Source of the DNA: Nitrosospira multiformis
Lineage (GTDB): Bacteria > Pseudomonadota > Gammaproteobacteria > Burkholderiales > Nitrosomonadaceae
DNA: 45,418 nt
Assembly (NCBI GenBank): GCA_017306155.1
Contig: JAFKJB010000025.1
Location: 1 to 45,418, forward strand
Direction: 5' to 3'
The position numbers were made by a program, and so were the translations under genes. The notes beneath the pieces are model-generated. The model had not been told where the DNA came from. It did not search any database and saw only the letters and a list, made by a program, of their open reading frames with translations. Each line of letters begins with the position of its first letter. Position 1 is the stretch's first letter. Positions 1 to 45,418 of the stretch are shown one piece after another.

Positions 1-127
1 TGGTGTGCTTGGCTTTGGTCCCACCACAACCCCCTAAATTTGCAAGGAAATTGCAGTAATTTTACCAAAAACCGGCAAGTTCAACCACGCGAATTCATCG
101 ATCTATACAATAAAATCAGTAAGTTAT
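1..127 (-). mobile_element. End of an IS5-like element, cut by the window edge
   Basis: This stretch is nearly identical in the same orientation to 31825-31950, which flanks a recognisable IS5-family transposase remnant. On the minus strand it carries the leader and first codons of the transposase: GTG GTG at 27-22, preceded by an AGGGGG ribosome binding site, then codons for GPKPSTP running off the edge at base 1. An in-frame TAG upstream (about 32-34) shows that the start lies at these GTG codons and not further upstream. Similarity stops at AGTAAGTTAT (118-127). Whether the left element is intact cannot be seen from here. Confidence 0.7.
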
Positions 128-227
128 TGGATTATTCAGAGCCGACTACGTACTCCTGCCTCTGGCCGTCATTGCGATAGCCGTTCTCTATCTCGACTGG
201 CAGGATCGTCAGGATAACGAACGCTGA
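123..227 (+). pseudogene. Possible C-terminal stub of an interrupted membrane protein
   Basis: Directly beside the IS end an open frame without its own start reads into a hydrophobic segment (LLPLAVIAIAVLYLDW) followed by a charged tail (QDRQDNER) and a TGA at 225-227. A single transmembrane helix followed by a charged end looks like the C-terminus of an inner-membrane protein. Its upstream part would have been displaced by the IS. The parent family is not recognisable from about 34 residues, and a chance open frame is possible. Confidence 0.3.
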
Positions 228-281
228 TTTTTATTGGAGCACATGACGATGCGAGCAGATGCCGTGATCTACTGGGGTGTC

Positions 282-863
282 TTAGCGTGGAATTCGCCTT
301 GACTCTTCCTGTCCCGCTAAAGGCAGGCTTTTCACCGCTGCTCCTTCAAACCTGCTGATCACGTCTGTAACAAAGTGCTCGGAAAAGCCTGCCATAAAAG
401 ACCAGAATATCAATTTTGCATATTCCTTGTGTCCTTCTCCATGCTGCTCGAAGATCGACAGGAAGCTTTCGGAGGATGAATTGCTGTCAGTCAGAAAAAC
501 GGGAAACAGATCGCCGGACAGCAGACCGGAAAGAAAAAGTATAAAAAGCAAAAAAGCCAATACACCCCCAACCAGAGGAGAAAGGGCAGTGTAAACCCAG
601 GATTCCGCTATCAACTCCAGATCGAACAAAGTCAAATCTTTCAATCGACGTTGCAGGCCGACGAATCCGCCAATCACGCCACTGGCGAATACGAGCAGCG
701 GCACTATATAGATGGACTCCCTCAGTAGGGCAGCAGCAATCAATGAGAAGCCATAAAGAATAACCAGTGCGATGAAAAGACGTCGCGTAACAGAAATCAG
801 CAGTCGGGCAGGAATATTATTTGATTTGACGGCTTCCGTGGCGGGATTACCTGGCTCATCCAT
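282..863 (-). CDS. Conserved-looking integral membrane protein, function unknown
   Basis: A 193-residue protein with a polar N-terminus and about three hydrophobic segments: residues 29-47, 51-70 and a long one at about 92-120. A hydrophilic region rich in Ser and Glu follows, then another moderately hydrophobic stretch near 148-166. No catalytic motif or signal peptide is recognised. It starts 13 bases downstream of the gloA stop codon on the same strand, so it is probably the last gene of the rubredoxin-gloA transcription unit. The family is not recognised and no function is proposed. Confidence 0.7.
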   Translation of the reverse strand: MDEPGNPATEAVKSNNIPARLLISVTRRLFIALVILYGFSLIAAALLRESIYIVPLLVFASGVIGGFVGLQRRLKDLTLFDLELIAESWVYTALSPLVGGVLAFLLFILFLSGLLSGDLFPVFLTDSNSSSESFLSIFEQHGEGHKEYAKLIFWSFMAGFSEHFVTDVISRFEGAAVKSLPLAGQEESRRIPR

Positions 864-876
864 ATGGAGGGCGGCT

Positions 877-1266
877 TTACGCGGCTTTTTTCTGGATGAA
901 CTCGATCTTGTAGCCGTCAGGATCTTCCACGAAAGCGATCACGGTGACGCCGTGCTTCATCGGGCCTGCCTCGCGTGTAACCTTGCCGCCCCGTTTCTTC
1001 ACTTCTTCACACGCCTGGTAGGCATTATCGACTTCGACCGCAATATGCCCGTAACCAGTGCCCAGGTCATATTTGCTGGTATCCCAGTTGTGGGTGAGCT
1101 CCAATACCGTTCCCTCGGCCTCATCCTGATAACCGACAAATGCGAGGGTAAACCTGCCCTCGGGGTAATCTTTCCGGCGCAGCACTTTCATTCCCAGCAC
1201 TTCGGTATAAAAGGCAATCGACTTCTCCAGATCGCCCACGCGCAGCATGGTATGAAGAATGCGCAT
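877..1266 (-). CDS. gloA: Lactoylglutathione lyase (glyoxalase I)
   Basis: Glyoxalase I converts the hemithioacetal of methylglyoxal and glutathione into S-lactoylglutathione in the cytoplasm. The 129-residue protein has the usual bacterial length and two beta-alpha-beta-beta-beta halves. The four metal ligands of the family are at the expected places: His5 (ILHTMLRV), Glu56 (VLELTHNW), His74 (GYGHIAVEV) and Glu122 (YKIEFIQ). The short form without eukaryotic insertions suggests the nickel-type bacterial enzyme. Its ATG follows directly after the rubredoxin TGA, so the two genes are translationally coupled. Confidence 0.95.
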
Positions 1267-1464
1267 TCAGATTTCCACCATCTCAAAATCCTCCTTGCGC
1301 GCCGAACATTCGGGACAGGTCCAGTTCATCGGAACATCCTCCCACCTTGTTCCGGGCGGAATACCTTCCTGCGGAGACCCTTCGGCCTCGTCATATACAT
1401 AACCGCAAATCAGGCACATATAGCAACGGTAGACACGCACTTCGGTCGTTTCGGTGGTAGTCAT
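1267..1464 (-). CDS. Rubredoxin
   Basis: A 65-residue one-iron electron carrier. Two C-x-x-C pairs bind the Fe(Cys)4 site: Cys17/Cys20 in the [13 protein letters not shown] motif and Cys50/Cys53 in [13 protein letters not shown]. The aromatic and acidic residues between them are typical of the family. The N-terminal extension of about 12 residues ([12 protein letters not shown]) is slightly longer than in minimal rubredoxins. An extra Cys at position 14 is present but is not a known ligand. It heads the unit rubredoxin-gloA-membrane protein and is divergent from thiD. Its redox partner cannot be told from the context. Confidence 0.95.
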
Positions 1465-1512
1465 GATGAATAAAGGTATTTGGGTTAAAATATTATTTTA
1501 CGGTATTAGCTC

Positions 1513-2352
1513 ATGTCTCAGCCACCCCCCATCGTACTTTCTTTTGCTGCCAGCGATTCTACCGGGGGCGCCGGTATTCAGGCTGATATTCTCACTCTGG
1601 CCAGCATGGGATGCCATCCCCTTTCGGTCATCACGGCCATGACGGTGCAGGATACGGCCGGGGTAGATGATGTAATGGCACTGGATGCAGAATGGGTAAC
1701 GGATCAGGCACGCGCGGTTCTTGAAGACATGCCCGTGCATGTGTTTAAAATAGGCTTGCTGGGCAGCGTGGAAATTATTGCAGCGATTGCCGAAGTGGTT
1801 TCGGATTATCCCGGCATTCCGGTCGTGCTGGACCCTGTGCTTGCGTCAGGCCGCGGCGACGAGCTCGCCAATGAGGAAATGGTCGCTGCCATGCGGGAAT
1901 TGCTGTTGCCGCAAGCCACCATCATCACGCCCAACAGTCTCGAAGCGCGGCGGCTGGCGCAGGATTACGAGGATGAGTCCGATATGCCGGATTTGCACCA
2001 GTGCGCGGCCCGATTGCTTCGTTTGGGATGTGAATATGTATTCGTTACCGGAACCCATGAAAACACTTCGCAAGTGGTGAATACCCTGTATGGAACTACC
2101 GGCATCGTGCGCACGGATGCGTGGAATCGTCTCGCGGGCTCGTACCATGGATCAGGCTGCACACTCGCCTCTGCCATCGCTGCCACGCTTGCCAATGGAT
2201 TGCCTATTGCAGAGGGTGTATATGAAGCGCAGGAATACACCTGGCAGTCACTGAAAGCCGGATTCAGGCCTGGAATGGGACAACATCTGCCAGACAGGCT
2301 ATTCTGGGCGCGTGATGAGAACAGTGTCGAGGATCGAAATCAGGCGATATAG
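1513..2352 (+). CDS. thiD: Hydroxymethylpyrimidine / phosphomethylpyrimidine kinase
   Basis: ThiD phosphorylates HMP and then HMP-phosphate, providing the pyrimidine half of thiamine diphosphate. The 279-residue protein shows the ribokinase-fold signatures: the N-terminal substrate-binding stretch SFAASDSTGGAGIQAD, the HMP-pocket region around AMTVQDTAG, VLDPVLASGRGD, and the C-terminal anion-hole motif GSGCTLASA that carries the catalytic position. Its end overlaps the thiE start by 41 bases, so both are made from one transcript with hemL. No THI-box riboswitch was recognised in the short leader. Confidence 0.95.
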   Translation: MSQPPPIVLSFAASDSTGGAGIQADILTLASMGCHPLSVITAMTVQDTAGVDDVMALDAEWVTDQARAVLEDMPVHVFKIGLLGSVEIIAAIAEVVSDYPGIPVVLDPVLASGRGDELANEEMVAAMRELLLPQATIITPNSLEARRLAQDYEDESDMPDLHQCAARLLRLGCEYVFVTGTHENTSQVVNTLYGTTGIVRTDAWNRLAGSYHGSGCTLASAIAATLANGLPIAEGVYEAQEYTWQSLKAGFRPGMGQHLPDRLFWARDENSVEDRNQAI

Positions 2353-3019
2353 CGCCGCCCCCCGGCGAGAAATAACCGGTCTGTATGCAATCGCGCCAGA
2401 TACAGGAAATACCGCGCATCTGGTGGCGATGACACGGAACGCGCTTGCCGGAGGTACGCGACTGGTTCAATACCGCAGCAAAACGATGAACGAGGAACTG
2501 CGCCGGGAACAGGCGCGCGCGCTCGCTCATCTCTGCCGTCAGTTTGACGTTCCCCTCCTCATCAACGATCATGTCGATCTTGCTCTCGAGGTCGGGGCGG
2601 ATGGGGTGCATCTGGGACGGGAGGATGCACCCATTTCTCAAGCCCGGCTTAAGCTGGGTCCCGAAAAGATCATCGGGATTTCCTGCTACAACGAATTCGA
2701 GTCCGCCCTCGAAGCCGAGTGCAATGGAGCGGATTACGTTGCTTTCGGGGCTTTTTTTACTTCCCTCACAAAGCCCGATGCCGTGCCTGCTTCCGTTGAC
2801 CTGCTACAGAGGGGAAATCTTGAAATCAGCATTCCCATTGTCGCCATAGGCGGCATCAATAGCAATAATGCCCTGGAGTTGATCAGTGCCGGCGCGGATG
2901 CTGTAGCGGTCAGCAACGCCCTGTTTGGCGCACGAGATATCCGCGCCGAGGCCGGCAAATTTTCCGGATTATTCAAGCGTCAACCGTTTCATCCCTCATT
3001 GTCAAGGACCAGTCAATAA
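2312..3019 (+). CDS. thiE: Thiamine-phosphate synthase
   Basis: ThiE couples HMP diphosphate with the thiazole phosphate to give thiamine monophosphate. The 235-residue TIM-barrel protein contains LVQYRSKTM (diphosphate binding), [30 protein letters not shown] and the phosphate-binding [14 protein letters not shown]. The chosen ATG lies inside thiD; a GTG at 2324 is an alternative start, and an N-terminal tail of about 20 residues precedes the conserved core in either case. The TAA stop overlaps the hemL ATG (TAATG), indicating translational coupling. Confidence 0.94.
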
Positions 3020-4296
3020 TGTCACGTAACCAGCAATTGTTCGAGCAGTCGCAAAAATTCATTCCCGGGGGTGTCAACTCGCCGGTTCGCGCCTTCAAAT
3101 CGGTAGGCGGTACACCGGTTTTTTTCAGAAAGGGTGAGGGAGCCCATGTATGGGATGCGGATGACAAATCCTACATAGATTATGTCGGTTCCTGGGGCCC
3201 TCTGATTCTGGGACATGCCCATCCGGAAGTGATCGAAGCAGTCTATGCGACAGCAAAAAACGGCTTGACTTTTGGGGCGCCCACCGAGGCGGAACTGGAG
3301 ATCGCGGAACTGCTGTGCCGGCTGGTGCCTTCCATTGAACAGGTGAGACTGGTAAGCTCCGGCACCGAAGCCACCATGAGCGCAATCCGCCTTGCGCGCG
3401 GTTATACCGGCCGGAATCGCATCATCAAGTTTGAAGGCTGTTATCACGGCCATGACGACGCCCTGCTGGTGAAAGCAGGCTCCGGTGCCCTGACTTTCGG
3501 CCATCCAAGTTCCGCCGGTGTGCCGGCAGAAACGGCCTCCAGCACAGTTGTGCTCGATTACAACGATCTTGCCGGTGTCGAACAGGCTTTCGGTCAGTTC
3601 GGCGCCGAAATCGCAGCCGTCATCGTCGAGCCGGTGGCAGGCAATATGAACCTTATCGCACCTCGTCCCGGCTTTCTGCCGGGTTTACGCGAATTGTGCA
3701 CGCGCCACGGCAGCGTGCTGATCTTCGATGAGGTGATGACAGGCTTTCGCGTCGGACTGGAATGCGCCCAAGGGCTTTACGGAACAAAACCTGACCTCAC
3801 CACGCTGGGCAAAGTGATTGGCGGCGGCATGCCAATGGCTGCATTTGGGGGCCGCCGGGAAATCATGCAATGCCTGGCACCCGTGGGAGCCGTCTATCAG
3901 GCGGGTACGCTTTCGGGAAACCCGGTCGCGGTCGCTGCCGGTCTCGCTACATTGAAGCTGGTGCAGGTACCGGGGTTCTACGACAAACTCGCCACGCGTA
4001 CCCGCGAACTTACCGAAGGGCTGGTCACAGCCGCCAGGAAACATGGCGTGGTTTTCTGCGCACAGGCGGTAGGGGGCATGTTCGGGCTTTATTTCCGGGA
4101 AACGCTGCCTGAAAGTTACGCTGAAGTGATGAGCTGCAACCGCGATGCTTTCAATAAATTTTTCCACGCCATGCTCGAGGAAGGTATTTATTTCGCCCCG
4201 TCAGCATTTGAAGCCGGATTTGTTTCCGCGGCACACGGAGAGGCTGAAATCAGCAAAACCCTGGCCGCTGCTGAAAAAATTTTCGCGCGGGAATAA
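3019..4296 (+). CDS. hemL: Glutamate-1-semialdehyde 2,1-aminomutase
   Basis: HemL is the PLP enzyme that converts glutamate-1-semialdehyde to 5-aminolevulinate, the second step of the C5 tetrapyrrole pathway. At 425 residues it has the normal length. It shows the conserved [12 protein letters not shown] start, [15 protein letters not shown], the PLP-contacting FDEVMTGFR and the Schiff-base lysine Lys265 in [12 protein letters not shown]. The first enzyme of the route, hemA, lies at 18344-19606, so the window holds both dedicated steps of 5-aminolevulinate synthesis. Heme demand is high in ammonia oxidisers. It is the last gene of thiD-thiE-hemL. Confidence 0.96.
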
Positions 4297-4324
4297 AAAA
4301 AGCGGACAGTTACCCGATAGCGCA

Positions 4325-4350
4325 GCAGTATCTTCCTCTGAAGACACTGC
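4325..4350. terminator. Hairpin between convergent hemL and cytochrome c4
   Basis: An 11-base stem with one mismatch and a four-base loop: GCAGTATCTTC, CTCT, GAAGACACTGC. It sits just after hemL and facing the cytochrome c4 gene. There is no T-run on either side, so intrinsic termination is not certain. The remaining bases up to 4563 show nothing else recognisable. Confidence 0.4.
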
Positions 4351-4563
4351 CGCGCACACAGGTTCAGGCTTGACCGCCGGGGTTGGGCCGCATTCTACCC
4401 GGCGCCCTCCCTCTGGCCTTGCCAGCAGCCGATGGATACGGGACCGGTTGCGGACGAACTGACTCCGGCAGCCCTCCGGCGCCTTATGGTCATCCCGGGC
4501 ATCCCGATTTTATCAGCAGCACCTCTGCGACAACTTCGCGATAATCCCCGAATCCCCTGACTT

Positions 4564-5229
4564 TTATTCCTTGCTCAGGCCCGAAATAAACTCGGACACC
4601 GTCTGCATTTCTTTTTCGCTCATCCGCGTTGCGATCACGTGCATAACCTTGTTCGCATCGTTTGCCCGCTGTTCCGTGCGGAAGGCGCGCAACTGGGCAG
4701 CAGTATACTGGGCATGCTGCCCGGCGAGCCGGGGATAAACGGGAGGAATGCCGGCGCCATTGGGGGAATGGCAACTGGAGCAGGCGGGAACACCGGTTTC
4801 AAGATTTCCGCCCCGGTATACTTTTTCCCCCTCCTCAGCGAGTTCCTGGTTGTTCGCCACCCCCTGCTGGGGTTTCTGCCTGGCGTAATAAGCTGCGAGA
4901 TTCCTTATATCCTCATCGGAAAGCGGCGCAACCATGGCTGACATCACCGGGCTTTCACGCTCGGCCGGCTTGCCGTCCTGCGATTTGAAATTATTGAGCT
5001 GCTTGATGATATACTCGGCATGCTGTCCAGCCAGATTCGGATTTTCAGGAATCATGCTGGTGCCATTCGCACCATGGCAAGCGATGCAAACCTGGGTGGC
5101 GATTTCCTGACCTTTAGCCGCATCTCCTGCCGTTTTGACAGGCTGAGAAGGCGTTTCCGCGAAAACGTGGCTGGACAGGGTCAATGCAGCCGATGCGATA
5201 ATCATAGAAATTAGCTTGATGCCTTGCAT
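4564..5229 (-). CDS. Dihaem cytochrome c4
   Basis: A periplasmic electron carrier, probably delivering electrons to a terminal oxidase. The 221-residue protein begins with a Sec signal peptide (cleavage expected after SSHVFA, residue 24). It then has two homologous class I cytochrome domains, each with a C-x-x-C-H haem site: Cys48-His52 and Cys150-His154. Each domain also has a later Met that could be the axial ligand (around PVMSAM and KVMHVIATRM) and an N-L-A-G-Q-H type segment. The duplicated layout and length match cytochrome c4. It is transcribed alone, divergently from the SPOR-like gene. Confidence 0.93.
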   Translation of the reverse strand: MQGIKLISMIIASAALTLSSHVFAETPSQPVKTAGDAAKGQEIATQVCIACHGANGTSMIPENPNLAGQHAEYIIKQLNNFKSQDGKPAERESPVMSAMVAPLSDEDIRNLAAYYARQKPQQGVANNQELAEEGEKVYRGGNLETGVPACSSCHSPNGAGIPPVYPRLAGQHAQYTAAQLRAFRTEQRANDANKVMHVIATRMSEKEMQTVSEFISGLSKE

Positions 5230-5258
5230 TCCTGGGACTCCGAAGAAAGTAATTTGAT

Positions 5259-5288
5259 ATTATGATTTGACTGAGCATTCTAAGGCAA
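5259..5288 (-). promoter_or_regulatory. Sigma70-like promoter of the cytochrome c4 gene
   Basis: Read on the minus strand: -35 TTGCCT (5288-5283), an 18-base spacer, and -10 CATAAT (5264-5259). The predicted start site lies about 20-25 bases before the cytochrome c4 ATG. Matches are 4/6 and 5/6 to consensus. Judged by eye only. Confidence 0.5.
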
Positions 5289-5295
5289 AGACCGT

Positions 5296-5320
5296 ATAAC
5301 AACAACAATAACAATAACAA
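5296..5320. repeat. AAC/AAT low-complexity leader
   Basis: A run of AAC and AAT triplets directly abuts the ATG of the SPOR-like gene at 5320, in a place where a ribosome binding site would be expected. No purine-rich Shine-Dalgarno sequence is visible. Confidence 0.7.
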
Positions 5321-5979
5321 TGACTTTATCCGTAATGAGAGCATTATTTTTTCTATTGTTGTTTATCAACCTCGTTTTCGCGTTATATATCCAGCTTGAA
5401 CCGGACGAAAGCAGGGCTCCCCTCCCATCAGAGCTGCAAGCGAAAACCGGACCTTCATCAGAGGCCGCTCCGCCGCCCCCATCCATTTGCCTGGAATGGG
5501 AAGCCTTTGCCAAACCGGATGTGGTTCATGTCGAAGCCGCCATTTCCCGTCATAATCTCGATGGCAAATTGAAATCCCGGACCATGGGCATGGTACCCTA
5601 CTATTGGGTGCACATTCCCCCGCTCACCAACAAACAGCATGTCGAGCGGAAAATAGGAGAGCTCAAGCGACGCGATATTACCACCTACCAGATCGTGGAA
5701 GGCGACAGCAAGTGGAATAATGCGATTTCGCTGGGATTTTTTGAAAAAATCGAGGACGCCCGCGCCCTTCTGGCAGCCCTGAGGACTAAACGGGTCGTAT
5801 CTGCCATTATCGGGGCAAGGAATGTCGAACAGGTCAAATTCGTTGCGGAGAACTCCTCATCGGACCTGGAAGGGCGACTGGAAAAGTTAAAGGCGGAATT
5901 TCCGAATAGCCGTATCACCAAAACCACTTGCGAGCGAGGTGCAGGAACCCATGGCAAGGGGAACACGGCAGAACAATAG
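5320..5979 (+). CDS. SPOR-like single-pass membrane protein
   Basis: A 219-residue protein with an N-terminal membrane anchor (about residues 7-25, ALFFLLLFINLVFALYIQ), a Pro/Ser-rich linker, and a globular region from about residue 56. Around 90-165 the fold pattern (YYWVHIPPL, a helix, then ISLGFFEKIEDARALLAALR) resembles the SPOR domain, which binds peptidoglycan denuded of stem peptides. The domain would face the periplasm. A second ATG at codon 6 could be the start. The assignment rests on pattern resemblance; the 219 residues include a charged C-terminal tail of no known role. Confidence 0.7.
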   Translation: MTLSVMRALFFLLLFINLVFALYIQLEPDESRAPLPSELQAKTGPSSEAAPPPPSICLEWEAFAKPDVVHVEAAISRHNLDGKLKSRTMGMVPYYWVHIPPLTNKQHVERKIGELKRRDITTYQIVEGDSKWNNAISLGFFEKIEDARALLAALRTKRVVSAIIGARNVEQVKFVAENSSSDLEGRLEKLKAEFPNSRITKTTCERGAGTHGKGNTAEQ

Positions 5980-6205
5980 GCGCAATAAAGGCCTGGAAAA
6001 ATCCTTGAACGCAAAATGCTCCTTTCCCGCTCCGCCTGCTTCTCCCTCCTGTCATACTCACGGATGTGTGATTTTTAGCGAAGTACTCTTCCGCTGCGGT
6101 TTTTCCGACCTTGCTGCGGATCAGCAAGTCTTGCAATAAGCTATTCCCATCCTCATCATATAAGCTTTTCATTCACATTTATCGGCTCATGGCTTTGGAA
6201 TCTGT

Positions 6206-7006
6206 ATGACGGTGCATCTCAAATCCCCTGATGAAATAGAGAAAATGCGGGTAGCGGGCAGACTTGCCTCGGAAGTGCTGGATTACATCACACCGTTCGT
6301 CAAGCCCGGGGTGACGACCGATGAGCTTGACAAGCTGTGCCATGATTACATGGTGAATGTGCAGGATACCATTCCTGCGCCTCTCAATTATGCCCCTCCC
6401 GGCTATTCGCCTTACCCGAAATCCATCTGCACCTCGGTCAACCATCAGGTTTGTCATGGTGTACCGGGGCATAAGAGACTCAAATCCGGGGACATCGTCA
6501 ACATCGATGTAACCGTCATCAAAAACGGATATCACGGCGATACCAGCCGGATGTATCTCGTCGGCGAACCGGGCATCCAGGCAAAGCGCCTGTGCAAGGT
6601 AACCTATGAAGCAATGTGGCAGGGTATTGAAATCATCAAACCTGGAAAGCGTCTGGGGGATATCGGCCATGCCATTCAGCGGTATGCGGAAGAACATGGA
6701 TACAGCGTGGTGAGGGAATTCTGTGGTCATGGAATCGGGGCAAAATTCCATGAGGAACCACAGGTGCTTCACTACGGCCGAGCCGGCACGGGACTCGAAC
6801 TCAAAGCCGGAATGATCTTCACTGTCGAGCCGATGATCAACGCCGGCAAACCGCAGATTCGCCAGATGGCCGATGGCTGGACCATTGTCACGAAGGATCA
6901 CAGCCTGTCGGCGCAATGGGAACATACCGTGCTCGTCACGGAAACAGGATACGAAGTGTTGACACAGTCGGGCGGCATGCCGCCGCAGCCCGCCCTTCGT
7001 TCCTGA
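6206..7006 (+). CDS. map: Methionine aminopeptidase, type I
   Basis: Removes the initiator methionine from nascent proteins. The 266-residue pita-bread enzyme carries all five dinuclear metal ligands: Asp101 (VNIDVTV), Asp112 (YHGDTSRM), His175 (FCGHGIG), Glu208 (FTVEPM) and Glu239 (WEHTVLV). It has no N-terminal zinc finger or large insert, so it is the short type Ia form. The stop lies five bases before the glnD ATG at 7012, so the two are probably cotranscribed. The 226 bases upstream contain no gene that I can support. Confidence 0.95.
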   Translation: MTVHLKSPDEIEKMRVAGRLASEVLDYITPFVKPGVTTDELDKLCHDYMVNVQDTIPAPLNYAPPGYSPYPKSICTSVNHQVCHGVPGHKRLKSGDIVNIDVTVIKNGYHGDTSRMYLVGEPGIQAKRLCKVTYEAMWQGIEIIKPGKRLGDIGHAIQRYAEEHGYSVVREFCGHGIGAKFHEEPQVLHYGRAGTGLELKAGMIFTVEPMINAGKPQIRQMADGWTIVTKDHSLSAQWEHTVLVTETGYEVLTQSGGMPPQPALRS

Positions 7007-7011
7007 CGACC

Positions 7012-9663
7012 ATGAAGGGGCTGAATGCACAGCCTTTCAGCCACGAAGCGGTCAGGCAGAAGCTGCTGAGCGGCCGCGAGTCGTTGCAGCTTCGCTACCG
7101 CGAACACAGAAACGGCGCAGCCCTGCTGCGGAATCACAGTCGCCTGGTGGATGGCATTCTCCGCCAGGTATGGCATGAAATGAACATGCCCGGCTCTATC
7201 GCCTTGCTGGCCGTGGGTGGATACGGCCGAAGACAGCTTTTTCCCTATTCCGACATCGACCTGGTGATATTGCTTCCGGACAAGGGGAGCGCCGCCGAGG
7301 CGATGGACAATGCGCTCGGGACATGCCTGGAGCACTGGGTAGGATTGCTGTGGGATATCGGCCTGGATATCGGTCATAGCGCGCGCACCGTCGCGGAATG
7401 TGGCGAAGAGGCAGCCAACGACATTACCGTGCAAACCAGTCTGCTTGAAGCCCGCCTTCTTGCCGGCAACCCTCATCTGTTCGATCGGTTCCTGCGGGTG
7501 ATGGAGGCCATGCTCGCACCCCGGAAGTTCTTCGTCGACAAGCAGTTCGAACAGCAGCAGCGTCATAAGCGATACCAGGACGCACCCTACAAGCTCGAGC
7601 CGAACATAAAAGAGGGTCCCGGCGGCCTGCGCGATCTGCAAAATGTGTTGTGGATCAGCCGCGCCGCCGGATTCGGAAGAACCTGGCGGGAACTGGCGAA
7701 AAAAGGCTTCATCACTCGCCGCGAGGCCAGGCTCATTCAGCGCCAGCAGGCTGTGCTGCAGGACCTCCGCATCCGGTTGCACTACCTCGGTGGCAGGCGC
7801 GAAGACCGTCTGTTATTCGATTACCAGAATTCCCTGGCCGAGGAACTTGGCATCGCCGGGAAGCCGCCGCGTCGTCCCGGAGAGATGCTGATGCAACGGT
7901 ACTACCGCGCCGCAAGATCGGTGACACAGGTCAATACCATTTTGCTGCTTACCCTGCATGCGGAAATTTTTCCGGACGAGGAGGCGGTAACGGCGATCAT
8001 CAACGAACGGTTTCAGAAGCGCGGCAATCTGCTGGAGATACGCGACGAGGATGTTTTCGAGCGAAACCCCGGCGCGATACTGGAAAGTGTTCTGCTACTG
8101 CAACGGCATCCCGACCTCAAAGGCCGAAGCCCCGCGACATTGCGGGCAATGTGGCGATCGGCGCCGCTCATTACGGCTTCGTTTCGCCGCGACCCGCGTC
8201 ATTGCGCCATGTTCATGGAAATACTGCGTCAACCCCGGGGGCTGACACGCGAACTCCGGTTGATGAATCGCTATGGCATCCTGGGGCGCTACATTCCCGC
8301 TTTTGGCCGAATTGTCGGCCAGATGCAACATGATCTCTTCCATGTATATACAGTGGATGAGCACATCCTGATGGTCGTGCGGAATCTGCGCCGCTTCATG
8401 GCGCCGGAATTCGCCTATGAATATCCGCTCTGCAGCAGACTCATCAACGAATTCGAACGGCCTGAAGTACTCTATATTGCCGGATTGTTCCACGACATTG
8501 CCAAGGGTCGGCAAGGGGATCATTCCTTGCTCGGCAAGGTCGATGCGAGGCGCTTCTGTGAACGCCACCGCATGTCCGCGGAAGATACCGAACTCGTCGT
8601 CTGGCTGGTGGAAAATCATTTGCGCATGTCCGCCACGGCACAAAAGAAAGACATAGCGGATACGGATGTCATTGCGGATTTCGCCGCAAGTATGCAGGAT
8701 GAGCGGCATCTCATCGCGCTTTACCTGCTCACGGTTGCGGATATCCGGGGCACCAGTCCCAAGGTATGGAATGCATGGAAAAGCAAGCTGCTTGAGAATC
8801 TGTTCCACCGCACCCGGCAGTATCTTTGCGGCCAAATGGCGCTTACCGACATTTCACTGGAAAACCGCAAAAAAAAGGTGCTGCAACTGCTGCATCCGGA
8901 TGAGGAAGCGATGCTCGCCTACGAGCAGTTCTGGTCGAGGCTCGATTCCAGCTACCTGATGATGCACGATCCCCGGGAAATCGCCTGGCACACCCGGCAC
9001 CTGAGCCAGAGAATGAAATCACCGGTACCGATAGTCAAAACACGCACCGCCGAAACCGGGGCAGGGGTAGAGGTACTGGTTTATACGGCAGACCAGAGGG
9101 ACCTGTTTGCCCGCATCTGCGGTTTTTTCGACCGTATCGACTACAATATCGTCCAAGCAAAAATCCACACGACCCGCGAGGGATACGCGCTCGACAGCTT
9201 TCAGATACTGGACCCTTTCAATGTGGCAAACCGTGATCCGCGGGAGTTCCAGTTCATCGAGCAGGAGTTGGCACAGCAACTGGAGCAACAGCCTCTACTG
9301 GCGAACCCCGTGAAAGGGCGCCTGAGCCGCCATCTCAGGCATTTTCCGATCACGCCGCAAGTCAGCATCGAACCGGACGACAGCGGCGCCTACTATGTGC
9401 TGTCCATTACGGCGGGCGACCAGCCCGGGTTGCTCTCGCACATTGCTCAAGTGCTCGTGCGGTTTGGCGTGAACGTGCATAGCGCCAGGATAAACACACT
9501 GGGTGAGCGTGCCGAAGATACCTTCCTGATTACAGGAGGTATTTTGAGCGACTCCAGGTCAGTGATCCAGCTTGAAGCCAACCTGATAAAGGTGCTGCGC
9601 ACGTCACCGCAACCGGAAGCATCCGAAAGACCTTCTGCCGGAGACCAGGCTACCCCGCGCTGA
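7012..9663 (+). CDS. glnD: [Protein-PII] uridylyltransferase / uridylyl-removing enzyme
   Basis: GlnD senses glutamine and (de)uridylylates PII, steering nitrogen assimilation. From the ATG at 7012 the protein has 883 residues. It has an N-terminal nucleotidyltransferase domain with [17 protein letters not shown] (Asp81 and Asp83 as metal ligands), a central HD hydrolase domain with [14 protein letters not shown] near residue 495 for deuridylylation, and two C-terminal ACT domains starting near residues 688 and 794 for glutamine sensing. The frame stays open upstream to 6916 inside map, but the conserved family start fits 7012. Its last 14 bases overlap the end of convergent metE. Confidence 0.95.
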
Positions 9664-12100
9664 TCTGCGCTGGTTCCTTATCGGTCTCGGATGCCTCAGG
9701 TTGCGACTGTTGCAACTCGGCTTCCGAATATCCGAGATGTGCCCGTAACAGGTGTGCGGCTTCCACCATTTGCTTCAAGGCGGTCATGACTTCTCCCCAT
9801 CCTCGCGTCTTCAGCCCGCAATCCGGGTTGACCCATAGCTGGTCGGGATCGATCACCTGGCAGGCTTTCTCCAGCAACTCCAGCATCTCCCGCGAACGGG
9901 GAATCCGCGGGGAGTGTATGTCGTAGACGCCCGGTCCGATCTCGTTGGGATATTTGAAAAGGCCGAACCCGTCCAGCAGCTCCATGCGCGAACGCGACGT
10001 CTCAATCGTGATTGCATCCGCATCCATATCGGCGATGGCGGGAAGAATGTCATTGAATTCCGAGTAGCACATATGGGTGTGTATCTGGCTATCATCCCTT
10101 ACGCCCGAGCTGGCGACACGGAAGGCATGCACCGCCCATTCCAGGTATGCGTTCCAGTCGCATTTTTTCAGTGGCAGGCCTTCGCGAAAAGCGGGCTCGT
10201 CGATCTGGATAATCGCAATGCCCGCCTTCTCCAGATCCACAACCTCGTCTCGAATGGCAAGGGCAAGTTGCAGCGCGGTGACAGAGCGTGGCTGGTCATC
10301 GCGCACGAACGACCACATCAGCATAGTGACGGGACCGGTCAGCATTCCCTTGACCGGCTTTCCGGTCTGGCTTTGCGCATATTGAATCCAGTCGAGCGTC
10401 ATGGGCTCGGGACGATAAATGTCTCCGTATAGAATGGGCGGTTTCACGCAGCGTGAGCCGTAGCTTTGCACCCATCCATTCTCTGTAAAGACATAGCCCC
10501 ACAACTGCTCGCCAAAATACTCGACCATATCGTTGCGCTCGGCCTCGCCATGCACCAGCACGTCGAGCCCGATTTCTTCCTGCTTCCTGATCGCCAGCCG
10601 TATCTCGTCGCGCATCGCTTCAAGATATTGCAAGTTACCGAGCTCTCCTTTCCTGAAAGTCGCACGCGCCTTGCGTATCTCCGCTGTCTGAGGAAATGAC
10701 CCGATGGTTGTAGTAGGCAACGGCGGAAGTTGCAGCCGCTGCCGCTGCAGTTTCTGCCTGATCTTGAACGGGCTCTTGCGCCGACCATCCTGTTCAGTCA
10801 GCCGGTTCAAACGGTCCTGCACCACCGGATTGTGAATGCGCGCTGACTCCCGCCGGGCCTGCTTCGCTGCGGTGGAGGCATCCAGCTGCTGGCGTATCGA
10901 CTGCTCACCCTGATTCAGCCCCTGCCCCAGGATGGAGACTTCTTTTAATTTCTGTACCGAGAATGCCAGCCAGTTTCTTATTTCGGCCTCCAGACTGTTT
11001 TCCAGTTCCAGATCCACCGGACAATGCAGAAGCGAGCAACTGGGCGCAACCCAGAGCCTCTCCCCAAGGAGGGATCGGGCGTGCGACAAAACGGAGAAGG
11101 CGTGGGCAAGGTCTGCCCGCCAGATGTTACGCCCATCGATAATGCCCAGGGACAGCACTTTTCCGGCTGGGTAATCCCCCAGAAAAACATCGAGTTGACC
11201 AGGCGCCCGGCACAAATCGATATGCAGGCCCTCCACGGGCAGCCTCTTCAATCTCGTGGCATGATTGCCCACACCATCGAAATAAGTCGCTAAAAGGATT
11301 TTAGGAAGCGGGGCAGCTTCCTGCGGGTCAGCGGGTTCCGTCGCAATTTCTGTCCCATCTCCCGCATGTTTCCCATGTTCCTTTGCCTGTGGGTTTGTCT
11401 GTCCGCACAATTCAGCATAGGCGTGATCCAGACCCTGCAGCCAATCCTCATCGAGATCGAGGGCCAGTACCGGCTCGTCGATCTGTACCCACTCCACGCC
11501 TAGCGATGCCAGCCGGGCGAGAATATCGCGATATACCGGTAGCAGCTGGGGTAACAGATCCAGGCGGCTGAATTTCCTTGCATCCTGCCGGGCGGCCTCT
11601 TTTCCAAGATACAGGTAGGTCAACGGCCCGATCAGCACGGCCTTGGGCTTGATGCCGAGGGCCTGCGCTTCGGCAACTTCCCTGAAGAGTTGCTCGGAAG
11701 CTATACGAAAGCAGGTGTGCGCATCGAATTCCGGGACGATGTAGTGATAGTTGGTGTCGAACCACTTGGTCATCTCCATCGCAGGCTGATCGGCGGTGCC
11801 GCGCGCCATGGCGAAGTACAGGTCCAGCTCCGTTTCATCCTTGCCCGCTCCGAAGCGTTCAGGTATTGCACCCAGCAGGGCGGTCATGTTCAGCATCTGG
11901 TCATAAAGGGCGAAATCGCCCGCGGGGATGAGGTCAATACCCTGCCCGCGCTGCAAAAGCCAGTGCCGCTTCCGCAATTCCGCTGCCGTGGTTTTGAGTT
12001 GCTCATCATCGATATCGTCCCGCCAGTATGCTTCGAGTGCGCGTTTCAGTTCCCGTTGCGCGCCAATGCGCGGAAATCCCAGGTTATGTGTCAGTGCCAT
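9650..12100 (-). CDS. metE: Cobalamin-independent methionine synthase
   Basis: Transfers the methyl group of methyltetrahydrofolate triglutamate to homocysteine. The 816-residue protein begins with the family signature [16 protein letters not shown] and carries the zinc ligands His and Cys in HTHMCYSEF, Glu in [10 protein letters not shown] and Cys in [11 protein letters not shown]. Two departures stand out: a low-complexity insert (about [20 protein letters not shown]) in the N-terminal barrel, and a Ser/Glu-rich tail after the usual end. A good GGAG-type ribosome binding site precedes the ATG. It is divergent from metR, the classic arrangement for MetR activation. Confidence 0.96.
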
Positions 12101-12212
12101 TGATCATTCTCCTCGATTGTTCGATCCCACTTCAATTGCAGTTCCAGTGGAGTGACGGACGATTTTGCGGCAGACCGGGTTATGAATCAAATGAAATGTT
12201 GTAACATATCCA

Positions 12213-12225
12213 TGAATAAAATTCA
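12213..12225. promoter_or_regulatory. MetR operator between metE and metR
   Basis: TGAATAAAATTCA is an exact match to the MetR consensus TGAA-N5-TTCA and lies in the metE-metR intergenic region. The symmetry extends one base further on each side (ATGAA...TTCAT). In E. coli, MetR with homocysteine binds such sites to activate metE and repress its own gene. The site lies 17 bases upstream of the proposed metR ATG. Confidence 0.75.
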
Positions 12226-12241
12226 TAATTTCTACGTGACG

Positions 12242-13261
12242 ATGACCTCCCTTTCTCTGCTCGAACTCCGACACCTGCGCACCCTCGCAGCCCTGGATGA
12301 AACAGGCAGCGTCTCGCGTGCGGCAAAACGCGTGCATCTGACCCAATCGGCCTTGTCGCATCAGATCAAAGTGCTGCAGAACCATTACGGCTTGCCGATA
12401 GTGCGGCGCCAGGGACAAAGCATCGAACTCACCGAAGCGGGAAAGCATCTGGTCGCATTGGCGCGGAGGGTGCTTGAGGAAATACAGGCTACCGAACGAA
12501 ATCTTGCCAAAATGTCGGAGCATGCGTCGGGTAGTTTACGCATCGTGCTGGAGTGCCACACCTGCTTCGACTGGTTGATGCCGCTGATGGACGCATTCCG
12601 CCAGAACTGGCCGGAGGTTGAGCTTGATCTGGTTTCGGGATTTCACAGCGATCCCATCCAGCTTCTGGAAGAAGGCGGGGCGGATGTGGTGATCGGATCT
12701 GAACAGGTCGAGCGGCGCGGCATCGTTCACCACCCGCTCTTTCGCTTCGAAATTCTTGCAGTACTGGCGCCGGAACATTCGCTGCGCGCGAAGAAAATCC
12801 TGCATGCACACGACTTTGCCGGTGAAACGCTGATTACCTATCCCGTACCGGAAGAGCGTATCGATCTTATCCGCACCGTACTGAAAGCGGCAGGCGTTCA
12901 ACCCGAGCGGCGCACAGCCGAGCTTACGGTGGCGATCCTGCAACTGGTCGCCAGCCGGCGGGGAGTTGCGGCGCTGCCCAGTTGGGGTCTTAAAAACTAC
13001 GTCGAGCATGATTATGTGATCGCGCGACGGATCGGTTCACAGGGACTGTGGAGCGACTTGTATGCGTCCACGCTGGCGGAAACCGCCACACGGCCCTATC
13101 TGCGCGATTTTCTGGCTACCGCAAGGAATACGTGCTTTGCAACGCTGGAGGGAATCATTCCCCTGGAGCCGGTGGAGCAACAAGCGCCGGAGAGGCAACA
13201 GGGTGGAGAAACAGTTATGGAGAAGAAGCGGGGAAGAAGTATAAAGAGAATGAACGGATAG
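12242..13261 (+). CDS. metR: LysR-type regulator of methionine synthesis
   Basis: The 339-residue protein has an N-terminal winged helix-turn-helix (about residues 5-65; LRHLRTLAALDETGSVSRAA, then HLTQSALSHQIK) and a C-terminal periplasmic-binding-like effector domain, expected to bind homocysteine. The frame is open back to a GTG at 12152, with further ATGs at 12182 and 12212. I prefer 12242 because MetR homologues start just before LELRHLRTL and because the operator would otherwise be inside the coding region. The C-terminus ends in a Lys/Arg-rich tail (KKRGRSIKRMNG). Confidence 0.9.
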   Translation: MTSLSLLELRHLRTLAALDETGSVSRAAKRVHLTQSALSHQIKVLQNHYGLPIVRRQGQSIELTEAGKHLVALARRVLEEIQATERNLAKMSEHASGSLRIVLECHTCFDWLMPLMDAFRQNWPEVELDLVSGFHSDPIQLLEEGGADVVIGSEQVERRGIVHHPLFRFEILAVLAPEHSLRAKKILHAHDFAGETLITYPVPEERIDLIRTVLKAAGVQPERRTAELTVAILQLVASRRGVAALPSWGLKNYVEHDYVIARRIGSQGLWSDLYASTLAETATRPYLRDFLATARNTCFATLEGIIPLEPVEQQAPERQQGGETVMEKKRGRSIKRMNG

Positions 13262-13300
13262 ACAGGCGGGATAAGCAAATGCCTGGGCTTTATCAGCAAA

Positions 13301-13335
13301 CTGGCAGGTCCTGCGGATGATGAAAGACCTGCCAG
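13301..13335. terminator. Shared hairpin between convergent metR and the CADD-type gene
   Basis: A perfect 10-base inverted repeat, CTGGCAGGTC (13301-13310) and GACCTGCCAG (13326-13335), with a 15-base loop. It lies between two convergent stop codons, the usual place for a bidirectional terminator, but there is no clear T-run. Confidence 0.55.
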
Positions 13336-13357
13336 ACGAAGTTTCCCTGGAATTTAC

Positions 13358-14101
13358 TCAGTGCAGCGTGACCGGTTCCTCTTCTTCGCAAGCGAGATCG
13401 GCGCAATACTTCTCATAAACGCCATCCAGGAATCCCCACAGCGCCTCGCACGCACGCAGAGTCGCGGCGAGCACCTCGGCCTGCTTCTCCGGCGTGTCCG
13501 CAAACCGCTCGATCAACATCCATTCAGCCTGGGAATGATATACATCCGCTTCCTCATGAACGCTGAAGAACTCGTAGCTTGAAGGATCGCTCATTCCGTA
13601 GTATCTCTCCAGCCCATCGATTTTTACCGAAGCGATCGAAGGCACCTGCGATTCAAAAGCGTGCAACGCGGCAAGCCCTGCGTAGAATGGCTGGTTCAGG
13701 CAGATGTCGCGGAAAGTGGAAACCAGTCGTGCTGTTCCGGGCAGTGCAGAGGCCTGCGCGAGGTCCTTGTCGCTCGAACCCAAAGCCAGGGCGAAATTCT
13801 TCCACAGGGCCGGATGGTTCTTGTCACCATGCTCTTCGCTGATGAGGTTGTTGAGCACTTCCTGGCGCACACTGATGTCGCCGCTATTGTCTTCGCTATG
13901 AAAATGCGGCGTATTGAAATGTACAGCGCTCAGATAGGTCGGCTCGGCCAGCACATTGTGAAAATATTGCTCGGCATAACCGCGCAACTGCTCCTTGGTG
14001 AGCTTGCCTGCCGTCCAGGCCTGATAAAAAGGATGCTTCAACAAGTGCTTCGCATCGATAATGGAATCGACATTTTGCTTGAAAGATGAGTGTGTTGTCA
14101 T
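13358..14101 (-). CDS. CADD-type p-aminobenzoate synthase (self-sacrificing dinuclear-metal oxidase)
   Basis: The 247-residue haem-oxygenase-like helical protein belongs to the CADD/PqqC-like group. Known members, Chlamydia CT610 and Nitrosomonas europaea NE1434, make the p-aminobenzoate part of folate without PabA/B/C, apparently from one of their own tyrosines. The CADD metal ligands have exact counterparts here at a constant offset of eight: Glu89, His96, Glu150, His182, Asp186 and His189. Lys160, the counterpart of a lysine implicated in CADD, is also present, and Tyr26, Tyr42 and Tyr46 lie near the N-terminus. A GAGG ribosome binding site precedes the ATG. Function is inferred from the family. 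Confidence 0.87.
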   Translation of the reverse strand: MTTHSSFKQNVDSIIDAKHLLKHPFYQAWTAGKLTKEQLRGYAEQYFHNVLAEPTYLSAVHFNTPHFHSEDNSGDISVRQEVLNNLISEEHGDKNHPALWKNFALALGSSDKDLAQASALPGTARLVSTFRDICLNQPFYAGLAALHAFESQVPSIASVKIDGLERYYGMSDPSSYEFFSVHEEADVYHSQAEWMLIERFADTPEKQAEVLAATLRACEALWGFLDGVYEKYCADLACEEEEPVTLH

Positions 14102-14234
14102 GGTTTTCCTCTAAAGCAGAGATGGTAATTCAGAGAATTTACGGAGTAATCGGTTTGCATATCATCTACAAATAACGCGCGTAAGTCAAATTCGGTTCAT
14201 TTTCTCGTACTGGAATCCTTCAATTTTTACCGTA

Positions 14235-14966
14235 TTACTCCCAGGGCAAGTCCGTAGAATGCAAGGTGGCTTGCCGTTTCAAAAGCCCTCCCTCCCGTTC
14301 TGAAATCAACGGACGAAACAATTCCTCTCCCTGATTTGCCACCTTACCCACTGCCGGGGTTACAGGCCATGCCTGCATCCTGTCGGCATCAAAGGGCTTG
14401 AGCAGGGATAGCAGGATCTCATCCCTCCTCAGGTCCGGGTCAAGCCATGTATCCCAGACCTCCTGTGAAAGGATGACCGGCATCCGGTCATGAATCGTCT
14501 GCATCAGCGCATTGCACTCTGTCGTGAGGATGGCGCAGCTCTCTTTCGTCTCTCCCGTGTCGCCGCCCCAGGTTTCCCATATGCCGGCAATCGAGAATGG
14601 TCCGCCGTCCCGGCTCGATATAAAATACGGCTGCTTGCACCTGCCCTCCGTTTTCCATTCAAAGAACCCGGAAGCAGGGATCAGGCAACGCCGCTGGCGG
14701 AAGGACTGCCTGAACGCAGGTTTTTCGGCCACCGTCTCTGCCCTGGCATTATTCAATACCGGCAGCTTCTTCGTATCCTTGATCCAGTGGGGAATGAGGC
14801 CCCAGCGCATCATGGAGCCGATGCGGCCCCTGTCAGTATCGCGCACGGCGAGTATTTCCATGGCAGGCGCAATGTTGTAGCGGGGTTTCAGTTCCGGCAT
14901 GGATGCAGCGCGGTACCAGTCTGCCAAAACGGGATCAGGATGATTCAAACCATAGCGTCCGCACAT
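14235..14966 (-). CDS. SRAP/YedK-family abasic-site shielding protein
   Basis: Homologue of E. coli YedK and human HMCES, which form a stable thiazolidine crosslink with abasic sites in single-stranded DNA. The catalytic Cys is residue 2 (MCGRYG), so the start is fixed by function after removal of Met1. Other active-site positions are present: Asn73 in LNNARAET, Glu103 in SGFFEW and His159 in IHDRMPVIL. The 243-residue length is typical. It stands alone; no SOS box is claimed. Confidence 0.93.
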   Translation of the reverse strand: MCGRYGLNHPDPVLADWYRAASMPELKPRYNIAPAMEILAVRDTDRGRIGSMMRWGLIPHWIKDTKKLPVLNNARAETVAEKPAFRQSFRQRRCLIPASGFFEWKTEGRCKQPYFISSRDGGPFSIAGIWETWGGDTGETKESCAILTTECNALMQTIHDRMPVILSQEVWDTWLDPDLRRDEILLSLLKPFDADRMQAWPVTPAVGKVANQGEELFRPLISEREGGLLKRQATLHSTDLPWE

Positions 14967-15412
14967 TTTCAGCTACCTTCCAGACAGGTTACACTTTTTT
15001 CATATTGCATCAGGCCGCACCTCCTGGCAAACATTCCGCTCCCTGGGTTCATGGCTTCCCCCTGCCCCGTCTTCATAAGGCTTCAGCCTCCGCTCCGCAA
15101 TGCCACATCTTGCCACCCTGCCCCTGCCACATCCCATTCCTGCGGGGCCGCCTGTTCCGGGGTGTTTACCCCCGATACCGCCTCTTCCCGGTTATCCCTC
15201 CGGACATACCCCGGCCGGGCTTCCGAATGGCCGCCAGAGGCTTGTTGCTGGTACAATCCTGATGAGCTATCAGGTGCAGGAATCATAATCAGGATTTCGC
15301 GCCTTTCACTCAGGCCGCGCGCCTTCACTTTGCAAGCCTTTTATCGGGCTGAAGATTTATTCAACGCTTTTCCTAGCTGAAACGCGGCTTTACTTTCTCA
15401 AGCAGGGTTGCC
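14967..15412. other. Non-coding stretch
   Basis: 446 bases between the SRAP gene and the YqaA-like gene. The open frames present have the composition of antisense or chance frames and lack ribosome binding sites. Only short hairpins are visible, for example CCTGAT-GAGCT-ATCAGG near 15256-15272. No promoter, RNA gene or repeat could be supported. Confidence 0.5.
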
Positions 15413-15835
15413 ATGGATGAGCAATCGAGCCTGCTGGCGCTGTTTACCAGCAGCTTTCTTGCTGCCACGTTACTTCCAGGCGGCTCGGAAGCAGTACTAT
15501 TTGGCGTGCTGACAGCCTACCCGGAGCTTTACTGGCCCGCTCTGGGGCTTGCTTCAGTCGGCAACACCATGGGGGGCATGAGTTCCTATGCGATAGGCCT
15601 CTTGCTGCCTGATGAGAAGTCACTGCTTAAAAGATTGGGGGGAAGCACGCGCGGTTTGATCTGGGTGCGAAAATATGGCAGCCCGGTCCTGCTGCTCGCC
15701 TGGGTGCCTGTCATTGGGGATGTGCTATGCGTGGCAGCGGGATGGCTTCGGATTAACTGGATATCGACCATGCTGTTCATGGCCGTGGGAAAGTTTGTCC
15801 GATACTGGGCTATCGCGGCTGCGATCAGCCTATAG
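15413..15835 (+). CDS. YqaA-type DedA/VTT-domain membrane protein
   Basis: A 140-residue inner-membrane protein. The N-terminal re-entrant segment with LLPGGSEAVLFGV, the glycine-rich GNTMGGMSSYAIG and the later WVPVIGDVLCVAAGWLRI are the hallmarks of the YqaA branch of the DedA superfamily. Some superfamily members act as lipid flippases or scramblases, but the role of the YqaA branch is not settled. About four hydrophobic segments are seen. It stands alone on the plus strand. Confidence 0.85.
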   Translation: MDEQSSLLALFTSSFLAATLLPGGSEAVLFGVLTAYPELYWPALGLASVGNTMGGMSSYAIGLLLPDEKSLLKRLGGSTRGLIWVRKYGSPVLLLAWVPVIGDVLCVAAGWLRINWISTMLFMAVGKFVRYWAIAAAISL

Positions 15836-15988
15836 ACAATCTATGAACAATCCATAGGCAACTTATGGAAGAAACAGGGTCGCTTCAGTCCCGCTTCATG
15901 AGGCCCAAGCTTCATCAACAGGCTCAGGGGGGCGCCATTGAATAGCGTTCCCCTTGCCGATATCAATAATCGATCAATTTTTCTGGAT

Positions 15989-16309
15989 CTACTTTGCTTC
16001 GGCACTTTCCAGCAGCTTCTGCAGCTCACCGCTCTGGTACATTTCGGAAACAATGTCCGAGCCACCGACAAACTCTCCGTTGACATAGAGCTGCGGGATG
16101 GTAGGCCAGTTTGAGTAATCCTTGATGCCCTGGCGAAATTCAGGTTCCGAGAGCACATCCACTGCAAAAAGATCATCCACGCCGCAAGCGTTGAGGATTT
16201 TTACCGCATGGGCCGAAAAACCGCACTGTGGAGCTACCGGCGAACCTTTCATGTAGAGCACCACGGGATGCGTGGTGACTTGTTGCTTGATGATTTCCTG
16301 CGTATCCAT
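15989..16309 (-). CDS. grxD: Monothiol glutaredoxin (Grx4/GrxD type)
   Basis: A 106-residue CGFS-type glutaredoxin, which binds a labile [2Fe-2S] cluster with glutathione and functions in Fe-S trafficking. The active site is [19 protein letters not shown] with Cys29; the later [19 protein letters not shown] is the glutathione-binding region. The frame extends 20 residues upstream, but GGAGG lies just before this ATG and the family starts here. It follows prmC on the same strand after about 90 bases and may share its transcript. Confidence 0.93.
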
Positions 16310-16399
16310 ATCTGACTCCTCCAAAAATGTTAGCTCTGCAAACCGGATTATCAAGAGAAAGCCCTCCAAGGACAGGCAATTCTCCGATATATCTTATTA

Positions 16400-17257
16400 T
16401 TATTGCATTTTAACAGCTTCTCCCGGCAAACTCCTAAACCATCCACCGCTTACCCGCATTATTCCGGCAAGATCGGGATGGGAGAATATCTCCCTGAAGC
16501 CTGCTTCGCCCAAGAGGCGTCTGCAAGCTTCCGCCTGATCGTAGCCGTGCTCCAGCAGCAGTGAACCTTCAGACGCCAGATGAACGGGAGCGGAACCAAT
16601 AATCGACCGGATGCAGTCAAGACCTTCTCCCGGGGCCACGAGCGCGATCCGGGGCTCGAAGCGCAGATCTCCCTGGGTCAGGTGAGGATCGCCCGACGCT
16701 ACATAAGGCGGATTGGAGACGATCAGATCGAAGCTTTCGCCGACCAACCCATCGAACCAGTCTGCCTCGATAACGCGCACATTATTCAGCTTGAATCGCG
16801 CGGCATTGGCGTTGGCAACGGCGACCGCGGCGGCTGAAACATCGACTGCGGTAACCTCCGCCAGCGGACGATGCCTGGCCAGGGTCAGCGCGATAGCGCC
16901 GCTGCCCGTTCCTAAATCAAGAATCCTGCAGGAGCGCTGCGGAGGAATCCGCGCCAGCGCGAGATCGATCAATAATTCGGTTTCGGGTCGGGGAACGAGT
17001 ACCGCAGGCGTGACGTTGAACTCCAGGCTGTAGAATTCACGCGTACCCGTCAGATAAGCAACCGGTTCGCCCAGGGCGCGCCTGTCTGTCAGCAGGTAAA
17101 ACGCTTGCGTCTGCTCGGCGGTCAGTTTCTGCTCGGGATGAGCAAGAAGGTAGGCATGATTTGCGTCGAGGATGTACTGCAACAGCATCCGCGCGTCGAT
17201 ATCGGCAATGTTCCGGCGGGCTTGCCCCAGCGCTTCGAAAATTGTGATGGACGGCAC
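16400..17257 (-). CDS. prmC: Peptide chain release factor N5-glutamine methyltransferase
   Basis: PrmC (HemK) methylates the glutamine of the GGQ loop of release factors, raising termination efficiency. The 285-residue protein has a helical N-terminal release-factor-binding domain, the SAM-binding motif LDLGTGSGAIALTLA (from residue 113) and the substrate-glutamine-binding NPPY at 182-185. It lies 13 bases after its substrate gene prfA, the common hemA-prfA-prmC arrangement. Confidence 0.95.
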   Translation of the reverse strand: MPSITIFEALGQARRNIADIDARMLLQYILDANHAYLLAHPEQKLTAEQTQAFYLLTDRRALGEPVAYLTGTREFYSLEFNVTPAVLVPRPETELLIDLALARIPPQRSCRILDLGTGSGAIALTLARHRPLAEVTAVDVSAAAVAVANANAARFKLNNVRVIEADWFDGLVGESFDLIVSNPPYVASGDPHLTQGDLRFEPRIALVAPGEGLDCIRSIIGSAPVHLASEGSLLLEHGYDQAEACRRLLGEAGFREIFSHPDLAGIMRVSGGWFRSLPGEAVKMQ

Positions 17258-17270
17258 CTGGATAGAGAAT

Positions 17271-18347
17271 CTACTCCGCCATTGCCGCCAACTGCTCGGC
17301 CTGATGCTCGGCCAGCAGGGTGGAGCAAAGCTCGTTCAAATCCCCATCCATGATCTGCTCGATCTTGTACAGCGTCAGATTGATGCGGTGGTCCGTTATT
17401 CGCCCCTGGGGAAAATTGTAAGTGCGGATACGTCCTGAGCGGTCACCCGTACCTATCAGGGACTTGCGCGTTGCCGCCTGCTTGCTTTGCTGCTCCTGCA
17501 TCTGCTTGTCACGGATGCGCGCAGCCAGCACGCTCATCGCCTGCGCCTTATTTTTATGCTGGGAACGGCCATCCTGGCATTCGACCACGATTCCCGTCGG
17601 CAGGTGAGTGATGCGCACGGCGGAATCCGTCTTGTTGATATGCTGCCCCCCCGCTCCGGAAGCGCGAAAAGTGTCGATTCTGAGTTCGGCAGGATTGAGC
17701 GCGACATCCTCGATTTCATCCACCTCCGGCATCACCGCAACAGTGCACGCGGAAGTATGGATACGCCCCTGTGTCTCTGTCGCCGGCACGCGCTGCACCC
17801 GGTGCCCTCCGGATTCGAACTTGAGCTTCGAATAAGCACCCTCACCGCTGATTTTGGCAATGATTTCCTTATACCCGCCGACATCGGACGGGCTTTGCGA
17901 AATGATTTCCACCTGCCAGCGCTGGCGTTCAGCAAAGCGGGCATACATGCGAAACAGATCAGCCGCAAACAGCGCAGACTCGTCTCCCCCGGTGCCGGCC
18001 CGGATTTCCAGAAAAATATTGCGTTCGTCATTGGGGTCTCTGGGCAGCAATTGCTTCTGCAATTCCGCGCCGTAGCGCACCAGCCTCTCCTTGGCATCCC
18101 GTATTTCGGCATCGGCAAACTCGCGCATGCCGGCGTCGGCGGCCATCTCCTGCGCGGTATGGATATCCTCTTCGCTTTGCAGATAAGCGTTATACAAGTC
18201 GACCACGGGCGCAATCTCGGCACGTTCGCGCGCCAGCTTGCGGTATTGATCGAGATTGACCATGATGCTTTCGCTGCTCAGCAGACGATTCAACTCCTCC
18301 AGGCGCACGCTGAGTTGCGTGAGCTTGGCAGCTATACTTTTGTTCAT
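17271..18347 (-). CDS. prfA: Peptide chain release factor 1
   Basis: RF1 reads UAA and UAG and releases the finished peptide. The 358-residue protein carries the stop-codon tripeptide PAT (188-190, in [15 protein letters not shown]) that marks RF1 as against the SPF of RF2, and the catalytic GGQ at 233-235 within [15 protein letters not shown]. Its ATG overlaps the hemA stop by four bases (ATGA), so translation is coupled to hemA. Confidence 0.97.
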
Positions 18348-19606
18348 TCTGAGGGATGAAGGTGATACAGGCGGCTGATCAGGCCGACCAGATCGTCGCG
18401 CTCGTCCTCAGCGGCATGGTTGAGCGCGTAGGAGGGTAAATGGAGAAATTTGTTGGTAAGCCCGTTGCTCAGGGATTCGATGATTTTCTGTGGATCCTCA
18501 CCTTTGGCCAGCAGTTTTTTTGCCCGTTCCAGTTCATGACGCCGGTACCGCTCCGCCTGGTCGCGCAAGGCGCGTATGGTGGGCACAACGTGACGCGATT
18601 CCAGCCAGTGCATGAAATTGAGCACATTCGAGTCGATAATCGCCTCTGCCTGCGCCACCGCTCCCTGCCGGGAATCCAGACCCTCCTTGACGATATCGGC
18701 AAGGTCATCCACCGAATAGAGGAACACGTCATCCAGTTCCGCCACCTCGGGCTCCACGTCCCGCGGCACAGCCAGATCCACCATGAAAATCGGCCGGTGC
18801 TTGCGTGCCTTGATCGCCCGCTCCAGCATGCCCTTGCCAAGAATGGGGAGCGTGCTCGCGGTACAGGTGACGACGATATCATGCAGCGCCAACTGGTCGG
18901 GAAGCTCGTTCAGGGTGATGACTTGCCCGTTCAACCGATGCGCCAGGGCCTGCGCCCGCTCGACGGTCCGGTTGGCGACGGTGATGCGCTTCGGATGGCG
19001 GGCAGCGAAATGGCTCGCACATAGCTCGATCATCTCGCCGGCGCCGATGAACAGCACGCGCTGCTCGCCGATGTCTCCGAAAATGCGCTCCGCCAGCCGG
19101 GTGGAAGCCGCTGCCATGGAAACGGAATTTGTTCCGATTTCAGTAGAGCTGCGAACCTCCTTCGCAACAAAAAAGGTGCGCTGGAACAGCTTGTGCAGCA
19201 GCATGCCGAGCGTGCCTGCATGCTCGGCCGATTTCACTGCGTCCTTCAACTGGCCAAGTATCTGCGGTTCGCCCAGCACCATGGAATCCAGCCCGCTGGC
19301 AACGCGGAAGGCGTGCTTTACAGCCTTTTCCCGCGGCAACCTGTAGAGATACGGCTCAAGCTCACGAGTCGGCAACTCGTGAAAATCCGCCAGCCAGTGA
19401 GTGGCCTCGTCCGGCTTATCGGTACTGCAATAAATCTCGGTACGATTGCAGGTGGAAACAATCGCCGCCTCTCTCACCGGACGCTGGCTTACCAGATCGT
19501 GCAACGCATCCTCCATCCCGTCCGCTGGAAACGACACCTGCTCGCGCACATCCAGCGGCGCGGTCTGGTGATTGATGCCGAAGGCAAATAACTGCATCGA
19601 AGACAC
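18344..19606 (-). CDS. hemA: Glutamyl-tRNA reductase
   Basis: HemA reduces glutamyl-tRNA(Glu) to glutamate-1-semialdehyde, the committed and usually feedback-controlled step of tetrapyrrole synthesis. The 420-residue protein has the catalytic Cys53 in STCNRTEIY, the NADPH-binding domain with [14 protein letters not shown] and a C-terminal dimerisation helix. The N-terminus [22 protein letters not shown] is typical, with an alternative ATG at codon 4. It is the first gene of hemA-prfA-prmC. Confidence 0.96.
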
Positions 19607-19642
19607 GTTGGCTCAGTACCGGCTGAATTTTGAAATTTCGTG

Positions 19643-19672
19643 ATTATAGTATTACAAGCATTTGAATACCAA
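19643..19672 (-). promoter_or_regulatory. Sigma70-like promoter of hemA
   Basis: On the minus strand: -35 TTGGTA (19672-19667), an 18-base spacer and a perfect -10 TATAAT (19648-19643). The start site would be about 30 bases before the hemA ATG. Confidence 0.55.
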
Positions 19673-20028
19673 CAATTGGAAGAGTTTCGGATCCAGAAAA
19701 AAATATGGAAACAGTGTCAGGCGGGCTCAATAACCTGTGCGTCAGGGAGGGGAACTTCATAGTTCAATTCGATTGAGTGGGAGGGCAAGGCTGCAAGCTT
19801 CACCATGTAGTGCACTGTGACGCTCCAGGGGAACATCATTCCCAACATTAAGAATCTTTCCAGGAAATCCCCGTGACTGGTATTCTGAGTCCCCAGCCCA
19901 TTGTGCACTGATTGGTCTTCAGATTACCTTAGCCACGCTTGATATCAATATCCGCGGAGTCACCAGGACGACTAGAGTGGATTGTGCACACACGAAAGCA
20001 TGACTCTATCATTTAGCCCAAGAACCCC
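19673..20028. other. Intergenic stretch with no supported gene
   Basis: About 350 bases between the hemA promoter and the AI-2E-type gene. A 63-codon minus-strand frame (19717-19908) exists but has no ribosome binding site and no recognisable motif. Nothing else is seen. Confidence 0.45.
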
Positions 20029-21213
20029 ATGAACTCACCCTCTGATGAATCGACGATCGAATTGAAGGCACCCACCCTTGAGGTTGCCTCACCGATTGCT
20101 ACCGAAAAAATAACTCTCCTCGACACTGAGCCAAGGGAAAGGAGCGCAACGGCTCTCTGGATACTTGCATTCATCGCCATCATTGCTGCGCTATATCTGG
20201 CGCGGGCTTTCCTTGTTCCGCTATTGTTTGGCATCCTGGTAAGCTACACATTAAGCCCGGTAGTGGGCTGGTTTGAACGCTATCGTATTCCCCGGGCGTT
20301 GGGGGCGATATGTGTACTGGGAGTGCTCGTCGGAGGTACTTCCTGGATGATGCTCTCTTTAAGCTCCGATGTGGTAATAATGGCTGAGCAACTTCCGGAG
20401 ACCGCGCGCAAGTTGCGGCAAAGTCTGGACATTTTGCGCGATGGGAACTGGAGCACGTTGCGTCATGTTCAGCAAGCTGCTGATGAACTCCAGCGCGTTG
20501 CTATCGATGCCGGCCTGGAATCAGAAGCAGATCGCTCAGTCATAGTCAAGGAATCGGAGAATAGCACGTGGCTGCGAGATCTTATGCTCACGCAGTCAGC
20601 ATTGCTGGTCGCGTTTACCGCACAAGCCCCGGTAGTATTGCTGCTTACTTATTTCTTGCTGGCTGCAGGCAGCCATTTCCGACGCAAGCTTGTACAGTTT
20701 GTCGGCCCGACGCTTTCTCAGAAGAAAGATGCGGTGCGGATACTTGAAGAAGTGGACAGTCAAATCCAGCGCTACCTCCTTGCCATGTTGATATCGAATG
20801 CTTTAATTGCCGTCATGTCCTGGTTGGCGTTCGAAATGGTGGGACTGAAGCATCCCGCCATATGGGGGGTAGCTGCCGGAGTACTGCATTTTATTCCGTA
20901 TCTGGGAACTGTCGGGGTTGCGCTTGCCTCCGGCATTGCCGCGTTGCTGCAATTTGGATCGCTTGCCCAGGCATTTTTACTGGTAGCGGTATTTCTGCTT
21001 ATTTCAGGCGTAGTGGGAATGGTGTTCACCACATGGCTGCAGGGCAGATTTGCACGCGTGAATCCTGCGGTTCTATTCATCGTACTATTATTCTTCGCCT
21101 GGCTGTGGGGCATAGCAGGTTTACTGCTCGGAGCCCCGTTACTGGCTATTGTCAAAGTAATCTGCGATCGCGTCGAATCGCTCAAACCGGTGGGCGAACT
21201 CCTGGGGCAGTAA
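20029..21213 (+). CDS. AI-2E/TqsA-PerM family transporter
   Basis: A 394-residue polytopic membrane protein. After a polar N-terminus of about 40 residues come paired hydrophobic helices (ALWILAFIAIIAALYLARAFLVPLLFGILVSY), the periplasmic-loop pattern of the family, and the conserved WGVAAGVLHFIPYLGTVGVALASG block. The last helices (VLFIVLLFFAWLWGIAGLLLGAPLLAIVKVICD) are typical. Members export autoinducer-2 or exchange Na+/H+, and the substrate cannot be read from sequence. It is transcribed alone. Confidence 0.88.
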   Translation: MNSPSDESTIELKAPTLEVASPIATEKITLLDTEPRERSATALWILAFIAIIAALYLARAFLVPLLFGILVSYTLSPVVGWFERYRIPRALGAICVLGVLVGGTSWMMLSLSSDVVIMAEQLPETARKLRQSLDILRDGNWSTLRHVQQAADELQRVAIDAGLESEADRSVIVKESENSTWLRDLMLTQSALLVAFTAQAPVVLLLTYFLLAAGSHFRRKLVQFVGPTLSQKKDAVRILEEVDSQIQRYLLAMLISNALIAVMSWLAFEMVGLKHPAIWGVAAGVLHFIPYLGTVGVALASGIAALLQFGSLAQAFLLVAVFLLISGVVGMVFTTWLQGRFARVNPAVLFIVLLFFAWLWGIAGLLLGAPLLAIVKVICDRVESLKPVGELLGQ

Positions 21214-21263
21214 TCAACTTTTGCATTGACGGATGGGCGCCCCCGAAGAGGCAAGGCGCTAGA

Positions 21264-21291
21264 GGCGGCTAATGCAGGGCGGCTAATGCAG
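21264..21291 (+). repeat. Two-copy 14-bp tandem repeat
   Basis: GGCGGCTAATGCAG occurs twice without a gap (21264-21277 and 21278-21291) in the non-coding stretch between the transporter gene and csbD. No further copies are seen nearby. It is probably a small duplication. Confidence 0.8.
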
Positions 21292-21514
21292 CGCTCAAGG
21301 CATGGAACAATAGCGACACTGACACTGCCAACGTTTCGCCGCGAGCTGCCAAGCAACCTAAGGTAATTTTTTAAATGTGGCCTACCGAACAGTATGAGCT
21401 GCTAAAAAACGCTAATCTGATTTCCAATGCCATAACGATTTACTGAAATAACGGCAAATCATTTCAACAACAATGAATCATCTCTTAAATTTCATAGAAA
21501 AAGGAGATCGGCTT

Positions 21515-21700
21515 ATGAATAAGGATCAAGTAAAAGGAACCGCGAAAGACATCGCGGGGAAAATCGAGGAAGAGGCCGGAAGGGTGACAGGAAGTAAAGA
21601 GCATGAGGCCAAGGGCCTTGGCAAACAAGTTGCCGGCAAGGCACAGAAGAAATATGGAGACGCCAAGGAAGCCGTGAAGGACGCGATAGACAAGCTTTGA
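21515..21700 (+). CDS. CsbD-family stress protein
   Basis: A 61-residue, highly charged helical protein beginning MNKDQVKGTAKDIAGKIEE, with the family repeats GK...EEEAGRVTGS and the closing KYGDAKEAVKDAIDKL. CsbD-like proteins accumulate under general stress in many bacteria, and their molecular role is unknown. The frame is open from 21473, but AAAGGAGA lies at the right distance from the ATG at 21515 and the family starts here. A strong terminator follows, so it is a one-gene transcript. Confidence 0.93.
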   Translation: MNKDQVKGTAKDIAGKIEEEAGRVTGSKEHEAKGLGKQVAGKAQKKYGDAKEAVKDAIDKL

Positions 21701-21720
21701 ATCTACTCCCTCCCCTCTCA

Positions 21721-21748
21721 ACCAAAACCCGCTCAGGCGGGTTTTGGT
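21721..21748 (+). terminator. Intrinsic terminator after the csbD-like gene
   Basis: A perfect 12-base stem ACCAAAACCCGC / GCGGGTTTTGGT with the loop TCAG, about 20 bases after the stop codon. The T-rich descending arm (GTTTTGGTTATTT) serves as the U-tract. Confidence 0.9.
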
Positions 21749-21958
21749 TATTTGATCCAGCCTGACGCCTTCCCCCTTCTTTTTTCCGAGAAGGCTTATA
21801 CCACTCCAGAGTTGCCGGCCTGTTGGCTCCGATAAAGATGAACCGACCTATTCCGAGGGTCAAGGGTCAAGGACAGAATACCCATCCACTTCACCTGCAT
21901 TTCGCATTCCTGCCGGCTTTGCTCCCAGGAGCCTCTTTCTTGATAGAGATCAAGGATG

Positions 21959-21986
21959 TTGTCGGGCGTCTCATGCACATTATAAA
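21959..21986 (+). promoter_or_regulatory. Sigma70-like promoter ahead of the 22045 ORF
   Basis: -35 TTGTCG (21959-21964), a 16-base spacer and -10 TATAAA (21981-21986). It lies about 50 bases upstream of the ribosome binding site of the small ORF at 22045. Confidence 0.4.
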
Positions 21987-22044
21987 TTCTGTAACAAGCC
22001 GTCCATACAATCCGTGCTTGCCTTCACTTCAAGGAGCCCGATAA

Positions 22045-22275
22045 ATGGCCAAATATGTTCCCTATGTAAGAACTGAACACGGCTACATAGAACGACGTTC
22101 TTACGCTGTTTTCAACTCCCCGGATAGCAGCTCCAGCAGCAGCGTAGCGCCCTATATCCACGAAGAACAGCTTGTCGGATGGCCCGAATCGAAGGTGTAC
22201 TGGGCTGCTAAAGCTGGACCGAGCGTGGGCCTGGCTCCACTCGACCTCTGCCCGGATCGCGTTCCCGGCCGATAA
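22045..22275 (+). CDS. Small protein of unknown function
   Basis: A 76-residue frame preceded by a good ribosome binding site (AAGGAG, eight bases before ATG) and a plausible promoter. The first half is rich in Tyr, Arg and Ser and contains a run of serines (DSSSSSS); the second half contains HEEQLVGWPES and a Pro-rich end. No family is recognised. The signals around it argue for a real gene; the lack of any motif keeps this moderate. Confidence 0.45.
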   Translation: MAKYVPYVRTEHGYIERRSYAVFNSPDSSSSSSVAPYIHEEQLVGWPESKVYWAAKAGPSVGLAPLDLCPDRVPGR

Positions 22276-22331
22276 CAGGCCGGCAATAAAACCGAAGCGC
22301 TGGCATGCCGCAGCACGTGAACGGGGATCGC

Positions 22332-22799
22332 TTATTCGTTCGAAGGTAGCTTTTCGCTGAGTTCTTCAAGAAAACCTTGCTGCCCAGGGAGAATGCGTCG
22401 CCTTGCTTCGGCGATGTCAAACCACTGCGCGCGGTCCACCTCCGGGAACTCCCGGATTCTGCCGGAGCCTTTCGGCCATTCCATGCTGAACGTATTCGAG
22501 ATCAGCCCGGAGGAGTCCCAATCGCTTTCCGTAGCCCAGGCATCTACCCGCTTTCCGCCGGGTTGCCTGCGCTGTGTAAGTGGGAGGAAGGGACCAGAGG
22601 GACGATGCCCGGTTTCCTCGAAAAACTCCCTCGACGCAGCCTGCAACGGCTCTTCACCCTCCTCGTATTCGCCCTTTGCGATCGACCAGGCGCCGAGATC
22701 CTTGTTTTTCCAGAACGGGCCTCCAGGATGGACAAGCAGAACTTCCAGCCGGCCGCTTCGTCTGCGATAGGGCAGAATGCCCGCGCTTTTCTTACCCAT
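22332..22799 (-). CDS. Nudix hydrolase
   Basis: A 155-residue protein with a complete Nudix box: Gly43-x5-Glu49-x7-Arg57-Glu58-x2-Glu61-Glu62-x-Gly64 (GEYEEGEE, then REFFEETG). The start SAGILPYRRRSGRLEVLLVHP is typical of the subgroup near diadenosine polyphosphate hydrolases and MutT-like proteins. The substrate (a nucleoside diphosphate linked to another group) cannot be assigned. It appears monocistronic on the minus strand. Confidence 0.9.
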   Translation of the reverse strand: MGKKSAGILPYRRRSGRLEVLLVHPGGPFWKNKDLGAWSIAKGEYEEGEEPLQAASREFFEETGHRPSGPFLPLTQRRQPGGKRVDAWATESDWDSSGLISNTFSMEWPKGSGRIREFPEVDRAQWFDIAEARRRILPGQQGFLEELSEKLPSNE

Positions 22800-22910
22800 C
22801 CGATGATGACTCGCCTCCTACAGGATCAATCCGAAGAGCGTGGTAAAGTGGTTTAAAGAGTAGTCAAGAGAAAAACCTGCGGCTATGCGCAGGGGTTCAA
22901 CGAAGTGCGA

Positions 22911-24260
22911 TCAATCGTTCTCCTTTGCCATGCAATCATCCGTTTTGTAATACAAGCCAATCTCTGGCAGTTTCAAGACGAATTTATGCTTCGCGTTCGC
23001 TGATTTCACAAATGGCTGGTTTTGAATGAAATCGATTCTCTCAACCGCGAGACTCTTTTGGATACGCTCCTTATAGGGCGACCAGTCCATATCGGTGTCA
23101 TGAGTATGGATATTGACAACAAGCGTACGCCCGTCATAGGCGACTTGAAAAGCTGTAATTGCCTGAACTTCCCGAAGCAGGTGAGTAAAAAACTCGGAAT
23201 GGACAGTATTGCCCGCCTGGTCAGAAATAACGTCATTCGATCGCCCTATTACGGCAGCAATCAGAGGAAACCCTCTGCCGCACGCACAGGGCTCATCCGA
23301 CATCGTTATCAAGTCGCCCGTATCATACCTGGGAAGAAAGAATGCTTCATTCGATATATCGGTGGAAACGAGACGCCGGTCTTCCAGCACTTCAGGGTAG
23401 CAGCGGTCAGTAATCAAGTGAAACCCTTTCCTCTGCTCGCATTCATAGGCCGATATTCCCGCATCGTGACATCCATATTGACTGAAGCAGGGAACGCCAA
23501 ATGCGCGTTCAATGGTCTCGCGCATGGCGGGCGTCAGATTTTCGGCAGTAGTTACTATTCCTCTCAGAGAAAAGGTCGGACGGTCCGGCCTTGAAAGCAA
23601 ATATTCAGCGAGTTCCTGAACGGCTGATGCATAGCCATATAAAAGACGGTATTTACCTCGCGCGATCTCTCTGGCATAAGCATCCAACCTCTTCGCGCTC
23701 ATTTCGAACGCTGAGAAAAGGCGCGCGTTCATTATTCCATAATAGATATTCTGCTTGATTCCGGAGGTAAAAAGAGATGACCCTGCCAGGATAGCCACGG
23801 GCTCCCCCAGATGATAGCCAGCGGTTCGCCAGCTCAGCAGGATACCGGCCCAGAGATAGGATTGGGATTTGACCCCGGTGACGTAAACAAAAGGCTCTCC
23901 CGTTGAACCCCCTGTTTTCTTACGAAAAATCTTCCCTCCATAGCTTTTGTTCAGGAGAGATTCCCTATTTTCATTTATGAATTTTTTGCCGATGACAGGA
24001 AATTCGGTAATGGATTCATGTTTCTTGTAATAGGGCACATCCCTCATCGAATCGAGGTATGCTTCCAGCATTTTTTTCTGGCGGAACCTGATAACCTCCT
24101 GCGATTCGAACTGGACCGCCTCCAGTTCTTTTAACAGCGTCAAGGATTGGGTACCTCTCATTAGATCGAGCAGTTGGAAGCGCGCTCTCCCAAACCACTT
24201 CTGAACAAGAGTAGAGTCAAAGCCTGCCATCGTCGTTTCCTGCTCGCCGAGACGAAGCAT
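22911..24260 (-). CDS. PaaK/CapK-like adenylate-forming enzyme
   Basis: A protein of about 449 residues in the phenylacetate-CoA ligase/CapK group of the ANL superfamily. It has the phosphate-binding loop KKTGGSTGEPF, an adenine-pocket region YGCHDAG, the conserved PRYDTGDL and a CACGRGFP segment. Relatives occur in aromatic catabolism and, more often, in polysaccharide or surface-modification clusters, where the substrate is unknown. No catabolic or capsule genes are next to it. The frame opens at 24281; I chose the ATG at 24260 because GAGG precedes it by eight bases, and 24230 is also possible (AGGA seven bases before). It is separated from the large upstream gene by a strong terminator. 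Confidence 0.82.
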   Translation of the reverse strand: MLRLGEQETTMAGFDSTLVQKWFGRARFQLLDLMRGTQSLTLLKELEAVQFESQEVIRFRQKKMLEAYLDSMRDVPYYKKHESITEFPVIGKKFINENRESLLNKSYGGKIFRKKTGGSTGEPFVYVTGVKSQSYLWAGILLSWRTAGYHLGEPVAILAGSSLFTSGIKQNIYYGIMNARLFSAFEMSAKRLDAYAREIARGKYRLLYGYASAVQELAEYLLSRPDRPTFSLRGIVTTAENLTPAMRETIERAFGVPCFSQYGCHDAGISAYECEQRKGFHLITDRCYPEVLEDRRLVSTDISNEAFFLPRYDTGDLITMSDEPCACGRGFPLIAAVIGRSNDVISDQAGNTVHSEFFTHLLREVQAITAFQVAYDGRTLVVNIHTHDTDMDWSPYKERIQKSLAVERIDFIQNQPFVKSANAKHKFVLKLPEIGLYYKTDDCMAKEND

Positions 24261-24371
24261 AACTGATGCCTCGCATTGCACACCCGTAGAATCTTTTCCT
24301 TTCCATGTTCCTCCCGGTCATTGGCATTGGTTCCATATCATACATCGGGTAGAGGCGAATCGCCTCCCTCC

Positions 24372-24416
24372 CCTCCGGTTTCGTGAAGGTTTCTGCTTTA
24401 TGCTAAAAACCGGAGG
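24372..24416. repeat. CCTCCGG inverted repeat
   Basis: CCTCCGGTTT (24372-24381) and AAACCGGAGG (24407-24416) form a perfect 10-base inverted repeat with a 25-base loop. Two more direct CCTCCGG copies follow near 24445-24460. It lies between the PaaK/CapK-like gene and the terminator of the MACPF gene and could be an operator or mRNA structure for the former. Confidence 0.6.
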
Positions 24417-24482
24417 AAGCAACTGAAGAAACAGTCTTACAAATCCTCCGGTTCCTCCGGGATGATGGATGGTATTGATATC

Positions 24483-24510
24483 AAAAAAAGAGCGTCCACC
24501 CGGGACGCTC
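24483..24510 (-). terminator. Intrinsic terminator of the MACPF/P47-like gene
   Basis: On the minus strand, GAGCGTCC / GGACGCTC (24510-24503 and 24497-24490) forms an eight-base stem with a five-base loop, followed directly by seven T residues (24489-24483). It lies 23 bases after the stop codon of the large gene. Confidence 0.92.
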
Positions 24511-24533
24511 AAAGTGGAGAGTTTTTCTCGTTC

Positions 24534-27500
24534 CTAGGATTTTGCCGAGTTGAAGTTGCCCAGGAGAATCAGGTCGCCCGGCACGGCGCAACTGCTGAAC
24601 GAAATGTAGTTGTTTGATGGGAACAGCAGGTTCTTCAGCGCGAATACCGAAATGGAATCGAACTGGATGGACAGCTTTTCCGCAATCTGCGTCGGCACCT
24701 GGCTCTGTATCTGCTGGTTGACCTGCGCGGCCAGATCGTCTGAGCCGCTAGGGCCGCCTCCGGAAAGATGCCCACTGACAATGACCCCCTGACCCGAAGT
24801 CTTGATCTCGATGGTCTGGTTGCGCCCGCTTCCACCCACACTCAGCGGCAACGCAGCTTTCGCCTCGATTGTCACGTCCGTTGCCAGCTTGGAATCGCTG
24901 CAGCGGGGGTCGCAATTCCACAGGCAGGGATAGTAAGACGTGCAGGCACGCTGGTTGTATTGCAGGGATTGCCCGCGCGACCCGCTGTAATACATCTGCC
25001 CGTTTGGCTGCACGATAATGGTAGTGTCCGCCAGTGACCAGGAGACGTCGTTTCCGCCCGGAATCGAGTAGGTATACTCGGTGATCGATCCACTGCCGTG
25101 ACCGCTGCTGGTGGACGAGGTGTGGTTGAGTTTGCTCAGGTTCACGCTGCCAGTGACGCTGGCGCTGGTGAACTTGGCCGACCATGCCTTGGCCGAGCTT
25201 CCGGGATCCACCCCTTGCAGCGCCCAGCCATTGTTTCTCAAACTTTGCGGAAGCACATCCTTGAATATCAGCGCCGAGCGGACCATCATGCTGTTACTCT
25301 GTCCCTGCGGAATCGGCTCGGGGATATTGTTCAGGAAAGCCTGGGAGTAATTCAGTGCTGCCCGTCCCCCCGTCATGATGAAGAGCTGCAGCATCTCGTT
25401 ATTGCCCGGTGTCTGAAGCGGCTTGAAGATAAAATCGCTTGGCTTGAGTGACTCCAGCGTGGGAATAGCGGTCAGATCGAGCTGGTTGATCAGGTAGACC
25501 ACGGGATTATTGACGAAATATTCCTTCACTGCCTTGTTGAATTCCACCTTGGTTGCGTCGCTCAGATCGAGGTTACTGATCGAGAACGTTCCCTCCTTCA
25601 TGTCGAGCTGAACTCTCAAGACATTGTGATTGCTGTTGTCAATCTTGACCGTTCCGGCCACCTTGGCCAGCTGGATCACCGCCGTCAAGGTTTCACCGCC
25701 GATAGATTGGGGAATATCGCACTGTTCAGGAAGTGATCCCACTTTCGAACAACGCTGCACAGAGCCGTTCAAAACCTCCATTTTCAACATCGCGGTATTG
25801 TTGTTATTGATGCTGAAATCTAGAAGAGGGTAGCCGTATTCGATGGTAAAGCGGTTGATCACGGTCACATCGCCCGGATATTTCTCCGAGGTGTTGACAA
25901 CGATTCTGTTTTTGTAGGCCGTATCCTTTTTCAAGGCTTCGTACTGATCCTTCAGCGCTCTGTTGATTTCTTCCAGATTCATGTTGAACACCACATCCCA
26001 GCCGTTGGTGCAGCTTCCCTGCGCGTACATCTGCTTCAGCAATGTGTCTGCAGAGGGGAGAGCTGGAGCCGCAGCGAGCAGCGGGCGGAAACCTTCAGCC
26101 GCCGGGGCCGCAAGCACCGGGGGCAAGCCTGATGCAAGCAGGCGGCTCAATGCGCGGCGCTGCATGATTTTCTGCGCATCCGCAATTCTTGCTTCCAGCA
26201 CGAAGGACAACCGGATCGTCAAACTATCGCCATTGAACCGAAGGCCCTTGTTCGTGCTCGTGTTCGGCAGCGAAATCTCCCAGATGGAAAAGGGCGTCAC
26301 CCGGCTTACGCCTTCAGACCAGGATTGCCCCCCGTCGGAAAACCTGGGCGAGTTGTCGGGGGCGTTATAGTTGTATATGCGCTCGCGCCACGGCGTGCGG
26401 AATGTCAGCGGGTCACGATGCAGGTTGCGGTCGTGAAAGGGGGTTCCGCCATAGGCCAGGCGCAGCAGATAAGTACCGCTTTCGGTCGACCTGACACCTT
26501 CCACGGAAGCAACCACGGAAACGATCCTGGCATTGACGTATTGGTAGAACGCCGGCGCATCCAGGAAGATGGTAGTGCGAAAGATATTGCCGCCAGTCAA
26601 TTCCTCTGGCTTCACTCCTTCGATAACGTATTCGATCGGCCTGGTTCGTGTGACCTGATACTGCGCAAGCAGGGATTTGGCCTCCAGCGTGGCGGCTTTC
26701 TGCTGAACCACCGCGGCGCTGAATTTCAGCAGGCTGTACGCCAGCACGGGCGTGGCGGGCTGGAGGTTGGCATATTGCAGCGCCAGGTCCTGCATCAGGA
26801 ATGCCTTGGCAAGAATCGTGAGCATCTGGTTCTGGATGAATGTCAGGTGCCCGGTCAACGCCACCAGATCGATTGCGGAACGGTCCAGGTCCTTCACCTG
26901 GGCAGGATGCAGCTTCTGCCGCAGTTCCTCCAGCCGTTTTGCCTGACGGCTGTTGATCTCTTTCTGCTTCTGGTTGGTATAGATATCCCGTTGCAGGACG
27001 TGCAAGGCGGACTCAGCGCCGGTTACGGCCTTGCCGCGGAGTACCATCGTGGCAAAAACCGCTTGCAGGCTTGCCTTCTCCGGCTTGATGTCCGGGCCCG
27101 ATGCCATGATCTGGTTGAACTGGATCGACATTTCGTCCCAGGAAAGCATCGACGGATTGCCGAACTGCGCATCATCCAGATCATCCAGCGCGTGCTGGGC
27201 GTTTTCCAGCCCCTTGGCCCCGGTGCTCGCACCGGTATAGAGCTTGGACAGGGCGTTGAGCACATTCAGCGTCTTCTGGATGCGCTGCACGGTGAGGCCA
27301 AGGTCTTTCACTGCGGAGATGGAAGATGCTGGGACGGCGATGGAAGTGCCAAGGCTGAACAGATTGGTGGCCACTTCCAGGCCGAACTTGATCGCTTCCA
27401 TGGTTTGCCACTGCTGCACCGCGGATTTATATTTCTGTACCGCAAGGTTCACTTCTCCCTGGGCTTCGAACAGTGAGGCGCGCAAGTCGTTGATCTTGTT

Positions 27501-29564
27501 CTGCTGCTGGTCGGCCTCGGCCTTGCTCTGGGCAATCAGCGAATCGTAGAATCCTTCCAGGTCTCTCTGCTGCTCGGCATTCGCCTTGATCACATCGCCG
27601 ACCAGCTCGCCCGACTTGATGATGTTCTCATTGAGTGTCCTGCCGACATCGATCACCCGTTCTTCCAGGCGCCGGGCGGCCATGCGCTGTTCGTTTTGCG
27701 CCACCTGCAGCTGTATCCTGTCCAGATAGCCGAGTATGCTCTGCACATACTGCTCGTAGTCTGTGTAAGGCAGGATCGGAACGAAGCTGCCATATTTCGG
27801 ATTGATGGCGTAGCTGGCAAGGTCCATCGCACGGATACGCAACGCAAGCAGTTCTTCGCTGCCGCTTGCACCTGATAGAAATTCCGCCAGCCAGTTCAGA
27901 TAATCGCGCACGAACTGCTGGAGACAACCATTGGCTTTGCCCGATTGGTCGCTGATGACCGCTTCGGCAAACGTCATGGAAAACTGAAGGCTGTTCGCAA
28001 GCAAGGGTACCGCCTCAGCGGAAGGCACGATGCGCACGTCATCCACGACAAAAGGCACTGCCTCCGGACCCTCGCCTTCCAGGTCGAACCTGAGCCCATC
28101 CACGATGACACTGTAACGCGAGCCGGAACTGTTGCTGATCGCCAGGGCACCGAGAAACTCGTCACATCCCAGCTGCAGCGAGTCGAATGCTTCATCCACC
28201 AGGGATATCGCCCTGGGTTGGCCTTGCACTCGCATATCCAGAACCTGCCCGAACAGCCGCACTCTTTTTCCGGGCACCTCGATGGTTTTATTGCTGCTCA
28301 CGGACAATACATTGGCAAGAAGGATGAAATCCTGCACCTCTTCGGCCGCCACAAGCTGCATGTCTGCGAGATCCAGACGTGCCTTGTACGCATTGACAGT
28401 GGGAGTGGCAATGAATGACACGATCCCTGCGGTATCCTGCGGTAGCATGCGGACAAAATCGCGCTGGTCGTAAATGGAAAAATTCGGCTGTATCGTCGTA
28501 CGGTACTTCTGCGCCATCGCGCCTTTGAAGATGCGCTGCCAGATCAGCCCGCGCTTCTGTTCGATCATCACACTCAAGCTGGCAAGACGCACACCTATGA
28601 CTGTCTGCTCGTCGAATTCCTGCTGGAGATCGACAAGCGACAGCGCGGAATTGACGTTGAACAGCGAGAACACGCTATTCTTGCTTGACCACAGCCCATC
28701 CAGCCAATCGCCCCGACCCAGGGTCGAATTGAAGACGGCGGAATTGCTCAGGCAAATGACATTTCCATACTCTTCCACATAGCCGAAGATGCCGGCTGCG
28801 CGGTCAGTCGTAAACTGGACAAAATTTTGCGAGCCAGGACCCGACAGCGGATTGCTGCCATCCGCATAAGCCGACTTTATCCGCGCAAACTGTTCCGGCG
28901 GATAGGCAAACACCTGAAGGATCGTATCGCCCAACTCCACGCCGGAAACATAATGGGTGCCAAATTCGCGGAAAGAATCGAGGACCTTGTTGGCATCCTC
29001 CTTTGTCAGCTGATCGCCGTAATCCTGCAGCCGGCTGCGCCCGGCATGCCCCAATCTGGTTGAAGCCGAAGTGAAGGCGGGGGTGAGGCCATACTCGGGA
29101 TCGGGCTGGCGGGGACGCGCGTGTACCAGAATGCCGCCCACCTCCGACGCATGGTTGTCCGCCCCATCCACCCTTACCAGTTTGACCAGCGCATAGCGTG
29201 ATCCCGGCTTCGTCAAATCCACCCCTATGGTTTTTGAAAGTATTTCCAGGGAAGCCCGGCTGCCAACAGCACCCGCGAGCAAGGCGCCCGGCCCAAAGGC
29301 AGGCGCATCGATGTCGCTGGAAGGCTTGACGACCTCATACGGAATCAACTCGTCCAGTAACTCCAGGGCCGTTTCATGCAGCGTAATCACAGGGTAAGAC
29401 CAGGAGCCCCGATGCTCGACCGGCTCCACGGGCTTTAAATCCATCGCCTGGTGTTCGGCGGAATAAAGGATGTTGAGCAATCCCTTCTGCGGTTGCCAGT
29501 TCGGGTTAAGCCCGCGAACGAGATTGGTGGAAAAACCGATGCTGAAATCCGGATTATTTTTCAT
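24534..29564 (-). CDS. Giant MACPF-like / helical / TULIP(P47)-like protein
   Basis: A 1676-residue protein without signal peptide. Residues about 60-345 contain a MACPF/CDC-type pore-forming signature, FGTHYVSGVELGD (201-213), though the usual closing Gly-Gly is absent. Residues about 600-970 are long amphipathic helices with coiled-coil character (Gln/Glu/Lys-rich 604-720 and 845-890). They enclose a hydrophobic, alanine/valine-rich stretch (about 728-760) that could be a hairpin. Residues 980-1125 are beta-rich and resemble receptor- or subunit-binding modules of insecticidal toxins. From about 1185 (NGWDVVFNMNLEEINRAL) to the end (NLLFPSNNYISF, VPGDLILLGNF) it resembles TULIP lipid-binding proteins of the clostridial P47/OrfX group. 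It lies alone downstream of hipBA. A secreted or released toxin is possible; domain calls rest on motif resemblance. Confidence 0.72.
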   Translation of the reverse strand: MKNNPDFSIGFSTNLVRGLNPNWQPQKGLLNILYSAEHQAMDLKPVEPVEHRGSWSYPVITLHETALELLDELIPYEVVKPSSDIDAPAFGPGALLAGAVGSRASLEILSKTIGVDLTKPGSRYALVKLVRVDGADNHASEVGGILVHARPRQPDPEYGLTPAFTSASTRLGHAGRSRLQDYGDQLTKEDANKVLDSFREFGTHYVSGVELGDTILQVFAYPPEQFARIKSAYADGSNPLSGPGSQNFVQFTTDRAAGIFGYVEEYGNVICLSNSAVFNSTLGRGDWLDGLWSSKNSVFSLFNVNSALSLVDLQQEFDEQTVIGVRLASLSVMIEQKRGLIWQRIFKGAMAQKYRTTIQPNFSIYDQRDFVRMLPQDTAGIVSFIATPTVNAYKARLDLADMQLVAAEEVQDFILLANVLSVSSNKTIEVPGKRVRLFGQVLDMRVQGQPRAISLVDEAFDSLQLGCDEFLGALAISNSSGSRYSVIVDGLRFDLEGEGPEAVPFVVDDVRIVPSAEAVPLLANSLQFSMTFAEAVISDQSGKANGCLQQFVRDYLNWLAEFLSGASGSEELLALRIRAMDLASYAINPKYGSFVPILPYTDYEQYVQSILGYLDRIQLQVAQNEQRMAARRLEERVIDVGRTLNENIIKSGELVGDVIKANAEQQRDLEGFYDSLIAQSKAEADQQQNKINDLRASLFEAQGEVNLAVQKYKSAVQQWQTMEAIKFGLEVATNLFSLGTSIAVPASSISAVKDLGLTVQRIQKTLNVLNALSKLYTGASTGAKGLENAQHALDDLDDAQFGNPSMLSWDEMSIQFNQIMASGPDIKPEKASLQAVFATMVLRGKAVTGAESALHVLQRDIYTNQKQKEINSRQAKRLEELRQKLHPAQVKDLDRSAIDLVALTGHLTFIQNQMLTILAKAFLMQDLALQYANLQPATPVLAYSLLKFSAAVVQQKAATLEAKSLLAQYQVTRTRPIEYVIEGVKPEELTGGNIFRTTIFLDAPAFYQYVNARIVSVVASVEGVRSTESGTYLLRLAYGGTPFHDRNLHRDPLTFRTPWRERIYNYNAPDNSPRFSDGGQSWSEGVSRVTPFSIWEISLPNTSTNKGLRFNGDSLTIRLSFVLEARIADAQKIMQRRALSRLLASGLPPVLAAPAAEGFRPLLAAAPALPSADTLLKQMYAQGSCTNGWDVVFNMNLEEINRALKDQYEALKKDTAYKNRIVVNTSEKYPGDVTVINRFTIEYGYPLLDFSINNNNTAMLKMEVLNGSVQRCSKVGSLPEQCDIPQSIGGETLTAVIQLAKVAGTVKIDNSNHNVLRVQLDMKEGTFSISNLDLSDATKVEFNKAVKEYFVNNPVVYLINQLDLTAIPTLESLKPSDFIFKPLQTPGNNEMLQLFIMTGGRAALNYSQAFLNNIPEPIPQGQSNSMMVRSALIFKDVLPQSLRNNGWALQGVDPGSSAKAWSAKFTSASVTGSVNLSKLNHTSSTSSGHGSGSITEYTYSIPGGNDVSWSLADTTIIVQPNGQMYYSGSRGQSLQYNQRACTSYYPCLWNCDPRCSDSKLATDVTIEAKAALPLSVGGSGRNQTIEIKTSGQGVIVSGHLSGGGPSGSDDLAAQVNQQIQSQVPTQIAEKLSIQFDSISVFALKNLLFPSNNYISFSSCAVPGDLILLGNFNSAKS

Positions 29565-29600
29565 GATTTATGCATATCCCTGAAAGATTGGCGATGAGGA

Positions 29601-29623
29601 TCAAGCAGGTGGTTCCTGCTTGA
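29601..29623. terminator. Perfect hairpin between hipA and the MACPF gene
   Basis: TCAAGCAGG / CCTGCTTGA (29601-29609 and 29615-29623) is a nine-base perfect stem with loop TGGTT. It lies after the hipA stop and upstream of the MACPF ATG on the same strand. There is no T-run; it may end the hipBA transcript or bind a regulator of the downstream gene. Confidence 0.5.
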
Positions 29624-29710
29624 AGAGGAAGAGACGTGGTAAGGCTGAGCCAAAAAGGATATACAGACCGTTAGCGCTTCAAGACTCGGGAATAGGGGCA
29701 GATTGCCGCT

Positions 29711-30988
29711 CTATTTGAGGTTTTGCCGATTTGGCTCCGTCAGTCGCCGTACGGTCAATGCCGAACGCTGTTCAATCATCCTGATTATGCTCTCCACCAG
29801 CGGATGGCCAGAGAAGCCGCTATCAGGTGCCGATTGGAGTTGACGGGCAGTCTTGGGCAGCGTTCTTGCCAGCTCCAGGATGCGTTTTCGAGCTTGCGCC
29901 TTGGCCAGGCCAGCTGCCTCCGCAAACTGATCCCAGTGCCGCGCCTGTACCTCGCTGAACTTGTATTTGCTGCCGAGCTTCATCGCCATTTTGGGAGTGA
30001 GGTTTGGGTACACCGCGGTCGAGAGCGTATCGTAGAGCGGAGCCAATATCGGCATCTTGCCCGTATAGAGCAAAGAGAAGTTCTTGGCGTGCGCGTCGTG
30101 ATTGCCAATAAGGGTATTGAATATCACATAATCGAACAGCCGCAGCACCTGCGGCGCACTGGGCCGTGGGGCGCGACGCACCAGGTCAAAGCACTGGGCA
30201 AGGCCGGGGCCGCCCTCGCTCTGGTACTTCATCTCCGGCACCACGCCCAGCGCCTGGCAGAAATCTTCCTGATGCAACCGCTGGATGTAGCCTTGTGGAT
30301 TGATTAGTCGATCATAGCGTTCAACCAATAGAAACCGGAGCCCGCCAAGGGAGCGTATCTGCGAACGTGCTGCCCTGAGTCTCACCACTTCGGCCAATGC
30401 CAGGCAAAACCCCTCGTTGGTCACGCTGTCTTCCAGCGCGGAAATGAGGGGCTTGAGGATGTGCGTGCTTGCCGTGCCATTCCTGGGGAGGCCAATCCTG
30501 TTCCCGTCGACAGTCACCGGGAGCTTGTCCTGCGCGCCTGCCAGCGAAAGACGCAGACCATCCTTTCCGGCCAGCATGGGGCGGCGGGGCAGTTCCTCAA
30601 GAATGGCGACAATATCCCTATCGTTCAACCATTCCACATCATCGCCCGAACTTTGCTGGAGCAGCGGCTGGCCTGGCTCGAGAAAGGTAACAGCGCCAGC
30701 GCACTCACCCCCGATATGGTCCAGAAGGGCAAAATCGTTCTGCGCTGAAACATGGAACTGGCGTGCGATCATGCGGCGCAGTCGGCCTTCCGGAAGCAGT
30801 CCGGCGAAAAACGGTCGCGCAGCGTGGTCGTCAAAGGACTCTGCTCGAAGTGGCAACGAATGGGACAGCGGGACCGCGTCCGTTCGCACCAGCCACTCCG
30901 CCGCATACCGGAACATGAGGCGCCCGGTGATCAGCGTCAAAGTGCCTACGCGATTGGCAAACAGCCAGACTTCGAGTTCATGTGTCAT
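29711..30988 (-). CDS. hipA: HipA-type serine/threonine kinase toxin
   Basis: A 425-residue HipA-family kinase. In E. coli, HipA phosphorylates glutamyl-tRNA synthetase, stalls translation and induces persistence. It has the N-terminal couple-like domain, the phosphate-loop region LSLAGAQDKLPV with Ser148 at the position of the autophosphorylated serine, the catalytic GNHDAHAKNFSLL (Asp298, Asn303) and the metal-binding APLYDTLS (Asp320). All key residues are present, so it appears active. It overlaps hipB by 11 bases. The C-terminal tail after about residue 400 is Arg-rich. Confidence 0.92.
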   Translation of the reverse strand: MTHELEVWLFANRVGTLTLITGRLMFRYAAEWLVRTDAVPLSHSLPLRAESFDDHAARPFFAGLLPEGRLRRMIARQFHVSAQNDFALLDHIGGECAGAVTFLEPGQPLLQQSSGDDVEWLNDRDIVAILEELPRRPMLAGKDGLRLSLAGAQDKLPVTVDGNRIGLPRNGTASTHILKPLISALEDSVTNEGFCLALAEVVRLRAARSQIRSLGGLRFLLVERYDRLINPQGYIQRLHQEDFCQALGVVPEMKYQSEGGPGLAQCFDLVRRAPRPSAPQVLRLFDYVIFNTLIGNHDAHAKNFSLLYTGKMPILAPLYDTLSTAVYPNLTPKMAMKLGSKYKFSEVQARHWDQFAEAAGLAKAQARKRILELARTLPKTARQLQSAPDSGFSGHPLVESIIRMIEQRSALTVRRLTEPNRQNLK

Positions 30989-31226
30989 GCCCGCTGCCCT
31001 CGCTGGTTGCTGTCGGCAGTCCGCTCAGATTGAATTCCCCACCCAGCACGTTGATGACACGAAGCACATTTTCCAGCCGCACGGTCGGCTTGCCGGCCTC
31101 AAGTTCCACAATGAAGCGCAAGCCTACCCCCGCGGCCAGCGCCAGTTGAGACTGTGTCAATCCCAAGTGCTTGCGAACGGCCCGCAGAGCCGCGCCAAGT
31201 TGTTGTGATGTATGAATCGTGATCAT
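30978..31226 (-). CDS. hipB: HipB-type antitoxin and repressor
   Basis: An 82-residue XRE-type protein with a helix-turn-helix (about residues 8-62: LGAALRAVRKHLGLTQSQLALAAGVGLRFIVELEAGKPTVRLENVLRVI) and a short Ser/Gly-rich tail. HipB proteins neutralise HipA and repress the operon cooperatively. Its ATG lies in the right arm of the first operator, so autoregulation would cover both promoter and start codon. Confidence 0.93.
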   Translation of the reverse strand: MITIHTSQQLGAALRAVRKHLGLTQSQLALAAGVGLRFIVELEAGKPTVRLENVLRVINVLGGEFNLSGLPTATSEGSGHDT

Positions 31227-31249
31227 AATTTCCCGAACGGGAAATTATG
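31224..31249. promoter_or_regulatory. hipBA operator O1, spanning the hipB start codon
   Basis: Perfect palindrome with 12-base arms CATAATTTCCCG and CGGGAAATTATG around AA. On the minus strand the left arm supplies the -10 box and the right arm contains the hipB ATG. Core TTTCCCG/CGGGAAA is shared with O2. Confidence 0.85.
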
Positions 31250-31272
31250 ATTAAAAAAACGGTATTTTACAA
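31244..31272 (-). promoter_or_regulatory. hipBA promoter
   Basis: On the minus strand: -35 TTGTAA (31272-31267), a 17-base spacer and -10 CATAAT (31249-31244). The start site would fall only about 10 bases before the ATG, so the mRNA is nearly leaderless with GGGAAA as the only ribosome binding site. Confidence 0.65.
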
Positions 31273-31276
31273 GGAA

Positions 31277-31296
31277 AATTTCCCGATCGGGAAATT
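31277..31296. promoter_or_regulatory. hipBA operator O2
   Basis: Perfect 20-base palindrome with 10-base arms AATTTCCCGA and TCGGGAAATT just upstream of the -35 box. Its centre is 50 bases from that of O1, close to five helical turns, which places both sites on about the same face of the DNA. Confidence 0.85.
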
Positions 31297-31399
31297 CATG
31301 GGAAGCTAAAGCGTCTGGGGCAGCAATATTTCGACCAAAAATGTGAAGCGGTGGACAGTTAAAAGTTGTGTCTTGTTCCCGATTTGCATATGGACAAGC

Positions 31400-31950
31400 G
31401 TTGAGCTTCACCAGTTGTTCCCGCCCGCGATTCAAAAGCTTGCTGTCTGTGGGATAGGCAATAGCTTTTCTCCTGGACGGTGCTGTCTACGATGACCGCT
31501 GCACGGATAGTCTGGGCCAGTAACCATTCCATACCGCCTGCTCCAATCTGCTGTCGCCAACGAATAAGTGAACCCGGATCAATGGGTGGATTGTGCTGGA
31601 ACCAGGTTTCACAGAACAATTGCCAGTAGGGATTTTCCACCCAGCTCCATACCCCCTCTTCATCCGATAGCGCGAAGGTGCCTTGCAGGTCCACGGCCGG
31701 AAGGGAAAAAGCCTGCCCACTCATGCTCGAACACTGACCATTCGATATGCTGCACAAGTTGCGCCAAGGGGTGTTTTGGGTTGACCAACTCATCCAGTCG
31801 TTGGCGAAACAGGTCATTGCTCTTTGGTGTGCCTGGCTTTGGTCCCACTACAGCCTCCTGAATTTGCAAGGAAATTGCAATAATTTTACCAGAAACAGGC
31901 AAGTTCAACGCGTAAACTCAGAATAACATTCAATAAAATCAGTAAGTTAT
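31400..31950 (-). mobile_element. Decayed IS5-like element remnant
   Basis: It comprises the transposase remnant and a leader of about 100 bases (31849-31950). Bases 31825-31950 match window positions 1-127 with few differences, ending at AGTAAGTTAT in both. The left boundary near 31400 is where transposase similarity stops. The right end lies within about five bases of the stop codon of the first island gene. Confidence 0.75.
31405..31848 (-). pseudogene. IS5-family transposase, frameshifted and truncated
   Basis: The N-terminal half of an IS5-type transposase can be read across three frames. VVGPKPGTPKSNDLFRQRLD starts it, and EWAGFFPSGRG follows in the first frame. A gap of roughly ten residues and a frame change come before LSDEEGVWSWVENPYWQLFC and SLIRWRQQIGAGGMEWLLAQ. 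A further frame change comes before NRGREQLVKL. The C-terminal half with most of the DDE catalytic residues is missing. It is inactive. Confidence 0.85.
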
Positions 31951-31954
31951 GATA

Positions 31955-32587
31955 TCATTCAGGACGACTAGCTGATTGAAGCGCTTCCAACACTTGCTCA
32001 ACAATTAATGTCCTTGTGCCTTCATTATGAGCAAAATCATTGCTGGCACTGTCTATTAATAGAACCTTTTGAGTTTCAGGAAGAGTTGAAATAAGAGATG
32101 TCAGACTGTCATTAAGCGAGGCCAGATAATTGACCGTAATGCTCTTTTCAATCTCTCTGCCTCGGGAGGCGATACGTTGAAGCTGAATCTCTGGGGAACA
32201 TTGAAGAAAAATAAGCAAAGCGGGAGGCACAAGATGACTGGAGGCTTCCTTATAAACCTTGTGAAACGTATCAAGACGACTACCACTTAATGTTACATTA
32301 GCATACGCACAATCGAGGGCTAGAGAGAAATCACAGGCGAAATTTTGTTGTAAGCTTGAACCTATTTTGATCTGATGATAATGCTGCAATAGGAAAGTAA
32401 TTTCTGTTTCAAACGCGGTGTTGACTGGATCTATATAGAAAGCTTCCCAGAAGGGATTGCTAGAAAAATTCTCCAAGAAAATTTGTATTTCACGCGAACC
32501 TAGTAGATTCGCAAGAGTTGTTTTCCCTGAAGCAATGCTTCCGCAGATCTCAATCCTCACAGCATTGTTGTGAAATGGAGTTATCAT
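31955..32587 (-). CDS. Deoxynucleoside-kinase-like P-loop protein
   Basis: A 210-residue protein of the deoxynucleoside kinase (dNK/dGK) fold. It has the Walker A motif GSIASGKTT (residues 16-24), a LEN segment with Glu39 at the position of the catalytic base, NPFWEAFYIDP, the helix EITFLLQHYHQIK, and a Lid-like RIASRGREIEKSI. The usual D-R-S motif is replaced by CDFSLALDCAYA, seen in a divergent subgroup. Family members phosphorylate deoxynucleosides with ATP. It is the last gene of the four-gene island operon and overlaps the preceding gene by 38 bases. Its substrate cannot be assigned. Confidence 0.8.
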   Translation of the reverse strand: MITPFHNNAVRIEICGSIASGKTTLANLLGSREIQIFLENFSSNPFWEAFYIDPVNTAFETEITFLLQHYHQIKIGSSLQQNFACDFSLALDCAYANVTLSGSRLDTFHKVYKEASSHLVPPALLIFLQCSPEIQLQRIASRGREIEKSITVNYLASLNDSLTSLISTLPETQKVLLIDSASNDFAHNEGTRTLIVEQVLEALQSASRPE

Positions 32588-33620
32588 ATTTCAGCTTGCC
32601 TTGAGAAAGCGCATTTACAACTGACGTTAAGCGATTTTCCTGATAGGGTTGATCCAAATGCGTCCACTTTTCGCGTGTTTCGATTTTCACTTCCAATAGG
32701 GAAATTTTTTCCTTCAGATCGAGAATATCCACTCTCTGTTCTTCAATTGTCCTTTCAAGAATCACTTCTCTAGCCGATGACTCTCGAACATATTGGTTAG
32801 CATCTTGAACCAATCCTATAATAGGGACTACCAAGCCTATTACAGTAAGAAATAAAGCTCCAACTCCCCCAAAAGTTATTTGGCGAACCCTCGTCATCGC
32901 TTTGCTCGAAGCACTTATCGCTTGTTCAATTTCTAAAGGGATGGAACTACGCGCTGGCTTACCTTCTAAACCCACTTTATTTAGATACTTCTGGGGCGTT
33001 AAATATCGATTATTACCGGGAAAGTGCTTATATCCAGTTAGATCGCTATTATCGATCCAATGAAGATGGGGAGAAATTTTTGTAAACTCTACCCAGATAA
33101 GGCCTTCCCCGCCAATTATTGTATATGGTTCGGATGTTAAATTATGCAGAGGTATGAATAGACGTCCAGCAAACCCAGGATCAACCAATGGTCCAGTTCC
33201 AAGAAGCAGTCCTCGATGAACATGTTTAATGCGCAGATTGAATCTCAGAGCAATGTAATCGGGCAGGCGAAATGTTGTCTTTGGTGAGACGAACACTATG
33301 GAATTTTTGTCAATTGGGAATGGCTCGTCAAGTTCAATCTTTTTTTTTGTAAAATCCTTTTTATCTCCATCTTTCCAATAATAAACCTCACCATCAAAAT
33401 CGATCTCATACGAAGCAGATTTAAGCTTCCCTTCTTTTGCCAGATTAAAAGGATGAACCATTCCGGTTACTCTGACATATTCAGAAATGTCCCTTGAGTT
33501 CAGTAGTGCGGCAGGAATTTTGGTAAACGGGTCTGTGTGTTCATATTGCTGAAAATGGATATCCGCTTCTTCGTCAGACTCTGGAAAGGTGATTTTAGCT
33601 AGATCAGTGTTCAATGCCAT
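32550..33620 (-). CDS. Membrane-anchored dCTP-deaminase-like protein, catalytic Glu replaced
   Basis: A 356-residue protein. Residues about 30-190 resemble the dCTP deaminase/dUTPase fold: KSASYEIDFDGEVYYW corresponds to the SASYDLRLG region and GPLVDPGFAGRLFIPLHNLTS to the VDPGFxGRxTLEL region. In active deaminases the Glu of that last motif is the catalytic base; here it is Pro157, so deamination is unlikely. A transmembrane helix (249-271, FGGVGALFLTVIGLVVPIIGLV) and a coiled coil (about 278-318) follow. A nucleotide sensor tethered to the membrane fits these features; that is inference. It overlaps both neighbours. Confidence 0.78.
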   Translation of the reverse strand: MALNTDLAKITFPESDEEADIHFQQYEHTDPFTKIPAALLNSRDISEYVRVTGMVHPFNLAKEGKLKSASYEIDFDGEVYYWKDGDKKDFTKKKIELDEPFPIDKNSIVFVSPKTTFRLPDYIALRFNLRIKHVHRGLLLGTGPLVDPGFAGRLFIPLHNLTSEPYTIIGGEGLIWVEFTKISPHLHWIDNSDLTGYKHFPGNNRYLTPQKYLNKVGLEGKPARSSIPLEIEQAISASSKAMTRVRQITFGGVGALFLTVIGLVVPIIGLVQDANQYVRESSAREVILERTIEEQRVDILDLKEKISLLEVKIETREKWTHLDQPYQENRLTSVVNALSQGKLKYDNSISQQCCED

Positions 33621-34660
33621 TTCTTCGCCATCTTAATTTCATTACCCTGCCGATTTATCAACAAATCCTGACCAAAACCATAATAGTCAACGGCCCTACC
33701 GAGATTAGCCTCAACTTCTTGAACAAATTGGGTAGTAGAATTGGTTAGCGATTTTAAAACTGCGCAATTTCTATCCACGTAATCAAGATGATTTAATACT
33801 ATTCGGGATGGATTGTTTGCAGCAATCGCGTGACGAACTATTTTTACATCGAATCGCGCTATCCGCCTAACGGTGCGAGTTACGGAAGTAAATTCGATGA
33901 ACTGCGATTCACTACCAGCTTCGCTGGTGACTTTATTCCAATCTATTTCGTCTGATAATGGGCCAGAATTACCGGAAACACGTATTGGAAATGTCCTTAA
34001 TACCAGTACAACGTCATCTACATCCCTCGGTCCCAACCCTACTTCCGATAAAAATCCTGCTGCCGTAGTATCACGGCTTGTCACAAATGGATAATGTGGT
34101 GAGTGCAACAAGGAAAGACCATACCCCTGCGTTCCCTCGATAATCACCCGCTCTCTCTTGTCAAGCTTGGAGCGCATAAAGGAAATTGATGGTTGTACAT
34201 ATGGCGCAAGGCGGTCATCATTTTTAGCTAACTTCAGGGAACCGTCACGTTGAATTCTTTTTATAACGGCTGCTCCAGTGCCACTAAGTGTTGAACCAAT
34301 TTCTTCCCGAAGGCGGCTACCTTGCTCCTCTGCGATTTCAGCATCCGTAATAACGGCGGCATTGGGATCAATAATGAGGCGGCTTTCACTTAATCCCGCC
34401 ACTTTGATTTCAGCAAGTAGTATGTCAGGGTTGATGTAACTACCAGCGCCAAGAATACAAGTAACATCAGGCAAAATAGCAGCGGTAGGAAGATGCTTGA
34501 AAATTATCGACTCCCCTGAGGGCGAAATTACGGTGTGGCCGGAGTTGGGACCGCCGATTCGTATTGCTACACTAGCCCCCATTTCCTTCGCCAATGCATG
34601 CGAAACCTTCCCCTTGCCCTCCGAGCCGTACTGCCCGCCAACAATGATGGTTATTGGCAT
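33611..34660 (-). CDS. PurZ-like adenylosuccinate synthetase homologue (Asp to Ser)
   Basis: A 349-residue member of the PurA/PurZ family, shorter than housekeeping PurA (about 430). The GTP loop is GGQYGSEGKGKV: Ser13 stands where PurA has its invariant catalytic Asp (GDEGKGK). Phage PurZ enzymes, which convert dGMP to N6-succinyl-2-amino-dAMP in the 2-aminoadenine (Z) pathway, carry Ser or Gly there. Other family elements are kept: GGPNSGHT with His42, GSTLSGTG, EGTQGYGLSLLHSPHYPFVTSRDTT in part, GLGPRDVDDV, VTRTVRRIARFD and LNHLDYVD. It overlaps both neighbours by ten bases. dGMP specificity is inferred from Ser13 and length; no activity is shown. Confidence 0.82.
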   Translation of the reverse strand: MPITIIVGGQYGSEGKGKVSHALAKEMGASVAIRIGGPNSGHTVISPSGESIIFKHLPTAAILPDVTCILGAGSYINPDILLAEIKVAGLSESRLIIDPNAAVITDAEIAEEQGSRLREEIGSTLSGTGAAVIKRIQRDGSLKLAKNDDRLAPYVQPSISFMRSKLDKRERVIIEGTQGYGLSLLHSPHYPFVTSRDTTAAGFLSEVGLGPRDVDDVVLVLRTFPIRVSGNSGPLSDEIDWNKVTSEAGSESQFIEFTSVTRTVRRIARFDVKIVRHAIAANNPSRIVLNHLDYVDRNCAVLKSLTNSTTQFVQEVEANLGRAVDYYGFGQDLLINRQGNEIKMAKKWH

Positions 34661-36741
34661 ACCTTTTCTACTTTAAAAATAGGCAATGCTTCTATTTCCA
34701 TTTGAAGGGTGCTTAATTCACCTTCATTCCGGACTACCTTGTCTGCCAGCTCCGCCAGCTCATTTACACGAGCTTCAACATTATGCGTATTGGCTACTTC
34801 AAATGAGGTTGAGGTCCCTTCTCTCTGATAAAATCTTTGTTTTCGGATATCAGGTGAAGCCTGGAGATGGATGTGATAAAAAGCAGGGCCAAATGTTTCT
34901 ATTAATAAAGCTCTGTCTCCCGGAAATCTGATTCCATCAACTACAACGTTCCCTTCCTTCGGAAATCTCTTCGCTAGTTGGTGCCCCAGCCACCGTTGCC
35001 CTGGATCATGATGTAATTCTTCGCCCAACTCCTGCAGAGTCTGCCGGGTAACAGGTATTCCTCTTTCCTTAAGTACAGCTTCCACGACCTGACTAAAACG
35101 CCCGTAGCAATAACCTTTTTCTATTAGAAACCGTGCTACGGTTGTCTTTCCCGCGGCTAAAGGACCACTTAACCCTATCACCGAACGTTGCCTCCAACTC
35201 GTCGGGTCAACATGGAGATCAGGTATTATTAATGCCTCTTCGGGATCAATTTCATTGCCTAATCTTTCAAACATCCCGCTCCAGAAAAAAACACCTACAA
35301 CAGCAGAGGTGATGGCATCCAACTCGTCGTGGGTTATTCGGTCTTGGCAGAAGTTGCCCTCGATGCCAAATTCAGCCAATCCTTCTCGCAAAAACTCTAA
35401 CCCGGCTCTCTTTCGCGGAATATTCATGATGTCCTGGGCTGCTCCCGGATAACTTTCAATAACCGGAATTCCCATTTTCCGAAAACGCTGTGCAAGGCGT
35501 ATTCCTCGGGCAGTTAACCGACGCATGCTTGGAATCAGGGCGGGATAAACATTTACACCCCTTTTCTTCAATATCCGCTCGCAATAGCGCATTATTCCGT
35601 ATGTTTGACGCCCTGGATCATCATCGTCAACTGAAACTCTTCCAAGAGGCAATGACAAAGGGGAATCGATTGATACTAGTTCAGGCTTTACCTTAAGCGT
35701 CGCATCAACTAAATCATCATCTGAGGCCAGAGCGTTTGTAATCGCATGACTGCCATCCAAAAAGCACCAGCCGGATAGCTTAGATTCCGAACCAGATAAG
35801 TCGATTCCAACTACACGCAGTTTTTGGCGTGCATTTATGTCTATTAAGTCGTTTATCCGAATAAAAGGACAAGTTTTTTCTCTGTATGGAGTTATTCGGA
35901 TCGCACCTGAAGAGTACTCGGTCTCAGTTTTATACCAGACAATCTTGCTACCAAGATCAGAAAATATCTCCAGCATTCCTTCCATCTTTGGCAGACCATT
36001 CTGCTGTACCAACTGCCGCGCTGTTTTATCGAAGATAAACTTCATGCCTTCAATGTCAGCATGGTTATATTCGATAAGCAGCTTTAATGCCTCAGGGTCC
36101 CCTCTGCGATACCTATGCCACAAAATGGGCGCCGCCTCTCCCGCAATATCTTGAATTCCTGCGTCCCTGACTAATCCTAACTGCTTTTCGATGGATTTTT
36201 GCCCACCAGAAAATCCGTGACGTTTGGAAAAAAAACGAAGATCAACGTGAGCTTGCGGTATATCGAGATGAGGAAATTCTTGCTTTAGAAACGGCAAATC
36301 GAATAATGTACCGTTGAATGTAACTATCGCCTTCGCCTTTTGTATTGCAGACACTAGAGGAGTTTCGTCTCCTCCCTTTATATATACTCCATACTGTCCC
36401 CCAATAGACCAGCCAACTATCGTAATGTAGTCATAGAATCTGCTTAGCCCAGTTGTTTCGATGTCAATAAAAAGTGTATCCGGGAGAAACGCTAATGCGA
36501 TTCGATAGTGTTCTTGGCGAGGGAGCCGCTGGCAAAAGAATTCAACATCCTTTTCTTGAAATGCTCGTCGAGATTGAGCAAGGATTGATTGTATTCCCCA
36601 ATTACACCGATCTTCGAAGAGTAAAGCTTGAGGGGCTATAGCAGCTTCCAGCTCATCCCAGGATGCTATACCCATCCTCCACAGCTCCCGCTCTTTTTTG
36701 GAACTGATTCCTTTGATGTGCTGAAAAGTAAAAGGCAACAT
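34651..36741 (-). CDS. YprB-type exonuclease / DUF429 / P-loop kinase fusion
   Basis: A 696-residue three-part protein. Residues 1-35 form a helix-hairpin-helix-like start (GISSKKERELWRMGIASWDEL). Residues about 88-235 are a YprB-type RNase H-like exonuclease with FIDIETTG (Asp93, Glu95), TFNGTLFDLP (Asp148), HVDLRFF (Asp167) and Y-x3-D (Tyr225, Asp229). Residues about 308-495 are DUF429, a predicted RNase H-fold nuclease, with VGIDLSG, SIDSPLSLP and ITHDELDAITSA. Residues about 518-690 are a P-loop kinase (GLSGPLAAGKTTVA) resembling dephospho-CoA kinase or phage dNMP kinases. It is the first gene of the island operon and stops ten bases inside the PurZ-like gene. Confidence 0.83.
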   Translation of the reverse strand: MLPFTFQHIKGISSKKERELWRMGIASWDELEAAIAPQALLFEDRCNWGIQSILAQSRRAFQEKDVEFFCQRLPRQEHYRIALAFLPDTLFIDIETTGLSRFYDYITIVGWSIGGQYGVYIKGGDETPLVSAIQKAKAIVTFNGTLFDLPFLKQEFPHLDIPQAHVDLRFFSKRHGFSGGQKSIEKQLGLVRDAGIQDIAGEAAPILWHRYRRGDPEALKLLIEYNHADIEGMKFIFDKTARQLVQQNGLPKMEGMLEIFSDLGSKIVWYKTETEYSSGAIRITPYREKTCPFIRINDLIDINARQKLRVVGIDLSGSESKLSGWCFLDGSHAITNALASDDDLVDATLKVKPELVSIDSPLSLPLGRVSVDDDDPGRQTYGIMRYCERILKKRGVNVYPALIPSMRRLTARGIRLAQRFRKMGIPVIESYPGAAQDIMNIPRKRAGLEFLREGLAEFGIEGNFCQDRITHDELDAITSAVVGVFFWSGMFERLGNEIDPEEALIIPDLHVDPTSWRQRSVIGLSGPLAAGKTTVARFLIEKGYCYGRFSQVVEAVLKERGIPVTRQTLQELGEELHHDPGQRWLGHQLAKRFPKEGNVVVDGIRFPGDRALLIETFGPAFYHIHLQASPDIRKQRFYQREGTSTSFEVANTHNVEARVNELAELADKVVRNEGELSTLQMEIEALPIFKVEKVCQ

Positions 36742-36767
36742 AATATCTCTGAGCGATTTGCTGAGTA

Positions 36768-36806
36768 ATTATGCCAGTGATGCTTTAAAAGAATGCAAAC
36801 GTTGCA
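36768..36806 (-). promoter_or_regulatory. Weak promoter with palindrome ahead of the island operon
   Basis: On the minus strand, -35 TTGCAT (36798-36793) and -10 CATAAT (36773-36768) are 19 bases apart, a long spacer. The palindrome TGCAA-ACG-TTGCA (36794-36806) covers the -35 box and could be an operator. The remaining bases between 36742 and 36936 contain a 70-codon plus-strand frame without a ribosome binding site, which I do not call a gene. Confidence 0.35.
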
Positions 36807-36936
36807 ATATGAATCCTTCAGGAGTCAACGAACAAGATCGTATTTTCAATTCCATCTCTGCTCAAGGACACCATTTCAAAATTACTGGAATATTTCTGCA
36901 AGGATTAACAGCAGCGAGGCCGTTCCGCAAAAAGAA

Positions 36937-36968
36937 AAAGCTTGACGGTTTTTACCCTGTCAAGCTTT
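36937..36968 (-). terminator. Intrinsic terminator of tRNA-Phe
   Basis: AAAGCTTGAC (36937-36946) and GTCAAGCTTT (36959-36968) form a perfect 10-base stem. On the minus strand it starts seven bases after the CCA end of the tRNA and is followed by a T-rich tract (TTTCTTTTT). Confidence 0.85.
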
Positions 36969-36975
36969 GATTTAT

Positions 36976-37051
<76 letters not shown>

Positions 37052-37396
37052 TATTAAAACGATTGTCCTGTAACAGGCGATTCAGGTACAGGTCTTTAAC
37101 GGGCGAAATTGTAACATAGCACCAATTCTGTTGGAATCCAGCGTACAAGATTAAAAACTGGAGCAACCGTAGAAACGGTACGATTTTCCTGCCTAACTAC
37201 GTTCCTGTTTCACCTCTTGGCCGTCTCTCTTGCAAACACGAAATACAATCGGGGATGCCGGTTACAGCAGAGTATCCAGCCTCTTAAAAACGGTGGAATT
37301 TCTTGCTCCCGCACCTCGGAGCATTAACCGCCTGAAAATCTGCTGTCTGAAACTCTTCCAAACAGGCTACAATTCAATATTTTAGCAGCAATAGGC
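37052..37396. other. Intergenic stretch between tRNA-Phe and ribF
   Basis: About 345 bases without a supported gene. A possible -10 box for the tRNA on the minus strand is TACAAT (37113-37108), without a convincing -35. No FMN riboswitch consensus was recognised upstream of ribF. Confidence 0.45.
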
Positions 37397-38401
37397 ATGC
37401 GCATTTCCCACGGCATTCCCGTTCAGGCTGATACGCCGGTTGCGCTCACCATCGGCAATTTCGATGGGGTGCATCTGGGACACCAGGCGATGCTTGCACG
37501 TCTTAGGGATGCTGCCGGCCGGCTTGGTATCGAATCGTGCGTCATGATTTTCGAACCGCATCCGCGCGAGTTTTTCGCACCGGACAAGGCGCCTACGCGG
37601 CTCACCAGCCTGCGGGAGAAGCTGGAGTTGCTGGCGGCAGCCGGGGTGGAGCGGGTGCATGTTTGCCGTTTCGATTTCGATTTTGCCAGAATCCAGGCGG
37701 AGGATTTCATTGTCCGCATCCTTCAGCATGGCCTGGCTGCGCGCTGGATTCTGGTGGGAGACGATTTCCGCTTCGGGGCGCGCCGTGCCGGCGACTATGG
37801 CATGCTCAAGGCATTTTCGGCAGAGTGCGGTTTCGAGGTGGAGGAGATGCCGGGCTTTACCGTAAATGGCCTGCGCGTTTCCAGCACGGCAGTTCGTGAT
37901 GCGCTGGCGGCAGGTGAACTCGGCCTGGTCGAATGCCTGCTGGGCCGTTTTTACAGCATCAGCGGGCGCGTGGTGGATGGCGACAAGCTGGGAAAAAAGA
38001 TCGGATTCCCTACCGCGAACATTCAGCTCAAGCATAACCGGCCGCCCCTGTCGGGAATCTTTGCCGTTGAAGTGGAGATGGAAGCTCCAGGGAACGAGAT
38101 GCCTTCGTCATTGGAAGCGTCTTCATTGGATACACTGCAAGGCGTTGCAAGCCTGGGTGTGCGTCCCACTGTGCATGAGCATGGCAAGCCGGTGCTGGAG
38201 GTTCACCTGTTCGATTTCGACCAGGAAATTTATGGCCGCCATTTGCGGGTGCATTTTCTTCACAAGCTGCGTGATGAGGAAAAATATTCCGACCTCAAGG
38301 CATTGACCAGACAGATTGGCCGGGATGTGGACAACGCAAAGAAATACTTCTCCTCATTGCCTGCTTCCGCTCTTTCTGATAAGAGGCTGGTGCAAGGATA
38401 A
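37397..38401 (+). CDS. ribF: Bifunctional riboflavin kinase / FAD synthetase
   Basis: Makes FMN and then FAD. The 334-residue protein has the N-terminal nucleotidyltransferase domain (TIGNFDGVHLGHQAML at about residues 17-32, WILVGDDFRFGARRAGD, and the RVSSTAVRDAL segment) and the C-terminal kinase domain (GDKLGKKIGFPTANI, GVASLGVRPTV, and LEVHLFDFDQEIYG). It heads ribF-ileS-lspA, a common proteobacterial order. Confidence 0.96.
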   Translation: MRISHGIPVQADTPVALTIGNFDGVHLGHQAMLARLRDAAGRLGIESCVMIFEPHPREFFAPDKAPTRLTSLREKLELLAAAGVERVHVCRFDFDFARIQAEDFIVRILQHGLAARWILVGDDFRFGARRAGDYGMLKAFSAECGFEVEEMPGFTVNGLRVSSTAVRDALAAGELGLVECLLGRFYSISGRVVDGDKLGKKIGFPTANIQLKHNRPPLSGIFAVEVEMEAPGNEMPSSLEASSLDTLQGVASLGVRPTVHEHGKPVLEVHLFDFDQEIYGRHLRVHFLHKLRDEEKYSDLKALTRQIGRDVDNAKKYFSSLPASALSDKRLVQG

Positions 38402-38431
38402 GGCTGCCCTTCGCTACATTTTCGATATTTC

Positions 38432-41266
38432 ATGACCGATTATAAAAAAACGCTGAATCTGCCCGATACGCCTTTCCCGATGCGCGGGGACCTCGCGAAG
38501 CGAGAGCCTGTGATGCTCAAGGCATGGGAAGAAAAGAATCTTTACCGGAGAATCCGGGAAGCCTGCAAGGGCCGCCCCAGGTTCGTGCTGCACGATGGGC
38601 CGCCGTATGCCAACGGGGATATACACATCGGCCATGCGGTCAACAAGATACTGAAAGACATCATCGTCAAGTCGAAGACCCTGGCGGGCTTCGATGCGCC
38701 CTATGTGCCGGGCTGGGATTGCCATGGCCTGCCGATCGAGCACCAGATCGAAAAAAAGTACGGCAAGAATCTGCCGGGGGATAAGGTGCGCGAGCTGTGC
38801 CGCGGTTTTGCGAAGGAGCAGGTTGCGCGGCAGAAGGCGGATTTCATCCGCCTCGGGGTCCTGGGTGACTGGGATAACCCTTACCTCACGATGAATTACC
38901 GCACGGAGGCCGGCATTATCCGTGCACTGGGCAAAATCCATGAAAACGGCTATCTCTACCAGGGGCAAAAGCCGGTCAACTGGTGTATCGATTGCGGCTC
39001 GGCATTGGCGGAGGCGGAAGTCGAATATGAGGACAAGACTTCACCTGCGATAGACGTGAGATTCAGGGTGGCTGATCCGGCTGCATTCTGGCAAAAGGTC
39101 TTGAAACCATCGGACGGTTTGCCGCATGCGGTTGCCCATGATGACAAGCCGATTCATGTCGTTATCTGGACGACCACCCCATGGACCCTGCCGGCCAACC
39201 AGGCGGTGAGTTTGAATCCCGGTGAAGAATATGTGGCGATCGACACTGGAAGTGAGTTCTTGCTTCTGGCCGATGCCCTTGTTGACAGTGCTTTGCTGCG
39301 CTACGGAATCGCAAAAGCCGAGGCGAGCATTGCGGGCGGATGCACCGGCGCCGCATTGGAACACATGCTGCTGCAGCACCCGTTTTACCCCCGGCAGGTG
39401 CCTATCATTCTGGGAGAGCATGTCACCATGGATGCAGGAACAGGCGCCGTGCATACCGCTCCCGCGCACGGAGTGGATGATTATGTGGTGGGGCTGAAGT
39501 ACGGCTTGCCGGTGGATAACCCGGTGGGGGATGACGGGCGTTTCTTCGCTTCGGTGCCGCTCGTCGGCGGGCTTTCCGTATGGAAGGCAAACGAAGTGGT
39601 GATACAGGAACTGGAGAAGAACGGTCTTTTGCTGAAGAACGAGAAGCTTCAGCACAGCTATCCGCACTGCTGGCGGCATCGCACGCCGATCATCTTCCGC
39701 GCGACGCCGCAGTGGTTCATAGCCATGGACAAGGACGTCTCGCGCAATGACAATAATGGCGACATTGCACAATCGCTGCGCGAGTCGGCGACAGTCGCAG
39801 TGGAGGCTACCGCCTTTTATCCGTCCTGGGGACGGGCCCGGCTGGAAGCAATGGTGAACAACCGGCCGGACTGGTGCATTTCGCGCCAGCGCAACTGGGG
39901 CGTGCCGATGACGCTTTTCATCAACAAGGAAACCCATGAACTGCATCCGCGCACAAGCGAACTGCTGGAGCAGGTTGCTCAACGGGTGGAGCAGGAAGGG
40001 ATCGAAGCATGGTTTCGCCTGGATGCGACAGAACTCCTGGGAGAGGAAGCGCAAGATTACAAGAAACTGACGGACACACTGGATGTGTGGTTCGATTCGG
40101 GTACGACCCACGATACGGTTCTGAAACCTGATCCGCAACTCAAGTATCCGGCCGACCTTTACCTGGAAGGGTCGGACCAGCACCGCGGATGGTTCCAGTC
40201 TTCCCTGCTCACCGGTTGTGCGATCGACGGGCGCGCGCCTTACGATGCCCTGCTCACGCATGGCTTCGTGGTGGACGGGCACGGCCACAAGATGAGCAAA
40301 TCCAGGGGAAATGTGATCGCGCCGCAGAAGGTGATGGATACGTCGGGGGCGGATATCCTGCGGTTATGGGTGGGGTCCACGGATTATTCGGGAGAGCTTT
40401 CGATATCGGATGAAATCCTGAAGCGGGTGGTGGAGAGTTATCGCCGCATACGCAACACGCTGCGTTTTCTGCTTGCCAATCTTGCGGATTTTGATTCATC
40501 GACCGATGCCGTGCCCATCGGGCAATGGCTGGAAATAGACCGCTACATGCTGGCCTTTACGAGAAGGCTGCAGGATGAAGTGGTGGAAGATTATCGCAAC
40601 TTTGACTTTCATTTGATCGTGCATCGCTTGCATAACTTCTGTTCGGAAGACCTTGGCGGTTTCTACCTCGACATCCTCAAGGACCGGCTGTATACAGCCG
40701 GCGCCAGCGGTCTTCCGCGCCGCGCCGCGCAAAGCGCGCTGTATCACATTGCCCATAGCCTGGTGCGCTTGTTTGCGCCCATCCTCAGCTTTACTTCCGA
40801 AGAGGTATGGCAATATCTCCACGGCGACCCGGGTGACAGCGTTTTCCTGCATACGTGGCACAAGCTTCCGCCGCAGCCGGATGAGGCGGCACTGGTGGCG
40901 CGCTGGAACAGGATTCGGGAGTTGCGCTCGCAGGTTCAGAAAGCCCTGGAGGAGTCGCGCGCCTCGGGGAAGATCGGTTCTTCGCTTGCGGCTGAGGTGC
41001 AGATTCGCGTTGCTGGAGATGATTTTTCGCTGCTGGAGTCGCTAGGCGATGATCTCCGGCTTGTCATGATCACCTCGGTAGCGCAGGCCGTTCACACTGA
41101 CAAACTGGAAGAGGAAAGCGTTGCCGTAACGCCCAGCACCCACCCGAAATGCGAACGGTGCTGGCATTATCGGCAGGATGTAGGTATGGACAGGGAACAC
41201 CCGACCATTTGCGGGCGATGTGTATCCAACCTGTATGGGGCGGGCGAGGTCAGACGATATGCTTGA
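38432..41266 (+). CDS. ileS: Isoleucyl-tRNA synthetase
   Basis: A class I synthetase of 944 residues, normal for the bacterial form. HIGH is at residues 65-68 ([12 protein letters not shown]), followed by the CP1 editing domain ([18 protein letters not shown]). KMSKS is near residue 620 ([12 protein letters not shown]), and the C-terminal zinc site consists of CERCWH and CGRC. The motif set matches the mupirocin-sensitive bacterial type. It starts 30 bases after ribF and ends 27 bases before lspA. Confidence 0.97.
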
Positions 41267-41293
41267 TCAAGTTGCCTGGGGGGACAGGCTTAT

Positions 41294-41776
41294 ATGAAGC
41301 TTTGGGTAAGCCTGGTTATTGCGCTGATTGTAGTGGTGCTCGATTTCGTCACGAAGCGCTGGATAGAGGGCGTATTGGATTATGGCGAACGTGTGCCGCT
41401 GACCGGTTTTTTCAATCTGGTGCTGGCATATAACGCAGGAGCGGCATTCAGTTTTTTGAGCGATGCGGGAGGGTGGCAGCGCTGGTTTTTTACGACCGTT
41501 TCCGCAGGCGCCTCCGTGCTGATCATTTTTTTGCTGCACAGGCATGCGGCAGACAAATTTTTCTGCATCGCTCTGAGCCTGATCCTGGGCGGCGCCCTGG
41601 GAAATTTGTGGGACCGCGCCACCCTGGGTCATGTCGTCGATTTTCTGGATTTCCATGTAGCGGGCTATCACTGGCCCGCCTTCAACGTGGCGGATTCAGC
41701 GATTTCGCTGGGGGCGGTATTGCTGGTGATCGACAGTTTCAGGCGAAAGGATGCGGATACCGCAAAGAGCAGGTGA
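41294..41776 (+). CDS. lspA: Lipoprotein signal peptidase (signal peptidase II)
   Basis: A 160-residue inner-membrane aspartyl protease with four transmembrane segments that cleaves prolipoproteins ahead of the lipidated cysteine. The catalytic aspartates are Asp116 (GHVVDFLDF) and Asp134 (FNVADSAIS); NAGAAFSF and GALGNLWDR are also conserved. The ispH and fkpB genes that often follow lspA are absent; a convergent gene comes next. Confidence 0.96.
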   Translation: MKLWVSLVIALIVVVLDFVTKRWIEGVLDYGERVPLTGFFNLVLAYNAGAAFSFLSDAGGWQRWFFTTVSAGASVLIIFLLHRHAADKFFCIALSLILGGALGNLWDRATLGHVVDFLDFHVAGYHWPAFNVADSAISLGAVLLVIDSFRRKDADTAKSR

Positions 41777-41796
41777 TTCCGGCGCAAAAAGATGTT

Positions 41797-42351
41797 TCAG
41801 ACGATGGTCTTGCCGGGCTGCCACATCACGTCTTCCACGCCCTGCTGCCGATTCAGGAAGCGGCATAATACGAACAGAAAATCCGACAACCGGTTGAGAT
41901 ACTGAAGATGTACAGGAACTGACGTTTCTGCCTGGTAGAGTTCTACGAGCCGTCTTTCGGCGCGCCGGCATACTGCCCGGGCAACGTGGCATAATGAAGC
42001 GGCGCGGGTGCCGCCGGGAAGTATGAATTCCCTGAGCGCCGGTAACGCCCCGTTGTAATGATCCAGTTGCGCCTCCAGGCGCTCGACCTGTCCGGCATTA
42101 ATAGTGACCCGTCCTGGAATGCACAGATCTCCGCCCAGATCGAACAGGTCATGCTGGATATCTTCCAGTTTTATCCTGGTTTCACCATCCAGTGCTTCCG
42201 CAAGCAACAGGCCAATGAAACTATTGAACTCGTCCACGGTGCCCATGGCTTCGACACGCAGGCTCTGCTTGGAAGAGCGGGTGCCGTCCCCCAGGCCGGT
42301 GGTTCCGTCATCACCGGTCCGCGTATAGATCCTGGTCAGGCGCTTTCCCAT
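41797..42351 (-). CDS. ATP:cob(I)alamin adenosyltransferase, PduO type
   Basis: Forms adenosylcobalamin from cob(I)alamin and ATP. The 184-residue protein has the N-terminal ATP loop TRTGDDGTTGLGDG, the VDEFNSFIG helix and FILPGGTRAASLCHVARAVCRRAER, followed by FLNRLSD-like YLNRLSDFLFVL. These identify the PduO (MMAB) family and not CobA or EutT. It starts 55 bases after the rhlE stop on the same strand and may be cotranscribed. The methionine synthase of this window, MetE, does not need cobalamin. Confidence 0.93.
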   Translation of the reverse strand: MGKRLTRIYTRTGDDGTTGLGDGTRSSKQSLRVEAMGTVDEFNSFIGLLLAEALDGETRIKLEDIQHDLFDLGGDLCIPGRVTINAGQVERLEAQLDHYNGALPALREFILPGGTRAASLCHVARAVCRRAERRLVELYQAETSVPVHLQYLNRLSDFLFVLCRFLNRQQGVEDVMWQPGKTIV

Positions 42352-42406
42352 TGCCGATCGGCTGATCAGCTTGTGGAATGATTTCTGCTAACCGCGCAAT
42401 ACCGCG

Positions 42407-43963
42407 TCACCCTTCCTGTTCCTCCTTCGTTTTACTGCGCGGGGGCATGAATAATGCGGCAACGGGTTTTTTTTGCTGTTTATGGCCGAAATAGTCAAAC
42501 CGTTTTTCCGGGGGAGATGTCTCGGACTTGGCGCTGGTTCTGTCCGAAGACTCTCCGGAAAATGTGCCCGGTGTATAAGGTTGAGTAAAGAGCGGGTCCT
42601 CCGGCAACTTGCCAGTTTTGCGGGAGCCTGCATGCTCCTTGAAATTCCTGGCAGTTTTACCCCTGGTCCCATTAGGCGACACAATTGAATTTGCCTGCTC
42701 CAGTTTCCGCGGCTGCAATCCGCGAGACTGCGATCCAGCAGATTTCTTCTCGGTTGATTGGTTGGATCTAGGGTCGATTCTTCCGTGAGATTTAGCAGCT
42801 TCCCCTGGAGCAACCATGGTTTCCGGCCCGAAACCTGGAATTGCTTTCGATTCCAGCTTGAATTTGAGCAGCTTCTCGATACCTTTGAGTAATTCCGCCT
42901 CATCCTCGCATACGAGCGATACAGCATCTCCCCTGGTTCCAGCGCGGCCCGTGCGGCCAATGCGATGCACATAGTCCTCAGGATTGGTCGGCAACTCGAA
43001 ATTGACCACGTGCGGCAATTCTTCGATATCCAATCCCCTGGCAGCAACATCGGTTGCCACCAGGACGCGAACCTCGCCCTGTTTGAATCTTGTCAGCGCT
43101 TCAGTACGCTGCGGTTGGGTTTTATCCCCGTGAATCGCCGTTGCACTGATGTGGTCCCGTTCCAGCTGGTGAGCCAGTCGGCTCGCTCCATGCTTGGTGC
43201 GCGCGAATACCAGAACCTGTTTCAGGTCTTGCGATCTGATGAGATGTGCCAACAATTCACGCTTGCGCTCGCGAACCACAGGATGTACTACATGAGTTAT
43301 CAATTCAGTGATGGTATTGCGCTTTGCGACTTCGACCAGCACCGGTTCTCTCAGAAGCTTCCCCGCAAGCTTCTTGATCTCGTCGGAAAATGTAGCCGAA
43401 AACATCAGGCTCTGGCGTTTGGGCGGCAGCAATGCAAGAATGCGCTTGATATCCGGCAAAAAACCCATGTCGAGCATCCGGTCCGCTTCATCCAGTATGA
43501 GAATCTCTACCCTGGATAAGTTGATTGCCTTCTGCTGAATATGATCCAGCAGGCGCCCCGGCGTTGCCACCAGAATTTCGATTCCCGCCCGCAATTCACG
43601 AGTTTGCGGTTCCATATCCACCCCGCCGTAAACTGCGGCATATCTCAGTGGAAGATACTTGCCATAGGTTTTTACGCTCTCGTGCACCTGGATAGCGAGT
43701 TCGCGCGTGGGAACGAGAATCAGTGTCCGGATGGGGTGCCGGGCGGGAGAGGCGCTGGTGTTAGCGCCGGGTTGCAGGAGATTTAACATCGGCAATGTAA
43801 AGCTCGCGGTCTTGCCGGTACCAGTCTGTGCTGCGCCCATGATATCCCTGCCTTCGAGGATACGAGGAATTGCCTGGGCCTGAATCGGGGTTGGGTCGGT
43901 ATAGCCTTGATCTGCTATGGCATGCAGAATCTCGGGTGATAAATTAAGTTGGGTAAACGACAT
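42407..43963 (-). CDS. rhlE: DEAD-box RNA helicase, RhlE group
   Basis: An ATP-dependent RNA helicase of 518 residues from the chosen ATG. The motif set is complete: Q motif ([14 protein letters not shown]), [65 protein letters not shown] and HRIGRTGR. After about residue 370 comes a long basic, Ser/Lys/Arg-rich tail without fold, typical of RhlE and likely to bind RNA. The frame is open to 43990, but the family starts at [11 protein letters not shown], nine codons later. Confidence 0.94.
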
Positions 43964-44200
43964 ATTCAGTACTTCGAATCCGCATGACAAGAGGTGTCAG
44001 TGCGGTCGGAGGAGGATGATTTATAGATAAGGAAATGATGTACGACAATGGGCTGTAGAAAATGAGGAGATTAAACGCTGTAGAGCGTGAAGCAGCGTTG
44101 ATCTGTTTGTGACGAGTCGAATTTATTAAGGTTTACAGTATTAACCTATGCCCGTAATCTGAAATTTAGACTCTCTGCGAATTATAAAATTCATTCACTC

Positions 44201-44983
44201 TTAATCATTTCTTGCCTGCTGACGAATACTTTCGGGCTTGGTTCCTTTGATCCATTCGCCGCTCTTCGTGAAAACACGCAATAATACCGGTGCGCCGCCA
44301 ATCGCTACCGCATCGACGAGGCAATACCAGGCTGCTACACCGCTTGGCGGGTTTCCCTGGGATAGGCTGAGAACGGGCTCTATCGTAGCCCATTTCCATG
44401 TTCCGGCGGCGGTGCCGATCAGTTCCAGCCAGGTGGTAATAAAAAAGGCTGCCAGATAAACCATTGGGGAGCGGCCTTTGAACAGATATATCAGAAACAC
44501 GCAAAATAGCAGCGCCCCTACCTGGTCCCCCTGCTCAGGGTATCCACTGATCCCCCAGAGGGACCAGATTCCGCAAGTCAGGACCACGAAAGCCGCTATT
44601 CTTCTGGAGTATCTCAGGAAGAAGCCGGAGCGGGCCAGGGCGACTGCGGTAAGATAAACCATGCCATGTCCGGGAGGCACATAGGCGGGCACATTTCCAA
44701 AACGGTAGGTGTAGCCCTGCATGTAAATGGAAGCAAAATGCTCACCCGCAGTAGCGAAAGCGACCGCAATGATCACCTGCATCCGCACTTCTTTATTTTC
44801 ACCTATCAGCAGTCCGAACAGAAACGTCCATGCGATCAGTCCCATGAAATTTTGCTGTGCGAGACTGCCGGTTGCATCCAGATTCAGGCTGAGTGCTACA
44901 CAAATAAAAGTGAGTGCGGCGATAAAGTAGTCGCGCATTCTATGTGCATATGGCGTATCTGGTTTGGGAAAGTTGCGTAACAT
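44201..44983 (-). CDS. Polytopic membrane protein, function unknown
   Basis: A 260-residue protein with about seven or eight hydrophobic segments and a short cationic C-terminus. Polar residues within the membrane region recur (GEHFASIYMQGYTYRFG, PPGHGMVYL, GTWKWATIEP), which suggests a bound ligand or cofactor. I recognise no family with certainty. It lies between rhlE and the multihaem cytochrome, transcribed toward rhlE. The 210 bases between it and rhlE show nothing. Confidence 0.75.
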   Translation of the reverse strand: MLRNFPKPDTPYAHRMRDYFIAALTFICVALSLNLDATGSLAQQNFMGLIAWTFLFGLLIGENKEVRMQVIIAVAFATAGEHFASIYMQGYTYRFGNVPAYVPPGHGMVYLTAVALARSGFFLRYSRRIAAFVVLTCGIWSLWGISGYPEQGDQVGALLFCVFLIYLFKGRSPMVYLAAFFITTWLELIGTAAGTWKWATIEPVLSLSQGNPPSGVAAWYCLVDAVAIGGAPVLLRVFTKSGEWIKGTKPESIRQQARND

Positions 44984-45158
44984 TTCCTGGATCTTGTGTT
45001 GGGAACGGCTCTCGAAGTCCGAGGGGTAATTTAACCGGTGTAAAGCTTATACGCCTATAAAGTGTGAACCATACCACACATCATACATTGGGGATTTCTT
45101 TTTGGCGTTTCTGGGTGGAAATAGGCAGAAATGCGAAATCAAGACCTCCATGAAGTAA

Positions 45159-45194
45159 AACCACTGTTTCCGGTTGTGGCCGGAAACAGTGGTT
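45159..45194 (-). terminator. Strong terminator after the multihaem cytochrome gene
   Basis: CCACTGTTTCCGG (45161-45173) and CCGGAAACAGTGG (45180-45192) form a perfect stem, extended by two A-T pairs, with a six-base loop. On the minus strand it ends in TTTTACTTC and lies about 75 bases after the stop codon at 45269. No gene is seen between 44984 and 45268. Confidence 0.9.
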
Positions 45195-45268
45195 GAACAG
45201 GAAAATTACCGTATTGTTGTCAGGCGTCTTGAAGGAACAAGGGTAACCGCCAGCCAATCGGCTGATTA

Positions 45269-45418
45269 TTACTCCTCCTCTTCCTCTTCTTCGTCCTCGT
45301 CATCCTTCTTTTCAGGCTTGAGCACCATTTTGCCCTGCTTGATGCTCTCGTTCAGGTCGGTTTCTGCAACCTCCTTGTGCACGAGGTTCTGGTGACAGTC
45401 GATGCAGGTGGCCCCTTC
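45269..45418 (-). CDS. C-terminus of a NapC/NirT-type multihaem cytochrome (cM552/CycB-like), partial
   Basis: Only the last 49 codons are in the window. They contain a haem site C-x-x-C-H (GATCIDCHQNLVHKEV), then a charged tail (KMVLKPEKK) ending in a run of Asp and Glu. The last haem motif followed by HK fits the membrane-anchored NapC/NirT family. In ammonia oxidisers the member cM552 (CycB) carries electrons from hydroxylamine oxidation to the quinone pool, in the hao-cycA-cycB cluster. That cluster would lie to the right of the window; this is inference from a short fragment. The acidic tail is unusual for the wider family. Confidence 0.72.
   Translation of the reverse strand, partial: EGATCIDCHQNLVHKEVAETDLNESIKQGKMVLKPEKKDDEDEEEEEEE

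What the first reader, a model, noticed from the sequence alone, without database searches (positions are those of the whole stretch)
31955..36741. Four-gene mobile deoxynucleotide system with a PurZ-like synthetase
Four genes with successive overlaps of 10, 10 and 38 bases form one operon. The products are a YprB exonuclease/DUF429/P-loop-kinase fusion, a PurZ-like synthetase, a membrane-tethered dCTP-deaminase-like protein and a deoxynucleoside-kinase-like protein. All touch deoxynucleotides or nucleic acid, none is a normal housekeeping copy, and the block sits in an AT-rich island. The simplest hypotheses are production of a 2-aminoadenine-type deoxynucleotide, or an anti-phage system in which a modified or depleted nucleotide is signal or weapon. 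Phage PurZ pathways and nucleotide-depleting dCTP deaminase defence are established precedents. The specific combination here is not one I recognise.
Basis: partly seen in the sequence, partly recalled or inferred. Interest (0 to 1): 0.93.

Follow-up and report, generated by a model that had tools for sequence, protein, structure and literature searches.

The report
Mobile PurZ operon, likely phage defence
A small group of genes, found in many unrelated bacteria and two archaea, appears to make an unusual DNA building block and carries a membrane protein that could sense it, which would fit a so far undescribed way of detecting virus attack; no experiment has tested this.

Summary
The operon is real and widespread. 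A genome scan gave 411 relatives of the synthetase; in the best 80 (19 phylum labels), 78 with a readable gene model, the exonuclease-DUF429-kinase protein lies within 6 kb in 69 and a membrane protein with a dCTP-deaminase fold in 72, mostly as abutting neighbours. The fourth gene, a deoxynucleoside kinase, is optional (24 of 80). The synthetase has PurZ hallmarks (Ser for the catalytic Asp), and 47 of 50 tested genomes also keep a full-length PurA. The deaminase-fold protein has a predicted membrane helix (69 of 73) and Pro at the catalytic Glu (72 of 73): more like a nucleotide receptor than a deaminase. The nuclease can be swapped (8 loci), and in 4 loci an AAA+ protein stands in the receptor's place. 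Neighbourhoods contain restriction-modification genes, controls did not; DatZ and DutZ were not found in the 80 loci. Best explanation: a defence system in which a PurZ-made deoxynucleotide activates a membrane receptor (about 0.5; defence in general about 0.8). No paper listed in my searches described it. Function is untested.

The parts
34651..36741 (-). Gene A, 696 aa: N-terminus that looks helix-hairpin-helix-like by eye + YprB-type DEDD exonuclease + DUF429 region + P-loop deoxynucleotide-kinase-like domain
   Evidence: in 53 full-length proteins (window included) D93, E95, D148, D167, Y225 and D229 are invariant
36025..36474 (-). YprB / RNase_H_2 exonuclease domain (residues 90-239)
   Evidence: PF13482 7e-28
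35221..35811 (-). DUF429 region (about residues 311-507)
   Evidence: PF04250 E 0.012 alone, under the cut-off; D314, D359, E429, D472 and D475 invariant in 53
34672..35187 (-). P-loop kinase domain (about residues 519-690)
   Evidence: PF13238 5.3e-8; PHROG deoxynucleoside monophosphate kinase 5.7e-8
33611..34660 (-). Gene B, PurZ-like synthetase, 349 aa
34622..34624 (-). Ser13 codon, in place of the catalytic Asp of PurA
32550..33620 (-). Gene C, 356 aa: dCTP-deaminase-fold domain + predicted transmembrane helix + long helix (coiled coil by appearance)
33078..33509 (-). dCTP-deaminase/dUTPase-fold domain (residues 38-181), Pro157 at the catalytic Glu
32808..32864 (-). predicted transmembrane segment (residues 253-271, mean Kyte-Doolittle 2.67)
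31955..32587 (-). Gene D, deoxynucleoside-kinase family, 210 aa (optional gene)
   Evidence: PF01712 7.7e-25; separate dNK in 24 of 80 loci
36976..37051 (-). tRNA-Phe(GAA), edge of a site whose cargo varies between congeners
31359..31817 (-). IS5-family transposase fragment, 152 aa, at the other edge of the operon
   Evidence: NF033578 1.3e-20 (under its cut-off), PF05598 2.8e-7

Best explanation
A mobile anti-phage system that signals with a base-modified deoxynucleotide. Proposed steps: (1) the exonuclease-DUF429-kinase protein acts on DNA during infection and supplies deoxynucleotides, dGMP among them; the optional dNK recovers nucleosides. (2) PurZ joins dGMP and aspartate to give succino-2-amino-dAMP, which host PurB could turn into 2-amino-dAMP. 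(3) The kinase domain, and host kinases, raise it to the triphosphate. (4) The membrane protein, a dCTP-deaminase fold that has lost its catalytic Glu, binds that nucleotide, and its membrane and long-helix part acts on the membrane to stop growth or kill the infected cell. Shown here, from sequence: the operon, its spread and its mobile setting; the PurZ active site; intact exonuclease residues; the deaminase fold (predicted model), the membrane helix and the loss of the catalytic Glu; module swaps. Inferred: the trigger, substrate and product, the identity of the ligand, the membrane effect, and defence itself.
Against: No phage, nucleotide or binding experiment exists here. Loss of Glu alone does not prove an inactive enzyme: the Thermococcus dUTPase 8y1w aligns with Met there, and the Asp of motif 3 is kept (71 of 73), so hydrolysis is not excluded. 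In PurZ0 phages a dUTPase-fold partner (DutZ) is an enzyme (PMC12884076), and my DCD profile also matched short dUTPase-fold or similar genes near PurZ in 10 viral loci. 9 of 80 loci show no DUF429 gene (2 of them, L075 and L080, on short pieces); two of the nine (L045, L050) and plasmid locus L004 have an HD/YfbR-like gene beside PurZ instead (weak Pfam matches, under the cut-off), so the exonuclease step is not universal. The 148-against-10 count is of families, not proteins; one R-M protein matches many families, and the highest count for any single family is 5 against 4. In the window itself the only defence-type neighbour scanned with a notable match is HipA (PADLOC candidate PDC-M03A 3.3e-8). 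No attachment repeat was found at the tRNA.
Confidence: 0.5

Rival explanations
1. Antimetabolite defence: the operon makes dZTP (or the succino form) as a weapon. Infection-driven DNA breakdown feeds PurZ, the product enters or blocks phage DNA synthesis, and the membrane protein only anchors or regulates the complex.
For: PurZ-type active site plus its own kinases; phage PurZ, MazZ and DatZ together are toxic in E. coli and put Z into its DNA (PMC8342488, passages).
Against: Does not explain why a deaminase fold without its catalytic Glu, joined to a membrane helix, is the most constant partner (72 of 78; helix in 69 of 73) or why an AAA+ protein can stand in its place. No DatZ match in 80 loci.
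Confidence: 0.17
2. Nucleotide depletion: the nuclease and PurZ drain dGMP/dGTP and the DCD-fold protein is an active dNTP hydrolase, like DutZ of Z-phages, so phages run out of precursors.
For: DutZ is a dUTPase-fold dATP/dGTP hydrolase gene present in all 98 PurZ0 phages of that study (PMC12884076, sections 24 and 26); my DCD profile matched genes near PurZ in 10 viral loci; motif-3 Asp conserved in 71 of 73; L004, L045 and L050 carry an HD/YfbR-like gene (weak match).
Against: The stretch that aligns with the SSxxR motif of 8y1w reads RFNLxIxHVxRGL in the family, and the deaminase Glu is Pro; the pattern SSxxR occurs anywhere in only 7 of 79 DCD-family hits. A membrane helix is unusual for a soluble pool enzyme (general knowledge).
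Confidence: 0.13
3. Z-DNA or modified-DNA production that protects a mobile element from restriction.
For: PurZ homology to Z-phages; relatives on conjugative plasmids.
Against: By tblastn at E 1e-4, 80 cellular loci gave phiVC8 DatZ 0, the two Ghobes dUTPase-annotated proteins 0, Acinetobacter-phage dATP/dGTP pyrophosphohydrolase 0 and DpoZ 1 (25% identity), while 80 viral loci (of 233 relatives) gave DpoZ 21-23 and the Ghobes proteins 23 and 48; DatZ and the pyrophosphohydrolase were 0 in the viral loci too, so those two zeros discriminate little. Only the pieces held were searched.
Confidence: 0.07
4. Nucleotide salvage or DNA repair with no role in defence.
For: All catalytic parts act on nucleic acid or nucleotides; YprB homologues are linked to repair-related helicases (one passage of PMC12458937).
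Against: 1 of 23 congeners, varying tRNA site, R-M-containing surroundings of relatives and 19 phylum labels are not typical of housekeeping genes.
Confidence: 0.1

Closest known systems
Kongming (KomA/KomB/KomC, dITP signalling)
   Same: If the scheme holds: a base-modified deoxynucleotide made from dNMPs during infection, raised to a triphosphate by kinases, acting as signal to an effector (Kongming as told in a passage of PMC12948488).
   Different: No deaminase-type or SIR2 domain was reported for the four proteins other than the DCD fold; the base change would be amination by PurZ; kinase-like domains and a nuclease are encoded in the operon; the receptor has a dCTP-deaminase fold and a membrane helix.
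Z-genome phage clusters (PurZ/DatZ/MazZ and PurZ0/DutZ/DmtZ)
   Same: PurZ-type synthetase with Ser for Asp13 and an insertion after the conserved Val; a dUTPase-superfamily partner in PurZ0 phages (PMC12884076, sections 24 and 26).
   Different: No DatZ or DutZ match and one weak polymerase match in 80 cellular loci; the cellular PurZ rows plus 14 viral rows fall apart from phiVC8 PurZ and Ghobes PurZ0 (support 88, under the 95 mark); partners are an exonuclease-kinase and a membrane protein.
dCTP-deaminase defence (PADLOC dCTPase model; the name AvcD is recalled)
   Same: dCTP-deaminase fold in gene C; the P-loop region of gene A matches the PADLOC dCTPase model (6.8e-7 over residues 519-675).
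   Different: The two parts are on different proteins; the DCD domain has Pro at the catalytic Glu and a membrane helix; gene C itself had no PADLOC hit.
Clover (dGTPase + nucleotidyltransferase)
   Same: Nucleotide pool and nucleotide signals used in defence (PMC12265719, abstract and start of text).
   Different: No dGTPase hit among the four window proteins; CloB was not searched.

Membership tests
PurZ (2-amino-adenylosuccinate synthetase) | Ser in place of catalytic Asp13 of PurA | tested here: met
   Window Ser13; 78 of 79 cellular rows with Ser, 1 row not matching the pattern; Ser in 79 of 80 rows of the column, the other a gap
PurZ (2-amino-adenylosuccinate synthetase) | insertion after the conserved Val, told for S-2L PurZ in PMC8342488 | tested here: met
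   Alignment of 9 sequences: extra residues (GNSG/GTSG) in window, phiVC8 and Ghobes, absent from host PurA and L007; S-2L itself was not aligned
PurZ (2-amino-adenylosuccinate synthetase) | curated NCBIfam PurZ cut-off | tested here: not met
   239.9 bits against a cut-off of 300; hence called PurZ-like
PurZ (2-amino-adenylosuccinate synthetase) | uses dGMP | not testable with these tools
   needs an enzyme assay
Z-DNA biosynthesis cluster | DatZ, MazZ/DUF550 or DutZ, and DpoZ nearby | tested here: not met
   phiVC8 DatZ 0 of 80, Acinetobacter dATP/dGTP pyrophosphohydrolase 0 of 80, Ghobes dUTPase-annotated proteins 0 of 80, DpoZ 1 of 80; MazZ proper was not queried
Kongming | KomA adenosine-deaminase-type and SIR2-type proteins in the operon (parts recalled) | tested here: not met
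   none among Pfam or NCBIfam hits of the four proteins
Kongming | modified dNTP acts as signal | not testable with these tools
   needs nucleotide extraction and binding assays
dCTP deaminase (enzyme) | dCTP-deaminase/dUTPase fold | tested here: met
dCTP deaminase (enzyme) | catalytic Glu (E. coli E138) | tested here: not met
   Pro in 72 of 73, Leu in 1; Pro aligned over the Glu of 2qxx
Phage defence system | located in defence-gene-rich, variable regions | tested here: met
   relatives; window: variable site, but only a HipA pair as possible defence neighbour among the 8 window proteins scanned
Phage defence system | protects against phage | not testable with these tools
   no experiment

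The most novel reading that the evidence does not exclude
A new class of prokaryotic immune signalling: a PurZ-type enzyme makes a succino- or 2-amino-adenine deoxynucleotide from DNA breakdown products, and a membrane-anchored, catalytically dead dCTP deaminase reads it as a second messenger. Phage Z-DNA synthesis and this system would then share one synthetase family used for opposite ends.
Probability: 0.42. Interest if true: 0.95.

Novelty: categorically new. Interest (0 to 1): 0.88.

Why it matters
PurZ is known as the phage enzyme behind Z-DNA; the 2026 phage study placed 147 phage and four archaeal sequences in its PurZ group and no bacterial one (it drew at most two PurA homologues per prokaryotic phylum; PMC12884076, section 24). 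Here up to 411 genome-borne relatives, most of the 80 examined in one operon, point to a cellular role. If it is immune signalling, it adds a chemistry (amination of a guanine nucleotide) and a receptor fold (dCTP deaminase/dUTPase) to nucleotide-based immunity, raises the question whether phage PurZ came from or counters such systems, and makes that testable with one cloned operon.

Tried and rejected
Attachment repeat at the tRNA: no second copy of the tRNA-Phe 3' end in the window and only three families of short imperfect direct repeats, so tRNA-site integration is not shown; a variable site is. The single-sequence viral scan found no relative; the alignment scan did, keeping 80 of 233. 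The promoter and terminator scan found about what shuffles give. The 250-aa recurrent neighbour (15 loci) had no Pfam hit in the one member scanned, no PADLOC hit in the two scanned, and its model (pLDDT 92.5, 14 sequences) had no PDB match at E 0.001 or better; a Foldseek miss does not show a new fold. Nine paper searches of an open-access library listed no paper that I recognised as describing this operon; several lists were capped (for example 20 of 772, 20 of 1,031 and 12 of 1,050 papers shown), and subscription papers, the original Kongming paper among them, were not seen. Rejected: housekeeping PurA duplicate, active deaminase, Z-DNA cluster (see rivals).

Limits of the counts: the 80 loci were the closest to the window among 411, so co-occurrence rates apply to close relatives; counts rest on my own greedy gene calls, which miss split or frameshifted genes; rows dropped were 2 loci without a PurZ gene model, DCD proteins under 250 aa, PurZ under 290 aa, two of five extra host PurA loci that my pattern missed, and neighbour proteins under 150 or over 1300 aa and core genes. 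A pattern count returned 0 matches because of a wrong pattern and is not used.
Full report
What is there. Gene A joins a YprB-type exonuclease, a DUF429 region and a P-loop kinase-like domain; gene B is a short adenylosuccinate-synthetase homologue of PurZ type; gene C has a dCTP-deaminase-like domain, a predicted membrane helix and a long C-terminal helix; gene D is a deoxynucleoside-kinase homologue. The block is AT-rich, next to tRNA-Phe, with an IS5 fragment at its other edge and a HipBA pair beyond.

It is mobile. Of 23 genomes searched in the genus, this one alone has the PurZ gene; of 369 in a sample of the class, again only this one at E 1e-30. I fetched the ribF-tRNA-Phe region of 8 congeners. 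The 1676-aa gene on the far side of the operon was found in 4 of them; its distance from ribF is about 7.8 kb here, 8.4 kb in L238, 6.6 kb in L239, 2.7 kb in L244 and 1.8 kb in L240; in the other 4 (L241, L242, L243, L245) it had no match in the stretch fetched. In L238 an integrase-like ORF follows the tRNA, and in L240 a VapBC-like pair fills the gap (my reading of the ORFs). No attachment repeat was found. Relatives lie on conjugative plasmids: PurZ-DCD in Sinorhizobium, and a kinase-PurZ fusion variant in Rhizobium and Agrobacterium.

It recurs as an operon. A scan of 84,980 species genomes gave 441 pattern matches, 411 of them relatives by tblastn; the best 80 were kept. The 79 PurZ rows read from them and the window carry 19 phylum labels (4 rows unlabelled), two archaeal (Lokiarchaeota and Halobacteria records); labels follow record titles and many are bins. 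With profiles built from the window proteins, the 80 loci hold PurZ in 78, DCD in 74, DUF429 in 71, kinase in 68, YprB in 61 and a dNK match in 26, 24 of these as a separate gene. Order and spacing fit an operon: DUF429 gene directly upstream in 58 of 78, median gap -2.5 bp; DCD directly downstream in 57 of 78, median gap -4 bp. Starting instead from the DCD protein of L046 in 296 genomes of its family, 3 genomes had it (its own among them) and all 3 had PurZ and the exonuclease-kinase gene near it.

The synthetase is PurZ-like, not PurA. The motif reads GGQYGSEGKGKV, with Ser for the catalytic Asp; 78 of 79 cellular rows have Ser, the other did not match the pattern. Phage PurZ differs from PurA in just this way (PMC12884076, sections 24 and 26; PMC8342488, passages). 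An insertion after the conserved Val is shared with the phiVC8 and Ghobes enzymes and missing in host PurA. It scores under the curated PurZ cut-off, 239.9 of 300 bits, and best on an archaeal adenylosuccinate-synthetase model, also under its cut-off (273.6 of 368). Of 50 genomes tested out of the 80, 47 have a separate full-length PurA (two with one internal stop), one a 46-residue piece and two none seen. In a 170-row tree the cellular enzymes and 14 viral-contig rows group together (support 88) apart from phiVC8 PurZ and Ghobes PurZ0; the support is below the 95 mark.

Modules are exchangeable. In 8 loci (Lachnospiraceae, Clostridia, Prevotella, Bacteroidales, Fibrobacteria, Spirochaetaceae and Verrucomicrobia records and one unplaced bacterium) the DEDD exonuclease is replaced by a PHP domain: all 8 show the metal-binding motif pattern, and the three scanned with Pfam have HHH_8 and PHP. 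That PHP domains can be exonucleases, as in DNA polymerase X, is recalled. Two unrelated nuclease-type folds in one slot argue that nuclease action is required; this is inference. In 4 loci a protein of 594-870 aa (the shortest cut by the contig end) stands directly after PurZ and no DCD gene is on the piece held; Pfam finds an AAA domain in the two scanned. On Rhizobium-type plasmids the kinase is fused to PurZ and followed by a DUF7002 protein, with an HD/YfbR-like gene nearby; L006 also has a DCD-like protein with a membrane segment upstream. In L004, L045 and L050 an HD/YfbR-like gene stands beside PurZ-DCD; these Pfam matches are under the cut-off. The pattern resembles synthase-effector signalling systems.

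The setting of relatives is defence-like. I drew 130 neighbour proteins (of 231 eligible) from 20 systems and 130 (of 285) from 20 regions of the same contigs more than 50 kb away. At E 1e-12, neighbours matched 148 PADLOC families, mostly restriction-modification in the 25 shown, with 3-4 of 130 proteins hitting Type I methyltransferase models; controls matched 10, of broad ATPase or regulator type as I read the names, with 4 of 130 on the commonest. The output counts families, and one R-M protein hits many, so the ratio overstates the effect. BilD (1.6e-170) lies about 0.5 kb from the S. medicae copy and a Type I restriction enzyme near L083. In the window itself the only such neighbour is the HipA pair.

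It is not a Z-DNA cluster by the genes searched. With phage proteins as queries, the 80 cellular loci had DatZ 0, Ghobes dUTPase-annotated proteins 0, dATP/dGTP pyrophosphohydrolase 0 and DpoZ 1; the 80 viral loci had DpoZ 21-23 and the Ghobes proteins 23 and 48, but also DatZ 0 and pyrophosphohydrolase 0. The window's DCD protein was found in 75 of 80 cellular and 1 of 80 viral loci.

How it probably works. Kongming shows that a modified dNTP, dITP, can be an immune signal made from dNMPs with kinases (PMC12948488, passage). The parts here can be read the same way: nuclease and kinase supply and activate, PurZ modifies, the membrane protein senses and acts. I give about 0.5 to this scheme and about 0.8 to defence in general. 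The antimetabolite, depletion, Z-DNA and repair readings remain and are listed with tests. I rate novelty 'categorically new' because no known system tested shares its gene set or receptor; if the scheme holds, its principle would be that of Kongming with different chemistry and parts. Nine searches of an open-access library listed nothing that I recognised as this operon (lists were capped); that does not exclude subscription papers.

Noticed in passing
L093:6001-7035, L096:6001-7038, L097:6001-7014: Viral contigs of 105, 312 and 250 kb carry a PurZ of the cellular clade (61, 51 and 44% identical to the window's) without the other operon genes on the held piece; possible counter-defence or own Z synthesis.
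   Followed up: partly
L011:3432-5594: Dyadobacter plasmid: a stand-alone DUF429 protein, 55% identical to the window's DUF429 region, beside an annotated diadenylate cyclase; it matches PADLOC candidate PDC-S44 (2.2e-8).
   Followed up: partly
L070:11042-11785 and 14 other loci: A 250-aa family (start MQxRYxGDVGDF, motif DPDNG) recurs near PurZ in 15 loci; no Pfam or PADLOC match in the members scanned, confident model, no clear fold match.
   Followed up: partly
L005, L006, L008, L009: Rhizobium/Agrobacterium/Methylobacterium variant: kinase-PurZ fusion followed by DUF7002, which looks ADP-ribosyltransferase-like by eye (not tested), with an HD/YfbR-like gene nearby.
   Followed up: partly
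L007:7375-15715: Rhizobium plasmid cluster annotated folE, adenylosuccinate synthetase, purB, queE, IMP dehydrogenase, queC: looks like a 7-deazapurine pathway with a PurA-type (Asp) synthetase.
   Followed up: no
L046, L253, L254: Bradyrhizobium-family systems carry two different membrane DCD genes, as if the receptor were paired.
   Followed up: partly
window 24534-29564: A 1676-aa protein with a weak MACPF match (E 0.019, under the cut-off), about 95% identical in two congeners and 82% in two others.
   Followed up: no
window 29711-31226; L074:2891-4153; L083:6779-8041: HipA-type genes (the last two by similarity to the window's) lie about 3 kb from three of the PurZ genes.
   Followed up: no
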